Of a stretch of DNA of 64,000 bases, positions 1 through 64,000 are shown piece after piece. The DNA comes from Pyxidicoccus trucidator. GTDB lineage: Bacteria; Myxococcota; Myxococcia; Myxococcales; Myxococcaceae. Position 1 is the first letter of the stretch. Each line of letters begins with the position of its first letter. The stretch spans positions 1-64,000 of the forward strand of contig NZ_JAAIXZ010000029.1 of assembly GCF_010894435.1 (NCBI RefSeq), written 5' to 3'. The notes beneath the pieces were generated by a model. The model searched no databases, was not told the origin of the DNA, and was given only the letters and a program-made list of their open reading frames with translations. The position numbers and the translations under genes are program-made.

Positions 1-239
1 CCGGCAGGAGAGGGCCGGGCTTTGCCCGTTGCCGGAGCCAGAACCGATGCGAGGCCAAGCGCGCGGCCACCGTCAGGTTACGCTGCGACACCAACCCAGT
101 GTCAGCGCCCGGTGTGACCGATTCGGGATAGCCGTCCAACAACAGCGTCCTGCCCATGCGTCCGTGCGGCCCCCATCAGCGGCCCTCCTCGGCCCCTCCG
201 CTCCAGCCCTCACCCTCAACGCCTATACGCCGTGCGGCC

Positions 240-1925
240 TCAGTGGGCTCCGGCCGCTCGTGGCACCTCCGCTTTCACGAGCCTTTCCGCTCGCAGTCGG
301 CGCAGGCGACGATTGCTGATGGTCAGCCCGTCTATGTCGCCGGAGGCCGCTCGCGTGAAGGTGACGGTGCCGAGCGAGCCGGCGAAGCGGTCTCCTCCGA
401 CGGCATCCAGCACGACCTCGTCCCGGCGAGGCCAGCGTATCGCCAGCCTGCCGTCCGCGACGCGCACGGTGTAGGTCATGTCGACCTCATCGCCGCGGTA
501 CTGCCCGACGAATGCCGCCAACGCCGAGGCCGTGGGCATGGGCGCGCTCACGCGGACGAAGTCCCTCGTCGTGGGCCAGACATCCCTGATACTCAGCTCG
601 CGTGGGGCCCCGGCCGCCGGCTTCGAAAAGCGCCACACGTGCATCGACTCGCCCGGACGGAACGAGCCATTGCCGGTGTGCACGAAGGCCGTGGGCACGC
701 CGACCTGGCGCAGCGCTCCGTCCTTGAACTCCAGCCGCACCACCTCATCCGTCAAGGGGCTCCAGTAGTTGCCGGCCAGCGCCGACAGCTGCGCCTCCGG
801 CAGCTTCACGGCGGGCGGCATCACGTCCTTCATGTGCTTGCTCAGGTAGAGGTCGGCCGCCTTCCGCGTGAGCGCCGAAGGATCGATCGTCGAGCCGTTG
901 CACAACGCGACGATGGCCAGCCGGTGGTCCGGGAAGAGGAGGGCGTCCGTGCGGTAGCCGGCGTCCATGCCGTCGTGGCTCACCATGCGCAGGCCGCGGT
1001 AGTCCGCCAGATGCAGGCCACCGCCATAGGTGGTGGCGGTGCCGTCGTTCAGCTTGCCGGAGGTCTGCAACCACGCGACCAGCTTCTTCCCGCCGACACG
1101 CCCGTCGAGCAGGTTCTGCTCCCACTTCAGCAGGTCGCCGACCGTGGTGAGCAGGCTGGTGGAGCCGTCATTATGTGGGACGCTGATCCTCCAGCCGCCG
1201 CCTTCCCGGATGCTGTACGCCGAGGCGCGCTGGGGCACGACCTCTTTGTGGTCGTCGCGGAAATGGGTGTCGGTCATGCCGAGCGGCTTGAAGATCCGCT
1301 CGTCGGCGAACGCCCGCAGCGGCTTGCCGGAGACGCGCCGCACGATCACCGCCAGCAGCGTGTACGCGGCATTGCCGTACACGATCTCCGTGCCCGGCGC
1401 GAAGTTCACACCGCGCTGCCGGGTCAACACCCAGAGGATGTCTGCATCGGTGTACAGGTCGTCGCCGCGCCAGCCGGCCAGATTCAGCAACTGGCCCTGT
1501 TCGCGCAGGCCATTCGTGTGATGTATCAGGTGCGCGACGGTGATTGTCTTTCCATGGTCGGGCATCTCCGGCAGGTGTTTTCGGATGTCGTCGTCCAGCG
1601 ACAGCTTGCCCTCCTGCGCCAGCAGTCCGATGGCGAAGGCGATGAACTGCTTTGAGATGGAGGCGGTGTGGAAGTTGGATTGCGGCGTAATCGGCACGTC
1701 GTACTCCAGGTTCGCCATGCCGTAGCCGCGCGCGTAGTCGAGTGCGCCATCGCGAGAGATTCCCACGGCGCAGCCGGGTGAGTCCCTGCCACTCCATGGC
1801 GCGAGGAGGGCGTCCACCTGCTGATGACGGTCGATGGCGGGGGCGCCTTCACCCGCGGCGGCCATGGCGGGGGAGGACGTCAGGCCGAGGAGGAGGAACG
1901 ACGACACGAAAGACTTGCGCAGCAT
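240..1925 (-). CDS. Exported class C beta-lactamase-like serine hydrolase
   Basis: Predicted 561-residue exported enzyme of the beta-lactamase/DD-peptidase-like serine hydrolase family (Pfam Beta-lactamase). The N-terminus is a signal peptide ending near the Ala-rich segment at residues 20-25. The catalytic SxxK motif is SISK at residues 89-92, the YxN motif is YGN at 183-185, and a later HDG triplet near residue 325 sits where the third motif normally lies. The remaining C-terminal ~200 residues look like the lipocalin-like extension common in these hydrolases. I prefer the ATG at 1925 because the 13 residues before it lack signal-peptide character. The substrate cannot be read from the sequence; peptidoglycan peptide or ester hydrolysis are both possible. 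It is transcribed alone, divergently from the next gene. Confidence 0.85.
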   Translation of the reverse strand: MLRKSFVSSFLLLGLTSSPAMAAAGEGAPAIDRHQQVDALLAPWSGRDSPGCAVGISRDGALDYARGYGMANLEYDVPITPQSNFHTASISKQFIAFAIGLLAQEGKLSLDDDIRKHLPEMPDHGKTITVAHLIHHTNGLREQGQLLNLAGWRGDDLYTDADILWVLTRQRGVNFAPGTEIVYGNAAYTLLAVIVRRVSGKPLRAFADERIFKPLGMTDTHFRDDHKEVVPQRASAYSIREGGGWRISVPHNDGSTSLLTTVGDLLKWEQNLLDGRVGGKKLVAWLQTSGKLNDGTATTYGGGLHLADYRGLRMVSHDGMDAGYRTDALLFPDHRLAIVALCNGSTIDPSALTRKAADLYLSKHMKDVMPPAVKLPEAQLSALAGNYWSPLTDEVVRLEFKDGALRQVGVPTAFVHTGNGSFRPGESMHVWRFSKPAAGAPRELSIRDVWPTTRDFVRVSAPMPTASALAAFVGQYRGDEVDMTYTVRVADGRLAIRWPRRDEVVLDAVGGDRFAGSLGTVTFTRAASGDIDGLTISNRRLRRLRAERLVKAEVPRAAGAH

Positions 1926-2274
1926 GAGGTGCTGTCTCCGGAGCAACGGGATTGCAGGCGCCACGGTGCCAGAGTGGGCGCCGCACGGGAGGAGTCTTCA
2001 GCCGGTGGGGACGGGCCTGCGGCGAACGGGCGCTCCCGTGCGGCGAACGGGTCGCCGGTCGCGAGGGTGCCCTCTATACTGTGGCCCTGGACTGCTGGCC
2101 AAGGCGGGATGCGCGCTCACCCGCTCCTCGCAACCCAAGGGAGAGGCCGCTGCTCGTCAGGCGACTGACTGCCTTTCGAGCGGCCTGGAATGACGGGTGC
2201 CCGGACTGTTTTGCCTCCCGCCGGGGAAGGCTGCTAAGCGTGCGCCTGGCATCCATACCAAGGCAAAAGACACC

Positions 2275-5200
2275 ATGCGACATGTGCTCTGGCTCTGGCT
2301 CGTCCCCCTCGTGGCGGTGGCGCAGCCGGCCTTCCGGGTCCGCGACCTCCGGCAGGTGCAGGACACCGCGGCGGCGGACTCGCACCCGACGGAAGTCACC
2401 GCGTTCAAGAACGGCGTCGTCTTCGCCCCGCTGCGCAGCTTGGAGCGTGAGCCCTGGTGGAGCGATGGCACGGCGGCGGGCACCGTGCAGCTCGTGGATG
2501 CGCACCTGGGGCCGGGCTCCTCGGATCCACATGAGTTCACGCCCATGGGCGACAGGCTCTTCTTCGTGGCCCAGGTGAGCTACTCCTACGCCGACCAGGC
2601 GCTCTTCGTGACGGACGGCACCCCCGGAGGGACACGCCAGGTGCGCCGGCTGAGGGCTGCCCGCAACCTCACCGTGGTGGGCTCCACCCTGTTCTTCTCC
2701 GCCGGAGATGGCAAGACGGCCTCCGGCTTCAGCCTCTGGAAGAGCGACGGCACCTCCGAGGGCACCGTCCCAGTCGCGCCGCTCCCCAGCAGCAGCAGCG
2801 GCGTCCTCAACGCCTGGAGCTTCACCGCCGTGGGCAGCACCCTCTTCTTCGGCGCCGACCAGAGCGCGACGGGCTCGGAGTTGTGGAAGAGCGACGGCAC
2901 AGCCGAGGGGACCGTCATGGTTCGCGACATCAGTCCCGGCGCCGAAAGCTCCGATCCCGCGGACTTCGCCGCGGTGGGCTCCACGCTCTTCTTCGCCGCC
3001 AGCGACGGGGTCAACGGCAGGGAGCTGTGGAAGTCGGATGGCACCCGGGACGGCACGGTGCTGGTGGCGAACATCTCGCCCGCGTCCGAGCACTCGACCC
3101 CCTTCGGCCTCACGGCGGTGGGCTCCACGCTCGTCTTCTTCGCCCACAATGGGGCGAACGGGTACGAGCCCTGGAGGTCGGACGGCACTCCGGAGGGGAC
3201 CGTCATGGTGGCGGACCTGGCGACGGGGAGCTCGAGCTCCGTGGACAAGAACAACCCCCGCTACGACGTGAGGACCGTGGTGGGCTCGACGCTCTACTTC
3301 GTCGCCTCGGGCACCAGCACGGGGCTCGCCTTGTGGAAGACGGACGGGACGGCGGCGGGCACCGTACCCATCCGCAACGCGGCCGGTAACCGCTTCATCC
3401 CCTACGACATCGCGGCCGTGGGCTCCACCGTCTTCTTCACCTCCGGCACCGGCGCCACCCACAGCGAGAAGGTGCTGTGGAAGACCGACGGCACCGCCGC
3501 GGGCACCCTGCTGGTGAGTGCGCTGCCGGCCATCACCGGGGAGATCGGGTGGGGCCAGTTCGCCAGCTCCGGCGGACGGCTGTTCTTCGCTGCTAGCAGC
3601 AGCGCGGCGGGCCTGGAGCTGTGGACGAGCGACGGCACCTCGGCCGGCACCGTGAGCGTGAAGGACATCCACCCGCGCAACAGCTCGTCCTCGCCGGAGG
3701 TGGGCGTGGCGCTGGGCAACGTGCTGCTCTTCGCGGCGGAGGATGGAACGCTCGGCAAGGAGCTGTGGAAGACGGACGGCACCGAGGCGGGCACGGTGCT
3801 GGTGAAGGACCTCCGGCCGGGGAGTTCCTCCTCGAACCCCACGTCCTTCACGCGACTGGGGAGCGTGGTGTACTTCGCGGCCAACGACGGGACGAGCGGC
3901 GAGGAGCTGTGGAAGACGGATGGCACCGAGGCGGGCACCACGCGCGTGACGGACCTTCCGCCCGGCCAGGGGCGCTCCTTGTTCACGTGGCTGACGGCGT
4001 GGGGGGAGAGCCTCTACTTCCTCGCCAACATCGCGGGGAGCGGCGACGAGCTGTGGAAGACGGACGGCACCGAGGCGGGCACCGTGAGGCTGAAGGACAT
4101 CCGCACCGGTGGCGTCAGCGGGTCGTCCAGCACCGCGAAGCCGGTGGTGGCCAACGGGCTGCTCTTCTTCGAGGCCAACGACGGCGCCAGCGGCTGGGAG
4201 CTGTGGAAGTCGGATGGCACCCCGGCGGGCACCGCGCTGGTGAGGGACATGCGCCCCGGGAGCGAGGGGCTGAGCTACAATGGCTCCTCCAGGCTGGCGC
4301 GCGTGGGCAGCAACGTCTTCTACTCCGTCCATTACCTCAGCAGCCCCGAGGATGAGCGCTGCGAGCTGTGGAGGTCGGATGGCACGAGCGACGGCAGCAT
4401 CCAGCTCGGCACCTTCTCGTGCGACAGCGCGATTGACTCGATGGTGGAGTTCCGGGGCCACCTCTACTTCGTCGCCGAGGGCCACCAGCTCTGGCGCAGC
4501 GACGGCACGCCGCCAGGCACCTCCATGGTGGGGGACTGGAACCCCGGGGCGCCGTCCGCCCGGTACTCCGGCGGGCTCCTGCCGGTGGGCTCCACGCTGT
4601 TCTTCGCCGCGGATGACGGTGTGCACGGGGCGGAGCTGTGGAAGACGGATGGCACGTGGGAGGGCACCGCGCGCCTGACGGACCTGGCGCCCGGGCCGAT
4701 GGCCTCGGTGGTGGGGCCGCTGATCGCCAGCCAGCGCCTGCTGTGGTTCGCGGGCAGCGACGGCACCAGTGGCTTGGAGCTGTGGCAGTCGGACGGCACG
4801 GTGCAGGGGACGCGGCGGGTCCATGACATCGCGGCCGGGGCGACTTCCTCCAGCCCCGGGCCGGTGGTCGGGGCGGGCGGCAAGCTGTTCTTCGCGGCCA
4901 GTGATGCGGACGGGGACCGCGAGCTGTGGGCGCACTCGGTGGACCCCACTCCGCCGCGCATCGTGCCGGAGGTGGTGGGCACCCTGGGGGAGGGGGGCTG
5001 GTACACCTCCGACGTGAGCGTCTCCTTCCACGTGGAGGATGACGAGTCGCCGCTGGGCGAGGCGAGCGGGTGTGGGCCTTTCGTGCTCACCTTCGACAGC
5101 GCCGGGCGGACCGTCACCTGTACGGCGTCCTCCTGGGGCGGGAGCGCCACGCAGAGCGTGCTGCTCAAGCGGGACGCCACGCCGCCCACGCTGAACTGCC

Positions 5201-5790
5201 CGGACCCCGTCCAACTGGAGGCCACCGGGCCGGACGGGGCGGCGGCGCTCCCCGCTCCGGTGGCCCAGGATGCGATGGACGCGGCGCCCATGGTGACGAC
5301 GAGCGTGTCCCCCGGCACGGCGGTGGGGCTGGGGACCACACAGGTGAGCGCGTCGGCGCGGGACGCGGCTGGCAACGTGAGCACCTGCACGTTCCAGGTG
5401 GCGGTGCGGGACACGGTGGCTCCGGGCTTGAGCTGCCCCGCCGCGGTGGAGACCGAGAGCACCCGGCCGGAGTTCTCGGCGGTGGCCACGGACCTCGTGG
5501 ATGCGTCACCGGCGCTGGAATACAGCCATGCGTCCGGCTCGGAGTTTTCCGTGGGGGAGACTCGCGTGACGGTGACGGCGACGGATGACTCGGGCAACCG
5601 CGCGAGCTGCACCTTCCCGGTGCGGGTCCGTGGTGAGGATGATGAGGAGGAGGATGAGGATGAGGAGGAGGGACAGGGCGGTGGCGAGAGCGGGTGCGGC
5701 TGCGCCAGCACCGCCGACGTGCCGCTGGCGGCGTATGCCCTGATGCTGTGGGTTGCGCTCGCCGCGGTCCGCCGCCGGGCCCGTTCGTAG
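2275..5790 (+). CDS. ELWxxDGT-repeat surface protein with HYR domains and MYXO-CTERM tail
   Basis: Predicted 1171-residue exported protein. After a signal peptide (MRHVLWLWLVPLVAVAQ) there are 17 recognisable copies of an LWKSDGTxxGT motif, spaced about 45-60 residues, which fits the ELWxxDGT repeat family and a multi-bladed propeller. Around residues 930-1120 come two HYR/Ig-like modules with paired cysteines. The end is an acidic Asp/Glu run, a GCGC cysteine motif, a hydrophobic segment and a final Arg cluster, which is the MYXO-CTERM sorting signal known from Myxococcota. It is therefore probably anchored at the outer surface. An upstream in-frame ATG at 2197 exists, but 2275 gives the signal peptide directly. 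Ligand and role are unknown; adhesion is an inference. Confidence 0.9.
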   Translation: MRHVLWLWLVPLVAVAQPAFRVRDLRQVQDTAAADSHPTEVTAFKNGVVFAPLRSLEREPWWSDGTAAGTVQLVDAHLGPGSSDPHEFTPMGDRLFFVAQVSYSYADQALFVTDGTPGGTRQVRRLRAARNLTVVGSTLFFSAGDGKTASGFSLWKSDGTSEGTVPVAPLPSSSSGVLNAWSFTAVGSTLFFGADQSATGSELWKSDGTAEGTVMVRDISPGAESSDPADFAAVGSTLFFAASDGVNGRELWKSDGTRDGTVLVANISPASEHSTPFGLTAVGSTLVFFAHNGANGYEPWRSDGTPEGTVMVADLATGSSSSVDKNNPRYDVRTVVGSTLYFVASGTSTGLALWKTDGTAAGTVPIRNAAGNRFIPYDIAAVGSTVFFTSGTGATHSEKVLWKTDGTAAGTLLVSALPAITGEIGWGQFASSGGRLFFAASSSAAGLELWTSDGTSAGTVSVKDIHPRNSSSSPEVGVALGNVLLFAAEDGTLGKELWKTDGTEAGTVLVKDLRPGSSSSNPTSFTRLGSVVYFAANDGTSGEELWKTDGTEAGTTRVTDLPPGQGRSLFTWLTAWGESLYFLANIAGSGDELWKTDGTEAGTVRLKDIRTGGVSGSSSTAKPVVANGLLFFEANDGASGWELWKSDGTPAGTALVRDMRPGSEGLSYNGSSRLARVGSNVFYSVHYLSSPEDERCELWRSDGTSDGSIQLGTFSCDSAIDSMVEFRGHLYFVAEGHQLWRSDGTPPGTSMVGDWNPGAPSARYSGGLLPVGSTLFFAADDGVHGAELWKTDGTWEGTARLTDLAPGPMASVVGPLIASQRLLWFAGSDGTSGLELWQSDGTVQGTRRVHDIAAGATSSSPGPVVGAGGKLFFAASDADGDRELWAHSVDPTPPRIVPEVVGTLGEGGWYTSDVSVSFHVEDDESPLGEASGCGPFVLTFDSAGRTVTCTASSWGGSATQSVLLKRDATPPTLNCPDPVQLEATGPDGAAALPAPVAQDAMDAAPMVTTSVSPGTAVGLGTTQVSASARDAAGNVSTCTFQVAVRDTVAPGLSCPAAVETESTRPEFSAVATDLVDASPALEYSHASGSEFSVGETRVTVTATDDSGNRASCTFPVRVRGEDDEEEDEDEEEGQGGGESGCGCASTADVPLAAYALMLWVALAAVRRRARS

Positions 5791-6043
5791 GCGGCGGACC
5801 ATGCTGTGGGCCCGTTGCCGCATTGGGGCGAGCAGCGGGCAGAGGTCCGCAGTTGGCCCTCCCGCTCGAGGGCCGTCAGGTCGTTGGCGGAGTCATGCTG
5901 AGAGCCATCCAACCTCCCTTCGGGAGCAACGCCGGGGCGGCTGTCGGAGGAACTGGAGTTGGCAGTCCTTGGCTTACGGCTTTCTGTTTTCTCCTGAACG
6001 TCTACAATTCTCTCTGTAGTCGATGGCTATCCAGGGAGTCACC

Positions 6044-6331
6044 ATGAACTCGATAAAGCTGAAGATGTCGTTGTCCGGACTTGCACTGCTGATGGGGCTC
6101 TTCACGGGCATGACCTTGGCAATCGCCCCCGACTCCGCACCGGGGTTTTCTCCCTCGACGGCCGTCGCGACTGGGAAAGCGGAGCCCGTGTCCTTGTCGG
6201 AGGATGGCAACGACAACTCCTTTCCGCGGCCCATGATCTGCACTCTTTCCTGCAGGTTCTGCAGCCATACCATCGGATGTCCCCCGGGTGAGGGCACCTG
6301 CGCCGAAACCGTCTGCGTAAATCTCGACTGA
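6044..6331 (+). CDS. Small exported Cys-rich peptide
   Basis: A 95-residue protein with a lysine-containing n-region, a hydrophobic core (about residues 9-26) and a mature part that is Ser/Pro-rich, then holds six cysteines near the C-terminus (CTLSCRFC, GCPPGEGTC, ETVC). It looks like a secreted disulfide-stabilised peptide of the kind scattered through myxobacterial genomes. The start at 6044 is preceded by a purine-rich stretch; an ATG at 6023 is also in frame but weaker. I do not recognise a family. A bacteriocin-like or structural role is possible, but nothing in the sequence decides it. Confidence 0.7.
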   Translation: MNSIKLKMSLSGLALLMGLFTGMTLAIAPDSAPGFSPSTAVATGKAEPVSLSEDGNDNSFPRPMICTLSCRFCSHTIGCPPGEGTCAETVCVNLD

Positions 6332-6604
6332 GGCCTGGGAAGCGCTCTTCCCAATGCCAGACGCAAACACACCTGGCCCCATCATCCTGCGAACCCGCAC
6401 AATCGGCCGGTCAGAGGCCTCCACGCTGTAGAGGCCAAGGTTCCCACCAGAGCCGCTGACGGTTGCTGTATGGCATGCAGCAGGCCCACGCGGTGGCCGA
6501 GCCCCAGGCGCCCCGGAGGCGCCCGGGAGAAAGGTGTTCGAGGGCGAAGCGCCGGCCAGCGACAGGCTTCTCAACCGGAGGTGAGTTCGGCGCTCCAGCG
6601 CCGT

Positions 6605-7324
6605 TCAGCGCGCGGGCAGTTCGCGGAAGGTGACGCCGTCCAGTTCCAGTCGGCGCACCGCCTCCATGAAGCGCTCGGTGCCGATGAGCATCGTGGCGAA
6701 GTTGCCCACACGGAACAGGTCCAGGTCCGTGGGGAGTGAGGCCGCGTCGAGAATGGGCTCGTCCGGGCGTCCGAAACCGTGCCGGCCGCAGGTGGCACAT
6801 GGCGGAGGCGCGTCCGGCGGGATGCAGTCCGGGTGCAGCTTGCCCAGGGGATGAAGCTGGAGGTCGAGCAGCTCCGGCGGGTTGTTCTTCTGTCGGAAGC
6901 GCAGCGCCGTCCGGCAGGGCTCCAAGCCCCGTAGGTCTTCGGCCTGCAGGCGCTCCAGCGCGTCCCGGCGCGCCATGAGCACCCCCACCAGCCACGAGAA
7001 GGCAGGGAATCTTCCGAAGGCGGGGCCCACCAATGGGCCGAAGCCCGTGCCGGGTGGCAGTATGGCCCCCGAAGGCGCCAGGGGGCGCACCAGTTCGCGC
7101 AGGCGGGTGAACTCGGAGAAGGACTCGCGCCTTGCCTTCTCGAACTCACGGCGCTCGGGCAACTGGGACAGGTCCACGCACGGATAGTAGTGGCCTGCGG
7201 CGGCCCAGGTGACGCAGGCGGGGCATGTGGTCCCTGGAAGCGACCATTTGGACGCGGCGTTGACCTCCCCGCCGTACGTCTCCGCGACCGACCTGTCCTC
7301 GCGCATCCAGAAAAACCGGGTCAT
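6605..7324 (-). CDS. SitI6-type double-CXXCG immunity protein
   Basis: 239-residue cytoplasmic protein of the Myxococcus double-CXXCG paralogous family (TIGR02264-like), to which SitI6 immunity proteins belong. It starts MTRFFWMRED, a family-typical N-terminus. The first cysteine pair is CPAC at residues 34-37 (the usual following Gly is Val here) and the second is CATCG at 176-180. Its ATG overlaps the stop of the upstream toxin gene (ATGA at 7321-7324), so translation is probably coupled. By family knowledge it should neutralise the adjacent lipoprotein toxin when that toxin arrives from a sibling cell by TraAB-mediated outer-membrane exchange. Assignment rests on motifs and gene pairing. 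Confidence 0.82.
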   Translation of the reverse strand: MTRFFWMREDRSVAETYGGEVNAASKWSLPGTTCPACVTWAAAGHYYPCVDLSQLPERREFEKARRESFSEFTRLRELVRPLAPSGAILPPGTGFGPLVGPAFGRFPAFSWLVGVLMARRDALERLQAEDLRGLEPCRTALRFRQKNNPPELLDLQLHPLGKLHPDCIPPDAPPPCATCGRHGFGRPDEPILDAASLPTDLDLFRVGNFATMLIGTERFMEAVRRLELDGVTFRELPAR

Positions 7325-7980
7325 GTGCCGGCATGATAGGGCTGGATGGGCCCTCCCAGGAGTTGGAACCGGTAGATGAGCTCGCCGGCGTGCTTGAAGA
7401 TCTGCTCGGGAGAGGCACCGGGGTACGCCTCCTTGAAATCCCGCCAAGCTTGGTTCCACGGCCCCCCACGTCCTCCGGGGTTGTGAATCCGCCGGTGCAG
7501 GTCCAGCGGAATGGGCAGGGTGTAGCTGTGGATCTTGACGCCTTGCTGCTCGAACCAGAGCGCCAGCTCTCGCTCCTGGGGAAAGATGTGGTGTTTCTCC
7601 CAGCGACCAGGCGGGAGCCGGTGTGACGGGGGGATGATTCGCTCGGGGGCGCCGTTCCAGTTGGGGAAGACCTTGACGGCGCCACCGGGCAGCTTCCCCG
7701 CGCCGCCCCAGTTCCTCCGCGGGCCACTGCCCGGCGCCGCCGGAGGAGGGCGCGCCCCCGGGAAACGTGCCGGCGCGACTTCACCGGGCGCGTCCTCGCA
7801 GCGGTAGAAGCCGCAGGTGTCACCCAGACACAGGAGAGTGACGCACTGGTCCTCCTCGGGGTCGTCGCACTCCACCGCAGCCCCGTCCCACGCCTGTTGC
7901 AAGGCAGGGCCTGGGGTCGTGGAGCAACCCAGCAACGAGGCGGCGAGCAGCGAAAGCCACAAAACGTGAAGAGTTCGCAT
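7321..7980 (-). CDS. SitA6-type lipoprotein toxin with HNH-like nuclease end
   Basis: 219-residue predicted lipoprotein: hydrophobic n-terminus with lipobox ending LLGC (Cys19), a Cys-containing linker, a Pro/Gly-rich region and a C-terminal domain matching the TIGR02269/DUF2380 family. The C-terminal domain has KHHIFP at residues 129-134 and HRRIHN at 162-167, resembling a His-Me finger (HNH-like) nuclease core, and ends IFKHAGELIYRFQLLGGPIQP. SitA lipoproteins in myxobacteria are transferred between cells by outer-membrane exchange and poison non-immune partners. The immunity gene follows with a 4-base overlap. Nuclease activity is inferred from the histidine pattern only. Confidence 0.82.
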   Translation of the reverse strand: MRTLHVLWLSLLAASLLGCSTTPGPALQQAWDGAAVECDDPEEDQCVTLLCLGDTCGFYRCEDAPGEVAPARFPGARPPPAAPGSGPRRNWGGAGKLPGGAVKVFPNWNGAPERIIPPSHRLPPGRWEKHHIFPQERELALWFEQQGVKIHSYTLPIPLDLHRRIHNPGGRGGPWNQAWRDFKEAYPGASPEQIFKHAGELIYRFQLLGGPIQPYHAGT

Positions 7981-7984
7981 AGCC

Positions 7985-8161
7985 GGCGAACCCTAGCACC
8001 TTGCCCTCCTGGAGCCGGGCCTCGCCGCTCTCCAGCCGCTGTGCAGCGGCTACGACAGCGGCCCCAACGCCACCACCACGGACGCCTGGGCGGACCTCCT
8101 CGCGGCGCCGGACAAGCAGGTGTCGCTACCCAGCGGCGCGAACTGGCGGGTCATCCCGTAG
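7985..8161 (+). pseudogene. C-terminal scrap of an unidentified protein
   Basis: An open plus-strand frame from about 8010 to a stop at 8159-8161 encodes protein-like sequence (LCSGYDSGPNATTTDAWADL, then a short segment ending NWRVIP) but has no plausible start. It lies directly upstream of sitA6 on the opposite strand. It looks like the 3' end of a gene whose front is lost. The family is not recognised; a phage or surface protein is possible given the other remnants up to 9374. Confidence 0.35.
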
Positions 8162-8171
8162 CGCCGCGTCG

Positions 8172-8657
8172 TCAGGCTGCGACGGCACGCATTCTTCGAC
8201 GCAGGCGGACTGCCTCCACCTCTACCGGAGGCGGGGCGGCCAAGCCCGTTGCCCGCTGAACCATCAGCGACACCATGGTCGCCTCTTCAAGACGTCCCGC
8301 CTTGAGGAGACCCGCTCGCAATGACTCTCGCGAAATGCCCTTGAGCCGCGCCTCTACCGCCATGGTGCCCGGCGGGAGATGAGGCTTAAGGGGAACCCGT
8401 GAAAGGAACAGAGAGCTGATCGACGCGGGGGCGTGGCTCTTTTTGTACTGCTGCTGGTAGCTGAACCAGGGCTTAACGTCTTCAAGGAGCCACTCAATCC
8501 GTATGCTCTTGAAGCGCTTAAGCCCCAGGAAGGATTCCAACTCGGAGCGAACCAGCACGATGCAGTCAAGCCCGCGTCTCCATGCTTCGGCGCTGAGGTA
8601 TTGGGCGAGAATGCGGTGCTGGCGCTTGCAGTACTGTCGGTGGGCTTCGGTGGCCAT
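8172..8657 (-). CDS. Hypothetical protein
   Basis: 161-residue predicted soluble protein starting MATEAHRQYC. It is basic, rich in Arg, Lys and Leu, with helices likely throughout and no signal peptide or membrane segment. Codon use is less GC-biased than neighbouring genes. I do not recognise a family. It sits between the sitA6 gene and decayed phage-like frames, so it may be a cargo gene of a lost mobile element or part of the Sit locus. A longer start at 8696 is in frame, but the residues before 8657 look less protein-like. Confidence 0.5.
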   Translation of the reverse strand: MATEAHRQYCKRQHRILAQYLSAEAWRRGLDCIVLVRSELESFLGLKRFKSIRIEWLLEDVKPWFSYQQQYKKSHAPASISSLFLSRVPLKPHLPPGTMAVEARLKGISRESLRAGLLKAGRLEEATMVSLMVQRATGLAAPPPVEVEAVRLRRRMRAVAA

Positions 8658-8701
8658 AGGCCCGGCTTCTACGCCATGTCCGTGAGAGAATTCCACTCAC
8701 A

Positions 8702-9023
8702 GCCTCAGTCCTGCACGGACCCGGGCCCTTCTACTGGCTCATCCTGTCGGCATGGTTCGGCCTGGTGGTCCTGCGAGGCCGGAGTTACCCCTGCGGCGCA
8801 GGCTCCTTCCTCGGGCCCAGGAGGCGCTCCATCTCCGTCTGGAGTTCCGCGCGATCCCGTGGGGCGCGGGCAGCCGCTGGCCGACATCTACCTCACGGCG
8901 GCGGAGGCGGAGGCGCTGCGCATGCTCTCGCTGGTGACGGCACTGAGTCCGAGCGTCGTGGTGGGCCTCGCGCTGCTGGAGCTGGCCGCCGCACGGGGAA
9001 TCAAGCCCAAGGGGGGCCGGTGA
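8702..9023 (+). pseudogene. Frameshifted phage-like gene remnant 1
   Basis: Coding-type sequence is spread over at least two plus-strand frames. One frame gives a hydrophobic piece (GPFYWLILSAWFGLVVL, about 8726-8776). Another gives ADIYLTAAEAEALRMLSLV and continues to a stop at 9021-9023 (about 8880-9023). Together they look like one gene broken by frameshifts. The stop overlaps a GTG that begins the next remnant, a phage-style gene junction. It lies next to tRNA-Asp, the known attB site of phage Mx8, so prophage decay is the likely source, but no phage family was identified. Confidence 0.4.
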
Positions 9024-9374
9024 ACGCGGAACTGGTGGAGGCCGGCCGGGCGACGGTGGACGAGGCCGTGCTGGTGGAAGTGCGCGGTGTGCCTCGAGGA
9101 GTGGAGGGGCCCGTCGAGCCCTTCGCCGCGCGGGTGGTGCAACTCACCAGCCTCGGCACGCACCTGGAGCTGGCGGACGGCTCGAGCGCCTACGGGCGGT
9201 GGGGCGGTGCGGCGCTACCTCGCCGCGCGGATCATCGCGTCGCGGCCGGAGGACCTGGCCACGGTGCCCACGGAGTCCCTGCGTGCCGCAGTGGTGGCGG
9301 TGGAGGCCGCGCAGCGGGAGCGGGAGGCGAGGCGAAGGAGAGGCTGGCGGCCCGCCTCAGAGCAGGCGCGCTGA
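9020..9374 (+). pseudogene. Frameshifted phage-like gene remnant 2
   Basis: Begins with GTG at 9020 overlapping the previous stop. The first frame reads sensibly (VNAELVEAGRATVDEAV through LELADGSSAYGR) to about 9198. Sense then continues in another frame (VRRYLAARIIASRPEDLATV) to a stop at 9372-9374, with a Glu/Arg-rich C-terminus. A single frameshift near 9195-9210 would join the two into a ~115-residue protein. Product unknown; the tight junction and location suggest phage morphogenesis or a small regulatory gene. Confidence 0.45.
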
Positions 9375-9437
9375 GGCCGCGCGGCAACTCCCAATAGACT
9401 CCCAAACAGCAGGCGTCCGAGCAGGGCCCGGAAAGAC

Positions 9438-9471
9438 GAAGGGCCCGGAACCTTGCGATTCCGGGCCCTTC
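9438..9471 (-). terminator. Terminator of the tRNA operon
   Basis: A perfect 13-bp inverted repeat (gaagggcccggaa at 9438-9450, ttccgggcccttc at 9459-9471) with an 8-base loop lies 4 bases beyond the tRNA-Asp 3' end. On the minus strand the stem is followed by a short pyrimidine run. It is well placed as the intrinsic terminator of the two-tRNA transcript. Confidence 0.8.
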
Positions 9472-9474
9472 TAT

Positions 9475-9551
<77 letters not shown>

Positions 9552-9559
9552 ACAACTTT

Positions 9560-9631
9560 TGGGCGGAACAGGGATTGAACCTGTGACCCTCGCCTTGTAA
9601 GGGCGACGCTCTACCGCTGAGCTATCCGCCC
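9560..9631 (-). tRNA. tRNA-Val(TAC)
   Basis: 72-base tRNA on the minus strand. The acceptor GGGCGGA pairs perfectly with TCCGCCC. The D-arm contains AGCTCAGCGGTAGAGC, and the anticodon stem-loop TCGCC-CTTACAA-GGCGA gives anticodon TAC. The T-arm contains CAGGTTCAATCCCTG. CCA is not encoded and must be added after transcription. It is the first gene of the tRNA-Val/tRNA-Asp operon. Confidence 0.95.
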
Positions 9632-9665
9632 TGAAGGCGTCCGCCGCGCTGCAACGAGGCCGGCT

Positions 9666-9692
9666 TGTATAGGCCGCGTTCGGCACTGTCAA
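9666..9692 (-). promoter_or_regulatory. Sigma-70-like promoter of the tRNA operon
   Basis: On the minus strand a consensus -35 TTGACA (9687-9692) is followed 15 bases later by TATACA (9666-9671). The -10 element ends about 35 bases before the tRNA-Val 5' end. The spacing is slightly short, but both hexamers stand out in this GC-rich sequence. Confidence 0.65.
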
Positions 9693-10034
9693 GCATACGT
9701 TTTTCGCGCCCTGATCATTCCGCCGCAGCCCCTTCGAGGAGTGAAGACGGTGCGACGCAGAGTGCCCTGACTGCTCCCCCAGCGAGGCGCCCGCCGCGCC
9801 CCGCCCCGGAGGCGCGCGAGGCGGGCCGCCGCCCTCCCCCACGAGCCGCCCGGGGGCCAGGGGCCGCCTCTGCGGCCGCCCTCCCCTTTCCGCCAGCACG
9901 ACCCGCGATGACGCCGTCCACCGGGACTTGCGGTCGCCGTCACTTATCGTGCGGGGTCTCTCAACTCTCCGTGCAACGCGGTTCCAACAGCCCGGAGTCG
10001 GGGCTGCTCGAGGGTCGAACCCGGCGGGCCGCAG
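9693..10034. other. Gene-free GC-rich stretch
   Basis: Apart from the tRNA promoter region at its left end I see no gene here. Open frames exist only because of extreme GC content; their translations are Arg/Pro/Ala-rich with no start context, no motif and no codon-position bias of a real gene. Confidence 0.5.
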
Positions 10035-10829
10035 CTACACGGCGATGGCGACGGTCAGCGTCGCCACGTAGCCGTCCGTGGTGTTGCCGGTGACGGCCGC
10101 CAGCTGCGAGTCCGAGCCGTCGCTGAACACGTTGTCGCTGCTGAGGCTGACCTGCCGCAGGTTGCTGACGCTCGCCGAGTAGCCGGTGGTGGCGTACACC
10201 TCGTCGCACGGGGCCTTGGGCAGCGCCAGCTGCGAGACGGCCACCTTGTTCCCCGACGCCGTCGCCGACGCCAGGCTCGGGTAGACCTCGAAGTGGATGT
10301 GCGGCCAGCGCCCCGAGTAACACGCGGGGAAGATGGTCGTGAACGTCAGCTGCCCGTTCGCATCCGTCTGCTGCACCCCGCGCAGGTAGTTCTCGCCCGT
10401 CACCCCGGAGGAGTAGAGCGAGTACCGGCCCTCGCGGTCGCAGTGCCACAGGTAGATGGCGTACCCCTGCAGCGGCTCGCACGTGCCCGAGGCGTTGACG
10501 AGCGTCAGCGTGACGGTCAGCGGGATGCCCCCCGCCGTCGCCGTGCCCGTCCCCACGCTCGTACGGATGTCGCTCCGGACGATGCCCGTCTGCGTCAGCA
10601 CGTTGGGACCGTTCGAGCCGTCCCCCGGATACGGGCCCGCCGTCTCCGTCGGAATCCGGGTGCACGAGCCGTCACCCGGGTCTTCCGTTCCCGGCGAGTC
10701 GTCTCCGCCACAGCCGACCAGGGGCAGCAGACTCGCCCCCAGGGCGAAGCGCAGCAGCGTCCTGCGCTCCAGGTTGGCGCGAAGCAGCTTCAGGTCCTGC
10801 GCCAGGCCGCCATCGTCATGCTCGTGCAT
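10035..10829 (-). CDS. Intradiol ring-cleavage dioxygenase-like lipoprotein
   Basis: 264 residues. The N-terminus has a twin-arginine motif (RRTLLRFALG) and a lipobox ending LVGC, so export through Tat and lipidation are likely. The body matches the intradiol dioxygenase fold: an early PTETAGPYPGDGS segment typical of the family, WHCDREGRYSLYSSG with a candidate ligand tyrosine, and GRWPHIHFEV with the two histidine ligands. Classical members cleave catechols using Fe(III) bound by two Tyr and two His. Exported relatives are common in soil bacteria, but their substrates are mostly unknown. The second Tyr ligand is not securely placed (the segment before GRWPHIH has ACYSGRW). Confidence 0.85.
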   Translation of the reverse strand: MHEHDDGGLAQDLKLLRANLERRTLLRFALGASLLPLVGCGGDDSPGTEDPGDGSCTRIPTETAGPYPGDGSNGPNVLTQTGIVRSDIRTSVGTGTATAGGIPLTVTLTLVNASGTCEPLQGYAIYLWHCDREGRYSLYSSGVTGENYLRGVQQTDANGQLTFTTIFPACYSGRWPHIHFEVYPSLASATASGNKVAVSQLALPKAPCDEVYATTGYSASVSNLRQVSLSSDNVFSDGSDSQLAAVTGNTTDGYVATLTVAIAV

Positions 10830-10895
10830 CGTGAATCCTTTCCCGCCCGGTCAGGGCCATGGAGCAGATTCCAACCGAGACACCTTGCGAAATGC

Positions 10896-11756
10896 TTAAG
10901 CCGCGACCACCGGCGCGTCGGCGGGCTCCGGGAGCGCGTCGAAGCTCTCGAAGGGGTTCTCCAGCATCTCCCGCAGCGTGTTGGCCAGCACTCCCGCGTG
11001 GAACCCGTCGATGAAGCGGTGGTCGAATGTGGCGTTGATGTTCATCACCTTGCCCGGCACCACCTTGCCGTCCTCCACCACCGGCACCTCCTTCACCGCG
11101 CCCGGCGCGACGAAGATGGGCACCCGCGTGTACGGCGCCAGCGGCACGTACGCCGTGTCCAGCCCCAGCGAGCCCACGTTGGTGATGATGGCCGAGCCAA
11201 ACGCGTCCTTCGGCATGCCGAACCGGCTCAGGTCCAGGTTCAGCGTGTACATGAAGAAGGACAGCAGCCACGTGAAGGTGTTCAGGAAGAGGTACGGAAT
11301 CTTCTGAATCGTCCCCTTGCCCTTCTCCAGCGCCACGTCGCGGCGCTCACGCACCCGGCGCACCGCCTCCTCCAGGTCGTTGGCAATCTCGCGCAGGCTC
11401 TTCTTGTCCGCGTCCTCGATGCGCGCCGAGGTGAGGTCCACCTTCCCGCCGTCCGTCTGCACCACCAGCGTGGAGAGCGTCACCCGCTGGCGCAGGTAGA
11501 TGCGGTTGTAGCGGAGGATGGCGTTCGCGTCCGGGCAGCGGCGCAGCGCCTCCCCCATCGCCTTCGCCACCAGGTGCGTCACCGTGAGCCGCACGCCCGT
11601 GCGCTGGCGGAAGGCCTCGATGTACGCCATCGCCTTGTCCATGCGCACCGTCAGCGTCCCGTAGACGGTGGGGTCGTACGCCGTCTTCCAGCTTCCAATC
11701 GCCAGCTTGCGGAAGCTCGACAGGTCTCGCTTCGGAATCAACTCCAGGTGCGGCAT
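10896..11756 (-). CDS. 2-oxoacid dehydrogenase E2-type acyltransferase without lipoyl domain
   Basis: 286-residue protein matching the catalytic (CoA-acyltransferase) domain of dihydrolipoamide acyltransferases. The active-site HRFIDG, equivalent to HxxxDG, lies near residues 251-256, and NVGSLGLDTAYVPL is the family's preceding signature. There is no lipoyl or E1/E3-binding domain, and a hydrophobic segment sits near residues 155-172 (LFLNTFTWLLSFFMYTL). Stand-alone domains like this occur in several bacteria and probably acylate something other than a lipoyl arm. No E1/E3 genes are nearby. Its stop lies 66 bases beyond the dioxygenase-like gene's start on the same strand, so co-transcription is possible. 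Confidence 0.85.
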   Translation of the reverse strand: MPHLELIPKRDLSSFRKLAIGSWKTAYDPTVYGTLTVRMDKAMAYIEAFRQRTGVRLTVTHLVAKAMGEALRRCPDANAILRYNRIYLRQRVTLSTLVVQTDGGKVDLTSARIEDADKKSLREIANDLEEAVRRVRERRDVALEKGKGTIQKIPYLFLNTFTWLLSFFMYTLNLDLSRFGMPKDAFGSAIITNVGSLGLDTAYVPLAPYTRVPIFVAPGAVKEVPVVEDGKVVPGKVMNINATFDHRFIDGFHAGVLANTLREMLENPFESFDALPEPADAPVVAA

Positions 11757-12295
11757 GGACTCGGTCCCTCCTTCGGAACGGGTGCGCGGTGGGGGACGCA
11801 GTGTCGCGGCTTCTCCCCTCCAAAGGGAAGGGAGGGGCCCCAGCGTCTCCCTGCCTGCTCACCAGTCCGCGACGCGGCGCATCATGAAATGGGGCTCCGG
11901 AACGGCGGCGACGCGGCCCCACCTCGGGGGCCCGAAGCGCACCGCGAGGGAGTCACCGACGCCTGCCAGCGCCCCCAAGCGCCGCTCGCCCGCGTCCCGT
12001 AGGGCCCCGTGTCCCCGCGACGCAGGTGGACGCGGCTGCCCGCTCCGGCAGGCCGGCCGCCCCATGCAATGACTTATCAAGAGCCGCTCAACCCGCACTG
12101 CGTGACAAGGCGCCCGGAAACCAGCGGTTGCAGCCAGGTCTCGTCTACATGTCTCAGCATGGCGCCCGTGCAGGCGGCCTCGGGGTCAGCCCCCACCCAT
12201 TGTTATCAAGTCACATTCTGGACATAAGGTTTCGCAGCCTCGGCCCGGGCTACATCCCCCCTACTTCCTCCCCCCGGGTTCCGGCGCAGCCCCCC
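11757..12295. other. Intergenic region between divergent genes
   Basis: About 540 bases upstream of both the E2-like gene (minus) and the STAS gene (plus). A minus-strand frame at 11859-12098 ends PHFMMRRVADW and could be a tiny gene or a remnant, but it has no good start signal. A less GC-rich segment around 12190-12235 is a candidate promoter region for the STAS gene; no clear hexamers are assignable. Confidence 0.4.
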
Positions 12296-12994
12296 ATGCT
12301 CGTGCCGCAACCGGAGTCCCCCATCGTCGGCGTCCACCAGGACCGCCTGGAGCGCGTGCGCGACGTGCTCGCGATGATTTCCCTGGGCGAGTTCGACCCG
12401 TCCCAGCACCTCATCCCCCTGGCGGAGGAGGACGCGTTCTCCTCGTTCGAGGAGACCATCAACCTGTTCGCCCGGCAGCTTCACGCCTCGGTGCGGGAGA
12501 ACGCGCAGTCCATCCAGAAGCTGGAGGCCGCCCGGAGCGAGCTGGAGGAGAAGCTGGCCACCATCGAGCAGCAGCGCCTGGCCATCCGCGACTTGTCCAC
12601 GCCCATCATCGAGCTGTGGGACAACATCCTGACGCTGCCCATCGTCGGCGTCATGGACACGCAGCGCTCCGTGGAGATGACCGAGCGGCTCCTCCAGCGC
12701 ATCTCCCAGGGCAAGGCCCGCTGCGCCATCATCGACATCACCGGCGTGGAGGTCGTCGACACCGCGACGGCCAACCACTTCGTGAAGATGGTGGCCGCCG
12801 CGCGCCTGCTCGGCACCCACTGCGTCATCACCGGCATCAGCCCCATCATCGCCCAGACGCTGACCCAGATTGGCGTGGAGCTGCGCGGCGTGAAGACGCT
12901 CGCCACCCTCCGGGACGGCATCCAGGAGTGCCTGCTCCACCTCCGCAACAGCTCCGCCCTCGGCACCTTCCAGGCCAGCACCCGCGGCGCCTGA
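12296..12994 (+). CDS. RsbR/stressosome-like STAS-domain regulator
   Basis: 232 residues from the ATG at 12296. Residues 1-70 form an N-terminal helical region, then a coiled-coil-like Glu/Gln-rich stretch (about 72-100) leads into a C-terminal STAS domain. The STAS domain holds IIDITGVEVVDTATANHFVK, closely resembling the RsbRA/RsbS core, where a Thr/Ser in this loop is phosphorylated by an RsbT-type kinase. It probably acts in the cytoplasm in a partner-switching or stressosome-like relay. No RsbT, RsbS or RsbU gene is adjacent. An in-frame start at 12026 exists, but its extra residues are low-complexity. The next gene follows after 38 bases, likely in one transcript. Confidence 0.8.
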   Translation: MLVPQPESPIVGVHQDRLERVRDVLAMISLGEFDPSQHLIPLAEEDAFSSFEETINLFARQLHASVRENAQSIQKLEAARSELEEKLATIEQQRLAIRDLSTPIIELWDNILTLPIVGVMDTQRSVEMTERLLQRISQGKARCAIIDITGVEVVDTATANHFVKMVAAARLLGTHCVITGISPIIAQTLTQIGVELRGVKTLATLRDGIQECLLHLRNSSALGTFQASTRGA

Positions 12995-13032
12995 GCGCCC
13001 CGCGCTGAAGCCCCTTCAACAGAGACTTCTCA

Positions 13033-13629
13033 ATGACAGACATCTCAGCCTATCGCGGCATCACCGTCAGCGGATCCAGCACCATCACCATCATCGATGC
13101 CGTCAAGGGCTTCTCGGTCCTCGTCGAGGAGTTGATGCAGACGATGAAGATCCAGACGCGCAACGCCGAGGGCAGGCCCGCGGTGGACCCGAAGGCCTGG
13201 TACCCACTCGAGAACTACATGCCCGTCTACAAGAAGATTGAGACCCTGCTCGGGGGACGGGGACTCGAGAAGGTGGGCTCGATGATTCCCCAGTTCGCTG
13301 AGTTCCCGCCCAACATCCGCGACATCCACTCGGCCCTGGCCGCCATCGACGTCGCCTACCACATGAACCACTGCAAGGACGGGAAGGTGATGTTCGACCC
13401 GTCGACGGGGGAGATGCTGGAGGGAATCGGGCACGTCCGGTACCAGCCCGTGGCCGGGAAGAACGAAATCGCCGTGGTGTGTGACGACTTCTATCCGTGC
13501 CGCTTCAACGTGGGACTCATCCGGGGCATGGCCCAGCGCTTCGAGCCCAAGGCCACCCTCACCCATGGCCCGAACCAGGACTGCCGACTGAAGGGTGCGA
13601 CGAGCTGCACCTACGTCATCAACTGGTGA
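13033..13629 (+). CDS. Putative sensor partner of the STAS protein (V4R/haem-NO-like fold suspected)
   Basis: 198-residue soluble protein. The middle contains YPLENYMPVYKKIETLLGG followed by a helical section, and the C-terminal third reads like a V4R or related ligand-binding module ending in a conserved-looking Cys pair (QDCRLKGATSCTYVINW). No signal peptide or membrane segment is present. It follows the STAS gene closely and probably supplies or receives its input signal. I cannot name the family with certainty: myxobacterial paralogous family TIGR02265 and V4R domains are both candidates. Confidence 0.7.
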   Translation: MTDISAYRGITVSGSSTITIIDAVKGFSVLVEELMQTMKIQTRNAEGRPAVDPKAWYPLENYMPVYKKIETLLGGRGLEKVGSMIPQFAEFPPNIRDIHSALAAIDVAYHMNHCKDGKVMFDPSTGEMLEGIGHVRYQPVAGKNEIAVVCDDFYPCRFNVGLIRGMAQRFEPKATLTHGPNQDCRLKGATSCTYVINW

Positions 13630-13697
13630 GGCCACCCGGCCCTTCGCGCGGAGCCACCGTGGCCCGGCCCCGCGCGAGGTCCCCTGGCTTCCGGTGA

Positions 13698-16694
13698 CTA
13701 CGGCCGCAGCTTCAGGCGCAGCAGGTCCCCGCGCCGGGACAGCGGCGTGTACCAGGTGCCGTCCAGCTCGAACGGCCCGGTGAAGTGGACCGAGGCCACG
13801 AGGCCATCCGACGTCGCGGTGATTCGCAGCGGAGCCTCCAGCGCGTCGAAGACGCGGACCCAGCGAGTCTCCAGGCCGCCGCCAAAGGCCGCCAGCGTGG
13901 GCTGTGACTCGTCACTGGCCGCCCAGCCCACCGGGCCCAGCCCGAAGTCGCTGCCGCCGCCCTCCTGCGAGGTGATGATGGTGCCCGCCGCGTCCACGGT
14001 GAAGTCGTGGAAGTAATGCCGTGGGAACTGGCGCAGTGACACGTCCGCGCCCGTGCTGGAGAGCAGCCCCAGGAAGCCGTCGCGCGGGCCGCCCTCGTAG
14101 TCGTCCGGCTCGCTGCTGGCGTAGTCCTGGCCGGCGAACGTGAAGCGCCCCCCGAAGTGGCCCGCGAAGACCACGCGGCCGTCCGGCAGCACGTCCACGC
14201 CCGTCAGGTCGCTCCAGAGGACCGGGAGGACGCGGGACCAGGTGTAGGCGCCGTCCACCGTGTACCGCGCGACGAAGGCGCCGCGCTCGGTGAGGGCTCC
14301 GCCTCCGAAGTCGGTGCCCGTGCCCGCCCAGCCGGCGAGGGTGACGTTCTCCGCGCCGTCCACGACGACGCTGCCCACCCGCGTGCCGCGCAGGCTGTTG
14401 GCCTTCAGCACCTTCGACCAGAGGTGCGCGCCGTCCCACTGGAGCTTCAGGACGAAGGAGTTGGGGTACTCGTCGTCGTACGGAAAGGCCTTGCCCGAGT
14501 ACACCGGGCCCGCCCCGAAGTCCGTGTAGCCCCAGTACGTGCCCACGAGCACCGCGCTGCCGTGCGCGTCCGTGGCGAGGTCCAGCACGTCCATGGGGTT
14601 GTCGAGGCGCTCCTCGTATGTGTCGAACCAGGCGGTGAAGCCGCGCGTCCAATCCACCGCGCCCGACGGCGTGAGCTTGATGACCACCAGGCCCGTGCCC
14701 TGCGGGAGCGGGCCCTTCCCCAGGTCCGGACTGCCCGAGTAGCTGCCCGCCACCAGGACGTTGCCCAGCGTCGTCACCACCACCTTGCCCAGACTCAGGC
14801 CCGCCTGCGTGAAGGTGCGCGTCCACGCCACGGTGCCGTCCGCGCGGTGCAGGGTGATGACGTCGGTCTGCTCGGCCGAGGGCAGCGCGCCCGGCGTCTG
14901 CTCCACCGTGCTCAGGGCGGCGAACCCACCGCCCGGCGCGGGAGCGACGTGGACAGAGCGCTCCGCGAGCGAGCCACCCGACTGCCGCGCCCACGCGGTG
15001 GTGCCCGAGGGCTTCGTGCCCCGGTAGGAGCAGAAGGCGTCACTCTCATAGACGATGACGAGCCGGGGCGCGCCGGAGAGGAGGCCCTTCTCCTCCGCCT
15101 CCCTGGAGACGAAGGCCGTGCCGTCCGTGCTGTCCGGATGGAGCGCGAAGGAGTACCGGCCCGAGGCCGTCACCACGCCCGTCACGTCGTACTCCACCCA
15201 CTGGTCCCTGCCGACGGCGCCCAGGTCGCCCAGGGCGCTGCCCGTCACCGCCGGGCGGTGGTTCCAGTCCGTCGTCGCCCCGTCGAACGGCGCCGCCCGG
15301 AACAGCCGGGGCCCGTTCCCCGTCGCGTCCACCGCGTACAGGCGCAGCAGCACGCGGCGCACCTGCCCGGCGCCCAGCGTCACGTCGAAGTCCAGGAAGC
15401 CCTCCGCGCGAGGCTCCGCGTCCACCCGCACCGAGGCCTCATGCTGGAACGTCCGGTCCGCCGGGTCCGCCGTGGCGTACGTGTCATGCGAGGCGGAGAC
15501 CGAGTGGGAGAACACATCCGTGCGCGTCAGGCACGCATCCGTGGGAGCGGCCCGGGGCGCCCCCGTCCAGACGAGGAGCGCGGGGCGGCGCGCGGAGTCC
15601 ATGCTCTCGCGCGAGGAGAACGTCACCCCGTCGCTCGACGTCCCGTACAGCCCGAGCGTGTACTCGCCGTTGCCGCGCACCAGGTCCGTCACGTCGTAGT
15701 CCGCGTACGCACCCGCGGCGATGACCTGGGAGTCGTCCAGCGCCGCGCCCACCTTCGCCGGGCGGGAGGTCCAGGTGGCGGACGACTCGCTCCAGCCGCC
15801 CTGCGTCGCGTACACCGCCGGCCCGTCCTCCGTGCCCGCGCTGGCGTACAGGCGCAGCACCGCGCGCTGCACCGTCTCCGGCAGGCCCTGCACCGAGAAG
15901 CGCAGGTGCACCTCCTGCTGTGGCGAGCTGTCCGCGATGAGCGACGTGGAGGCGCCCCCGCTGGACGCGCCCGGGTTGTCCGCGGAGACGTACGTGTCGG
16001 CCGATGGGGAGAAGCTCACCGGTGCGCTCGCGGACACCAGCGGCGCGGGGGCCGGCCACGGGTGGTCCGCGGCGGACTCCACGGTGAGGACGAGCTGCGG
16101 GCGCAGCGCCGGGTCGGGGTGCTCGCTCGACGCGAGCGTGACACCGTCCGTGCTGTCCGCCGCCAGGTAGAGCCGGATGACGCCGCCCTCGTAGAAGTAG
16201 ACGCTCGTCACGTCCAGCTCCAGCCACGTGCCGCTCGCGACGGCGCCCGCGCTCGCGACGGCCCAGTACTCGCAGCAGTCCGGGCGGGTGTTCCAGGTGT
16301 CCGCCTCGTTCCAGTCGCCGGCTCCCGGCGGGTCATACACGGTGGGCCCGTCGGCGGAGCCGTCCAGCGCGTACAGGCGCAGCCGCGCCGCCATCACCCT
16401 CCCCTCCAGGTCCGGCACGCTGAACTTGAAGTACGCCTGGGACTCCGGAGAGAGGTCCACCTCCAGCGTCGGAGAGGAGCCGTAGCTCGTCCCCGGCGTC
16501 GTCGCCACCACGTGCGTGTCCGCGAGCGCACCCAGCGTCACAGTCTGCTTCGTCAGCTCCACCCGCCGGGTGTCCAGGTCGCTGGAGCCCCCCGTGGAAC
16601 TTCCCGCCTCACCCTGGGGACTCCCGCACCCCGCCAGGAGCGCGAGCGCCACACCCAGGCCCCATCCCACCACCGCCGCTGTCTTCCTTCTCAC
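13698..16694 (-). CDS. Lipoprotein with three DNRLRE domains and a repeat propeller
   Basis: 998 residues with a lipobox ending LLAGCG. Three DNRLRE-type domains follow (each starting near ADTHV, ADTYV or HDTYA and containing a WNxRP motif in a beta-sandwich of about 165 residues); these are related to CBM96-type carbohydrate binding. The C-terminal ~430 residues contain SBBP/propeller-like repeats such as GNVLVAGSYSGSPDLG and FGAGPVYSG. It is probably an outer-membrane-anchored, glycan- or surface-binding protein. The start at 16694 gives the lipoprotein signal directly. The partner substrate is unknown. It is convergent with the V4R-like gene and divergent from the MFS gene. Confidence 0.85.
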   Translation of the reverse strand: MRRKTAAVVGWGLGVALALLAGCGSPQGEAGSSTGGSSDLDTRRVELTKQTVTLGALADTHVVATTPGTSYGSSPTLEVDLSPESQAYFKFSVPDLEGRVMAARLRLYALDGSADGPTVYDPPGAGDWNEADTWNTRPDCCEYWAVASAGAVASGTWLELDVTSVYFYEGGVIRLYLAADSTDGVTLASSEHPDPALRPQLVLTVESAADHPWPAPAPLVSASAPVSFSPSADTYVSADNPGASSGGASTSLIADSSPQQEVHLRFSVQGLPETVQRAVLRLYASAGTEDGPAVYATQGGWSESSATWTSRPAKVGAALDDSQVIAAGAYADYDVTDLVRGNGEYTLGLYGTSSDGVTFSSRESMDSARRPALLVWTGAPRAAPTDACLTRTDVFSHSVSASHDTYATADPADRTFQHEASVRVDAEPRAEGFLDFDVTLGAGQVRRVLLRLYAVDATGNGPRLFRAAPFDGATTDWNHRPAVTGSALGDLGAVGRDQWVEYDVTGVVTASGRYSFALHPDSTDGTAFVSREAEEKGLLSGAPRLVIVYESDAFCSYRGTKPSGTTAWARQSGGSLAERSVHVAPAPGGGFAALSTVEQTPGALPSAEQTDVITLHRADGTVAWTRTFTQAGLSLGKVVVTTLGNVLVAGSYSGSPDLGKGPLPQGTGLVVIKLTPSGAVDWTRGFTAWFDTYEERLDNPMDVLDLATDAHGSAVLVGTYWGYTDFGAGPVYSGKAFPYDDEYPNSFVLKLQWDGAHLWSKVLKANSLRGTRVGSVVVDGAENVTLAGWAGTGTDFGGGALTERGAFVARYTVDGAYTWSRVLPVLWSDLTGVDVLPDGRVVFAGHFGGRFTFAGQDYASSEPDDYEGGPRDGFLGLLSSTGADVSLRQFPRHYFHDFTVDAAGTIITSQEGGGSDFGLGPVGWAASDESQPTLAAFGGGLETRWVRVFDALEAPLRITATSDGLVASVHFTGPFELDGTWYTPLSRRGDLLRLKLRP

Positions 16695-16932
16695 ACGCCG
16701 CCTCCCTCAAGCCCCATGGGAGCGCTGGATGAGCAACGGGTGCGCCATTCCCCGGGACGATGCGCGGCGCGACGCTTCCGCCGAGCTGGCGGGAGGCGGC
16801 CCTCGCGACAGGGCGGGTGCCTGGCCGCCCGCCCCCCAGACAGGCGTCGACCCGAGGCGCCTCCGGGCCTAGGTTCCCAGGAGCACGCCCCCGCGGACCT
16901 CCCGCCGGGCCAGGAGAAGGAGCAGGCACGGG

Positions 16933-18273
16933 ATGCAGGCACGGGGCTCCGGGGAGCAGCGCCCACGCGGCGGGTGGAGGTTCCTGCTCCGGGCCCTGGG
17001 CCACCGCAACTACCGGCTCTTCTTCGCCGGACAGAGCGTGTCGCTCATCGGCACGTGGCTCACCCGCGTGGCCACCGCCTGGCTGGTGTACCGGCTCACG
17101 GGCTCGGCGCTGCTGCTGGGCGTCATCGGATTCTGCGGGCAGATTCCGTCCTTCATCCTGGGCCCCTTCGCGGGCGTCCTCGTGGACCGGTGGAACCGCC
17201 ACCGGCTGCTGGTGGTGACGCAGGTGCTGGCGATGCTCCAGTCGCTCGCGCTGGCGGTGCTCGCCCTCTCCGGCCACATCGCCGTGTGGCACGTCGCCGC
17301 GCTCAGCGTGTTCCAGGGGCTCATCAACGCCTTCGACATGCCGGCGCGGCAGTCCTTCGTCGTGGAGATGGTGGAGGACCGCGCGGACCTGCCCAATGCC
17401 ATCGCCCTCAACTCGTCCATGTTCAACGGGGCGCGGCTGCTGGGGCCGTCCGTCGCCGGGGCCCTCATCGCGCTGGTGGGCGAGGGCGGCTGCTTTCTCA
17501 TCGACAGCGTCAGCTACCTCGCGGTGATTGCCTCGCTGCTGGTCATGCGCATCACCCCGCGAGTGAGGGAGCACCAGCCCCAGCACGTCCTCACCGAATT
17601 GAAGGAGGGCTTCCTGTACTCCTTCCACTTCCCGCCCGTGCGGGCGCTGCTGGGACTCATCGCCGTGGTGAGCCTGATGGGCATGCCCCTCACCACGCTG
17701 ATGCCGGTGATGGCCTCGGAGGTGCTCGAGGGCGGGCCCAACACGCTGGGCTTCCTGATGGCCGCGTCGGGCCTGGGGGCGCTCGGGGGCGCGCTGTTCC
17801 TGGCGTCCCGCCGCTCCGTGCGCGGGCTGGGCGGCGTCATCTTCACCACCACCCTGCTCTTCGGCGTCGGGCTGGTGGCCTTCGCCGCGTCGCGGCACCT
17901 GGCCCTGTCGCTCGTCACCATGGTGCTCTGCGGCTTCGGGATGATGGTGACGACCGCGGCCAGCAACACCGTCCTGCAGACCATCGTCGAGGAGCGGATG
18001 CGCGGGCGGTTGATGAGCTTCTACGTCATGGCCTTCATGGGCACCGCGCCCTTCGGCAGCCTGCTGGCCGGCGTGATGGCCACGCACATCGGCGCGCCGG
18101 GGACGCTCGCCATCGGCGGGGGCATGTGCCTGCTGGGCGCCGCGTGGTTCCGGAGGAAGCTGCCCGCGCTGCGCGAGCGCGTGCGCCCCATCTACGTCCG
18201 CCTGGGCATCATCCCCGAGGTGGCCACCGGCATCGACATGGCCGCGGAGCGCTCCGGCCCCCGGGAGAGCTGA
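16933..18273 (+). CDS. MFS exporter (EntS/DHA3-like)
   Basis: 446 residues with about 11-12 hydrophobic segments. The first helix region (NYRLFFAGQSVSLIGTWLTR) and the loop GVLVDRWNRHRLL are typical of the EntS/DHA3 branch of the major facilitator superfamily, whose members export siderophores or macrolides by proton antiport. The ATG at 16933 follows a purine-rich AGGAGAAGGAGC sequence. No biosynthetic genes lie nearby, so the cargo cannot be predicted. It is divergent from the DNRLRE lipoprotein across about 240 bases. Confidence 0.88.
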   Translation: MQARGSGEQRPRGGWRFLLRALGHRNYRLFFAGQSVSLIGTWLTRVATAWLVYRLTGSALLLGVIGFCGQIPSFILGPFAGVLVDRWNRHRLLVVTQVLAMLQSLALAVLALSGHIAVWHVAALSVFQGLINAFDMPARQSFVVEMVEDRADLPNAIALNSSMFNGARLLGPSVAGALIALVGEGGCFLIDSVSYLAVIASLLVMRITPRVREHQPQHVLTELKEGFLYSFHFPPVRALLGLIAVVSLMGMPLTTLMPVMASEVLEGGPNTLGFLMAASGLGALGGALFLASRRSVRGLGGVIFTTTLLFGVGLVAFAASRHLALSLVTMVLCGFGMMVTTAASNTVLQTIVEERMRGRLMSFYVMAFMGTAPFGSLLAGVMATHIGAPGTLAIGGGMCLLGAAWFRRKLPALRERVRPIYVRLGIIPEVATGIDMAAERSGPRES

Positions 18274-18312
18274 GGCAGGTGGCACGCCCCACCTCGGAGC
18301 GTGCGACCTCGC

Positions 18313-18501
18313 TCAGCCCTCGGCGCTGCCCGGTGTCTTGTCCGGGTCCGGCCAGGGATGCGTCCGGTGCGGCGCCTCCTCGTCGTCGCCCTCGGCACAG
18401 CCCGGCGTGTGGCCCGGTTCCTCATCCTCGTAGGCGCCCTGACGCTCCAGCGCTTCCTCCTCCGGCTCCGTCATGCGCCGGGGGTCCTTGATGTCCGGCA
18501 T
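18313..18501 (-). CDS. Small acidic hypothetical protein
   Basis: A 62-residue acidic protein (MPDIKDPRRMTEPEEEALER followed by more Glu/Asp, His and Pro). A strong ribosome-binding site, AGGGAGGA, lies 5 bases before the ATG at 18501, which supports a real gene. It is probably intrinsically disordered, with no motif recognised. It converges with the MFS gene. Confidence 0.65.
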   Translation of the reverse strand: MPDIKDPRRMTEPEEEALERQGAYEDEEPGHTPGCAEGDDEEAPHRTHPWPDPDKTPGSAEG

Positions 18502-18565
18502 GGGTTCCTCCCTTCTACGAAGATAGTCAGCCATGGGAAGATGAGGACTCGCACCGGAGGCACGC

Positions 18566-18952
18566 ATGTCCCCGAAGAAGGGAGCCCTCCACCGGCTCCT
18601 CGCCACCCCGCTCCGAGTCGCGGGCAACGTCGTCGGAGGCCTGCTGACACTGGCTGTCGTCCTCCGGCCCAACCGCGCGGGGAGCGAGCGGGCCCGGAAG
18701 AACGCCGACGTGCTCATCGCCGCCTGCCGGGCCTTCCAGGCGCAGCACGGCCGGCTCCCCTCCGCGCTCCAGGAGCTGGTGCCCGCCTTCCTGCCCGAGC
18801 TGCCCCGCGCGAAGTATGACGGGCCGCACTTCGGTTTCACCTACGACGCGGATGCAGGTGCAACCCGCCACGTGCTGGGGTGGACGGAGCTGATTCCCTT
18901 CGGCCGCCCCTTCTACGTCTTCGAGGAAGACCGCTGGGGCTACCTGGACTGA
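18566..18952 (+). CDS. Hypothetical protein with pseudopilin-like segment
   Basis: 128 residues. The basic N-terminus is followed by a hydrophobic stretch (residues 17-33), then ADVLIAACRAFQAQHGRLPS and LQELVPAFLPELP. This pattern recalls the region after the first helix in type II secretion pseudopilins. There is no canonical prepilin cleavage site. It is probably membrane-anchored with a periplasmic domain. It precedes the S9 peptidase by 87 bases on the same strand. Confidence 0.65.
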   Translation: MSPKKGALHRLLATPLRVAGNVVGGLLTLAVVLRPNRAGSERARKNADVLIAACRAFQAQHGRLPSALQELVPAFLPELPRAKYDGPHFGFTYDADAGATRHVLGWTELIPFGRPFYVFEEDRWGYLD

Positions 18953-19039
18953 CGGACGTGTGCGGGGAAGGACAGACGGCCGGTGTCCCGGCGCGCGCGG
19001 AATGGAGTGGGCGTGGGCAGCGCTGTAGCTTGCCGCGCC

Positions 19040-21121
19040 ATGCGCTCCTTCCTGTTCGCCCTCGTCACCCTGGTGTGTGCCTGCGCGAGCTCGCCGCAGC
19101 CACAGCCGGAGGCGGCTCCCACCGCTCCCGACTCCACTGCCACGGCCGCTGCCTCGGCCCAACCGGCTCCCGCCCAGGGCAGCACGGGGACCGCCACCGC
19201 CGAGGCTGCCGCTACCTCGGGCGCCGAGGCCAGGCCGGAGAAGGTGGCCCCCGACTCCCCCGAAGGCCAGGACGCGGCGCGCATCGCCGACCTGTCCAAG
19301 AAGGCGGCGCCGCTGGTGGACGCGTTCATCAACCTGGAGCCGCAGCTCACCCGCGACGGCCAGCGCGCCATCTTCATCTCCAACCGCGACGGCCTGCCGC
19401 AGGTCTACCTGGCCGACGCCAAGCGCCCCGATGCTCCCGCGAAGCGCCTCTTCGAGTGGAAGGAGCGCGTGTCGCAGGTGTCCACGACTCCGGATGGCCG
19501 CTCGCTGCTGTTCCTCTCCGACACCGGCGCCGATGAGAACTGGTCCATCTGGAAGGTGGGACTGGACGGCTCGGTGCCCGTGGAGCTCACCGCGGGCGAG
19601 AAGCTCAACCGCGACAACGCGCTCCTGCCCGACCTGGCCCCGGACACCGTCTACTTCAGCGCTCGCCCGATGAGCGCGGCGCAGTCCACCGTCCATGCCG
19701 TACCTGTTTCTGGTGGCGAGTCCCGCGTCGTCTTCCAGGATGACCTGCCGGGCTTCCTCACCGACGTGAGCCGCGACGGCAAGCACGGCCTCTACGTGCG
19801 CTACCCGTCCCGCTCCGAGAACTACCTGGTGCGCGTGGACCTGGCGACCGGCCAGACCCGGCCGCTCTACCCCCGCGAGGGCAAGGTGTCCGTCTTCGAG
19901 GCCCGCTTCTCCCCGGACGGGAAGACGGTGTACGTGGCCACCGACGGAGGCGGTGAGCAGGCGTGGCTGCTCGCGCTCGACGCGGAGAGCGGCGAGGAGA
20001 AGGCGCGCTACGTCGAGACGTCCCCCACCACCGCCATCATCCAGGGTGTCGAGGTGTCCAAGGTGGGGGGCCTCGTCGGCCTGTCGCTCGCCGCGGGCAA
20101 CCGCAGCGAGTTGCGGCTGCTGGATGGCCGCACGCTGAAGCCCCGCGCCCGCATCGCCATGCCGCTGGGCCAGGGCTCCCTGGGGAAGTTCTCCGAGGAC
20201 GGCCGGCGCCTCACCGCCTCCTGGTCCACGCCCACCACGCCCGGCGACGTGTGGGCGGTGGACACGAAGACGGGCAAGGTGTCGCCCCTGCGCCGCGAGC
20301 CGCGCCCAACCCTGCAAGCGGTGCCCGCCATCGACTCGAGCATCACCTCCGTGCGCGCGCATGACGGGCTGGACCTGCCCGTCAACGTGTACCTGCCGAA
20401 GAAGCGCACCGGGAAGCTGCCCGTCATCGTCAGCTACCACGGTGGACCTTCCGGCAGCTCGCAGATCCGCTGGTCTCCGGCCACCGCGTTCTTCCTGTCG
20501 CAGGGTTACGCGTGGGTGGAGCCCAACGTGCGCGGCTCCGGCGGCTTCGGCCGCGCGTTCGAGGAGGGAGACAACGGGCCCGCGCGCCTGGAGGCGTTCA
20601 AGGACATCGAGGCCACCGGCCGCTGGGCGGCGAGCCAGCCCTGGGCAGACCCGGAGCGCGTCATCATCTACGGCGGCAGCTATGGCGGCTACACCGTGCT
20701 GGTGGGCCTCACCCGCATGCCCGACTTGTGGCGCGCGGGCGTGGACCTGTTCGGCGTCGCGGACCTGAAGACGTTCATGGCCACCACCAGCGGCTTCATC
20801 CGCGAAATCTTCCTCGTGGAGTTCGGCGACCCCGACAAGGACGCCGCCTTCCTGGAGTCCATCTCTCCGCTCAAGGACGTGGACCGCATCGTCGACCCGC
20901 TCTTCGTCTACGCAGGGGCCAATGACCCGCGCGTTCCCCGCAGCGAGTCCGACCTCATCGTCCGCGCCCTGCGCGAGCGCAAGGTGCCCGTGGAGTACAT
21001 GGTGTCGGACAACGAGGGGCACTCGCTCGCGCGCAAGGAGAACGTGATCGAGTTCCTCTCCCGCTCGGCCCGGTTCCTGGAAGTGCACGCGGCTCCCGCG
21101 GGGGCCGTGGGGGCACGGTAG
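19040..21121 (+). CDS. S9-family prolyl oligopeptidase-like lipoprotein
   Basis: 693 residues with a lipoprotein-type signal (MRSFLFALVTLVCACASSP). A low-complexity Ala/Pro linker leads into a TolB/WD40-like propeller (about 90-400) with repeated DGRSLLF- and PDGKTVY-type motifs, then an alpha/beta-hydrolase domain. The catalytic serine sits in GGSYGGY, the acid in AGANDPRVP and the histidine in NEGHS, giving the S9 triad. It should cleave short peptides in the periplasm or at the cell surface, with the propeller restricting substrate size. The ATG at 19040 is chosen over 18983 because it starts the signal peptide. Confidence 0.9.
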   Translation: MRSFLFALVTLVCACASSPQPQPEAAPTAPDSTATAAASAQPAPAQGSTGTATAEAAATSGAEARPEKVAPDSPEGQDAARIADLSKKAAPLVDAFINLEPQLTRDGQRAIFISNRDGLPQVYLADAKRPDAPAKRLFEWKERVSQVSTTPDGRSLLFLSDTGADENWSIWKVGLDGSVPVELTAGEKLNRDNALLPDLAPDTVYFSARPMSAAQSTVHAVPVSGGESRVVFQDDLPGFLTDVSRDGKHGLYVRYPSRSENYLVRVDLATGQTRPLYPREGKVSVFEARFSPDGKTVYVATDGGGEQAWLLALDAESGEEKARYVETSPTTAIIQGVEVSKVGGLVGLSLAAGNRSELRLLDGRTLKPRARIAMPLGQGSLGKFSEDGRRLTASWSTPTTPGDVWAVDTKTGKVSPLRREPRPTLQAVPAIDSSITSVRAHDGLDLPVNVYLPKKRTGKLPVIVSYHGGPSGSSQIRWSPATAFFLSQGYAWVEPNVRGSGGFGRAFEEGDNGPARLEAFKDIEATGRWAASQPWADPERVIIYGGSYGGYTVLVGLTRMPDLWRAGVDLFGVADLKTFMATTSGFIREIFLVEFGDPDKDAAFLESISPLKDVDRIVDPLFVYAGANDPRVPRSESDLIVRALRERKVPVEYMVSDNEGHSLARKENVIEFLSRSARFLEVHAAPAGAVGAR

Positions 21122-21130
21122 GCAAGGGGC

Positions 21131-21262
21131 TTCAGCCGGCGGGAGGCGACGCGTCGCTTGCCTCCGCCGGGATGCTCGCGAGCCTGGGAGCCAGCCCCGG
21201 CCGCGTTCACCAGTCCCACGTGGCTCAAGGCTTGCGGGTAGTTGCCCTGCCCCTCCTCACGC
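21131..21262 (-). pseudogene. 3'-end fragment of a GH15 gene
   Basis: The minus strand encodes GNYPQALSHVGLVNAAGAGS and then REHPG, followed after a frame change by ASDASPPAG and a stop. The intact GH15 gene at 56396-58252 ends with LGNYPQAFSHVGLVNAAWAI, SQAREHPG and DAAPPAG. The copy therefore covers only the last ~45 codons, has a frameshift and no start. DNA identity between 21131-21262 and 56396-56530 is obvious by eye. It is a duplicated or relic end of a glucoamylase-like gene. Confidence 0.85.
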
Positions 21263-21357
21263 GACAACCACCTTGAGAAAGGGGACCCACGACTCATGAA
21301 CCTGAGCCCCCCTGAGCACGGGTGGCCACCGGGCATCCCCTCGGAACCTGTGGCGCG

Positions 21358-21380
21358 CTGACACGTCACTGACGTGTCAG
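21358..21380. promoter_or_regulatory. Perfect palindrome CTGACACGTCA-C-TGACGTGTCAG
   Basis: An 11-bp perfect inverted repeat with a one-base centre. Its TGACACGTCA core recurs at 25847-25856. A dimeric-regulator operator is more likely than a terminator because the loop is one base and no U-run follows. No gene starts immediately beside it, and its owner is unknown. Confidence 0.5.
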
Positions 21381-21429
21381 CCAGCACAACGGGCCCTGGC
21401 AGCCGAGCACCGTGGCTCGACGCGCGTCG

Positions 21430-21684
21430 CTATTCCGCCGCTTCCTTCCCGCCCTTGCCCTTCCCCTTTCCCTTGCCCTTCCCCTTCCCCTTCCCCTCTG
21501 TTCCCTTTCCGCCCTTCTCCCCCATCACCGCTTCATCTCCCTGCGCCGCTTCCGAAGCCTTCATCATCTGGGAGCCGGCACTGGCCTCCGCAGGAGCGGG
21601 CTTGGACTCCGCGGCGGCAGGACTGGCCTGACCCGCGAAAGCAGGGGTGACAGCGAGGGTCAGCGCCACGACGAGCTTCTTCAT
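21430..21684 (-). CDS. Small exported protein with Gly-Lys repeat tail
   Basis: 84 residues. A signal peptide (MKKLVVALTLAVTPAFAGQA) is followed by an Ala/Pro/Glu-rich middle and a strongly basic tail of alternating Gly and Lys (EGKGKGKGKGKGKGKGG) ending KEAAE. A ribosome-binding site GGAGG lies 8 bases before the ATG at 21684. The repeat may bind polyanions such as DNA, polysaccharide or LPS. No family is recognised. It sits intact among gene fragments. Confidence 0.7.
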   Translation of the reverse strand: MKKLVVALTLAVTPAFAGQASPAAAESKPAPAEASAGSQMMKASEAAQGDEAVMGEKGGKGTEGKGKGKGKGKGKGKGGKEAAE

Positions 21685-21811
21685 CACGAAACCTCCAGCT
21701 TCAGGAGCTGCGGCGCGAGATGCGACCGCAGACTTCGTGGTGCCCTGAGCAGTCTTCGTGCCAACAGTCGCAGGTTCAGGCGAGGGACGGGCACCAGCAC
21801 CTCTGCCCTCC

Positions 21812-22105
21812 CTGCGGTCCATGCACCGGGCGCGGTGGGTGCTGCTCAAGGACGTGGGGCTGCTCTCGGACGTCCTCACCCTCTTCCTGCGGGCGCTGTT
21901 CGCCCTACAGCGGCGGAGGGCACGGCGGCAGGGTCTGCGGGGTGGGCAGGTCGGGGCCGTGTCGTTCATCCAATTCTTCGGCTCGGCGTTGCAGGTCACG
22001 CTGCACTTCCACTCGCTGGTGCCGGATGGCGTCTTCGTGCCGCGGGAGGGCGACGTGCGCTTCGAGGCGTTGCCGCCGCCCACGCAAGGTGGCAACTGCT
22101 GCGCT
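21812..22105 (+). pseudogene. Internal fragment of an IS91-type (Y2) transposase
   Basis: The frame encodes RARWVLLKDVGLLSDVL, LTLFLRALFALQRRRAR and GAVSFIQFFGSALQVTLHFH followed by LVPDGVFVPREG. This matches the region of IS91/IS801-family transposases (Y2_Tnp) around the HFH metal-binding motif. The zinc-finger N-terminus and the C-terminal tyrosines are missing, and the frame runs into unrelated endonuclease III sequence. It is an inactive relic. Confidence 0.75.
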
Positions 22106-22235
22106 GGACGGAGGTGGACGTCCGGTCCCCTCCCCGAAAGCAGCCCCGGTGCGCCTTGCTGGAAGGCTTCTCCCTGCATGCCAATACGCACCTCCATGCC
22201 AACGACAGGCAGGGGCTGGAGCGAAGTACGCGGGC

Positions 22236-22408
22236 CCCCAGCCCTTGCCGACGCGGACACCGCCGAGCTGGAGGAGGACCTCTAGCCCACCGGCTTCTAC
22301 AAGCAGAAGACCCAATCCGTTCAGGCCATGAGCCGCGCGCTGCTGGAACACTTCAGCGGCGCTGTGCCGCGCACCGTCGACGAGCTGGTGACGCTGCACG
22401 GTGTGGAA
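22236..22408 (+). pseudogene. Endonuclease III (nth) fragment with in-frame stop
   Basis: The translation reads ALADADTAELEEDL, stop (22283-22285), PTGFYKQKTQSVQAMSRALL and EHFSGAVPRTVDELVTLHGV. This matches the middle of endonuclease III up to the helix-hairpin-helix (family consensus LPGVGRKTANV), where similarity stops abruptly. The [4Fe-4S] cluster and catalytic Asp region are absent. It is a broken duplicate or relic; the genuine nth gene must lie elsewhere. Confidence 0.75.
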
Positions 22409-22516
22409 TGGCGTCCGGGTCCGGGACGCGAGCAGCGCCGCTCACGTGACGCCCACACCTGGAGAACCTGGGGAATACAGGCCACCGGTCTCACGTTGCC
22501 CGACTCTTCTCCGGAC

Positions 22517-23845
22517 ATGACCCCTGCCCCTTCCGCAAGCGAGGCCCCCAGCACCGAGGCCCGTCCCGTGGAGTCCAGCGAGCGACTGATACTCCTCGAC
22601 ACGCTGCGTGGCTTCGCCCTGTGCGGCGTGTTCATCTCCAATGTCATGGTGTGGTTCAGCGGCAGGGTGTTCCTGCCGCGAGAGCAGGTCCTGGCGGCGA
22701 TGAACAATGCGTCGCTCGTCGACACCATCACCTGGCAGGCGTTCTCGGTGCTGGTGGCGGGGAAGTTCATCACCATCTTCTCGTTCCTCTTCGGCCTCGG
22801 CTTCGCGGTGCAGATGGGCCGCGCCGAGGCGCGAGGCGCCGCCATCACCCCGGTCTACGTCCGACGACTGGGGGTGATGCTGGTGATGGGTCTCGCCCAC
22901 ATGTTCCTCATCTGGTACGGCGACATCCTCAGCACCTACGCGGTGCTGGGATTCGGCCTGCTCCTGTTCCGGGGGCGGTCGAACCGCACGCTGCTCATCT
23001 GCGCCGTGCTGTTCGTCCTGGGGTGGTCCATCGTCGGTGTTTTCATCAACAAGTACCCACAGCTGATGGCGGACACGCCAGAGGCCGCCGCGGCCATCGC
23101 CAAGGCGGCCAGCGAGAAGTCCGCAGCCATCCGGGCACAATCGCTGGCGGCCTACACGAACGGGAGTTGGCTGGACGCAACGAAGGCGACCGTCAATTTC
23201 CTCTTCGGCGACTACCTGCCCATGCTCATCGCCATCACGCTCTCGACGTTTGGCCGGTTCCTGCTGGGCCTGCTGGCGGGACGGCTCCGCATCTTCCATG
23301 ACGTGCCACAGCACCTGCGGTTGTTCCGCCGGCTCCTCGGGTGGGGCTTCGTGGCCGGGGTGATTGGCGGCGGCGCCGGCCTGGTGGTGCAACAACTCAT
23401 CCTCCGAAAGGTCTTCACTCCGGAGACGTTGCCGACCTGGGTGGGCTTCGTCATGGCGCCGCTGCGGCACCTGGGTGAGCTGGGCTTCGCGGCCGTCTAC
23501 GTGTCCGCCATCGCCCTGCTCTTCCAGCGAGCCACCTGGCAGCGGGTGCTGGGCCTGCTCGCACCCGTGGGGCGCATGGCGCTGACGAACTACCTCTCAC
23601 AGTCCATCATCAGCGTGCTGTTCTTCTACGGCTACGGACTGGGCTACATCACGAAGCTGGGCCCCCTGGCGTGCGTGGCGTATTGCCTGACCGTCTTCTC
23701 CGTCCAAGTGGTGTGGAGCCACCTGTGGCTGTCGAAGTTCCGCTTCGGCCCCGCGGAGTGGGTGTGGCGGTCTCTGACGTATGGAAAAGCCCAGCCCATG
23801 CGCCGTGACGACGCCTCGGGCCAGCGCGAGACGGCGCCGGCCTAG
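22517..23845 (+). CDS. DUF418 (YeiB-like) membrane protein
   Basis: 442 residues with about 10 hydrophobic segments. The start RLILLDTLRGFALCGVFISN is the signature of the DUF418/YeiB family, and the C-terminal DUF418 domain includes APVGRMALTNYLSQSIIS and a late FGPAEWVWRSLTYG. Family members are inner-membrane proteins resembling acyltransferase-3/heparan-acetyltransferase folds; their substrate is generally unknown. The ATG at 22517 excludes the upstream in-frame endonuclease III scrap, which should not be counted as part of the protein. Confidence 0.88.
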   Translation: MTPAPSASEAPSTEARPVESSERLILLDTLRGFALCGVFISNVMVWFSGRVFLPREQVLAAMNNASLVDTITWQAFSVLVAGKFITIFSFLFGLGFAVQMGRAEARGAAITPVYVRRLGVMLVMGLAHMFLIWYGDILSTYAVLGFGLLLFRGRSNRTLLICAVLFVLGWSIVGVFINKYPQLMADTPEAAAAIAKAASEKSAAIRAQSLAAYTNGSWLDATKATVNFLFGDYLPMLIAITLSTFGRFLLGLLAGRLRIFHDVPQHLRLFRRLLGWGFVAGVIGGGAGLVVQQLILRKVFTPETLPTWVGFVMAPLRHLGELGFAAVYVSAIALLFQRATWQRVLGLLAPVGRMALTNYLSQSIISVLFFYGYGLGYITKLGPLACVAYCLTVFSVQVVWSHLWLSKFRFGPAEWVWRSLTYGKAQPMRRDDASGQRETAPA

Positions 23846-23926
23846 CGCGAGCCCGGGCCCCTTGGAGACATTTTGGAGACGAAGCCAGGAGCTCACTGAG
23901 CCACTGGTGTAGCCCCCGGGCTCGCG
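23846..23926. repeat. 12-bp inverted repeat with 57-base loop
   Basis: Perfect arms cgcgagcccggg (23846-23857) and cccgggctcgcg (23915-23926) begin directly at the DUF418 stop. The loop contains two GGAGAC-type direct repeats. It may act as a bidirectional terminator or mRNA-stabilising hairpin between two convergent genes. Confidence 0.5.
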
Positions 23927-23955
23927 TCGGTAGGCCACTTCGGGGCGTGCCTCCT

Positions 23956-24498
23956 TCAGGAGTGGTGCGCCACCGCGGCCTTCACCCAGCGCAGGATGCT
24001 CGCCTCGTCAATGTCCGCGGCGCTGCGCACCTTGAGGTGGCGCATGGTCTTCCCGGTGCCCTCGAGCTTTCCTTCCGGGTCGTCGAGCTTCTCCGGGGGC
24101 GCCATGATGCTGAGGGCGGCGTAGGTCGTCGAGGTGTAGAGCGCACAGAAGCCGCCCTTCAGCTCGAAATAGGGCATGCCCCACTTCATGGACTCGCGAG
24201 CGCCGGGGGCGGCCTTCTTCACCAGGGCACGCAGGGCCTCGAGGTGCTCGCGCCGCTCCGGGGGCTGCTGCGCGAAGAAGGCGTCCGCCGGGGCGCCGAG
24301 GTCCTCGCGGCGCAGGTACGGGCGGACAGGGGCCTTCTTCGCGGCCGCGCCCTTCGCCGGCGCCTTCTTCGCAGCCGCGCTCTTCGCCGGGGTCTTCTTC
24401 GCAGCCGCGCTCTTCGCGGGCGTCTTCCTGGCGGTGCTCGTCTTCACAGGGGTCTTCTTCGTGGGTGTCTTCTTCGCCGTCACCTTGCGTGCTGCCAT
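23956..24498 (-). CDS. DUF1801 protein with histone-H1-like Lys/Ala tail
   Basis: 180 residues. Residues 1-65 are made of KTPAK and AAKK repeats like eukaryotic histone H1 or mycobacterial HupB tails, suggesting nucleic-acid binding. The C-terminal ~115 residues form a DUF1801/YdhG-type domain (ESMKWGMPYFELKGGFCALY), a small fold sometimes linked to iron-binding frataxin-like proteins. The ATG at 24498 starts MAARKVTAKK. Function unknown. The tail-domain fusion is the notable part; the neighbouring AlkD-like gene has a similar basic tail at its other end. Confidence 0.85.
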   Translation of the reverse strand: MAARKVTAKKTPTKKTPVKTSTARKTPAKSAAAKKTPAKSAAAKKAPAKGAAAKKAPVRPYLRREDLGAPADAFFAQQPPERREHLEALRALVKKAAPGARESMKWGMPYFELKGGFCALYTSTTYAALSIMAPPEKLDDPEGKLEGTGKTMRHLKVRSAADIDEASILRWVKAAVAHHS

Positions 24499-24561
24499 CC
24501 GTGCCTCCGAGGCCCCGGACCGCCGGGGCGGGCGGGAGGCTACCCCAGCAGCGGAGGACGC

Positions 24562-24687
24562 ATGGGCATGAAGGGGAACCAGCGGGCCACCCCGGAGGAG
24601 ATCTACAAGCACGCCGGGGAGATTATCTACCGCTCCCAACTTCGCGGCGGCCCCATTCAGCCGTCCTACTCTCGTCCGGGCACCTGA
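24562..24687 (+). pseudogene. 3' fragment of a second SitA6-type toxin gene
   Basis: An open frame ending at the stop 24685-24687 reads RATPEEIYKHAGEIIYRSQL then RGGPIQPSYSRPGT. The intact SitA6 at 7321-7980 ends ASPEQIFKHAGELIYRFQLL then GGPIQPYHAGT. Only the last ~35 codons survive; the lipobox and the nuclease histidines are gone. It is clearly a truncated relic of the same toxin family in the same order with an immunity remnant. Confidence 0.85.
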
Positions 24688-24693
24688 GGGCGG

Positions 24694-24729
24694 ATGCGCC
24701 GGTTTTTCTGGCTTGAGGAGGACAAGTAG
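24694..24729 (+). pseudogene. 5' fragment of a SitI6-type immunity gene
   Basis: Starting 6 bases after the toxin remnant stop, an ATG opens MRRFFWLEEDK and then a stop at 24727-24729. The intact SitI6 begins MTRFFWMREDR. The reading is cut off exactly where a tRNA 3' end begins (24731), so the rest of the immunity gene was lost in a recombination event. Confidence 0.8.
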
Positions 24730-24730
24730 G

Positions 24731-24755
24731 TGGTCGGGGAGACAGGATTTGAACC
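24731..24755 (-). other. tRNA 3'-end fragment (attachment-site scar)
   Basis: The minus strand carries a T-arm and acceptor end (GGTTCAAATCCTG, then TCTCCCCGACCA) including CCA, but the remaining upstream sequence has no matching 5' acceptor TCGGGGAG, D-arm or anticodon arm. The end resembles proline tRNAs. Such 25-base 3' pieces are left where integrative elements recombine into tRNA genes, so this probably marks an old att junction. Confidence 0.7.
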
Positions 24756-24861
24756 CGTGGACGAGGGGGTGCCCTAAACCCGAAACGGCACACGCTCTTC
24801 GAAACGTCAGGTTCGGGACCGGACTGCCCAGGTGCCGGACGTTGCTCCGACATGGCCGACG

Positions 24862-25659
24862 TCAGCGCGCACGCCTCCCAGCGGATGGCTTCTTTGCGGC
24901 GCTCTTGTTCCTGGCCGGAGCGGCCTTCGCCTTCGAGGGTGCCGCCGCCTCCATCGCCTTTCGGGCCGCGGTCTTCTCGCCTTTCCGCAGCGCGAGCGCC
25001 GCGGCAATCCACTCCGGCGCGTAGCTCGACGTGCAGCCCTTCGGAATCGGTCTCGGGTCCCACCGGCCGAGGCGCTCGCCGATGGCGATGACCTCCGCGG
25101 TGTACTCGGGCAGGTGGAGGCCAATCCAGACCAGGCAGAAGTTGATGCCCTCCTTCACCCGGTACGGTGCGTCCGGCAGCTCACTCTCGATGCGCGCGAG
25201 CGTCGCGCCAACGTCGAGCTCCGTCGCGAGCCCGCGCGCGATGCGCCCGGCGAGGAGCTTCCATCCGGCGCGGCGAGGGAGCTCCGCGCGGCCGTCCATC
25301 CACCGCACCTGCAGCGCCTGGGCGATGGGCGCATGCACGAGCACGCGTCCGACGAGCTCGTCGACCAGGGTCGGGGTCGAGAGCGGCTCGAGGAGTCCGC
25401 GCGCCTCCTTCTCGGTGAGCGCCGCGGGCTCGAGCAGCATGCACGCGAGGATGCGCGCCTCGTGGTTGCCGGTCGCCCACAGTTCCAGGCCGAGCCCGTG
25501 GTTCGTCCCAAGCGCCTCTGCGAGGCCACGGAGCTTGCCGAGCAGCACGCCGAAGACGTTGTCGCCCGCACCGTCGCGCACGTAGCGCTGGCGCACCTTC
25601 TCGTCGCCATGGCTCTCGAGTTGCTTCATCACCTGGGAAAGCGTCATCGGTTTCGGCAT
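24862..25659 (-). CDS. AlkD-like DNA alkylation repair protein
   Basis: 265 residues of helical repeats typical of the DNA alkylation repair (AlkD/AlkC HEAT-like) family: VRQRYVRDGAGDNVFGVLLG, a LWATGNHEARILACML segment and WIGLHLPEYTAEVIAIGERL. AlkD proteins excise cationic alkylpurines by trapping the base without flipping it. The Lys/Ala-rich C-terminus (about residues 232-265) is an extra basic tail. The divergent upstream region contains palindromic operator-like sites (25826-25856). Confidence 0.82.
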   Translation of the reverse strand: MPKPMTLSQVMKQLESHGDEKVRQRYVRDGAGDNVFGVLLGKLRGLAEALGTNHGLGLELWATGNHEARILACMLLEPAALTEKEARGLLEPLSTPTLVDELVGRVLVHAPIAQALQVRWMDGRAELPRRAGWKLLAGRIARGLATELDVGATLARIESELPDAPYRVKEGINFCLVWIGLHLPEYTAEVIAIGERLGRWDPRPIPKGCTSSYAPEWIAAALALRKGEKTAARKAMEAAAPSKAKAAPARNKSAAKKPSAGRRAR

Positions 25660-25825
25660 GTGAGAACACCTCGGCAGACGATAAAGGGGGAAGGCGACGA
25701 AAGGGTGGCACGGCGGGCGCCGGCGGTCGAGTCAAGCCCGCGAGCCAGCTGCAGCCGAGAGGGGCGCCTGGCGGACCCGATTTGGACCCAATCCAGGGAA
25801 CACATGCCGGCACCAGCACGTCTGC

Positions 25826-25856
25826 TGACGCGTCATTCGCGTCAACTGACACGTCA
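25826..25856. promoter_or_regulatory. Tandem TGACRCGTCA palindromes
   Basis: TGACGCGTCA (25826-25835) and TGACACGTCA (25847-25856) have centres 21 bases apart, two helical turns, and an extra GCGTCA half-site between them. They lie between the AlkD-like gene and the plus-strand gene at 25987 and match the core at 21358-21380. They look like a cooperative repressor or activator operator. Confidence 0.6.
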
Positions 25857-25986
25857 ACGAGAGTGGAGCGGACCTCGGGCATGCGCGGGTTGACTCGCGC
25901 TGAGCCTCGTCGCTCCTGGGCATGAGGCTTGCTGTGTGGACTCAGGCCCACCAACCACGGGCCCCTACCGGAGATGAACTACAACC

Positions 25987-26376
25987 ATGCGCAAGTTCGT
26001 GACTCTCTTCTCACTGGGCAGCTGTCTGCTGATGACTGGCGCTGGAGCGCAGACACCACCCGCTCAGGCTCCCTCGACTCAGACGCCCGCAAATGCGTGC
26101 TACCTGTGGAAGGGGCGTGGAGGTCCTCCCTCGGAGGGCTACATGGCTACCCATGCGAGCTGCCGTCCATGGAATAGCAATTACGGGTGGAGCTTCATCA
26201 AGAAGAACAATGGGGTGGACTACTATCGCGGAACATTCAAGGACGCCGCGGCCACTCCCTCCACCTGGGCGGTCTACGCCGACTTCGGCTCAGCAGTTGT
26301 CACCTCGAAGGCGGACTACGATTCCTTTGTCGCCAATACCAGGCTGTCCGGCTCCTGCGGCGAGTGCCTGCACTGA
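25987..26376 (+). CDS. Small exported protein
   Basis: 129 residues: signal peptide (MRKFVTLFSLGSCLLMTGAG) with a cleavage site before AQTPPAQ, a Gln/Pro/Thr linker, and a compact mature domain with four cysteines, aromatic residues and a final SGSCGECLH. No family is recognised. It is probably secreted or periplasmic and disulfide-bonded. The palindromic sites about 130 bases upstream may control it. Confidence 0.75.
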   Translation: MRKFVTLFSLGSCLLMTGAGAQTPPAQAPSTQTPANACYLWKGRGGPPSEGYMATHASCRPWNSNYGWSFIKKNNGVDYYRGTFKDAAATPSTWAVYADFGSAVVTSKADYDSFVANTRLSGSCGECLH

Positions 26377-26509
26377 CAGCGGGGCTCAGCTGGCCGTGCG
26401 CGAGCGGAGACCGCGGTGCAGGCCGTGCACGCCGGCTCGTTCGGGTGATGCGGCTCCACTCAGGGTTTCCACCGCCGAGCGCCGTGGAAGCGCTCGGCCC
26501 CGCCGCCCG

Positions 26510-26845
26510 TCAGGGGCAGTAAGTGCAGTAGAAGAAGTCGGAGTGCGAGGCGTACGGCCCGTCCCCGCCCGGGCCCCAGCAATCCGTGGTGCAGTCGTCG
26601 TTCGTGTAGCAGGAGAGCACCCACCCCTCCTCGGTGTAGGGGAGCGAGTTGTGCCAGGAGCTGTACCGGGGGCGGTAGAGCTGCACACAGGCCTGGGCGG
26701 ACACCTCGCCAGCGGTGCCCTCCGTGGGCGCTCCTTCCGAGACGGTCGGCGGGGCGGACTGCTCCGCGGGCGGCTGGGGCTCCGCGCCACACGCCATCAG
26801 GAAGCCCGCAGCCAGCACGACGAAGCCACTCAGGGTGCTCTTCAT
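26510..26845 (-). CDS. Small Cys-rich lipoprotein
   Basis: 111 residues with a lipobox ending LMACG, then a Pro/Glu/Ala linker and a C-terminal Tyr/Trp/Cys-rich domain (CYTNDDCTTDCWGPGGDGPY, then FFYCTYCP). Seven cysteines suggest a small disulfide-bonded surface domain. The ATG at 26845 starts the signal peptide, and AGGAGTGTCACC precedes it. It belongs to the numerous short lipoproteins typical of Myxococcales; function unknown. Confidence 0.75.
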   Translation of the reverse strand: MKSTLSGFVVLAAGFLMACGAEPQPPAEQSAPPTVSEGAPTEGTAGEVSAQACVQLYRPRYSSWHNSLPYTEEGWVLSCYTNDDCTTDCWGPGGDGPYASHSDFFYCTYCP

Positions 26846-26992
26846 GGTGACACTCCTTTCAAAAGGGGGGCCTGAATGAGAGCACATTCCCTCGCGGAGC
26901 TCGGTGTGGGGAAGCGCCCCCTCCTCGACCCGCGGCGCCACACCCGCCCGGGACATCCATGACCCTGTGAATTTCCCGTAGCCATGTTGCAC

Positions 26993-27571
26993 CTACGTGA
27001 GCAGGAGCCCCATGAGCAGGTCATCCACGAGCGCGCCGTCGTCGGCCCGGAGGAACGCCCTGCGCGTTCCCTCGTGCTCGAAGCCCAGCGAGCGATAGAG
27101 GGCGATGGCGCGGGGATTGTCGGCGCGGACGTAGAGTTCCACTCGAAGCACTCGCTGGCCATCCGCATCCCGGTGCGACCGCACCCACTGGAGCAGGTGC
27201 TGCATCAACAGGCGGCCCACGCCCAGTCCCTGGGCCGCCGGGTGGACGCCGATGCCCAGCACACCCACGTGGCGCAGCATCCGGTAGCCGATGCGCAGCA
27301 CGGACGCCTCACCCAATACGCCGCCGTCCTCCGCTTCCACGAGGAGGGGGAACGCCGTGCCGTCCGTCTTGTGGAGCCCCGCGCTCTCGCGTCCCGCGGC
27401 GAACGTGGCCGCGTCCGGCGGCAGCTCGTCCTCGTGCTTCACGATGCCCTGCCGGGCCCGGACGATGGCTCGATCCAGCGCGTATAGCGCCGCCGCGTCC
27501 TCGCTCGTGGCCTGGCGGATGACACAGGAGCGTCCGTCGCGGAGTGGAACCCGGCTGGGCTGGTAGTGCAT
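26993..27571 (-). CDS. GNAT-family N-acetyltransferase
   Basis: 192 residues with a single GNAT domain. The acetyl-CoA-binding motif A is GIGVHPAAQGLGVGRLLMQH (Q/RxxGxG/A as QGLGVG), followed by VELYVRADNPRAIALYRSLG and FEHEGTRRAF, the usual motif B region. It should acetylate an amine on an unknown small molecule or protein. The internal ATG at 27571 is preferred over the first one at 27604. It is transcribed alone. Confidence 0.85.
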   Translation of the reverse strand: MHYQPSRVPLRDGRSCVIRQATSEDAAALYALDRAIVRARQGIVKHEDELPPDAATFAAGRESAGLHKTDGTAFPLLVEAEDGGVLGEASVLRIGYRMLRHVGVLGIGVHPAAQGLGVGRLLMQHLLQWVRSHRDADGQRVLRVELYVRADNPRAIALYRSLGFEHEGTRRAFLRADDGALVDDLLMGLLLT

Positions 27572-27629
27572 GGGCGTGAGGCTATCGCCTCCCCTATCGT
27601 GCACGGCAAGAATCGCCGTCCGTCCACGT

Positions 27630-28050
27630 CCCCTTGTCTCCCTCCTTCGCGTTCCAACCTCTTCGCGCTGGCCTGCTGCGTCCTTGCCTTCACCGTGGAC
27701 TATAGCGATGACCCGCCAGAGCCCCCCGCCGGGCGTGGCGTCCTGCGCATCGGAAACACGCGCGCGGACAACGTGGTGCGCGTCGACGCGGAGACGGGCG
27801 ATTTCCTCGAGGACTTCGTCGCGGACGATGGCCCGGCAGGGCTCGTCGCACTCGTCTTCGGTCCCAGCGGCGACCTGTACGTGTCGAGCGGGGACAGCCC
27901 ACCTTCTCCGGTCTCCCCAGCCAGGTGCTGCGCTTCGACATCGCCACGGGACAGTCGGAGGGCTTCATCGACCAGCCCGCGCTCTCTGCCGCGGGGCTGA
28001 GCTACATCACCCTACTCGGACTGGCCTTCGGGCCGGGCTGTGGAAGCGCA
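27630..28050 (+). pseudogene. Frameshifted NHL/propeller-type gene remnant
   Basis: The first frame (about 27640-27897) reads GRGVLRIGNTRADNVVRVDA, then ETGDFLEDFV and FGPSGDLYVSSGDSP. The second frame then continues TFSGLPSQVLRFDIATGQSE and GFIDQPALSAAGLSYITLLG to about 28045. This is a typical NHL/SMP-30-like propeller repeat pattern broken by one frameshift near 27897 and lacking its 3' half. It was probably a surface-layer or exported protein gene. Confidence 0.6.
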
Positions 28051-28649
28051 CAAGGTTCCACGGCGTCTTCGCTCCAGGCGCGAAATTGCGGCCATTTCTG
28101 CTCCGCCCGAGGTTCGCGAGCCTATCCAGACCGAGCCGAGCGAGCCGCCGGGACCCGTCGGGCCCCTCCCCGAGACGGACGGTGGCACGTCGCCGGAGTC
28201 CGCGACGAAGCAGCTCGCCGTGGCTGGCGGTGGGGACGCTCCCTCCTTGGGAAAGGGAGCGCTTCACCGCGAACGACCGCTCCGGTTCACTGATGCCTTG
28301 TACGAGTCACGAGGCGCGTTCCGGGGGCGCGGCCCCATCCCGAAGTCATGGGTCATGAATGTAGGGCGCGATGTTGGCCAGTCAATGATATGCGATTTTT
28401 CGCATGCCATGAACTTGCATGCCTTGACTCAAGAAGAGGCTGACAACCTCTTCTCAAGGACTCTCTTGGGACGTTTGCATTTAACCGGAGATCTGGTCTA
28501 TATCGTTTGTGCTGCCCTTGGGCGGCGCGACGGGATGCGACTGATGAGGTGGCTTCGAAGGAGGCCTGGATGTTTCGCATCGTGCGACTTCGTGGCCTGT
28601 TCGTGGTGCTGCAGCCGCGGCCGTCATCAATCCCCATGAGGAGACGCCA
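28051..28649. other. Non-coding or decayed stretch with AT-richer core
   Basis: The left half has a Pro/Glu-rich plus-strand frame that may be decayed coding sequence. About 28350-28530 is conspicuously less GC-rich than its surroundings and contains an 8-bp inverted repeat (agaagagg/cctcttct, near 28434-28456). Short frames here lack starts and motifs. It looks like an imported or degraded segment. Confidence 0.45.
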
Positions 28650-29009
28650 ATGACGCTGGTGCGAGCACTGCGCTGTGCTGTCGGAACAGCCCTGTTGTTT
28701 GGAGCCGGATGTGGTGTGCCTGTCGAGGACAACGCGAGTCCCACCGCGCCGACACCTTCCGAGGCGACACCGGAGGACGGCGACATCAAGCGCGCGGCAG
28801 CCGTCTATATGCTGTGCTGGCCAGCGCTCGGTGTCTACAACGGCCCGTCAACGAGCTCCTACCTTCACACAACGCTTCATAGAGGTAGCGGCAACAACTT
28901 CGAAGTGCTGGGCAACCCGATTCTCTCCGAAGGAGAGTACTGGGCGCCCGGTCGTACAACGATAGGGCGGACCGAGGGATACGTGCGCTGGAATGGGCTC
29001 TGCCATTAG
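28650..29009 (+). CDS. Small lipoprotein
   Basis: 119 residues with a lipoprotein signal (MTLVRALRCAVGTALLFGAG then C at residue 21). A Thr/Pro/Glu-rich linker is followed by a domain with Cys, Tyr and Trp residues ending EGYVRWNGLCH. The mature part suggests a small beta-rich fold such as an SH3-like module, but I cannot assign it. It may be an exported partner of the C1q-like protein downstream, although 471 bases separate them. Confidence 0.7.
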   Translation: MTLVRALRCAVGTALLFGAGCGVPVEDNASPTAPTPSEATPEDGDIKRAAAVYMLCWPALGVYNGPSTSSYLHTTLHRGSGNNFEVLGNPILSEGEYWAPGRTTIGRTEGYVRWNGLCH

Positions 29010-29480
29010 CTGACAACAAACGTTGGGAGCAGGCGCGCCTTTCCGCAGCGCCTGCCTTCCAGGACTATCGCCCGCTGCCCCCGTGACACCGCCCTGCGGC
29101 TCGCGCACAGTGCGTCGCTCGAGGACACACGGGAGGAAGCACGGTGGAGACCACAGTCTTCCTGGCGGAGGCGGGTGTGGCCCTGGACGCGGAACGGGCC
29201 TGGTGGCGAGAGTGCAGCCCACGCATGCCACCAGCGACACAACCAGTGCTCGCCACTCTGCGCGAGGCCGAGCGACTGCCGGAACTACGCGGCTTCCAAC
29301 ACGCACACCTACGGACTCTGAGCGCCCACCGGCTGTTAGGGCTCACGAGGAGCGGGCGCGAGAGCACGTGAATGACAATGAATTCCGCCGTCGGTTCGCG
29401 CCCATTTTTGAAAGACAGAAGTGCGCAACCCAGCATTCCACTTCCAAACCAGAAGCAGCACACCCACCAGGAAGGCAATT
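29010..29480. other. Gene-poor spacer upstream of the C1q-like gene
   Basis: A short plus-strand frame at 29144-29371 (starting METTVFLAEAGVALDAERAW) could be a remnant but lacks a ribosome-binding site and has no recognisable motif. The last ~100 bases are AT-richer and probably hold the promoter of the next gene. Nothing else is supportable. Confidence 0.4.
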
Positions 29481-30092
29481 ATGCAGCGACCATGGAAGAC
29501 ATTGGTATTTGGAATCGCATCATCGCTCATTGCAAGCGCCGCGCAGGCAGAGGGCAGTGATGCTGCCGTCGATGGCGCTCGCATGAGTGGGCAGGTCATC
29601 CACGACTACAGGACTGCGGACCCCGTACTTCCCGCCTACCTCGCGACCTACAACCCATATCTCTGCCCGGAATCTGGAATCGTTGCGTTCAGCGTATCCG
29701 GCGGAAATCATGTCTCAGAGGGTGGCGCCACGCTCTTGGGGTATCCCCATGTCATCACGAATGAAGGCGCAAATTGGCCGACTGGCGGAGGCACATTCGT
29801 CGCGCCATGTGCCGGGCTGTACTTCTTTGCCGTGTCCTTCGTGAAGGACGCAACCAATTACGGCGCAACGAATAGAGACGTGTATGTCCAGATTCTGCAG
29901 AACGGAGTCAGCAAGGGACTTGCCTGGAGCGGCTACACCGCCGACCAAGACCGTGCCGCCGGCTCATACAGCGTTGCCCTCGTGCTGGAGCAAGGGGATT
30001 ACATCCAGACCTTCACGTTCAATGACACTGGCGTGAAGCGGCATCTTTATAGCTACAACTTCACAGGCCATTTGGTGAGGCAGCGATACTGA
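29481..30092 (+). CDS. Exported C1q-like (TNF-fold) domain protein
   Basis: 203 residues. The signal peptide (MQRPWKTLVFGIASSLIASA then AQA) is followed by a single domain with the C1q pattern: GGGTFVAPCAGLYFFAVSFV, a central VYVQILQNGVSKGL strand pair, SYSVALVLEQGDYIQTFTF and a final YSYNFTGHLV strand. C1q/TNF-like folds usually trimerise and bind proteins or glycans outside the cell. A good ribosome-binding site (GGAAGG) precedes the ATG. The gene is markedly less GC-rich than its neighbours, suggesting recent acquisition. Bacterial C1q proteins are uncommon. Confidence 0.75.
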   Translation: MQRPWKTLVFGIASSLIASAAQAEGSDAAVDGARMSGQVIHDYRTADPVLPAYLATYNPYLCPESGIVAFSVSGGNHVSEGGATLLGYPHVITNEGANWPTGGGTFVAPCAGLYFFAVSFVKDATNYGATNRDVYVQILQNGVSKGLAWSGYTADQDRAAGSYSVALVLEQGDYIQTFTFNDTGVKRHLYSYNFTGHLVRQRY

Positions 30093-30711
30093 CATGAACT
30101 GGTAGCCATGGCTCGGTGTGGGCTGCTCAGCAGGCTGGGGGTGCCAAGCGTCAACTCGCATCCTGGAGCGCCCACACCTCCAGCAGCGAAGCCCACATGC
30201 CCAGAGCCCGTCGCCGTCGTGCCACTCCGTCCCCCCCGAAGCACGCGTCCCCGCGTTTCCGGTGGCCCCGCGTTGGGCCCGCTGCCGTTGGAAGAAGTCC
30301 TCCGGGATGCGCTCCGCAGAGCGCTGAAGGCATCTCTCGCCGGCCTGGCGGCGGACCTGAGCCGCCTTGCAGCGCGTCCGGCCGGGAAGGAGCTCCCTCA
30401 AGCGGGGGCGGAGCCTGGGCTGGAGGAGCAGAGCCCGACCCTGGCTGCGACGGTGGAGTCCGCACGCCGCGATGGGATTGGGCGGGACTGCTGCGCCGAC
30501 CCTTTTCACCCCCTTTGCACCAGCCCCCCTCAAACAGGGCCCCCATTCCGCCTGGGGCCCTCAGGTTTGGGGTGTTGGATGCGCTGGCTGTTCATCGAAG
30601 AACCACTGCAGCCTGGGCTCCTCTCCCGAGGACCTGAGCCGCTGGGAGCGCCGGTTCGTGACGATGCGCGCCGACGAGCGCTGTACACAGCGCCACCGCC
30701 TCGAAGCCAAG
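30093..30711. other. Intergenic region holding a dispersed-repeat copy
   Basis: No convincing gene. A plus-strand frame around 30230-30500 has leucine-rich coding-like text (PLEEVLRDALRRALKASLAG) and may be a remnant of unknown origin. The only identifiable element is the short repeat copy at 30497-30555. Confidence 0.4.
30497..30555. repeat. Partial copy (R3) of a dispersed intergenic repeat
   Basis: 59 bases running from CGACCCTTTTCACC to CATTCCGCCTGG, almost identical to the right-hand thirds of the repeats at 44478-44640 and 47303-47466. It carries the conserved CCCTTTGCACC and CAGGGCCC blocks. The left two thirds of the longer copies are absent here. Confidence 0.8.
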
Positions 30712-31605
30712 ATGGCCCTCTCCACTTTCGAGCTCGTGAGGTCCTGGTTGACGTCGCTGCGCCTTCCCCGAGTCCTCGCCATGCTTCCCATGGCCTTCCT
30801 GCTCGCGGCTTGTGGTGATGAGCCCGAGCCCGTGCGTACCGTCCTCGCGGCCACGGCAGGTGAGTCCTGGAGCTCGCCCCGGTTCTCTCCAGATGGCTCC
30901 CGCATCCTCTTCTCGAGCTTTGCCCCGATCGGCGATACCGGCGTGAACAACGTTCAGCGTGTGAACGTGGACGGCACGGACCTCCAGGAAGCGCACGTTC
31001 CCCATGCCGCCATCTGGAGCGCGGACGGAACCCGCTTCATCTATCCCCGGTGGGGCAGTCTTCACAGCCGCCCGGTGGATGGACTCCCAGAGGTGCTCGA
31101 GGCCGAGGACATCGGCTTCCCTTCCGACGGCCGCATGGACGTGTCGCCCGACAATCAGTGGATTGTCTTTGGCATGGCGGGCACGTCCTCCAGCGGCGAG
31201 CGCCGCGGGCTGAACCTCTTCGACTGGACGACCCGGGAAGTGCGGACGCTCAGGGAGGACGGCTTCTCGCCGGTCCTCTCGCCGGACGGCCAGCGTGTGG
31301 CGTATCTGGTCCGCGTGGCGCCAGGCCCCTTCGAAGTCCGAGTGCTCACGATCAGCACAGGGGAAGACCTGCCGGTGATGAGAGCCATCCACAATCATCA
31401 GCCCATGGCCTGGATGCCCGATGGACGACTCGTGGTGGTGACGAAGGATGGGTTCACCTTCGTCGACCCCTCCGGCGTGACGCCGCAGCGAAACCTCGTG
31501 CTCGAAGGCGGCGCGCCCAGGGAACTGGATGTCTCCCAGGACGGCAAGAAGCTGGTCTACGGCCTGACAGGCCAGGACGACTTCTACCTGTTGACGGGCT
31601 TCTGA
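30712..31605 (+). CDS. TolB/WD40-like propeller lipoprotein
   Basis: 297 residues. The lipobox LLAACG falls near residue 33 from the ATG at 30712, or residue 10 from an alternative ATG at 30781 that lacks basic residues. The mature protein contains repeated PD40-type motifs (FSPDGSRILF, WSADGTRFIY, LSPDGQRVAY, SQDGKKLVYG), indicating a beta-propeller of about six blades. It is probably an outer-membrane or periplasmic lipoprotein that binds partners; enzymatic residues are not apparent. Confidence 0.8.
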   Translation: MALSTFELVRSWLTSLRLPRVLAMLPMAFLLAACGDEPEPVRTVLAATAGESWSSPRFSPDGSRILFSSFAPIGDTGVNNVQRVNVDGTDLQEAHVPHAAIWSADGTRFIYPRWGSLHSRPVDGLPEVLEAEDIGFPSDGRMDVSPDNQWIVFGMAGTSSSGERRGLNLFDWTTREVRTLREDGFSPVLSPDGQRVAYLVRVAPGPFEVRVLTISTGEDLPVMRAIHNHQPMAWMPDGRLVVVTKDGFTFVDPSGVTPQRNLVLEGGAPRELDVSQDGKKLVYGLTGQDDFYLLTGF

Positions 31606-32002
31606 ACGGCCGGGCGTACGCCGAGCAGGCGCTGCGCGACTGATGCGGGCCTGGGGCTCTCGTCCGCCTGGGGCTGCTCCTGGAGGGCCAGGGCAGCGCG
31701 CAAATGGGCTGTCTCGGGTTTCTTCGCCCGCAGCAGGCGGAGTGCCGCCTGGTCCAGGGCTCGGTGGGCCGGCCTCCACCTCCGTGGCTGGCCGACCGCT
31801 TCACCTCCTCCATGCGTAGCACGCGAGCGACTACCGCCGGCTCATCAGCAGGGCCACGCGGAGCTATCTATCGAGATTCGCTGGGCTGCTCGAGAGGGCG
31901 ACGGAAAAATAATCGCCGGTTGTCGATCCGCGCGGACTTCGTTCGACGCATCGGTGAAGGGGCCGGCAGGTGCCGGTCCTCGCTTCCCTGAAGGAGACCC
32001 AC
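31606..32002. other. Gene-free stretch
   Basis: About 400 bases with no supported gene. A minus-strand frame near 31620-31830 has leucine/alanine-rich text but no start or motif. An AT-richer patch at 31895-31925 may contain the promoter for the alpha/beta hydrolase gene. Confidence 0.4.
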
Positions 32003-32881
32003 ATGCGGTTGACGATGATCCACGCTGCCTTGATGGCTGTGAGCCTGCTCTTCACCTCCACCGCGGCCGACGCGCAACCGAAGGGCGCTCGGGTCAAGGT
32101 GAACGGGATGCAGGTCTATTACGAGGTTTCGGGCAAAGGCGAGCCGCTGGTCGTGCTGCACGGCGCCTACATGAACATCCCGACGATGGGCGCCATCATC
32201 CCGAAGCTCGCGAAGACCCATAAGGTCTACGCGCTCGAGTTCCAGGGACACGGCCGCACCACCGACATCGACCGGCCCATCACCTATCAAAACCTCGCGG
32301 ACGACGTGGCCGCCTTCATGGACGCGGTCGGTCTGAAGAAAGCCGACGTGTTCGGCTACTCGATGGGGTCCGCCGCCGGGTTGCAGCTCGCCATCCGCCA
32401 TCCGGAAAAGGTGAACAAGCTCGTCGCGGCTTCTGTCGCGTACGACATCCAGGGCTGGCAGCCCGAGTTCAGGGAGTTCATCCCGAAGATGACCGTGGAG
32501 ATGTTCCTCGAGATGCCCTTCGCGAAGGAGTACCCGAAGCTCGCGGCCAATCCGAAGGGCTTCCCTGAGCTGGTCAAGAAGCTGATCCAGCTCGAGAAGG
32601 AGCCGATGGCGTGGGAGAAGGACGTGAAGGCGCTCAAGACGCCCGTCCTCATCATCACCGGCGACGCCGACGTCGCGACGCTCGAGCACTCCGTCGCCAT
32701 GTTCCGGCTCCTCGGCGGCGGCGGCCCGGGCGAGATGGGCAAGCCGCTGTCCCCCTCGCGGCTGGCGGTCATGCCGGCGACTGCACACACCGCCGTCATC
32801 AGCCAGTCGGAGCTGCTTCACGCCTTCATCGAGCCGTTCCTGAAAGGCCAGACGCCGAAGGGCTTCTTCGAGACCCCGTAA
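32003..32881 (+). CDS. Exported alpha/beta hydrolase
   Basis: 292 residues with a signal peptide (MRLTMIHAALMAVSLLFTST then AADA). An alpha/beta-hydrolase fold follows: oxyanion strand VVLHGAYMNIPTMG, nucleophile GYSMGS, acid in ITGDADV and catalytic histidine in ATAHTAVI. It is likely a periplasmic or secreted esterase or lipase. The ATG at 32003 follows GAAGGAGACCCAC, a strong ribosome-binding site. Base composition is less extreme than in typical neighbours. Confidence 0.87.
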   Translation: MRLTMIHAALMAVSLLFTSTAADAQPKGARVKVNGMQVYYEVSGKGEPLVVLHGAYMNIPTMGAIIPKLAKTHKVYALEFQGHGRTTDIDRPITYQNLADDVAAFMDAVGLKKADVFGYSMGSAAGLQLAIRHPEKVNKLVAASVAYDIQGWQPEFREFIPKMTVEMFLEMPFAKEYPKLAANPKGFPELVKKLIQLEKEPMAWEKDVKALKTPVLIITGDADVATLEHSVAMFRLLGGGGPGEMGKPLSPSRLAVMPATAHTAVISQSELLHAFIEPFLKGQTPKGFFETP

Positions 32882-33009
32882 TCGGCGGGGCCGACCCCCT
32901 CAGCCTCCGGGTGCGCCGAGCCGGAGGCTGGCTGGAGGGTCTTGGCGTACGTGAAGGGAGCGCGAGGGAGGGCGGGCGTCCGGCATGGCGCCCGCGCGGC
33001 CCCAGAGCG

Positions 33010-33390
33010 TCACAGCGCGCTGCAGGCCCAGACGCCAAGGGGCGTGCAGTAGCAATTGGGATTGGGGTGGCCTGTCAGGCAGCAGCTCCGCGTCCCGCCA
33101 ACGGGCGAACACGGGGTCCCCGCGAGCTTGCTGCAGCGATTGTTCAGCCCACAGATGGGGATGGGCGTGAAGCAGATATTGTAGAAGCCATCGCACTCGA
33201 CGGAGTCCGCCTGCACCGAGCAGGTGTTCCCCTCACAAGACACTGTCGAGCCATTCGGACAGGTCTGTGTGCACGTGACGAGGGCGCTCGACTCCTGCCC
33301 CAGCTCCGGCGCCTCGACAGGTTCCACTCCACCACAGGCCACCAGCACCGGGACGACGAGTACCGTCAGCACACCCAGGAAGCTCTTCAT
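33010..33390 (-). CDS. Cys-rich small lipoprotein
   Basis: 126 residues. A lipoprotein signal (MKSFLGVLTVLVVPVLVACG) is followed by Glu/Pro-rich linker residues and 14 or so cysteines in the C-terminal ~80 residues (CTQTCPNGSTVSCEGNTC, CGLNNRC, CCLTGHPNPNCYC). The spacing suggests a knotted, protease-resistant surface domain. The family is not recognised. The start at 33390 is chosen by its signal peptide. Confidence 0.75.
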   Translation of the reverse strand: MKSFLGVLTVLVVPVLVACGGVEPVEAPELGQESSALVTCTQTCPNGSTVSCEGNTCSVQADSVECDGFYNICFTPIPICGLNNRCSKLAGTPCSPVGGTRSCCLTGHPNPNCYCTPLGVWACSAL

Positions 33391-33506
33391 GGCATGTCTC
33401 TCCTTGAGGGGTCGAGCGGCATCGAAGCACACCCCATGCCAATCACGCCACTGGGTTTCACATGCATCATCGTAAGGATTCGCACCTCACTCCCTGACGC
33501 CAGTCT

Positions 33507-34244
33507 CTACCCGCCGGGCGGCCGGCCGCCATCGAGGACGGCGCCCGTGAGGCCATGGGTGAAGACCTTCGAGGGCGGCAAGCCGAACATGCCGCGAAAC
33601 AGTCGGGAGAAATGGGCCGAATCGTAGAAGCCCGCGGCGTGCGCGACTTCGGTGAGGCTTCGGCCCCTGAGTGCGAGCGCGGTGGCCGCTTGCATCCGGT
33701 GCCAGGCGCGAAATGCGCCCATCGGGACGCCGACCTGTTCCCTGAATCGGTGTTCGACGAGGGAAGTGGAGGCCCCCACCCGTTGCGCCAGCGTCACCGC
33801 ATCGGAGGGTTCGTCGTCGGGTGTGGAAAGAAGCCCAGCGACACGAGCGATGCGTGCGTCGACCGTCAGCGGACAGGGTCCTAGGTTCAGAGCGTGCTGG
33901 AAGAGCTCGGTCCAGGGTTCGGGCTTTCGCGCAGCAAGGGCGGTTTCGACTGCCGCGCGCAACGCGCCCGCGTCGACCCGACGGCTGAGTCCCGCGCCAG
34001 GCTCCAGAAACAGCACTGCTGCCCGTCCGCCATGAAAGTCGAGCGCATGCCACTGCCACCCACGCACGAAGGCGGCTTCGTGGTGTTCGACGTGGCCGTC
34101 GCCGTCGACGAGGTCGAACGCATCATCGAGACCCACGAGAACGGCGTTGGCGGCGAACCGATGCCTGGGCAGCTCGTGGAAGCGGCCGACGTACAGCGCT
34201 CTTCCTCCGCCCAGCAACAAGTGGCTCTGCATGTGCAGAATCAT
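33507..34244 (-). CDS. AraC-family transcriptional regulator
   Basis: 245 residues. The N-terminal cupin-like sensor portion spans about 1-140. Two HTH motifs fill the C-terminus: VTLAQRVGASTSLVEHRFRE and LTEVAHAAGFYDSAHFSRLF with RGMFGLPPSKVF, the AraC signature. It is divergently transcribed from the acyl-CoA synthetase across about 110 bases and so probably regulates it, itself, or both. Start choice among 34232, 34244 and 34268 is uncertain because none has a strong ribosome-binding site. Confidence 0.83.
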   Translation of the reverse strand: MILHMQSHLLLGGGRALYVGRFHELPRHRFAANAVLVGLDDAFDLVDGDGHVEHHEAAFVRGWQWHALDFHGGRAAVLFLEPGAGLSRRVDAGALRAAVETALAARKPEPWTELFQHALNLGPCPLTVDARIARVAGLLSTPDDEPSDAVTLAQRVGASTSLVEHRFREQVGVPMGAFRAWHRMQAATALALRGRSLTEVAHAAGFYDSAHFSRLFRGMFGLPPSKVFTHGLTGAVLDGGRPPGG

Positions 34245-34354
34245 ACAAGCGTGGACGTGGCGCCGCACGTAGCTTGAGGCGTTGAACCCCGCCGCTCCCC
34301 TGCCCCTTGCCCCAGCCCGTAGCGATGGCTCTTCGTTCGAACAGAGGAGGCCTC

Positions 34355-36196
34355 ATGGCCCATGAAACCCCGTCCCTCTCCCAGATGATTCTCGACCGGG
34401 CGCGCGCGTCGCCGCAGCGCGTCGCATTCCGTGTGCGACGAGACGAGGCCTATGTCGACGTCCCCTGGGCGGAGTTGTCCCCGCGCATCGAAGCCATCGC
34501 GGCGGGGTTGTTGAGCGCCGGGCCGGTGGACGATGGCGCGTGCATCACCATCGTCGGAAACACCACGATGGAATCGTGTCTCGTCGACTTCGCTGCACTG
34601 AGCGTCGGTCTCAAGACGGTCCCCGTCTACGCGAGCCTGCTGCCGGAAGAGGTGGGCTACATGCACGTGGACACCGCCGCACAGCTCGTCGTCGTGGACG
34701 ACGGGAGTCAACTCGACAAGGTGCGAGCCTTTCGAGAGGGATTCACGTTCTTCGAGAGGCGTTACTCGCCGGCCGAGCTCGGTGCCCGAGCGAAGGTGGT
34801 GGTCATCCATCCGGCCGGTCTTGCTCCCGCGGACGACTGGGAGAGCCTGGAGAGCCTCGAGGCCCGGGGTCGCGCCCGACGAACCGCGCTGGAGGAGGAG
34901 ATGCGTCGAAGAGCATCGCTGATTCGACGCGAGCACGTCGCGACCTACACCTATACCTCGGGAACCACCGGAGCACCGAAGGCGGTGATTCAAACCCACG
35001 ACAACATGCTGGCGATGCTCGAAGACGTCGCCGACGCGGGGCTCGTGGATGACAACGTGCGCAGCCACGGCTTGTTTCTCTTCCTACCCGCTGCGCACTC
35101 CTTCGGACGAATGGTGGAGTTCGCGGGTCCGTTCTTCGGCGCGCCGCTGGTCATGTCGTCGGTGCCCACGCTGGCAGCGGATCTTCTCGCCGCGCGCCCG
35201 GGGTTCTTCCCGGCGGCGCCGCGTGTCTTCGAGAAGATGATGGCGAAGATTACGAGCGCCATCGAGAGCGAGCAGGGGTTGCGACGATGGGTTCTGGAAT
35301 GGGCCCTGGGCGTGGGTCGTCAAGTCGCGGCCCGTGGCGCTGCCGGCAAGTCGCTGCCGGTGTTGCTGGAGGCCCAGCGTGGCCTGGCGGACCGCCTCGT
35401 GCTGGCGAAGCTGCGCGCACGACTGGGTTTGGACAACGCTTCCGTTCTCCTCTCGGGGGCCGCCGCGCTTCGCGTGGACGTTCAGATGTTCTTTCTCTCC
35501 CTGGGTCTGACCGTTCTTGAAGCCTACGGGCTGACGGAGACGTGCCCCGGATTGACCGTCAATCGCAAAGAGGACGTGCGTCCAGGGAGCGTTGGGAGAC
35601 CGTTCAAGCGATGCGAGCTCAAGGTGGGGCCCGATGGTGAGCTCCTTGCTCGCGGGCCGAATATCTCCCGGGGGTACTTGAATCGCCCGGAGGCAACGGC
35701 TGAAGCCTTCGATGACGACGGATGGTTCCGGACGGGAGATCTTGGCTCCATTGATTCGGAGGGGTTCGTTCGGATTACCGGGCGGAAGAAGGAGCTGCTC
35801 AAGACGAGTGGTGGAAAATACGTGGCGCCGCTGAAGCTCGAGGCACTGCTCAAGCGAAACCCGCTCGTCCAGGAGGCGGTCGTTATCGGTGAGGGGCGGA
35901 ATTTCTGTACGGCCTTGTTTGCGCTCGACCCGGAGATACTCGCCGTGGTGGCGCGACGCGAGGGGATTCCGGCGGCTCCCTCGCACCCGCGAATCAACGA
36001 CGTCCTGCAGACACTGGTCGCGGAAGCGAATTCGAGCCTGGCGTCCTTCGAGCGCATCAAGACGTTTCGTGTGTCGCCCGGCCCGTTCACGGTGGAGGGG
36101 GGCGAGCTCACGGCGTCGCTGAAGGTCAAGCGCCACGCGGTCGTTCGGAAGTACGCGGCGTTGATTGAGTCGATGTACGGGGGGGCCCTGGCCTGA
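34355..36196 (+). CDS. Long-chain acyl-CoA synthetase / AMP-binding ligase
   Basis: 613 residues of the adenylate-forming superfamily. The P-loop is YTYTSGTTGAPKAV, the adenine-binding motif YGLTETCPG, the hinge region DDGWFRTGDLG, and the catalytic lysine segment near TSGGKYVAPLKLE. The order and length fit FadD15-like long-chain fatty acid:CoA ligases, acting at the cytoplasmic membrane face to activate fatty acids with ATP. The ATG at 34355 follows GAGGAGG by 4 bases, a strong ribosome-binding site. The divergent AraC gene is its likely regulator. Confidence 0.9.
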   Translation: MAHETPSLSQMILDRARASPQRVAFRVRRDEAYVDVPWAELSPRIEAIAAGLLSAGPVDDGACITIVGNTTMESCLVDFAALSVGLKTVPVYASLLPEEVGYMHVDTAAQLVVVDDGSQLDKVRAFREGFTFFERRYSPAELGARAKVVVIHPAGLAPADDWESLESLEARGRARRTALEEEMRRRASLIRREHVATYTYTSGTTGAPKAVIQTHDNMLAMLEDVADAGLVDDNVRSHGLFLFLPAAHSFGRMVEFAGPFFGAPLVMSSVPTLAADLLAARPGFFPAAPRVFEKMMAKITSAIESEQGLRRWVLEWALGVGRQVAARGAAGKSLPVLLEAQRGLADRLVLAKLRARLGLDNASVLLSGAAALRVDVQMFFLSLGLTVLEAYGLTETCPGLTVNRKEDVRPGSVGRPFKRCELKVGPDGELLARGPNISRGYLNRPEATAEAFDDDGWFRTGDLGSIDSEGFVRITGRKKELLKTSGGKYVAPLKLEALLKRNPLVQEAVVIGEGRNFCTALFALDPEILAVVARREGIPAAPSHPRINDVLQTLVAEANSSLASFERIKTFRVSPGPFTVEGGELTASLKVKRHAVVRKYAALIESMYGGALA

Positions 36197-36243
36197 CGGT
36201 GTGACGCTGGCTCCATGCGGGCCGAGCCGGTAGTGTCGCGCCC

Positions 36244-36867
36244 GTGCTGGGACGCTTCAGGAAACGCGCCGCGCTGCTCGTGCTCGGTGTCGCCGCCGCG
36301 CCAGGCTGCATTCCCGAGGCCGTCGACGTCACCGGCAAGCGCTGTGGCCCGGACCAGTCCTGTGGGCCGGGCCTCCAGTGTCTGGCGGGGCGCTGCTCGG
36401 CGGGGGACGAGACGCCGCGGCCGGCCAACCTCGTGTCCAACTCCGGCTTCGAAGAGGGTGCGCAAGGGTGGGAAACCCCCGGCGTGCTGACTTCCGAGGC
36501 CCCGGGCTTCACCGGCGCCGTCGCGGCGCGGCTCGTGGCCCGGCAGGAGGGGACCCCCGTGACGCTGACGCCCCGCTCACCGCCGCTCCTCGACCCGGTG
36601 GAGGGCTTCTACTGCGCCTCGGCCTGGATTCGCGGAAGCGAGGGCCGCACCGCCGTGCTCCACCTGCTGGTGGACTCCGAGCCCGAGGAGACAGTGGAGC
36701 TGCCGCTGGATGACACCTGGCGGCAGGTCACCGCCTCCACGCTCTTCTTCCCGGACATGGTGGGCTCCGTGCGGCTCGTCCTTCCGGCCGGAGTCGAGAC
36801 GCCGGTGTGGGTCGATGACGTGAAGCTGTGGCGCTCGGACAGCTCGCTCTGCGAGGACGCGCCATGA
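36244..36867 (+). CDS. Lipoprotein with CBM-like module, first gene of signalling operon
   Basis: 207 residues from a GTG start. A signal with lipobox AAPGC leads to a short Cys-rich segment (CGPDQSCGPGLQCLAGRC), then a jelly-roll-like domain beginning LVSNSGFEEGAQGWETPG, the pattern of carbohydrate-binding (CBM4/9-like) modules, and ending VWVDDVKLW. Its stop overlaps the ATG of the FHA regulator (ATGA at 36864-36867), implying translational coupling. It may be the outer-membrane input of the signalling cluster; that role is inferred from position only. Confidence 0.8.
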   Translation: MLGRFRKRAALLVLGVAAAPGCIPEAVDVTGKRCGPDQSCGPGLQCLAGRCSAGDETPRPANLVSNSGFEEGAQGWETPGVLTSEAPGFTGAVAARLVARQEGTPVTLTPRSPPLLDPVEGFYCASAWIRGSEGRTAVLHLLVDSEPEETVELPLDDTWRQVTASTLFFPDMVGSVRLVLPAGVETPVWVDDVKLWRSDSSLCEDAP

Positions 36868-38162
36868 GCGCGGCTCCCCCGCGCACCTCGCCCATCACCG
36901 AGAAGACGGACCCCGACGGCCCGCCCCGGGTACGGCTGCTCGTCCTGGAGGGACCGGACCGTGGCCGGTCCGCCCTGGTGGAGGGGGGCACCGTCGTGGT
37001 GGGGACGCTGCCGGACTGCCAGCTGGTCCTCACCGATGACACCGTGTCCCGCCAGCACGTGAGCCTCGAGCTGCTCGGGCCCCGCGTGCGTGTCAGGGAC
37101 CTCAAGAGCCGCAACGGGACGCGCTACCTGGGGGCCCGGGTGGAGGTGGTGGAGGTCCCCCTGGGCGCCATCGTCTCGCTCGGGAAGACCCGGCTCGCCC
37201 TGCTCCCGGCGGAGGCCGCGCCCGAGCGCCTCAGCGAACAGACCGAGCTCGCGGGACTGCTCGGCCGCTCGCTCGCGATGCGCCGGCTCTTCGCCGAAGT
37301 CGAGCGCGTGGCTCCCGTGGACATCTCCGTCCTCATCCAGGGCGAGACGGGCACGGGCAAGGAGGGCATCGCGAGGGCCCTGCATGCCCTGTCCGGAAAG
37401 ACGGGCGCGCTGCGCGCCTTCGACTGTGGCGCCGTCCCCGCGTCCCTGCTGCCCGGCATCCTCTTCGGCCATGCGCGCGGCGCCTTCACGGGCGCGGTGG
37501 CGGACACCCCGGGCGCCCTCGAGGCCGCCCATCAGGGCACCCTCTTCCTCGACGAGGTGGCGGAGCTGCCGCTGGAAGTCCAACCCACCTTCCTGCGGGT
37601 CCTGGAGACGGGGCGCTTCTGCCGGCTGGGCGAGACGCGCGAGCGCCACGTCCGCTTCCGGCTCGTCGCCGCCACGCACCGGGACCTCACGGCCGCGATG
37701 AAGAAGGGCACCTTCCGGCCGGACCTCTACCACCGGCTGGCGAGCCTCGTGCTGCACGCGCCGCCCTTGCGGGAGCGGCTGGACGACATTCCGCTGCTCG
37801 CCGAGCACTTCGCCCGGAGCCTCGGGGCCTCGCTTCCGCTGTCCCCCGCGAGCCTCGCCACGCTGACCGCCTATCACTGGCCCGGCAACGTGCGGGAGCT
37901 GCGCAACGCGGTGGAGCGGACCCTCACCCTGGGCGCCGAGGCCGCGCTGCCCGAGCTCGCGCTCCCTGGCGGAGCGAAGGAGGACTTCCACGCGGCACGC
38001 GAGCGCGTCCTCGGGGTCTTCGAGCGCAGCTACCTGGAGGCGCAGCTCGCACGGCACCGGGGCTCCGCCTCGGCGGCCGCGCGGGAGGCGGGCCTGGCGC
38101 GCTCCTACTTCTACCGGCTCCTCAAGACACACGGGCTGCTCCCCGGACGCGACAGGGGCTGA
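36864..38162 (+). CDS. FHA-domain sigma-54-dependent transcriptional activator
   Basis: 432 residues. The N-terminal FHA domain (about 20-105) has DDTVSRQHVSLE and LKSRNGTRYLG, which bind phosphothreonine. The AAA+ activator domain has Walker A GETGTGKEGI (near residue 160), the sigma-54 contact loop GAFTGA (near 206) and Walker B LFLDEV (near 227). The C-terminal Fis-type HTH is AAAREAGLARSYFYRLLKTH. It should activate sigma-54 promoters in response to phosphorylation by a Ser/Thr kinase such as the one encoded two genes downstream. Confidence 0.93.
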   Translation: MSAAPPRTSPITEKTDPDGPPRVRLLVLEGPDRGRSALVEGGTVVVGTLPDCQLVLTDDTVSRQHVSLELLGPRVRVRDLKSRNGTRYLGARVEVVEVPLGAIVSLGKTRLALLPAEAAPERLSEQTELAGLLGRSLAMRRLFAEVERVAPVDISVLIQGETGTGKEGIARALHALSGKTGALRAFDCGAVPASLLPGILFGHARGAFTGAVADTPGALEAAHQGTLFLDEVAELPLEVQPTFLRVLETGRFCRLGETRERHVRFRLVAATHRDLTAAMKKGTFRPDLYHRLASLVLHAPPLRERLDDIPLLAEHFARSLGASLPLSPASLATLTAYHWPGNVRELRNAVERTLTLGAEAALPELALPGGAKEDFHAARERVLGVFERSYLEAQLARHRGSASAAAREAGLARSYFYRLLKTHGLLPGRDRG

Positions 38163-38179
38163 GCTAGGATGCGCGCGAC

Positions 38180-39166
38180 ATGTGGCTCGCCGTGACACTG
38201 CTGGTGGTGCTGGGACATGCCGTGCCGGCCAATCCCTATCTGGAGCAGGCACGGGCGCGGTACGAGGCGCTTCACTTCAGCGAAGCGGTGGAGCTGCTCG
38301 AGCTCGCCGAGCAGGTGCCCTCCAGCACCCGCGCCCAGCACCTGGACATCCTCGAGCTGCGGGCCCGCTGTGAGCTGGCCGAGGGCCGGCGCCAGGAGGC
38401 CGAGGCCACCTACGAGCGGATGCTGATGCTCGACCCGCGCGCCGAGCCTCCGGCGGACCTGTCGCCCAAGATTCTCGAGACGTTCCAGGCCGTGAAGGCC
38501 CGGCTCTTTCCAGCCGGCTACGTGGCCCTCAAGCAGCTGCCCGCGGCCGAAGGCCTGGTGCGCGCGGAGGTGGTGGACCCGTGGCGGCGCGTCGACGCCG
38601 TGGTGCTGCACTGGCGCGGCCCGCGCGACGCGGACTGGCGGCCGCTGCGTGCCCGGCCCGACGCGGAGTGCTGCGTCTTCCAGCTTCCCGGCGGTGGGCC
38701 CGGCCCCGTGCGCTGGTACGTCGAGGCGCAGGGCCCGGAGGGCACCGGGCTGACCCGGCTGGGTGCTCCGGAGGCGCCGCAGGAGTGGACGCGGGGCATG
38801 GCTTCCGCGTCTGCGCCGGGCACCGAGGCCCAGGACGGTGGCGTGACGGAGTCCCTGGTGGCTCCCGTGCCTCCTCCGGGTGCCGGACCCGGGGACGTGC
38901 ATGGGGACAGGAGGGCCTCCACGACGCCCCGCCTCCGCAGGACGCTGGGGTGGGTGTCGCTGGGGGTGGCAGTCGCCGCGGGCGTGGGCGGCACGTGGCT
39001 CCAGGTCCGGTCCGGCGAGTCGCATGACGCCGCGTCGCGCGCGGAGTGGGCCGGTGACTCGCGGCGACACTCCGAGCGGGCGCGCACGCAGGCCGGTTGG
39101 GCCACGGGCCTCTTCATCGGCGGCGGAGCGGCGGCGCTCGGCGGCGGCTATCTCCTCACATGGTAG
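38180..39166 (+). CDS. TPR-like exported or membrane protein of the kinase cluster
   Basis: 328 residues: signal peptide MWLAVTLLVVLGHAVPA, TPR-like helices (about 20-110; YEALHFSEAVELLELAEQ, RQEAEATYERMLMLDP), a beta-rich middle domain, a Pro/Gly linker and two hydrophobic segments near the C-terminus (about 255-270 and 305-325). It lies 17 bases after the FHA gene, and its stop overlaps the kinase start. It is likely a periplasmic adaptor or sensor in the same pathway. No enzymatic motif is visible. Confidence 0.78.
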   Translation: MWLAVTLLVVLGHAVPANPYLEQARARYEALHFSEAVELLELAEQVPSSTRAQHLDILELRARCELAEGRRQEAEATYERMLMLDPRAEPPADLSPKILETFQAVKARLFPAGYVALKQLPAAEGLVRAEVVDPWRRVDAVVLHWRGPRDADWRPLRARPDAECCVFQLPGGGPGPVRWYVEAQGPEGTGLTRLGAPEAPQEWTRGMASASAPGTEAQDGGVTESLVAPVPPPGAGPGDVHGDRRASTTPRLRRTLGWVSLGVAVAAGVGGTWLQVRSGESHDAASRAEWAGDSRRHSERARTQAGWATGLFIGGGAAALGGGYLLTW

Positions 39167-40683
39167 CGACCGGGCTCGCCAACCGGGGGCTGCGCGTGGG
39201 CCCCTACGAGCTGCTCTCGCGAATCGCAGCGGGGGGCATGGGCGAGGTGTTCATCGCCCGGCGCACGGGCCCGGCCGGCTTCGAGAAGCGCGCGGCACTC
39301 AAGCTGCTGCTGCCCCACCTCTCCGAGGAGCCCGGGCTGGTGGACCTCTTCCTGGAGGAGGCCCGCATCGCCGCGCTGATGGAGCACCCCCACATCATCC
39401 CGCTCTTCGACGCGGGCCAGGCAGACGGGCGCTACTACATGGCGATGGCGCTCGTGGAGGGCGTGAGCCTGTCGCAGTTGCTGCGCGCGTGCCGGCGGGA
39501 AGGCCGGCGCCTTTCGCTTCCCGTGGTGCGGGCGGTGGCCACCGGCCTTTGCGAGGCGCTCGACTACGCACACCACCTCCGGGGCCCCGGGGGCGAGGAC
39601 TTCGGTGTCGTCCACCGCGACGTCAGCCCGTCCAACGTCATGGTGTCCACACGCGGGGCCGTGCTGCTCGGCGACTTCGGCATCGCCCGGTTGCTCTCCC
39701 ACGTGACGACCCGCGGCGGCCGTCCATGGGGCAAGTTCGCGTACATGGCTCCGGAGCAGCTGGAGGCGACGGGGCCCGTGGATGCACGGGCGGATGTCTT
39801 CGCGGCGGCCGTGACGCTGTACCAGGCGCTCACGTTGAGCTCACCGTTCCAGCGCGAGACGGACCCGGCCACCATGGACGCCATCCGCCGCGAGTCGCTG
39901 CCGGATGTGACGCACCTCCGGCCGGATGCCAGCGCACGCCTGCGCGACACGCTCCAGCGGGGCGCCGCTCGCGAGCGGGAGCTGCGGCTGCCGTCAGCGC
40001 GGGCGCTCCTCGACGGCTTCCTGGAGGGGCCGGTGGCCGGGCCCGCCGAGCTGGGCGCGCTCGTCGAGTCACTGTGCGCCGCCGAGCTGGCCCGCTTCCG
40101 CCAGCCTCTGCCGTCGCTGGACGCAGGCCCTACCCGGACCGTGCCCCCTGCCGGCGAGCCGGAGGCGGTGGAGCGTCAGGGAGGGACACGCCCACCCAGG
40201 AGAAGACGGAGCCTCGTCCTGGTGGGAGGCGCGGCCGTGGTGGTGGCGGGCGGCGGGCTCTGGTGGCAGGGCTCGCGGCCAGCGGCTGCCAGCCGTACCG
40301 GGGAGGCGTCCGCCGACGGTGCCCGGCAACCACCGGCCGTCGCTATCCCGTCTCCGTCCCCCATGGAGCAGCCCGCCCCCGTAGAGGTCCCGAGGCGCCC
40401 GTCGTCCTCCGCTGCGCCGGTGAGGCGCGAGCCCCCACGGGCCATGGAGGCGAAGGCCCCTGCCGGTATCGGCTACCTGACCGTGGACGCGCGTCCGTGG
40501 GCGGTCATCTCCGTGGACGGGCGCGAGGTGGACCGGACGCCGCTGGCCCGCTACCCGTTGCCCGCGGGACGCCACACCATCGTCTTCCACAACCCCGTGC
40601 TGGGACGGACCGAGCAGCGCACCGTCCGAATCGAGCCGGGCGCTGTCGCCATCCTGCGAGTGGACTTCGAGCCGACCCGCTGA
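39160..40683 (+). CDS. Ser/Thr protein kinase with C-terminal PEGA domain
   Basis: 507 residues. The kinase domain (about 14-280) has Gly-rich loop RIAAGGMGEVF, ATP lysine in AALKLLLPH, catalytic HRDVSPSNVM (near 153), DFG as GDFGIA (near 173) and MAPEQ. A transmembrane helix LVLVGGAAVVVAGGGLWW (about 352-370) and a Pro-rich linker lead to a PEGA domain (LTVDARPWAVISVDGREVDR) outside the membrane. It is a Pkn-type transmembrane kinase that probably phosphorylates proteins recognised by the FHA regulator upstream. The ATG at 39160 overlaps the preceding stop by 7 bases. Confidence 0.92.
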   Translation: MVATGLANRGLRVGPYELLSRIAAGGMGEVFIARRTGPAGFEKRAALKLLLPHLSEEPGLVDLFLEEARIAALMEHPHIIPLFDAGQADGRYYMAMALVEGVSLSQLLRACRREGRRLSLPVVRAVATGLCEALDYAHHLRGPGGEDFGVVHRDVSPSNVMVSTRGAVLLGDFGIARLLSHVTTRGGRPWGKFAYMAPEQLEATGPVDARADVFAAAVTLYQALTLSSPFQRETDPATMDAIRRESLPDVTHLRPDASARLRDTLQRGAARERELRLPSARALLDGFLEGPVAGPAELGALVESLCAAELARFRQPLPSLDAGPTRTVPPAGEPEAVERQGGTRPPRRRRSLVLVGGAAVVVAGGGLWWQGSRPAAASRTGEASADGARQPPAVAIPSPSPMEQPAPVEVPRRPSSSAAPVRREPPRAMEAKAPAGIGYLTVDARPWAVISVDGREVDRTPLARYPLPAGRHTIVFHNPVLGRTEQRTVRIEPGAVAILRVDFEPTR

Positions 40684-40899
40684 GGCCCGAAGTGTCGTGC
40701 CCCCGGACAGCTGTCTCCTGGCAGGGGACAGCCTTGCCGCGCTCCTAAAGGGCCTGACGCGCCAACCCCGCGAGATGAGGCGCGGGAAGCGCCGGGAGCG
40801 CACCGGCTCCGCTGAGGGCATGGGGCGTGCAACCTCCCCTGCACGCACGGAAGCCGCGTGCCGAAACCCAATCATCCCCATCCACGGAGCTGCCTCTTC

Positions 40900-41148
40900 A
40901 TGAAGACGTTCGTTCTGGTTCTCGCCGCCTCGATGTCGCTCGCCTTCTTCGCCACCGCCTGCGGAGATGATGGTGAGTGCACCGCCGAGGAGTCCTCCGC
41001 GTGCACGAACAAGCACACCACGTGCGTGGCCTCGTGTGGCACCGGCGAGGAAGTCGGCTACGGGGCCTGCGTCCAGCGCTGCACCGCCAAGCTCTGCGAC
41101 TGCCACGAGGCCTGCGGCACCAACTGCGACGAGGACATCGACGACTGA
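40900..41148 (+). CDS. Small Cys-rich lipoprotein
   Basis: 82 residues with lipobox FFATACG and a short acidic mature domain with ten cysteines (CTAEESSACTNKHTTCVASC, then CVQRCTAKLCDCHEAC and CGTNC) ending EDIDD. The dense, regular CxxxC pattern could form a disulfide knot or bind metal. No family is recognised. A strong hairpin terminator follows at 41166-41208, so it is probably a monocistronic, well-expressed gene. Confidence 0.75.
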   Translation: MKTFVLVLAASMSLAFFATACGDDGECTAEESSACTNKHTTCVASCGTGEEVGYGACVQRCTAKLCDCHEACGTNCDEDIDD

Positions 41149-41165
41149 GCAGTCCCCGCAGGACA

Positions 41166-41208
41166 CACGTGCGGGGCCGCCTGCCAGCCCGGGGCGGCCC
41201 CGCACGTG
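41166..41208 (+). terminator. Strong hairpin terminator
   Basis: Perfect 16-bp arms (cacgtgcggggccgcc at 41166-41181, ggcggccccgcacgtg at 41193-41208) with an 11-base loop, 18 bases after the small lipoprotein stop. There is little U-run, as is usual in very GC-rich genomes. Confidence 0.75.
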
Positions 41209-41292
41209 ACGCCTTACCTGAGACGCCGCGCGGTCGCGGCTGGAACCTCGAGCCGGACGAAGCATTCCCCGCAGTCAGAGAAACGAGCATCC

Positions 41293-42687
41293 ATGTTCAA
41301 GCAGGCAGCAGTCCTCGCGGTGACCGGTGTCGCATTGCTGGTCGGCTGCGGCGGTATGGACCCGCAGATGGAGAACGAGGAGATCATCTCCAACCTCATC
41401 GAGGCCGGCTATCCGGCCGAGGACATCCACGTCATCAACGAGGCCGTGTTCGTGAGCGGCGACGGGCATGTGACGCTCCAGGCGTCCCGCGAGATGATTC
41501 AGGCTCCCCCGGGGAGCGCCGAGCATTACCGCTCGACCAACCTCGTCGGCCCTCAGGTGACGAAGATCTGCATCGACTCCTCGGCCGCGTTCAACAGCTA
41601 CTCCAATATGAGCCAGGGACTCGACCTGGCCATCGGCAACTACAACGCGCTCGGTCTGCGATTCACCTTCGCGCGCGGTCCGACGACCGGCTGCTCCGCG
41701 ACCATCACCGCGGGGATCTCCATCATCCGACCAGACGAAAACTGGGCGGACTTCCCTTCGTACGGCCTGCCCGGCGGGTCCATCAACATGATCCCCGCGC
41801 TGAACGACCAACCCCTCGACATCAACGAGCACATCATCACTCACGAGCTCGGCCACACCCTCGGCCTGCGCCACACGGACTACTTTGATCGCAGCATCAG
41901 CTGCCCCCCAGGCCCCTACAGCGGCGTCGAAGGGGACGAGGGAGTGGGCGTCATCCACATTCCGGGAACACCGACCACCGCTGTCTGGAACGGGTCCGTC
42001 ATGAACGCCTGCCCCCACATCGACAATACCGGCGAGTTCACCAGCGTGGACATCACCGCGCTGAACATCCTCTATGGCCCGAGCGCGACCCAGAGTTGCC
42101 CGAACGTCAACGTCGCGGCCTACCAAGGGCAGACGGGGGCGCAGATTCGCTGCACCTGCTCCTCGGGGGGCGGAGGCCCGGTCTGGGGAACGAACCTCTA
42201 CACCGATGACTCGAACATCTGCACCGCCGCGGTGCACGCGGGGGTGATGACCACCAGCGGCGGGGCGGTGGTCCTCGAGGTCCAGCCGGCCCAGAGCATC
42301 TTCATCGGAACCACCCGCAACGGCGTCACCACGAGTTCCTACGGCGCCTGGCCGGGGAGCTTCCGCTTCATCGGTGCGCAGGTGCCGCAGCCGCCGCCGC
42401 TCTGCTCCAGCTTCAACATCATGTCCTACCGCGGGCAGAACGGGTCGAGCATCCGGTGCAACTGCCCGACGGTGAGCCTCGGGGCGTCGGTGTGGGGCAC
42501 GGACCTCTATACCGATGACTCGGATGTCTGCGCGGCGGCCGTGCACGCGGGCGCGATTCCCTCCACCGGCGGGCAGTTGGCCGTCACCCTCCAGCCGGGA
42601 CAGAGCAGTTACCTGAGCACCACCCGCAACGGCATCACCACGCTCTCCTACGGTTACTGGGGGGGGAGCTTCTCCATCAGCCCGTAG
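41293..42687 (+). CDS. Secreted M57-like zinc metalloprotease with two LCCL domains
   Basis: 464 residues with lipobox LLVGCG. The propeptide-like region is followed by a metalloprotease domain with HELGHTLGLRH at residues 184-194, the extended metzincin HExxHxxGxxH zinc motif, and MNACPHID later as a Met-turn candidate; this fits peptidase family M57, known from myxobacteria. The C-terminus holds two ~95-residue LCCL modules (about 270-360 and 371-464), each with VWGTxLYTDDSxxC and AAVHAGxxxxxGG. LCCL domains are mainly known from animal extracellular proteins and bind lipids or LPS. It probably digests proteins outside the cell while held at a surface. Confidence 0.88.
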   Translation: MFKQAAVLAVTGVALLVGCGGMDPQMENEEIISNLIEAGYPAEDIHVINEAVFVSGDGHVTLQASREMIQAPPGSAEHYRSTNLVGPQVTKICIDSSAAFNSYSNMSQGLDLAIGNYNALGLRFTFARGPTTGCSATITAGISIIRPDENWADFPSYGLPGGSINMIPALNDQPLDINEHIITHELGHTLGLRHTDYFDRSISCPPGPYSGVEGDEGVGVIHIPGTPTTAVWNGSVMNACPHIDNTGEFTSVDITALNILYGPSATQSCPNVNVAAYQGQTGAQIRCTCSSGGGGPVWGTNLYTDDSNICTAAVHAGVMTTSGGAVVLEVQPAQSIFIGTTRNGVTTSSYGAWPGSFRFIGAQVPQPPPLCSSFNIMSYRGQNGSSIRCNCPTVSLGASVWGTDLYTDDSDVCAAAVHAGAIPSTGGQLAVTLQPGQSSYLSTTRNGITTLSYGYWGGSFSISP

Positions 42688-42796
42688 TCGCCACGTCGGC
42701 AGCTGGCAGCCAGGGCGCGGGCGGTCGTGGAAGCGCCACCGCGTTCTCGTCGCGGACATGACCCTCCGGGGGCAGCAGCTCCCGGGGGGGCCTCCC

Positions 42797-42897
42797 GCGA
42801 GGACCTGACGACCGAGCCCGGCATCTCGAAGCCCAGCCTGTATGCGGGAATGCCAAAGAGCTTCGGAACAAGCTCCAGTCGTTGGCAACCGCAATGA
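42797..42897 (+). pseudogene. TetR-type HTH remnant
   Basis: A short frame reads EDLTTEPGISKPSLYAGMPK and soon stops. The segment GISKPSLY is the core of TetR-family recognition helices (family consensus GISKPSLYAAFG). No upstream start and no ligand domain remain. The rest of the 42688-43018 gap shows nothing recognisable. Confidence 0.5.
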
Positions 42898-43018
42898 GCA
42901 TCCCCCTCAGAGGTAGAGAGGCCCTCAGCGCCACTGTGGCAGAGGCGCTGATGCAGCGCCTCGAGGCAAGTGGAAGCACCTTCCGTACACTTCTCGCGGG
43001 AGAGGTAGACTCCCCACC

Positions 43019-44470
43019 GTGAGCGATTCCCTGGCCGAGTTCCTCGAGCGCGCGGTGGCGGCCTTCGAGCACTACGAGGACGAGGAGGCCCTCCAGCAGT
43101 TGCTGGAGGCCTGGCGCGAGTCGCGTGCTGAACGCCTCGCCCGGCTCATCGAGCGGCTGTCGGTGTTGCTCCCCACCTGGCTCGCTCCGCTCACGGGACC
43201 GGTCGACCTGCCGCTGCTGGTCGAGGACCTCCTGGTGCTCGCGCGAGGCAGGTACCCTCGTTTGCTGAGCACCCAGCTCATCGACCACGAGAAGTGGCCC
43301 GCCGACCCCCGGCTCACCCCCGTGTTGCTCGCCCTCGCACCGATGCCCGATGCCCAGCGAGAGGGAGTCTTCCGCCGGCTCTGCGACCTGCTCTGCCACG
43401 TGAGGGACCCGCGCAGCCTCGGGCCACTCCGCGCCCTTCACGCCACCCTGCCTCCCGCCAGCCGGTACGCGGACAGGCTCGACGTCGCCATCCAACGCAT
43501 CGCCATGCAGCAGGTCTCCACGCCAGGCGCGGAGACCTCCACCCTGTGCGACGCGCTGGAGAAGGCCCTCACCCGGCGCGAGGAAGCCACGGCCCGGAGC
43601 GCGCCCCTGCGCGAGTCGCTCCTTGCCCGCGTCGCCGCCAATCCGGACGATGACGGCCCGCGGCTGGTACTGGCCGACCACCTGTTGGAGCAGGGAGACC
43701 CGCTCGGTGAATTCATCACGCTCCAATGCATGCCCCAGCCCGACGAGGTTCGCGTCGCCCGGCTGCTCGAGGTGCACCGGAACCGGTGGGCGGCGCCGCT
43801 CGGCCCCTGTGCCGTGCTCGAGAGCGTCCGCTTCGAGCGAGGCTTCCCGGTGGCCGTCCAGGTGGGGGCGCCACCCAGCTGGCACCTGCCGCCTCCCGGG
43901 CCGTTCTGGAGCACCGTCCGGGAAATCGCCTGGGCCTGGCTTGGCCGCGAGGCGCGGGCGGACTGGCTCGCGCACCCGCACCTGCGCCGCGTGACGGTGC
44001 TGCGGCAGGTGAACGCCGAAGTCGCCCGGCGGCTGGGCCTGCACCCCCTCGCGGTGCGACGGCTCGAGCTGAGGGGGCAGCTCACCCGCGACGGACCGGA
44101 CGTGTTCACCGGGCTGGCCGCCCTGCCGCATCTGTCATGGGTGGAGGTCCAGGAAGCCGAACCCCAGGACGTACACCTGTGCGCAAGCTCCCCGCTGGCC
44201 CGGCGGCTGGAGCGCTTCGAGGCATCGAGCCCCGGCGCCTGGTCGCTCGCGGTAGTGCCGGCGGCGGAAGTGCCCGTCGAGGCCACCCTGGAGCACGAGG
44301 CTCACTGCGCGGCCTTGGCGGAAGCCCTCCGCGCCGCGGCGGGCTTCGGTGCCCGCGCGCTCCGCCTCCACTCCCGGCGCCGCCTCAAGGCGAGGCACCG
44401 GTCCCTGCTGGAGGCAGCCACCGCCGGCTACGCGCGCGTCGAGTGGGACCTGCCTCGCGGCTTCTGGTGA
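43019..44470 (+). CDS. TIGR02996-domain protein
   Basis: 483 residues from a GTG start. Near residue 200 it carries LLARVAANPDDDGPRLVLAD and HLLEQGDPLGEFITLQC, the TIGR02996 repeat-companion motif found in many myxobacterial and planctomycete proteins. The C-terminal half contains leucine-rich-repeat-like segments (LRRVTVLRQVNAEVARRLGL, AVRRLELRGQL). There is no signal peptide. It is probably a cytoplasmic scaffold protein of unknown role. A dispersed repeat begins 8 bases after its stop. Confidence 0.82.
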   Translation: MSDSLAEFLERAVAAFEHYEDEEALQQLLEAWRESRAERLARLIERLSVLLPTWLAPLTGPVDLPLLVEDLLVLARGRYPRLLSTQLIDHEKWPADPRLTPVLLALAPMPDAQREGVFRRLCDLLCHVRDPRSLGPLRALHATLPPASRYADRLDVAIQRIAMQQVSTPGAETSTLCDALEKALTRREEATARSAPLRESLLARVAANPDDDGPRLVLADHLLEQGDPLGEFITLQCMPQPDEVRVARLLEVHRNRWAAPLGPCAVLESVRFERGFPVAVQVGAPPSWHLPPPGPFWSTVREIAWAWLGREARADWLAHPHLRRVTVLRQVNAEVARRLGLHPLAVRRLELRGQLTRDGPDVFTGLAALPHLSWVEVQEAEPQDVHLCASSPLARRLERFEASSPGAWSLAVVPAAEVPVEATLEHEAHCAALAEALRAAAGFGARALRLHSRRRLKARHRSLLEAATAGYARVEWDLPRGFW

Positions 44471-44477
44471 CGCGTGG

Positions 44478-44640
44478 GCCTGCCGCCTGGCCAGGCCGCT
44501 TGGGCCGGCGTGTGCCCCATGGGGCGGCACGGCCTGTGCTCCGGCCCGGCGCACAGCCCGCGCGTCACCCTCCAGCGACCCTTTTGAACCCCTTTGCACC
44601 CGCCCGCCCCTCAACCAGGGCCCACATTCCGCCTAGAGTC
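44478..44640. repeat. Dispersed repeat copy R1, left of the permease gene
   Basis: 163 bases, starting GCCTGCCGCCTGGCCAGG and ending CATTCCGCCTAGAGTC. It matches R2 (47303-47466) over its whole length in the same orientation with scattered substitutions, and R3 (30497-30555) over its right third. It contains internal short complementary blocks (GGGCCGGCG, CCGGCCCGGC). It lies between genes and encodes nothing obvious. Confidence 0.85.
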
Positions 44641-44814
44641 CTTTCGGACAGCAGCGGCCCTCGGTCACCTTCGATGGCAGCCGCTACCAGGTGACAGGGA
44701 GCCGAACAACCGCCGCGTCAAGGGACGGCTGCTCGATTGAGGTCAAGGCAATCATCTCGAGGCGAGGACGTAGCCTCCCGGGGACTTTCCCCGCGTCTCC
44801 AGGAGACTGCCGGC

Positions 44815-47274
44815 ATGGACACCCTTCACGGTGGCTTGCGTCAAGCCTTGCGCTCGCTGCGGCGGAGCCCCGGCTTCGCGTTCAGTTGCATCCTGATGCT
44901 GGCCGTGGGCATCGGGGCGAGCACGGCGCTCTTCAGCGTGGTGGAAGGGGTGTTGCTGCGCCCCCTGCCCTATCCGCGCCCCGAGCGACTCCTGCAAGTC
45001 TCCCAGCGGGCGGCCGACGGCCACCTGATGCAGTTCTCCGACCCCAACTTCGAGGACGTCCAGGCGCAGAGCCGAAGCTTCGGGGCGCTGGCCCAGGTAG
45101 CGGGAGGGGCGAGCGTCGCCGTCACCGGTACCGACGAGCCGACCTTCGCCACGCTGGCGCTGGCCTCGCGCGACTTCTTCCGTGCCTTCGCGGTGCAGCC
45201 GGTGCGGGGCCGCCTGTTCGACGCGGACGAGCAGCGGGCGGGAGGCGCTCCCGTGGTGGTGGTGAACCACGCCTTCTGGAGGCGGCACCTGGGCGCGCAG
45301 CCGCTGCCGCTGTCGCGCACCCTCACCTTCGATGGGCGCGCCCATACCGTGGTGGGGGTGATGCCCGAGGCCTTCGACTACCCGGTGGGCACGCAGTTGT
45401 GGGTTCCCCGTGAGCTGGAGCCGCGCCTGCCCAGCCGCACCGCGCACAACTGGCGGGTGGTGGGACGGCTGGCGGACGGAGTCAGCCTGGAGGCCGCGCG
45501 GGCGGAGCTCACGGGCATCGCGCGCGGGCTCCTGGCACAGTACGGCCAGGACACCCGGATGCACGACATCGCCGGGGTGCCCCTGCACGAGAGCCTGGTG
45601 GGACGTGCCCGGCCCACGCTCTTCGTGCTGCTGGGCGCCGCGGCCTTCCTGCTCCTGGTGGCGGGCGCCAATGTCACCAACCTGCTGCTCGCCCGGGCGG
45701 CGACACGCAGGCGCGAGCTCGCCATCCATGTGGCGCTGGGCGCGGGGCCCGGCGCGCTGGTGCGGCAGTTCCTCACCGAGTCACTGCTGCTCTCGCTGAC
45801 AGGCGGCGCGCTGGGGGCCCTGCTCGCCGCATGGGGCGTGCATGCGCTGCTGGCCGCCGAGCCCGGCAACCTGCCGCGCGTCGGCGAGGTGGAGGTGAAT
45901 GCCACGGCGCTCCTCTTCGCGCTCGGGCTCTCGTTGCTGCTCGCGCTGGGGCTGGGGCTGGTGACGGCGCTGCGTGCGGCGCGCCAGGGCCCATGGGCCA
46001 CGCTGGTGCAGGGCGCGCGCACGCAGGCCGGGGGTGGGGGCGCGGAGCGCACGCGCCGCGCCCTGGTGGTGGGGCAGCTCGCACTGGCATTGGTGCTGCT
46101 CGTGGGGGCTGCGCTGCTCGCGCGCAGCCTGGCGCGCCTGCTCGCGCTGGACCCGGGCTATCGCACCGAGGACGTCGCGGTGCTGAGCCTCGTGCTTCCC
46201 TCGGCCGAGGACGAGGCGGGGCGGCTGCGCAATGTGCGGATGCAGGAGCACCTCATCTCCCGGCTGAGCGCGCTGCCCGGCGTGCGCGCGGTGGGCGCCG
46301 TGAGCAACTTCCCGCTCGAGGGAAGCCCGGCGGGTGACGGCACCTTCCTCGTGCTCAACCGTCCCGACGAGGTGAAGAACTTCGAGGACTTCGGACGCCT
46401 GGTGCACGAGCCCGCGCGCACGGGTTCCGCCGACTACCGCGTGGCGAGCGAGGGCTACTTCCGCGCGCTCGGCATCCCGCTCGTGCGCGGGCGCCTCTTC
46501 GACGCGCGCGACACCTCCGAGGCGCCGCACGTGGCCGTCATCAGTGAGTCGCTCGCGAGGGCCCGCTGGCCCGACGAGGACCCGCTGGGCAAGCTCATCC
46601 AGTTCGGCAACATGGACGGAGATTTGCGCGCCTTCACCGTCGTGGGCGTGGTCGCGGACGTGCGCGACGCGGGGCTGGACGAGGAGCCGAAGCCCACGCT
46701 CTACGGCTGCTCCCGCCAGCGACTGCGGGCCTCCGAGCGCTTCCACCTCGCCGTGCACGGCCCGGCGGGCTCCACGGCCCTGGCCACCGCGGCGCGACCG
46801 GTGCTGCGCGAGCTCGCCCCCGAGCTCCCCGTGCGCATGCGCACCGTGGAGAGCCTCCTCGCGGGCGCACTCGCCCAGCGGCGCTTCAGCTTCCTGCTGC
46901 TGGGGGCCTTCGGCGCGGTGGCGCTGCTGCTCTCGGTGGCCGGCCTCGCGGCTGTCGTGTCCTACGCGGTGGCGCAGCGCACGAAGGAGTTCGGCATCCG
47001 CTTCGCCCTGGGGGCGACGGCGGGAGACGTGCTGGGGCTGGTGCTCCGTCAGGCCGCGCTGCTCGCGGGGGTGGGCGTGGCGCTCGGCGTACTGGGCGCC
47101 GTGGGGCTGAGCCGGGTGCTCGCGGGGCTCGTGTATGGGGTGAGCACCACCGACCCGCTGGTCCTCGGCGCGGTGGCGCTCCTCCTGCTCGGCGTGGCGC
47201 TGCTCGCGAGCTGGCTGCCGGCGCGGCGCGCGGCGCGCGTGGACCCGATGACGGTGCTGCGCGCGGAGGCATGA
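44815..47274 (+). CDS. MacB/FtsX-type permease (ADOP-like orphan)
   Basis: 819 residues. The N-terminal helix is followed by a MacB-type periplasmic core domain, three transmembrane helices of an FtsX domain (about 285-420), a second periplasmic domain and a final FtsX domain (about 690-815). The SLRRSPGFAFSCILMLAVGI start and duplicated core-plus-FtsX layout match acidobacterial duplicated orphan permeases. Such proteins couple ATPase action to periplasmic events, but no ATP-binding subunit gene is adjacent. The gene is bracketed by direct repeats R1 and R2, suggesting it moved as a unit. Confidence 0.88.
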   Translation: MDTLHGGLRQALRSLRRSPGFAFSCILMLAVGIGASTALFSVVEGVLLRPLPYPRPERLLQVSQRAADGHLMQFSDPNFEDVQAQSRSFGALAQVAGGASVAVTGTDEPTFATLALASRDFFRAFAVQPVRGRLFDADEQRAGGAPVVVVNHAFWRRHLGAQPLPLSRTLTFDGRAHTVVGVMPEAFDYPVGTQLWVPRELEPRLPSRTAHNWRVVGRLADGVSLEAARAELTGIARGLLAQYGQDTRMHDIAGVPLHESLVGRARPTLFVLLGAAAFLLLVAGANVTNLLLARAATRRRELAIHVALGAGPGALVRQFLTESLLLSLTGGALGALLAAWGVHALLAAEPGNLPRVGEVEVNATALLFALGLSLLLALGLGLVTALRAARQGPWATLVQGARTQAGGGGAERTRRALVVGQLALALVLLVGAALLARSLARLLALDPGYRTEDVAVLSLVLPSAEDEAGRLRNVRMQEHLISRLSALPGVRAVGAVSNFPLEGSPAGDGTFLVLNRPDEVKNFEDFGRLVHEPARTGSADYRVASEGYFRALGIPLVRGRLFDARDTSEAPHVAVISESLARARWPDEDPLGKLIQFGNMDGDLRAFTVVGVVADVRDAGLDEEPKPTLYGCSRQRLRASERFHLAVHGPAGSTALATAARPVLRELAPELPVRMRTVESLLAGALAQRRFSFLLLGAFGAVALLLSVAGLAAVVSYAVAQRTKEFGIRFALGATAGDVLGLVLRQAALLAGVGVALGVLGAVGLSRVLAGLVYGVSTTDPLVLGAVALLLLGVALLASWLPARRAARVDPMTVLRAEA

Positions 47275-47302
47275 GCCGCATCACGCCGGGCGCTCGCCGG
47301 CG

Positions 47303-47466
47303 GCCTGCCGCCTGGCCAGGGCACTTGGGCCGGCGTGGGCCCCAAGGGGCGGCTCGGCCTCTGCTCCGGCCCGGCGCACAGCCCGCGCGTCACCCTCCAG
47401 CGACCCTTTTCACGCCCTTTGCACCAGCCCGTCCCCTCAAACAGGGCCCCCATTCCGCCTGGAGTC
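47303..47466. repeat. Dispersed repeat copy R2, right of the permease gene
   Basis: 164 bases in direct orientation with R1 (44478-44640), starting 28 bases after the permease stop. The conserved blocks are GCCTGCCGCCTGGCCAGG, CTCCGGCCCGGCGCACAGCC, CGCGTCACCCTCCAGCGACC and CATTCCGCCTGGAGTC. The right end abuts a methyltransferase fragment. Confidence 0.85.
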
Positions 47467-47469
47467 TGG

Positions 47470-47690
47470 CGGCGGTGAGTGCCTGCCGAAGCACGCGCAC
47501 GCCCTGGCGCGCACGTCCGCGCGGAGGAGCGCGGCGTGCTCGCCCTTCCCCTCGTAGGCCATGCCGTAGGGCGGGTCCGTGAGCAGCAGGTCCACGGAGT
47601 GAGACGGGAAGTCCAGAAGCTGGTCGCGGCAGTCGCCGAGGTTACAGGGTGACGGAGTCGTTGCGGTAGTAGGGCTTCACGCGGTCCTTT
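47470..47690 (-). pseudogene. Phage-type DNA methyltransferase fragment
   Basis: On the minus strand one frame gives VKPYYRNDSVTL then a stop, and the shifted frame continues NLGDCRDQLLDFPSHSVDLL and LTDPPYGMAYEGKGEHAALL. DPPY is motif IV of N6-adenine/N4-cytosine methyltransferases, and KPYYxDDxVTLYxGDCRD is their usual N-terminus in phages. One small deletion near 47650 explains the frame change. The gene ends abruptly at repeat R2 and lacks its SAM-binding FxGxG motif. Confidence 0.8.
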
Positions 47691-47841
47691 CCGGCGCGGC
47701 ACTACTGACAAGTGCAGGACGGGTGCCTGAGGCCCTGAGTCATCCGCAATGCGTCAGCAAAATAGCGTCGGCCCCTCCATACAGCGTCCAGCGAGGGGGC
47801 CGTGGGTGACCTCATGGCGTCCGTGTGCTATCCATGCCCGC

Positions 47842-48585
47842 GTGAGCGGCCTCGTCGAAGCGCATCTGGAGATTGACGGGACGGACATCCATCCGTCCAC
47901 CGTTGACCCGCGCCTTGCCGCCGACCTCATCCACAGCTTTTTCCAGCTCCTGAGCCGGGCTGCATCTGCCGCAGGTGTCCCCCTTCATCTCAAGGGCATC
48001 ACCATCGAGGACAAGTGCTTCCACGCTGGATTTGGCACCTCTGAGCCCCATCTCACCAAGAAGGCCCTGGAAACAGTCAGCGCATGGGTCTCGGGTGAAG
48101 AAGAGATTGACTCCAAGCCCGATGAAGAGGTGGTCCGCCACTTCAACAAACTGGTGCGTCAGTTCGGGAAGGAAGCGACCGCAACAATTGCGGTGGGCAG
48201 GTGGGAGCAGCAACTCAAGCTGGTGGACCCACAACTTCCTCTGCCGCCCATCAGCACGACCACGCTTCGAGTTCACCTGACCGACATCGGAGTTGAACCG
48301 GCGCGAGCACGATTCACGTCAGGGTCCGAGAAGAACCCATTCAGCCTTCCAGTCTCAGTGGCGCAAGCAGAGGAACTCCGCCATCACCTCAACGAAGATC
48401 TCGACCTCGTCTTTACGTTCCGCCGTAACAGGTACGGCGACATTGACGACGGCACCGTCCTTCACTTCTATCCGATGGAGTCGAACGACGATGGCGAAGA
48501 GTGGATCCGGTGGCTGACTGAGAATGGGAAACACTGGGACGAGGTGAAGGACCCGCTGGAGGAACTGGGGCGGCGTGATGATTGA
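47842..48585 (+). CDS. Unrecognised protein, first gene of a PIN-domain operon
   Basis: About 247 residues from a GTG at 47842; an ATG at 47749 is also in frame, but the intervening residues look non-coding. It is soluble and acidic with no signal peptide. Notable segments are LIHSFFQLLSRAASAAG, LKGITIEDKCFHAGF and a C-terminal DDGTVLHFYPMESNDDGEEW. I cannot place it in a family. Its last 8-11 bases overlap the PIN gene start, so the two proteins are probably made together and may act together. The gene is clearly less GC-rich than the flanking chromosome, indicating acquisition. Confidence 0.75.
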   Translation: MSGLVEAHLEIDGTDIHPSTVDPRLAADLIHSFFQLLSRAASAAGVPLHLKGITIEDKCFHAGFGTSEPHLTKKALETVSAWVSGEEEIDSKPDEEVVRHFNKLVRQFGKEATATIAVGRWEQQLKLVDPQLPLPPISTTTLRVHLTDIGVEPARARFTSGSEKNPFSLPVSVAQAEELRHHLNEDLDLVFTFRRNRYGDIDDGTVLHFYPMESNDDGEEWIRWLTENGKHWDEVKDPLEELGRRDD

Positions 48586-49132
48586 CCTGAGCGGACTGCC
48601 GCATCGCATCATGTTCGACTCGTCCGTGCTAACACGCACCCGAGCGAACTCGACGGCCCCTCATTCTGAGCTTTGTCAGGAGCTCTTCAGGGAACTGCTT
48701 CGCTCAGGGCGGCACATTCTGATTCCCGCAGTCGCGCTAGCTGAGTACATGCGCAGGCCGCCACACGACCAGCCCAAGCGTCACTCGCGGGTAGAGGTGG
48801 TCGCATTTGACCAGGATGCGGCCGTCGATCTCGCGACCAAGCTGCCGAACTGGCCTGTCATCAAGATGCACACGGGCACGTCCCGCACCGTCGCCAAGTA
48901 CGATGAAATGATCCTGGCGTCCGCAATTCGTCACAACGCGGAACTCCTTCTGTGCATGGATACGGATCTGATTGAAGCTGCGAAGCTCTGTAAAGTGCCC
49001 GTGCTGGATCCAACGACCCTACCTCACCAAGAGTCGATGATAGACGTGCTAATGAATCCAGCGGCGTCGGCAGCAAGTCCTCCAACAGCGGTCAAGGCAC
49101 CCGCCGCCAAGAAGACGACCAGCGGCACGTGA
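48578..49132 (+). CDS. PIN-domain putative ribonuclease
   Basis: 184 residues. The fold matches PIN nucleases with acidic residues in the expected places: D14 in IMFDSSVLTR, E56 in AVALAEYMRR, D109 in AKYDEMILASAI and D128/D130 in LLLCMDTDLI, which would bind Mg2+ or Mn2+. PIN proteins usually cut RNA and often serve as toxins. Here the partner is an unusually large upstream protein rather than a short antitoxin. The start is ATG 48578, or GTG one codon earlier, overlapping the previous stop. An Ala/Pro/Lys tail of ~25 residues follows the domain. A hairpin terminator follows at 49154-49185. Confidence 0.82.
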   Translation: MIDLSGLPHRIMFDSSVLTRTRANSTAPHSELCQELFRELLRSGRHILIPAVALAEYMRRPPHDQPKRHSRVEVVAFDQDAAVDLATKLPNWPVIKMHTGTSRTVAKYDEMILASAIRHNAELLLCMDTDLIEAAKLCKVPVLDPTTLPHQESMIDVLMNPAASAASPPTAVKAPAAKKTTSGT

Positions 49133-49153
49133 AGGACTCCTGATGGAAGCACA

Positions 49154-49185
49154 ACGGCCCGCCCTGGATGTCCAGAGCGGGCCGT
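49154..49185 (+). terminator. Hairpin terminator after the PIN gene
   Basis: A nearly continuous stem: acggcccgc (49154-49162) with gcgggccgt (49177-49185), plus inner ctgga/tccag, separated by single-base bulges and a 2-base tip. It lies 22 bases beyond the PIN stop and likely ends the two-gene transcript. Confidence 0.75.
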
Positions 49186-49205
49186 CGCACGTCAGCCACT
49201 GTGTC

Positions 49206-49382
49206 TCACCATCCGAACGTCCACCTCACGTCCGCGCCCGCCATGCGATCGTGCTGGTGGGCCTCGGCGAAGACGAAGCGCCCCAGCCCCGTCCGGAGCC
49301 GCGCCCCGCCCTCCAGGCGCGCGTAGCGCCGGAGAGCGAAGACACGCCGGCCTGAGCCTCCCCACGTTCCCGCTGCGCACGG
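49206..49382 (-). pseudogene. C-terminal end of a beta-barrel-like protein
   Basis: The minus-strand frame reads VFALRRYARLEGGARLRTGL then GRFVFAEAHQHDRMAGADVR and ends WTFGW before a stop at 49206-49208. Alternating residues and a terminal aromatic are typical of outer-membrane strands. No start or upstream portion survives. The identity is uncertain; it lies downstream of the holin-like gene. Confidence 0.4.
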
Positions 49383-49387
49383 GCACG

Positions 49388-50038
49388 TCACTGAGCACCC
49401 GGGAGAGCCCTGCGGCGACGGCTACCCGCGGGGCGTCTGAGGGGAGGCCGCCACCGGGGCCAGCGCGGCAGTGCTGCCGCTGGCCCCAGCGACAGCGCCG
49501 CCGACACCACCTCGTCCGCCAGCGCGGGCGCGCGGCTCGCCTTCATCCGGTCCAAGGCCGCCTCGATGAGCCCGGAGAGGAAAGTGTCCACGCTGCCGGA
49601 GGTGAGCTGGAGCACCTGCTGCAACTCGGCCAAGCCGTGCTCGCCCAGGCTGCGCTTCAGCTCCGCGAGGGCCTCGTCCTTGAGCTGCTTCAGCTCGGCC
49701 GGAGCGAGCACGCCGTCCGCGACGGCGGCCTCAAGCTTCGGCTTCAGCGTCACCTCGATGTCCCGGACGACGCCCTCGGCGACCATGCTGACCCGCGCGC
49801 CCACCTGCGAGAGCTTCGACTCCCCGGCCTGGGCCTGGAGCTTCTTCGTCAGGGCGAGGAGCGCGGTCGCGAGGAGTCCGGCCAGGGCCGTGGCCACCAC
49901 GGGCGTCACCGAGACCTCTGCGGACATGAGGATGGACTTCAGCGAGGGCTCCGACGGCGAGCTGCCTGCCTGGGCCAGGGCCACCGGCGCGGAGAGGGCC
50001 AGTGCGAGCACAACGGTGAGGGTGAGACGCTTCTTCAT
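49388..50038 (-). CDS. Holin-like exported or membrane protein from a phage remnant
   Basis: 216 residues. A signal-like N-terminus (MKKRLTLTVVLALALSAPVA) is followed by a single membrane helix (VTPVVATALAGLLATALLAL), then LTKKLQAQAGESKLSQVGAR and a long helical domain. This pattern resembles LLH-type phage holins. The last ~30 residues turn Arg/Pro-rich, and another frame gives a more natural Ala-rich ending, so the 3' end may be frameshifted. It is next to a broken NlpC/P60 gene on the same strand, consistent with a lysis cassette. Confidence 0.6.
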   Translation of the reverse strand: MKKRLTLTVVLALALSAPVALAQAGSSPSEPSLKSILMSAEVSVTPVVATALAGLLATALLALTKKLQAQAGESKLSQVGARVSMVAEGVVRDIEVTLKPKLEAAVADGVLAPAELKQLKDEALAELKRSLGEHGLAELQQVLQLTSGSVDTFLSGLIEAALDRMKASRAPALADEVVSAALSLGPAAALPRWPRWRPPLRRPAGSRRRRALPGAQ

Positions 50039-50088
50039 GGAGGACTCCGGCGGACTGCGAGGGGAACAGCCCCAAGGAGAAGAGGCGC

Positions 50089-50490
50089 TCAGGATGCGAA
50101 GGGCAGCCGGCGGAATCCCCCCCCTGTGGCAGCCCGGTAGCTGAAGTGCAGAAAGGCCTTCACGCGCGCCTCGTGCGCCATGGCGTCCGCCAGCGTTAGG
50201 GTGGCACGGCCCCCGCCAGAGGCGTCCACCACCACGATCCCGCCCACGTGCACCATGACGTGCTCGGCATCCTCGGGCACGCCCGCGCGGTGGGCACATC
50301 GCTAGGTCCCCGGGCAGCAGCTCGCCGGCGAGCAGCACCGGCCGGCACTCCGCCCAGAGCCAGTCCGTGTCGTGGGTGGCGCGCCAGTCCAGCTTGCCCA
50401 CCTCACGCAGGGCCCACGTCACTAGCCCGAGCAGTCGAAGAGGCGCTGCCCGGTGGTGGCGTCCCGCGTCCCCTTCACGTTCCAGCGGTT
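50089..50490 (-). pseudogene. NlpC/P60 cell-wall hydrolase, twice frameshifted
   Basis: On the minus strand, pieces in successive frames read WNVKGTRDATTGQRLFDCSG, then LVTWALREVGKLDWRATHDT with GELLPGDL, then PEDAEHVMVHVGGIVVVDAS and an end GFRRLPFAS. DCSG holds the catalytic Cys and HVMVHVGG the His of NlpC/P60 peptidases. Frameshifts occur near 50422 (one base lost in GGCCTAGTG) and near 50290. It was probably a phage endolysin; it is inactive now. Confidence 0.8.
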
Positions 50491-50664
50491 AGGGAACGTG
50501 CAGATGCTGGAGAATGAGGGCGAGGAAGGTGACGCACCCCGGAGTCAGAATGGAAGATCCTGGGCTTCTAGAGGACAGTTACCAGGGGAATGGGCACGCC
50601 AAGCGTTCCGCAATGCTGCTCAAGCAGGTGTACGCAGCCGCAAAACCGAAAAGCAGGTGAACAC

Positions 50665-51321
50665 TCACCGTGCGACCGCCCGCGCCATGGAGTTTGGATC
50701 TAAGAATGGGCCGTTATGGGGCGATTCGTCGGAATGATACAAATCAAAGTATCCCTGTCCCAGCCTGGAAGGCACCCCAGACTTTTGGACTTCCGCTCGC
50801 TCCCTTGCGACTTCGACCAATAGATTTCCCACCACATAGACTGCATCACCAAAGTCCGGCCCCACTCCCGCTTCACGATAGGCATGCTGGAAACCAGCAA
50901 CATGCAGCCACTCGTGAAACCAGTGCCCTGCTAAGGACAACCAGTCGTTGGCTTCATACCAGCGATTGTAATAAACAGGATTTGTCTTAATGGTTGGGTC
51001 TGGATGATCCGCCCCCCCAAGGATTCCGTCTTCGTTGGGCACTAACTTCACCTGAAGGTCTATTTCGTTATCTGGCACGCCACTTGGAATGGCCCGCCAC
51101 TCAAGCCCGCCAGTAATGACTCTTACAAGATCGTCGTTCGTGGCTTCGATCTGGTATTTGTCGTTTGGGAAGTATATATTTCGCGTGTAAGGCACCGAGA
51201 TGAGGCGCCCTAGAAAAGTAGGATCGTTTACCATGTCCTCCAGGTAGCGAGTCGTTGAAAGGCCAAAAGATTGCTGCCCTTGGGTTGCATTCTCGAACGA
51301 CTGAAGGGTGACTTTGATCAT
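50665..51321 (-). CDS. Putative zinc metallopeptidase (HEWLHxxGFxH)
   Basis: 218 residues from the ATG at 51321 (MIKVTLQSFENATQGQQSFG). The centre contains GHWFHEWLHVAGFQHAYREA, an HExxHxxGxxH pattern that could bind zinc, followed by FGDAVYVVGNLLVEVARER. No signal peptide is seen. Base composition is far less GC-rich than the chromosome average, so it is probably foreign. It is flanked by phage-type remnants and may have been a phage or toxin-like cargo gene. The start is uncertain because no strong ribosome-binding site precedes it. Confidence 0.65.
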   Translation of the reverse strand: MIKVTLQSFENATQGQQSFGLSTTRYLEDMVNDPTFLGRLISVPYTRNIYFPNDKYQIEATNDDLVRVITGGLEWRAIPSGVPDNEIDLQVKLVPNEDGILGGADHPDPTIKTNPVYYNRWYEANDWLSLAGHWFHEWLHVAGFQHAYREAGVGPDFGDAVYVVGNLLVEVARERAEVQKSGVPSRLGQGYFDLYHSDESPHNGPFLDPNSMARAVAR

Positions 51322-51671
51322 ACCCAAGATGGTCCAATATCGATTCAAGAGCAACAAGGGAGCCCAGGCCGAATTTGTCGACGAATGCACATTGGATTGG
51401 CACGCTTGATTTCGCCATTCAAAGAGGCGCTTCGCTGGCGTGCGTGCTGACTGCTCTGGACACCCTCTGTTGTCGCGCAAGCTCGGAAAGGGTCCGCAGT
51501 GCATTCGTCGCGTGGATTCAGACAGTCAGAGCAAAGTCCTTAAGGACCGGCGCGCCCGGCATCCTTGGAGGCCACCACGTTCGCAGCATGCTGCATCTGC
51601 CGGGCGCTGCGCTCGCCCATCAACAAGTGGGCATCGCTCGCGGCGCAGGCGAGTTGCGGGCGAGCCTCCAG
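51322..51671. other. Spacer between remnants
   Basis: The minus strand at about 51540-51671 can be read as ARPQLACAASDAHLLMGERS and SARQMQHAANVVASKDAGRA before a stop. It directly follows the interrupted 49-codon frame, so another small phage-type gene may have existed here. Nothing else is recognisable. Confidence 0.35.
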
Positions 51672-51807
51672 TTACCATGTCTCCAGCGCCTTCAGTCGTA
51701 GACTCACCTCACGCAAGTGAGACTCGTGCTCCCTCACCCGGCGCAGGTCCGCCTTGATGTCCTTCACGTCGGAGGCGACGGTGGCCATCCGCTCGACGAG
51801 CAGGGGC

Positions 51808-53302
51808 ACCTAGCACTACTGCGTTAGGGGTATGCGGGGGAGCGAGCGACTGAGGGCTGCGCGCCCCTGGCTACCATTGCGTTGTGCGCCCGGCGACCTA
51901 CTCATGAAGTAGGTATGGACTCCTTCATGAATGCCGCTGCCGTGCAGCGGCTTGAGAGGTACTTCCAGCGAATCGGCGACGTGCTCGGCGAGGAGAGCCG
52001 ACGTGGCTCGTTCGCCCTCTATGCCATGGGCCTGCTGGGAGACGGAGAGCGCAAGAGCGTCGAGCCCATCGCCGCCCGCGCATGCCCGGACCCCGGACGG
52101 GTGGATGCCATGCACCAACGGCTGTTGCACTTCGCTGTGGACTCGAAGTGGAGCGACCGGGACGTGCGGCGGGCGGCGGCGCAGTACGCGCTGGAGGCGA
52201 TGACCCGGCGAGAGCCGGTGGACGCCTGGATTGTGGATGACACGGGCTTCCTCAAGCAGGGCAAGCACTCGGTGGGCGTGCAGCGGCAGTACACCGGCTC
52301 GGCGGGCAAAATCACGAACTGCCAGATTGGCGTCAGCCTCAGTGTCGCCACTCGCACCGAGCACCTGCCCCTCGACTTCGAACTGTACCTGCCCGACAGA
52401 TGGGCCAACGACGAGGCTCGCCGCCGCGAGGCCCGAATCCCTCCCGACGTCCCCTTCAAGACCAAACCCCAACTGGCACTGCAAATGATTGACCGGGCCG
52501 TGCAGGACGGTGTCCCTCCGGGCGTTGTCTTGGGGGACACCGCCTATGGCACGTCCAGTAAGTTCCGCGCGCACCTGCGCTCGCTGGGCTTGCATTACGC
52601 GGTCGCGGTGGCCCCCCAGACCGCCGTCTGCCTGTTGGATGAAAAGGGGCGCCCCCGAGGTGACGCGCGGAGCGTTTCGGACCTGGCCCTGCGCCTTCAT
52701 GAGCGGGAAGGCTTCCGACGGTGCTCCTGGCGCAAGGGCACCCAGGAGGACTTGTCGGCATGTTTTGCCCTGCGTCGAGTCATCGCCGCGGGCGTGCCCC
52801 AGCGCGAGCAGGAGCCGCTGTGGCTGCTCATCGAGTGGCGGGACGATGAGCCCGAGCCCGCCAATTACTTCCTCGTTTCCCTGCCAGAGCTCAGAACGAA
52901 GAAGCAGCTCATCCGCCTGGTGATGCAGCGCTGGAGAACCGAGCGCGTCTACGAGGACCTCAAGGGCGAACTGGGGCTGGACCATTACGAAGGCCGCCGC
53001 TTCCCTGGCTGGCATCACTACGTCTCGGTGGCCCTGTGCTGCTACGCGTTCCTCGTGGCGGAACGCGCGCGGCGTTTTCCCCCCTCGGCACGAGGGACGG
53101 CTGAAGCCCACACGCAGCCGCTCCAGGCCTGAGCGCCACTTCCACGACAGCTTCATCACCGCACGGCTCGCCATGGCGCGCGTGATTGCCACCTGGCTGC
53201 CGCGCTGCCCCACCTGCCACCGCTCCAACTACCGGCGCGCCTCACGTAGCCTGCCCGGTCTCCCCGAGCACCCCTCGGGCCCCTGACGCAGTAGTGCTAA
53301 CC
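51808..53302. mobile_element. IS701-type insertion sequence
   Basis: Terminal inverted repeats are TAGCACTACTGCGTTAGGGG at 51811-51830 and its complement at 53280-53299 (19 of 20 identical). The element is 1489 bases, and the trinucleotide ACC is duplicated at both flanks (51808-51810 and 53300-53302). It carries one transposase gene. Clean ends and target duplication suggest a fairly recent insertion. Confidence 0.88.
51915..53132 (+). CDS. IS701-family transposase
   Basis: 405 residues. DDE-type motifs are visible: WIVDDTGFLKQGKHSVGVQR (first Asp), LGDTAYGTSSKFR (second Asp) and VYEDLKGELGLDHYEGR (Glu), in the order used by IS701 transposases, which cut and paste DNA. After about 53085, where CCCCCC occurs, family-like sequence (RHFHDSFITARLAMARVIAT, then WLPRCPTCHRSN) continues in another frame to 53286. 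The 3' end is therefore frameshifted, by mutation or by programmed slippage. Activity is uncertain. Confidence 0.88.
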   Translation: MDSFMNAAAVQRLERYFQRIGDVLGEESRRGSFALYAMGLLGDGERKSVEPIAARACPDPGRVDAMHQRLLHFAVDSKWSDRDVRRAAAQYALEAMTRREPVDAWIVDDTGFLKQGKHSVGVQRQYTGSAGKITNCQIGVSLSVATRTEHLPLDFELYLPDRWANDEARRREARIPPDVPFKTKPQLALQMIDRAVQDGVPPGVVLGDTAYGTSSKFRAHLRSLGLHYAVAVAPQTAVCLLDEKGRPRGDARSVSDLALRLHEREGFRRCSWRKGTQEDLSACFALRRVIAAGVPQREQEPLWLLIEWRDDEPEPANYFLVSLPELRTKKQLIRLVMQRWRTERVYEDLKGELGLDHYEGRRFPGWHHYVSVALCCYAFLVAERARRFPPSARGTAEAHTQPLQA

Positions 53303-53494
53303 TGCCACGTCATCGAGCGCGGCAAGATACGTGCGCTGAACACAGCAGTGTATTGCCAATCATCATCAACGAATAAGCTGGATGGGGGCCCTGTTGAGGG
53401 CGAGGAAGGGAGAGCCGCCATGAGCGGCCGGTCATTGGCTCGGTGATAGGGCTCGTGGTACCCACGGGAATCACGAGCAGAGTCGGGGGATAGG

Positions 53495-54625
53495 GTGCGC
53501 AAAGAATCGTGGCTGCTGCTGGCGGTGCTGCTGCTGGGAGGCATTCAGGCACAGGCGCAGGAGGCGCCGGGCCCCAATTGCCGGGCCGAGGCCGTCAAGG
53601 TCATCGCGGACCTCCGAAAAATCGTGGCGCCCGAGGGATTGGAGCGCACGGAGAAGCTCCGCATCGGCGGCATCGACCAATGGGTCTCGGTTCGCAGCCG
53701 AGACCCGCGCAATCCGGTGCTGCTCGTGCTCCATGGCGGCCCCGGCTGGGTGGCCATGCCGACGAGTTGGTATGTCGCGCACGGCTGGGACGAGTTCTTC
53801 ACCGTCATCCAGTGGGACCAGCGCGGCGCGGGCAAGACTTATGGCGCGAACGACGCGGCCACGGTCGCCCCCACGCTCACGGTCGACCGGATGCACGCCG
53901 ATGCCGCGGAGGTCGTCCAATGGGCGCGCAAGACGTTCCGCAAGGAGAAGGTCTTCGTCCTCGGCCATAGCTGGGGCAGCATCCTCGGGCTCACCCTCGC
54001 GGCGAAGCACCCCGAATGGCTCCACGCCTACATCGGCGTGGGCCAGGGCATCGACGCGATGGAGAGCGAACGGCGCGGCTGGGCCTGGGCGATGGAACAG
54101 GCTCGCGCGGCGAAGAACGAAGAGGCCATCCGCGACCTCAACTCGATTGCGCCCTATGCCGCCGGCAAGGAGCCGGTTCCGCTGAAGGACATCATGGTGC
54201 AGCGCCGCTGGCTCAACTTCTTCGGGGGTGCCGCCTGGCGCCGTCCCGATGCGAGCTTCGAGGGCGCAGCGATGGCGCTGTCGCCCGAATACACCGACGA
54301 GGAGGTGCGCCAGGTCTGGAAGGCGGAGGAGCTCTCGGTCGAGAGGCTTCTTTCCGCGATACTGACGACGGACCTGTCGCAGGTGAAGCGGCTGAAGACG
54401 CCGCTGCTCCTGTTCCTCGGACGCCACGACTACAATGTCTCGGCGACGGTCGCCGCCGAATGGTTCGCGGGCGTCAAGGCGCCGTCGAAGCAGCTCGTCT
54501 GGTTCGAGCAGTCGGCGCACGAGCTGATGGCCGAGGAGCCGGGCAAGGTGCTGCTCTCACTCGTCCGCCATGCCCGTCCGATTGCCGAGCGCGTCGGCGA
54601 TGCCGCGCCCGCCAGCTCCAAATAG
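53495..54625 (+). CDS. Exported alpha/beta hydrolase, proline iminopeptidase-like (S33)
   Basis: 376 residues from a GTG preceded by GGGGGA. The signal peptide is MRKESWLLLAVLLLGGIQAQ. The hydrolase domain shows VLLVLHGGPGW (oxyanion HGGPG), QWDQRGAGKTYG, nucleophile GHSWGS, acid in LGRHDYNV and histidine in QSAHELMAEE. HGGPG together with DQRGxGxS/T is the S33 prolyl aminopeptidase signature. It probably acts on small N-terminal prolyl peptides or esters in the periplasm. Confidence 0.88.
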   Translation: MRKESWLLLAVLLLGGIQAQAQEAPGPNCRAEAVKVIADLRKIVAPEGLERTEKLRIGGIDQWVSVRSRDPRNPVLLVLHGGPGWVAMPTSWYVAHGWDEFFTVIQWDQRGAGKTYGANDAATVAPTLTVDRMHADAAEVVQWARKTFRKEKVFVLGHSWGSILGLTLAAKHPEWLHAYIGVGQGIDAMESERRGWAWAMEQARAAKNEEAIRDLNSIAPYAAGKEPVPLKDIMVQRRWLNFFGGAAWRRPDASFEGAAMALSPEYTDEEVRQVWKAEELSVERLLSAILTTDLSQVKRLKTPLLLFLGRHDYNVSATVAAEWFAGVKAPSKQLVWFEQSAHELMAEEPGKVLLSLVRHARPIAERVGDAAPASSK

Positions 54626-54659
54626 AGCAGGCCGCAGAGGCCCCTGGGGCTGAAGCCCG

Positions 54660-56189
54660 CTACGGAGCGGCCGGAGACGGCACCGTGGGCACGAAGGCGC
54701 GGTCGCTCAGCGCCCACTGGAAGTCCACCAGCAGCAGGCTCTGGAAGAGGGAGTCCGTCGGCTTCAGCAGGGTGAGCAGGCCCGGGTCGCCAGCGTCCAA
54801 CTGGTATTGCGCGGAGGGGCTCATGCCCAGCCCCCCGCGCGGCCAGGCCGCGCGCTGGTGGCAGTTGCGACAGTTCGTCTCCACCGGGTGACTGACCAGC
54901 TCGATGTATGGATTGAAGTGGGCGGGCAGCTGCGAGGGGGCCCCGAGGTCGGGAATGCCGTACTCACTGACCATGAGGTAGTTGCGCCAGGTCGGCGGCC
55001 CCTGCGAGATGGCGGGGCGGTCGCTCGCGTACGGCCCCGAGTCCGCGTCGTCGTGCCACCAGAAGGTCTGCATGGTCCACCTGGGCATCTCCTTGGTGAG
55101 GATGTGCGTGGCGATGGAGACCACGGCGTCACCGGCCTGGAACTCGCGGCCATAGGCCCACCACGCGGACGCGTCGAGGATGGCGCGGTCCTGCGGGCCC
55201 AGCGCGTCCAGCGCCTCCTGGGAGAAGGTCTGGTGGTAGAAGTCCGTGAGCGGGACGACCTTCGCCTCCTTGAACACGAGGGGCTCGAGCGGATGGCCGT
55301 CCGCGTCCAGCACCCCGTGGAGGAAGGAGACCTCCGTGATTCCGCCAGGAGGCACCGGGCAGCCCGGGGTCGCCACGGCTACGGCGCGGGTCCACGCGTC
55401 CGTGTTGTTCTCATAGCCCATGTACGTCGAGGGCGTGGGCGGCGTGGGGTTGTCCCAGACCGGCAGGGCGCCGCACGCATCACCGGGCACCGGCCAGTAC
55501 ATGTGCTTGAGCACGACGGAGCGGATGGGAAAGGGAAATACCTGCTTCGTCTGGCCCTTCGGCGGCAGCAGGCCCGTGAGGACGGAGCCCTTGTAGAACG
55601 GCGGATTGCCCGTCCCGTTATTGCCGCGAAGCCAGGTGAACGCAGCCTCGTTGTAGATGACGCCGGCAATCATGATGTCGCCGTTGTTCTGGAAGGTGAG
55701 GCCGTCGGCGAGCTGGTAGAGCGAGCCGGGCGAGCCCGGGCACCCGTCGAGCCCGTACTTCCTGCACACGTCCTCCGGCACCGGGTACAGGGGCCCCGGC
55801 AGGGACACCGGGACATTGTCCTTGTTCGCCTGAATCAGCGAGCGCGCGCGGTGCGGGCTCGCGTCCTGCGAGGAGGCCGGGTGCGGCGAAGCGTAGGCCT
55901 CCGTCGACGTGTGCCAGCTCCGCCAGAGCGACAGGTCTTCCTTGGCGGGGAAGTTGATGCCGGCGAAGAGGTACCAGCCGTGCTGGCGGATGCGCTTCTC
56001 GTCCCTGTTGGCCACCGCCTGCTCCAGCACCTGGGCCGACAGCGGGTAGTCGAAGCCAGAGGGGATGGGAGGCGCCACGGACAATGCGTCAGACGAGCGC
56101 TGCCCGCCAGGCGGGGCCGTTTCCCCGGGGTCTTCCTTGCAGCCAGCGACAGCCATTACCACGGTGAAGGCCAGGGCCCTGTAGCGCAT
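54660..56189 (-). CDS. Lipoprotein with a single CxxCH haem motif
   Basis: 509 residues with lipobox VAGC. A large unassigned domain contains VIYNEAAFTWLRGN, SFLHGVLDADGHPL and FWWHDDADSGPYASDRPA. Near residue 450 is ETNCRNCHQRAAWPRGG, a CxxCH covalent haem-c attachment site. It is therefore likely a periplasmic or surface c-type cytochrome-like protein, perhaps an oxidoreductase. Homologous proteins occur in Proteobacteria next to di-haem peroxidases, but none is adjacent here. The start at 56189 matches the signal peptide. Confidence 0.78.
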   Translation of the reverse strand: MRYRALAFTVVMAVAGCKEDPGETAPPGGQRSSDALSVAPPIPSGFDYPLSAQVLEQAVANRDEKRIRQHGWYLFAGINFPAKEDLSLWRSWHTSTEAYASPHPASSQDASPHRARSLIQANKDNVPVSLPGPLYPVPEDVCRKYGLDGCPGSPGSLYQLADGLTFQNNGDIMIAGVIYNEAAFTWLRGNNGTGNPPFYKGSVLTGLLPPKGQTKQVFPFPIRSVVLKHMYWPVPGDACGALPVWDNPTPPTPSTYMGYENNTDAWTRAVAVATPGCPVPPGGITEVSFLHGVLDADGHPLEPLVFKEAKVVPLTDFYHQTFSQEALDALGPQDRAILDASAWWAYGREFQAGDAVVSIATHILTKEMPRWTMQTFWWHDDADSGPYASDRPAISQGPPTWRNYLMVSEYGIPDLGAPSQLPAHFNPYIELVSHPVETNCRNCHQRAAWPRGGLGMSPSAQYQLDAGDPGLLTLLKPTDSLFQSLLLVDFQWALSDRAFVPTVPSPAAP

Positions 56190-56395
56190 GCAATGTCTCT
56201 CCAAGGAAGCGGGCCGCGCGGCCCGTCCTGCCATTGAACTGTAAGAGCAAGCGATATACCAGACTCTCCCTCCCAGTGCCTTCCCCCAATGCCTTGCGTC
56301 CTGGTGGGACGCGCCCGCGTCTCACCAGGACGCAGCGCCCTGGACGAAGGCACGCACCCCGACGGACGTGGACTTCACCCGAGGCGCACCCGGCC

Positions 56396-58252
56396 TCAGC
56401 CGGCGGGAGGCGCCGCGTCGGTGGACTCCGCCGGCCTGCCCGGGTGCTCGCGCGCCTGGGAGATGGCCCAGGCCGCGTTCACCAGCCCCACGTGGCTGAA
56501 GGCCTGCGGGTAGTTGCCCAGCAGCACCCGCCGCTCCGGGTCCACCTCCTCCGCCAGGAGCCCCACGTCGTTCGCATACGACGCCGCGCGCGTGAAGGTG
56601 ACGGTGGCCGCCTCCAGCTCGCCCGCCAGCGCCTGCACCTGCGCCAGCCAGAAGGTGCACAGGAGGAACGCGCCCTCCTTCCCCTCCAGCCCGTCGTCCA
56701 CGGAGTAGCGGTGCACGAGCCCGTGCCGGTCCGTCAGGTGCGCCTGGATGGCCCGGACGGTGGAGCGCACGCGCGGGTCGTCCGCGGGCAGGAAGCCGAC
56801 AATCGGAATCATCAGGCAGGCGGCGTCCAGCGCGTCCGAGCCGAAGGACTGCGTGAAGGCGCCCACCTGCTCGTTCCAGCCCTCCTCCAGCAGCGCCCCG
56901 CGGATGTCATCACGCGTGCGGCGCCAGCGCGCCACCCTGTCCTGCGCCTCCAGCCGCTCCGCCAGCGAGACGGCCCTGTCCAACGCCACCCAGCACATCA
57001 GCTTCGAGTGCACGTGGTGGCGCGGCTCGCAGCGCAGCTCCCAGAGCCCCTGGTCCTTCTCCCTCCACCGCGTCGCCGCCAGCTCCGCCGAGTCCACCAG
57101 GAAGCGACGGAACGTTCCATCCACCCGCTCCAGCAGGTCCTCCAGCCGGTGCACCGAGCACAGCAGCTCGCCGTACACGTCCAGCTGCCGCTGAGACCAT
57201 GCATCATTGCCCACCCGCACCGGCGCGCTGCCGCGCCAGCCGGAGAGGTGGCACAGCTGGCGCTCCGTGAGGTCGTGCTCTCCGCCCACGCCGAACAGCG
57301 CCTGCAGCTGCTGCCCGCTGGCGAGCTGGGACTGCGCCGCGTCCGCCAGGAACTGGAAGTAGCGCTCCGCCTCGTCCGGGCACGCCGCCACCCACAGCGC
57401 GTCCAGCGTGAAGCTGGCGTCGCGCACCCAGCTGTAGCGGTAGTCCCAGTTGCGAATGCCGCCCAGCACCTCCGGCAGCGACGTGGTGGGCGCGGCGATG
57501 ATGGCCCCCGTGGGCTGGAAGGTCAGCCCCTGCAACACCCGGCCGCTGTGGTGCACCAGCTCGCGCCACGGGCCCTCGTAGCCCTGGTGCTCGTCGGACC
57601 AGGAGCGCCACGTCTCCACCGTGTCCTCCAGGCGGTGGGCAATCTTCTCCTGCGTCCAGAGCGCCGTCGGCGCGTCGTAGGCGAGGTGGTGCTGCACCGC
57701 GAAGCCCGTGGACTCGCCGGCGCGCAGGGTGAAGGTGGCGCGGACGTCCTGGCCCTCCAGCCGCAACGGCACCGCCGCCGCCACGAGCAGCGCCTCCGCG
57801 CCTCCCCGGCACTCCACGCCTCCGGCCCTGGGGCGCAGCGTCGGCGAGACGAGGCCGTACTCCGGCCTGGCGCTCAGCTCCAGACTCAGCGCGACTTCGC
57901 CCGCCGTGCACGTGACGCGGCGCAACAGCACTCCGGGCGAGGCTCGCCCCAGCTCGTGCCCGCGCTCCTGGCTTCCCATCGCCAGCGCGTCCACCAGCAC
58001 CACCGTGCCCGTGGGGGTGTGGAACGTCGTCTCGAGCACCAGCGTCCTGTCCCGGTAGCGGCGGGTGGCGCGGGCCTCGCCGTCGGGGCGCAGCGAGAAG
58101 TGGCCCGCCTTCGCGTCCAGCAACCTCGCGAAGACGGAGGGCCCGTCGAAGCGCGGGAAGCAGAGCCAGTCCACCGAGCCCAGCCGGCTCACCAGCGCCG
58201 CGGAGCGGCAGTCCGACAGCAGCGCGTAGTCGCCGATGGAGAGCGTGCTCAT
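56396..58252 (-). CDS. Glycoside hydrolase family 15 (glucoamylase/trehalase-like)
   Basis: 618 residues. The N-terminal trehalase-associated domain begins LSIGDYALLSDCRSAALVSR and includes GSVDWLCFPRFDGPSVFARL. The GH15 (alpha/alpha)6 barrel includes GGIRNWDYRYSWVRDASFTL and ends LGNYPQAFSHVGLVNAAWAI. The Glu pair used as general acid and base should lie around DQGLWELR and near FSHVGL. No signal peptide is present, so it is cytoplasmic; members hydrolyse trehalose or maltodextrins. A truncated, frameshifted copy of its 3' end occurs at 21131-21262. Confidence 0.92.
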   Translation of the reverse strand: MSTLSIGDYALLSDCRSAALVSRLGSVDWLCFPRFDGPSVFARLLDAKAGHFSLRPDGEARATRRYRDRTLVLETTFHTPTGTVVLVDALAMGSQERGHELGRASPGVLLRRVTCTAGEVALSLELSARPEYGLVSPTLRPRAGGVECRGGAEALLVAAAVPLRLEGQDVRATFTLRAGESTGFAVQHHLAYDAPTALWTQEKIAHRLEDTVETWRSWSDEHQGYEGPWRELVHHSGRVLQGLTFQPTGAIIAAPTTSLPEVLGGIRNWDYRYSWVRDASFTLDALWVAACPDEAERYFQFLADAAQSQLASGQQLQALFGVGGEHDLTERQLCHLSGWRGSAPVRVGNDAWSQRQLDVYGELLCSVHRLEDLLERVDGTFRRFLVDSAELAATRWREKDQGLWELRCEPRHHVHSKLMCWVALDRAVSLAERLEAQDRVARWRRTRDDIRGALLEEGWNEQVGAFTQSFGSDALDAACLMIPIVGFLPADDPRVRSTVRAIQAHLTDRHGLVHRYSVDDGLEGKEGAFLLCTFWLAQVQALAGELEAATVTFTRAASYANDVGLLAEEVDPERRVLLGNYPQAFSHVGLVNAAWAISQAREHPGRPAESTDAAPPAG

Positions 58253-58384
58253 TCGGGTTCCTGACGGTTCAGGGTTGGGATGACCCGCCCCGCCCACAAG
58301 CAGGGGCAGCCGCCCGGCCCGGGACTGGGACGCCCGGGTGGGGGGTAGGCGACGGGGCGGGTGGTTGGGCTAACGTCCTTCACC

Positions 58385-61300
58385 ATGCCCCTCATGCGCC
58401 TCTCCACCGCAGTGTTGCTGACGTGTCTCGTCGTGGCGGGCTGCAAGCGCGACTCGCCATCGACTCCGCAGCCTCCCGCCGAGGCACCTCGGGCCGCGCT
58501 GTCCCCGGGCTTCGAGAAGGCCGGACTCGTTGCGCCCTCCACCGCACCCGGGCAGCCGGACCCGGGCGAGGTCGACCTCGCGGAGCTGCGGGACTCCGTG
58601 GCCGACCCGCAGGTGCTCAGCGAGGACCAGATTGCCGAGATGACTCGCGCCGCCCTCTCCGAGGACCTGCGGCACCGCGAGGCTCAGCAGGCGCGGGCCC
58701 AGCTGGCACGGGCGGAGAGCGAGCGGGATGAGGGCGAGGTGCGGGAGGAGGCCGCGGCACAGGCAGAGGTGCTCCATGTCGAGCGTCCGCTCCCGCCCAG
58801 GGCCGCCCCCACGGCCGCCCGTGCCCCCACGAGCGCCGCGGCTCCCGCCCCCGCGGATCCCCAGATGGAAGCCGACGACGGCGTGGTCGAGGGCGGTGTC
58901 GTCGGCGGTGTCGTGGGTGGCGTCGTGGGCGGAGTGCTCGGAGGGGTCGTGGCCGAGAGGCCCGGCTCCGGGGGCGAGCCAGAGCCCAAGACCCCGGTGC
59001 TCGAGCAGAAGCGCCGGTCAATCATCCAGATCATCAAGGGCGGCGGTGGAAACGGCTCCAGTCCCTCCGCGGCCAAGCCCTCCAAGAAGGCCCCCGACGA
59101 CGGCGAGGACCTCCCCACCCCCGTGCTGCCCAAGGTGGAGGCCGCCCCCCGCGCGGCCAAGGTGCTCGTCATGGACGAGGCCGGCCGCTACCAGCCCCTG
59201 AAGACTCGCGCCGTCCGCGTGGTGACGTACATCCAGGGCTCGCGCGCCCGCACCGTCGTGGACCACCTCTTCGAGAACGACACGAACCGCGCCCTCGAAG
59301 GCACCTTCTACTATCCGCTCCCCGGCGGCGCCGCCGTGGCCGGCTTCGCCCTCTACTCCGGCGCCGTCGCCGTCAACACGCCGTCCCTCTTCCAGTCCCC
59401 GGACTTGCTGCCGCCGCTGGGCGACGACTCGGCCCGCGTGGAGGAACTGGGCGCGTCCGCGCCTCCCAGCCCGAAGGGCGCCCGGCGCTCCTGGGGCGAG
59501 CGCCAGGAGGCCCGCGTCGTCGAGCAGAAGCGCGCCCGCGAAGTCTATGAAGAGATTGTCCGCCGCAACGTGGACCCCGCCCTGCTGGAGTGGGCCGGCG
59601 CCTCCACCTTCAGCGCCCGCGTCTTCCCCCTGCCCCCGAAGTCCCTCAAGCGCGTCGTCATCGCCTACGAGCAGACGCTCATCTTCGACGGCCAGCGCCT
59701 GCGCTACACGTGGCCGCTGCCCGTCGGCGCCGGCAAGGACCTCCAGGTCTCCGCCCGCCTCCACGTGGACCCGCGCCAGACGGCGGACATCACCGTGCAG
59801 CCCGACGGCGCCGCCGCGCCCCGCACCCTGGGCCCGTGGCGCACGTATGACTTCCCCGCACTGAAGGGCGATGGCGCCCTCGCCGCGGCCCTCACCCCGA
59901 AGCAGGCCGACGCGGACGTGCTCGTCGGAAGCGACACCGCGGGCCTGCCGGGCCAGGCCTTCCATGCCCGCGTGCGCCTGCCAGCGCGGCTCACCTCCGA
60001 CACCCAGGGGCCCCCCACCGGACGCGCCGTGCTGGTGGTGGACACCTCGCTGTCCATCGAAGACGGCAACGCCTGGGCGCTCCAGGCCGCCACCCTGCGC
60101 GCCCTGCTGGAGAAGGACTCCTCAATGAAGGAGTACGCCGTCCTCCTCTTCGACGTGCGCCCGCGCTGGCTCCATGGCACGGGCTGGCGCACCAATGACG
60201 CCAACCACCGGAAGGAGACCTTCTCCGAGCTGGAGCGCGTCTTCCTCGAGGGCGCATCCCACGTGGACGGCGTGCTGTCCGAGCTGGACCGCGCCGGCGG
60301 CGAGTGGCTGAAGCCCGCGCAGGCCGGGGAGAAGGTCACCGCCTTCCTCCTGTCCGACGGCAACGTCACCTGGGGACAGAGCAACGTCGAGTCGCTCATC
60401 TCCCGGCACTCCAGCGCGGAGTCCTTGCGCTGGGTGACGTACCGCTTCGGCGAGGCCGCCGTGAATGGCGAGCTGTTCGACGCGCTGGCCCGCTCCAGCG
60501 GCGGCCGGGTGGTCAACGTGCTCTCCGGCTCGGAGGTGGACGCCGCCGCCCTGGCCCACCGCGCCGCCTCCGTGGTGCTGGAGCGCGTGGAGGTGAAGGG
60601 CTCCGCGGTGAAGGACCTCGTCGTCGCGGGCCGGCCACACCTCGTCTTCCCGGGGCAGGAATTGCTGGTGGCCGGACGGCTGCCCGAGGACGGTAGCGCC
60701 GAGCTGGAGGTGGTGACTCGCGCCAATGGCGAGGAGCGCGTGCTGCGCGTGCCCCTGCCCCGTGACGTGGACAGCCCCTTCGCCCCGCGCGCGTGGGCGG
60801 AGCTGTTCGTCGCGCGGCTCGTGGCCCTGGATGACGAGCGGTTGGACAGGATGGCCGTGGCCCTCAGCCAGCACTACCGGCTGGCCAATGCGCGCGCGTC
60901 CATGCTCGTGCTGGAGTCCGAGGCGGACTACAAGCTCTACGCCATCCGCGACGAGCGCGTGGAGCTGACCGACCTGGAGGCCCTGCGCCGCCGCGAGCAG
61001 GACCAGCGCCGGGACAAGCTCCAGGGCATCGCCCTCGACGACGTGCCGCAGTCCGGACAGGACGTGGTGCGCGGGCTGACCGAGCACCGCACCGCCCTGG
61101 CCGCCCTGCTCCAGCGCCAGCCCCTGCGCGAGGACCCCTATGCCGGCGGCGAGGAGCGACTCCAGGCCGAGCAGGCCTACCGCCAGGCCCGCCGCGCCAA
61201 CCGCGATGACGTCATGGTCTACGAGACGGTGGCCCGCAAGCGCGCCTTCTCGGGAGACACCTGGGGCGCCGTGCGCGCCCTGTCCTCCCCCGTGGAGCTG

Positions 61301-62086
61301 CGCCCCAAGGACGCCGAGGCGCTGCGGCTCGTCGGCTACGGCCTGCTGGCCATGGGGCAGTACCCCGCCGCCGCCGAGCTGTTCGAGCACGTGCGCCTCA
61401 ACCGCCCCTTCGAGGGGCAGGCCTTCCTCGAAGAGGCGCTCGCCCTGGACGCGGCGGGACGCTACGCGGAGGCGGCGCGGAACTATGAAATCGTCCTCGC
61501 CCGCGGCTGGTCCCGGCACACGTCCGAGATGCGCGTCGTCGCCCGGTACCACTACGCGCGGATGCTGTGGGCGCTGACGCGGCATCCTCGCGCGGAGCCC
61601 GTCATGGCCGTCATGCGGGCACGGATGGACGAGCTGGGGGGGAAGGACGTGGACGAGCGCGTCCGGCTGGAGCCCATCGACTACCAGCTCACGACGCACT
61701 GGAACTCGGACAGCACGGACATCGACCTGTGGGTCATCGAGCCGAACGGCGAGCGCTGCTTCTACCAGCACAAGAACACCCGGCTGGGCGGGAAGCTGTT
61801 CTGGGACATCACCGATGGACTGGGGCCGGAGCTGTACCACGCTCGCACCGCCGCCCCCGGGCCCTACAACGTCGTGGTGCACTACTACGGCAACCGCTCG
61901 TCCCGGTTCGTCGTGCCCACCGCCCTGCTGCTCGTGAGCGACCGGGGCGTGTTCGGCCAGGACGCGCCGCACCGCCGCCGCTTCCAGCTGCGCATCCTCC
62001 CCAAGGACAATGCCCGGCTGCTCCTGCGCCGGGAGGAGCTGGTGGCCCGGACGAAGGACACGGTGTCCAGCCAGTCGCCACAGTGA
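58385..62086 (+). CDS. VIT/VWA-domain lipoprotein with TPR and DUF2135 domains
   Basis: 1233 residues with lipobox VVAGCK. The Glu/Arg-rich helical segment (about 75-130) is followed by a [13 protein letters not shown] repeat (about 165-185), a VIT domain ([20 protein letters not shown] to ALYSG), and a VWA domain with MIDAS-like DTSLSIEDG (about residues 555-565). TPR-like helices span about 925-1090, and the C-terminal DUF2135 domain has [26 protein letters not shown] proteins are exported or surface scaffolds, here with added domains. The start is uncertain between 58385 and 58394. It is divergent from GH15. Confidence 0.85.
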
Positions 62087-62122
62087 GCCGGCGCGCCCAC
62101 CGCGCGCCGTGAGAGGTCCGCG

Positions 62123-62467
62123 ATGAGCCATGGACGGAAGTCCCGAGGACCGATTGGCGGGGTGAAGGGCATCCGCCGCGTCGAGGGCGCGGATGCCGTT
62201 CCCCGCATCCGTGCTCCGGAGCGGGTGTCCGGGGTGGGGGCCATTGAAGCGCGGGAGGGTGGGCGGAGGTCGTTCTCCGAAGCGCTGGAGCGGGCGGAGC
62301 GCGGACTGCACAGCGCGGAGCCGCTGCCGCTTCCCGTGGCTCGGCGGACGGTGGCGCTTCCGGAGCGGCGGACGGTGGATGAGGAGGAGGCCATGCGGCT
62401 TCCGGAGCCGTTGCCCGAGTCGTTCATTGGACTGCTTTGGTGGAAGGTGAAGGGCCGGCTTCCTTGA
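62123..62467 (+). CDS. Small basic hypothetical protein
   Basis: 114 residues, Arg/Gly-rich, starting MSHGRKSRGPIGGVKGIRRV and ending ESFIGLLWWKVKGRLP. It is probably disordered apart from a C-terminal hydrophobic patch. GAGAGG lies about 9 bases before the ATG. No family is recognised. It follows the VIT/VWA gene by 36 bases on the same strand and may share its transcript. Confidence 0.6.
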   Translation: MSHGRKSRGPIGGVKGIRRVEGADAVPRIRAPERVSGVGAIEAREGGRRSFSEALERAERGLHSAEPLPLPVARRTVALPERRTVDEEEAMRLPEPLPESFIGLLWWKVKGRLP

Positions 62468-62476
62468 GGGCGGCGC

Positions 62477-63046
62477 CTACACCTCCGTGAAGGTCATTCC
62501 GGTGGCGCCCGTGCGCTCCAGGGCGTCCTTGATGTCCTCGGTGACGACGAGGACGATGGTCCAGCCCCAGGGGCGGAAGACCTTGGCGTCTCCTACTCGG
62601 GACTTGTCGATGCGCATGCCGACGACGTTGCGGTATTCGCCGGCTCGCTCGGGCTGGTCGTCCTCGTCCTCGGGCACCCAGCGCTCCACGTGCTCCGAGG
62701 CCGCATCGTCGATGCAGTCCACCAGACGCGAGGCATTGATGAGGACGTAGGGCACCGGCTGGCCTTCCACCTGGATGGGCCAGGTCTGGACATCTCCAGG
62801 GGCCAGGGAGGTGAACACGTCAGCAACCGTGGGGTGAACGACGGGAACTGCTCCAGCATCCGCCAGGGAGAAGTCGAGCGGATTGCCGGCCTGGAAGAGC
62901 CCGACCGTCAGGGGTTCCGTCACGGTGGCGGGACGACCCCGCGTGAAGAGCCAGCTGCCAGCGTTTCCGCCTCTGCCGTCAACAGGCGTGTCAAGGTACC
63001 AGAGACCGGGGATGTAGAGGTTCTGGTCCAGCTCGAAGTAGCGCAT
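62477..63046 (-). CDS. Imm11-type immunity protein
   Basis: 189 residues starting MRYFELDQNLYIPGLWYLDT. The N-terminal beta strands and the C-terminal LINASRLVDCIDDAASEHVE plus RVGDAKVFRPWGWTIVLVVT match the Imm11/DUF1629 family found next to polymorphic toxins. It lies 20 bases after the stop of an AHH-nuclease toxin gene on the same strand, the usual toxin-then-immunity order. It should bind and block that toxin in the cytoplasm. The start was chosen at 63046; longer in-frame starts exist but extend into the toxin coding end. Confidence 0.83.
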   Translation of the reverse strand: MRYFELDQNLYIPGLWYLDTPVDGRGGNAGSWLFTRGRPATVTEPLTVGLFQAGNPLDFSLADAGAVPVVHPTVADVFTSLAPGDVQTWPIQVEGQPVPYVLINASRLVDCIDDAASEHVERWVPEDEDDQPERAGEYRNVVGMRIDKSRVGDAKVFRPWGWTIVLVVTEDIKDALERTGATGMTFTEV

Positions 63047-63066
63047 TGGAAGGACTTCTATCTTCC

Positions 63067-64000
63067 TCAGTCCTCGGTGAGAAGCCGCCGCAACCTGCTG
63101 CCGGGCGTGGAGAGCTCCCGCGCGATGCGCCGAAGTTCGCGCGTCAGGCGCTGACGACAGATTGCCACGGAAGAGCAGGCAATGGTCGCGTCCCGCACCC
63201 GTCGCAAGACCACCTCGTGGTACGCCTTCGGGTGGGGTCCTGCGTGCCCCCGGATGCGTATCAGGTTCGCGGGGTCGTTCTTCAACGACATCTCCGCTGT
63301 CCGGAATATCTTCTCGAAGAGGGGCGTCCACGGCCCACCTTCCGCGTCGGAGACGTTGTTCTTGTCCGTGCAGATGTGGTGCACCGTCCCATCCGGGTCG
63401 CCCTGGATGGCTCCCGGGCCCAGGGCCACCATCGCCACCGCGCCGGGCGCGAGGCTGATGACGACGCTGCCCTCCACCACCGCCACCGCGCTCACCTGCT
63501 CAATCGCCGCCAGATTGACTCCCAGCTGCGACGCGCTCAGCGCCACCGCCGCACCGAAGCCCGGCAACAGCGGCAGCCTCGTCGCCAGCCACGTCCCGGC
63601 GCCCACCGCTCCCCTGCCCGTCACCAATGCCACCGCGAGCACGAAGACACGCGCTCCCTCCGTGCCCAGCACCCGACCGAAGCGCGCTCCCGCCTCCTCC
63701 AACTCCTGGAACGTCGTGGCCCGGTCCACCGCGAGCTTCAGCGCACGGCAGGCCTTCACCACCTCCAGGAAGACCTCCATCCCTACGTACGCCAGCACCA
63801 GCACGGCCACCGTCGCCGCCGCCTTCGTGAACAACGGCTCGGGATTCGCCGCCAGCAGCGCCCACGACACCAGCGCCGACACCACCACCGTCTTGAAGAA
63901 GGTCGGGCTCAGCGTCCCTTCCACCGCGTCCGCGAGGCTCTCGTGCATCGGGTCCAAAGACAGCCCCACCGCCAGCTTCAGCCTGTCCACGGCACTGAAG
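63067..64000 (-). CDS. AHH-nuclease polymorphic toxin, 5' end beyond the window
   Basis: At least 310 residues visible; the reading frame is open through the right edge (FSAVDRLKLAV), so the N-terminus is missing. The visible part has hydrophobic helices (VVVSALVSWALLAANPEP, ATVAVLVLAYVGMEVFLEVV, and a second set about residues 110-190), then a C-terminal AHH-type HNH nuclease domain: VHHICTDKNN, GGPWTPLFEKIF and GHAGPHPKAYHEVVLRRVRD. It is probably a contact- or exchange-delivered DNase of the Sit type, paired with the downstream Imm11-type gene. The family within the Sit system cannot be fixed without its N-terminus. Confidence 0.82.
   Translation of the reverse strand, partial: FSAVDRLKLAVGLSLDPMHESLADAVEGTLSPTFFKTVVVSALVSWALLAANPEPLFTKAAATVAVLVLAYVGMEVFLEVVKACRALKLAVDRATTFQELEEAGARFGRVLGTEGARVFVLAVALVTGRGAVGAGTWLATRLPLLPGFGAAVALSASQLGVNLAAIEQVSAVAVVEGSVVISLAPGAVAMVALGPGAIQGDPDGTVHHICTDKNNVSDAEGGPWTPLFEKIFRTAEMSLKNDPANLIRIRGHAGPHPKAYHEVVLRRVRDATIACSSVAICRQRLTRELRRIARELSTPGSRLRRLLTED

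Follow-up and report, generated by a model that had tools for sequence, protein, structure and literature searches.

The occurrence of a C1q-like gene in a 64,000-nucleotide stretch of Pyxidicoccus trucidator DNA (the whole of which is called the window here) raised the question of what such a protein might do in a myxobacterium, and of where its domain might have come from. Judged from its sequence, the frame at 29481-30092 (+ strand; 203 aa, opening with ATG at 29481 and ending, stop included, with TGA at 30092) is a real, intact, exported-looking C1q gene. A ribosome-binding-like tract, AGGAAGG, was read by eye at 29469-29475 on the same strand, 5 bases 5' of the ATG, and a consensus scan for promoter-like and terminator-like sites of the gene returned none. 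The protein begins with MQRPWKTLVFGIASSLIASAAQA, in which a Sec-type signal peptide of residues 1-23 (29481-29549, + strand), with an AQA site and without a lipobox, is proposed by eye; the structural model places a helix at residues 7-18. A linker of 38 residues (24-61; 29550-29663, + strand, delimited by eye) follows, bearing a Y+T/S-x-DP-like motif that was seen again by eye in most family members, and residues 24-61 showed no Gly-X-Y collagen repeat by eye, nor did the Pfam scan return a collagen model. According to Pfam PF00386 and the predicted fold, the C1q domain occupies residues 69-199 (29685-30077, + strand), with Cys62 (codon 29664-29666, + strand) ahead of it and Cys110 (codon 29808-29810, + strand) within it, both cysteines being invariant in 9/9 copies of the family. 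The first-pass annotation of this DNA had cited FVAPCAGLYFFAVSF and a terminal FTGHLV, both of which were found in the translation, and its description of a signal peptide followed by a single domain agrees with the signal-peptide-like start, read by eye, and the one complete C1q domain found by Pfam.

The match to PF00386 reached 39.6 bits (cut-off 23.7, E 7.4e-10) over profile positions 1-127 of 127, and at the level of sequence comparison the C1q assignment is far beyond chance. Only C1q exceeded its Pfam cut-off in the protein, within which no fibre domain was found; a BPL_N match (0.015, 14.6 bits) was ignored, its cut-off of 24.2 not being reached, and an NCBIfam search with the protein gave no match. 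Sequence searches of solved structures returned cerebellin-1, C1q subunits and C1q-like proteins, both for the window protein and for the family profile. The best AlphaFold2 model, computed with eight relatives, had a mean pLDDT of 79.3 (62.3-67.9 for the remaining four models), with ten-residue blocks of the C1q part at 80-96 except for residues 91-100 at 69, and takes the form of a ten-strand jelly roll in which one strand is just two residues long. C1q domains were the top solved matches of this model in Foldseek (E 1.9e-9), and the best fold matches were the C1q domains of Caprin-2, C1QL and cerebellin (Z 14.9-17.2, 19-28% identity), with Caprin-2 aligned by VIA-align over 126 residues at Z 17.2 and rmsd 1.4. 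The C1q/TNF fold claimed earlier was therefore upheld by the profile search that had been proposed for it, with PF00386 above cut-off over the whole profile, by the C1q domains that head the fold matches, and by the predicted structure, in which the ten strands of the superfamily jelly roll are present when the one of two residues is counted.

Unlike animal C1q proteins, the window protein has neither a collagen stalk nor any further module of the animal proteins, and its family differs from animal C1QL and cerebellin in the invariant C62/C110 pair and a separate long branch. Its arrangement is that of secreted globular-head C1q proteins (a signal peptide, by eye, plus one C1q domain and no collagen), as described for invertebrate proteins such as OXYL in passages of PMC6409975 and PMC10672478; the window protein, in contrast to these, is bacterial, and the class is defined by layout, not by descent. 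Phages and extracellular contractile injection systems also have C1q domains encoded by prokaryote-linked genes, for which recognition is proposed in passages of PMC3909814 and PMC12923769, whereas the window protein has a signal peptide and no fibre domain, and a Pfam scan of ten window frames from 26.5 to 36.2 kb turned up no tail family. The window protein is a new example of a C1q-domain protein, a kind already known from bacteria and phages, and no account of this myxobacterial family was met in a limited literature search on bacterial and phage C1q domains.

The family detected is small, patchy and lies within the Myxococcaceae. One C1q copy is present in the 12.67 Mb, 136-contig genome from which the window comes (three further matches all had E >1), and this was the only one of 27 genus genomes with a C1q match (0/26 in the other members). 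Matches were found in 2/100 relatives, the window genome counted in, and in 8/195 phylum genomes, which hold 9 copies in 4/90 genera of a single taxonomic family, that of the window; the sporadic occurrence in bacteria stated in the first-pass annotation is borne out by these counts (1/27 and 8/195). Named loci include Archangium lansinium MIWBW, Archangium violaceum Cb vi76 and a Myxococcaceae MAG, and of two scans of genome contigs for relatives the first found none and the second Myxococcaceae alone. Family members are 31-53% identical to the window protein over the alignment, all 9 of the 9 aligned match Pfam C1q, and a further cysteine pair is common to copies L006 and L009. In genome G152 the copy (L010:1291-2484, C2 near 4975140) continues from C1q into a Fibrinogen_C domain (2e-7, 31.5 bits, cut-off 22), and this protein joins two recognition folds of animal immunity in one bacterial chain.

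The three close Archangium copies appear to be under purifying selection, with NG86 dN/dS ratios of 0.21-0.28 among them, distant pairs having been left out as their dS was saturated; the size of the constraint is only rough, since YN00 gave 0.038 and NG86 0.284 for the pair L011-L012. In the family alignment the majority fraction was 0.72 in strands and 0.68 in loops, so that loops vary little more than strands do, and a rapidly evolving binding face is not indicated.

The base composition of the gene departs from that of its surroundings. The window C1q gene has a GC content of 57.4% and the 111 bp upstream 51.4%, with 62-75% in eight further stretches of the interval 28650-30660, and 65% or more is reached in 58 of the window's 64 one-kb bins. 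The description of this DNA as low in GC therefore holds relative to the window, but not as its lowest stretch, the one-kb bin of the gene (61.4%) lying above bins 48001-49000 (58.7%) and 51001-52000 (58.4%). GC3 of the gene is 0.67, compared with a lowest value of 0.70 and a median of 0.90 among the 33 genes of 150 aa or longer that were called in the window; these came from a simple calling script whose lowered threshold caught only the end of the C1q gene, the full frame of which was added by hand. Low GC is not a family-wide trait, because the three Archangium copies have GC3 values of 0.86-0.95. Conserved gene order directly around the C1q gene was seen only among the three Archangium loci, and the high GC3 together with this stable neighbourhood fits a long residence there. 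One further called frame of the window, at 23956-24498 (- strand, 180 aa), has KKTPAK-type repeats and looks histone H1-like by eye.

The site of the window gene is bordered by the remains of other genes. Upstream, an amidohydrolase gene remnant was identified by sequence comparison at 29123-29239 (+ strand), two parts of which match sites ~1.07 kb apart in a full-length amidohydrolase copy elsewhere in the genome, the inside being missing. In genome G002 a homologue of the frame at 28650-29009 is followed by an amidohydrolase gene in the same order, and, because G002 keeps this order, it is probably ancestral, with the window having lost most of the amidohydrolase. The frame at 28650-29009 is itself small and exported-looking (119 aa, no Pfam match). 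Farther upstream, ~300 bp present in G021 are absent from the window at the junction 27891/27892, and the gene remains at 27566-28050 are ~300 bp short relative both to G021 and to a second copy in the window's own genome.

Downstream, the stretch 30111-30392 has 71-73% matches in three genus-mates, while 29323-30110, C1q gene included, has no match among the matches listed. A dispersed repeat of ~107 bp follows at 30392-30498, with many sites in genus-mates, in three of which it sits among unrelated genes; several genus-mates have more than one copy within a few kb. An IS91-like origin of this repeat was tentatively suspected from a motif; the L168 frame has no Pfam match and the genus-mate neighbours are unrelated. 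At 31697-31813, comparison with G021 revealed the remnant of an IS110-type element with an internal deletion of ~0.87 kb, the same two ends lying that much farther apart in G021 with a transposase gene between them. A repeat scan of 26000-33500 gave no convincing repeat pair bracketing the C1q gene as a mobile unit, and a clean empty site for the gene was not found, because the flanks are too rearranged. The truncated neighbours and repeats are consistent with arrival of the gene at what looks like a decayed, variable site.

Around the other family copies, whose neighbouring genes were Pfam-scanned in part, a DDE transposase gene adjoins the G155 copy, and a Y1 transposase match near the second G127 copy fell short of its cut-off (21.5 of the 23 bits required). 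One pair of genes beside the G037 copy recurs ~8 kb away from that of G128, and the copies in G150 and G152 have kinase-like genes at distances of up to ~3 kb.

Relatives of the domain outside bacterial chromosomes bear on its origin. Searches of 72,556 plasmid records and 50,697 phage records found none at E<=0.01, nor did an alignment scan of viral contigs find any, and a PHROGs search gave a single weak family whose function is unassigned there. A looser C1q-like DNA pattern picked out at least 120 viral contigs, and the family domain profile matched frames of 92/120 of these at E<=1 and 81/120 at E<=1e-3, the 92/120 being no measure of frequency among viruses because the contigs were chosen by their C1q motif. 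The top viral frame scored 39.9 bits against the family domain profile, and a search of viral predicted structures gave 506 matches at E<=0.001, headed by a Bacillus phage tail-fibre receptor-binding protein. The family might on this evidence descend from the C1q domain of a phage receptor-binding or tail-fibre protein and have gained its signal peptide later, a tentative proposal which the many viral C1q domains, the structure matches and the profile score favour, and against which stand the empty searches of phage and plasmid records and of viral contigs, the functionally unassigned PHROGs family and, in the tree described below, a separate viral group. Two classes of candidate viral relative were set aside: L008, in which the match, by eye, starts from a single shared peptide, WSGYTADQ, in an otherwise unlike frame of a phage-like contig, was rejected for that reason, and matches in Shinella and Pelagibacter phage (E 0.1 and 4) were dropped, as the frames of both loci had no family-profile match at E<=10.

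A phylogeny, which had been suggested together with the profile search, was computed as a quick tree, with 77 viral rows beside the 9 of the family and 4 from animals, and as a careful tree of 9 family rows, the 22 best-scoring of the 77 viral rows (one identical row omitted) and 4 partial animal rows, in which the bootstrap had not settled. The family formed one group in both (support 94 in the quick tree; 94/93, not starred, in the careful tree) on a long stem (1.97 and 1.37, respectively), CBLN1 was the nearest row, weakly (65 and 88/64), and the viral rows grouped together at 89/81 in the careful tree. Constraining the family with the viral rows in the careful tree was not rejected (AU p 0.53); the phylogeny thus delivered a single, long-stemmed family group but did not decide its placement inside or outside the animals. 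A transfer of the domain from a eukaryote, probably an animal, to a myxobacterium, with later spread within the family, is in our estimate unlikely. The weak proximity of CBLN1 in both trees speaks for it, as do the animal C1q domains that are the best solved matches (20-28% identity, compared with ~13% for Bacillus BclA) and the nesting of injection-system C1q domains inside eukaryotic clades reported in passages of PMC12923769; yet the list of matches is biased because solved structures are mostly animal, the animal sampling consists of four partial rows only, the constraint with the viral rows was not rejected, and C1QL2 is matched more closely by a viral C1q frame (46.8 bits) than by family members (22.4, 29.7 and 26.9 bits). 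Of the transfer proposed in the first-pass annotation, the changed and variable locus (amidohydrolase and IS110 remnants, repeat) and the atypical GC3 give support, while the tree did not identify a source.

Our preferred reading, to which we give a probability of about one half, is that the gene encodes a Sec-exported, single-C1q-domain protein that binds polymers of a surface or matrix, and that it arrived at a decayed site by exchange among Myxococcaceae. Speaking for it are the C1q match over the full profile, the modelled jelly roll, the two invariant cysteines, the dN/dS values of the Archangium copies, the rarity of the family, the low GC3, the damaged neighbours and the G152 fusion; weighing against it are the four poorer models, the near-equal conservation of loops and strands, the absence of a clean empty site, the empty promoter and terminator scan, and the ordinary high GC3 and stable surroundings of the gene in Archangium. 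The protein would be exported by Sec with loss of its signal peptide, and the mature domain is predicted to adopt the jelly roll of ten strands, probably stabilised by a disulfide between Cys62 and Cys110, a pairing inferred from the invariant cysteines. By analogy the C1q domains would probably trimerise, as other C1q domains do; solved C1q domains are trimers according to passages of the review PMC10672478, in which most invertebrate secreted globular-head C1q proteins are also held to be probably monomers in action, a view that counts against the trimer proposal. The domain may then bind a glycan or polymer of cell surfaces or the extracellular matrix, and exchange among Myxococcaceae probably brought the gene to its decayed, repeat-rich site. 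Recognition of a surface or matrix is held most likely because of analogy with three systems: OXYL, a feather-star secreted globular-head C1q protein described in passages of PMC6409975 as a lectin that binds LacNAc and agglutinates bacteria; phage C1q proteins, proposed as host-recognition parts in passages of PMC3909814; and injection-system fibres, whose C1q domains are, in their authors' reading, acquired from eukaryotes (passages of PMC12923769). The C1q-Fibrinogen_C fusion of G152 points to recognition as well. Adhesion to prey or matrix, the role put forward when the frame was first read, would be plausible.

The fold occurs in structural proteins too. BclA, F-BclA and ExsFA belong to the spore coat of Firmicutes, and BclA has a collagen-like stalk. 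Their C1q/TNF-like jelly rolls, likewise bacterial, were among the fold matches of the model (Z 12.9-14.5), at ~13% identity to the window protein, which has no collagen repeat. In the three Archangium loci, moreover, the gene immediately downstream, in the same orientation, encodes a YkuD L,D-transpeptidase domain. Both observations would suit a structural protein of the envelope, matrix or spore coat in place of a recognition protein, a reading which we consider improbable, as a core coat component would not be expected to be as rare and patchy as this family is, and the transpeptidase neighbour was seen in the Archangium loci only.

The small single-domain protein is a convenient one with which to test the ligand of a stand-alone bacterial C1q domain, and binding to prey or kin surfaces would mean that one recognition fold is used by animals, phages and predatory bacteria; otherwise the locus nonetheless illustrates clearly how an accessory gene can sit at a decayed site in a large myxobacterial genome. 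A more speculative extension, for which we hold out little expectation, is that some Myxococcaceae carry exchangeable exported modules (C1q, C1q-fibrinogen and fibrinogen alone) for telling apart prey, kin or matrix, which, if true, would give bacteria a counterpart of the C1q and ficolin modules on which animal innate immunity draws. Compatible with this extension are the G152 fusion and the Fibrinogen_C matches at E<=0.001 in 43/189 phylum genomes, the window genome included, many of the matches being short. The match in the window's own genome lies at G000:C6:259515-260033 and scores 37.9 bits.
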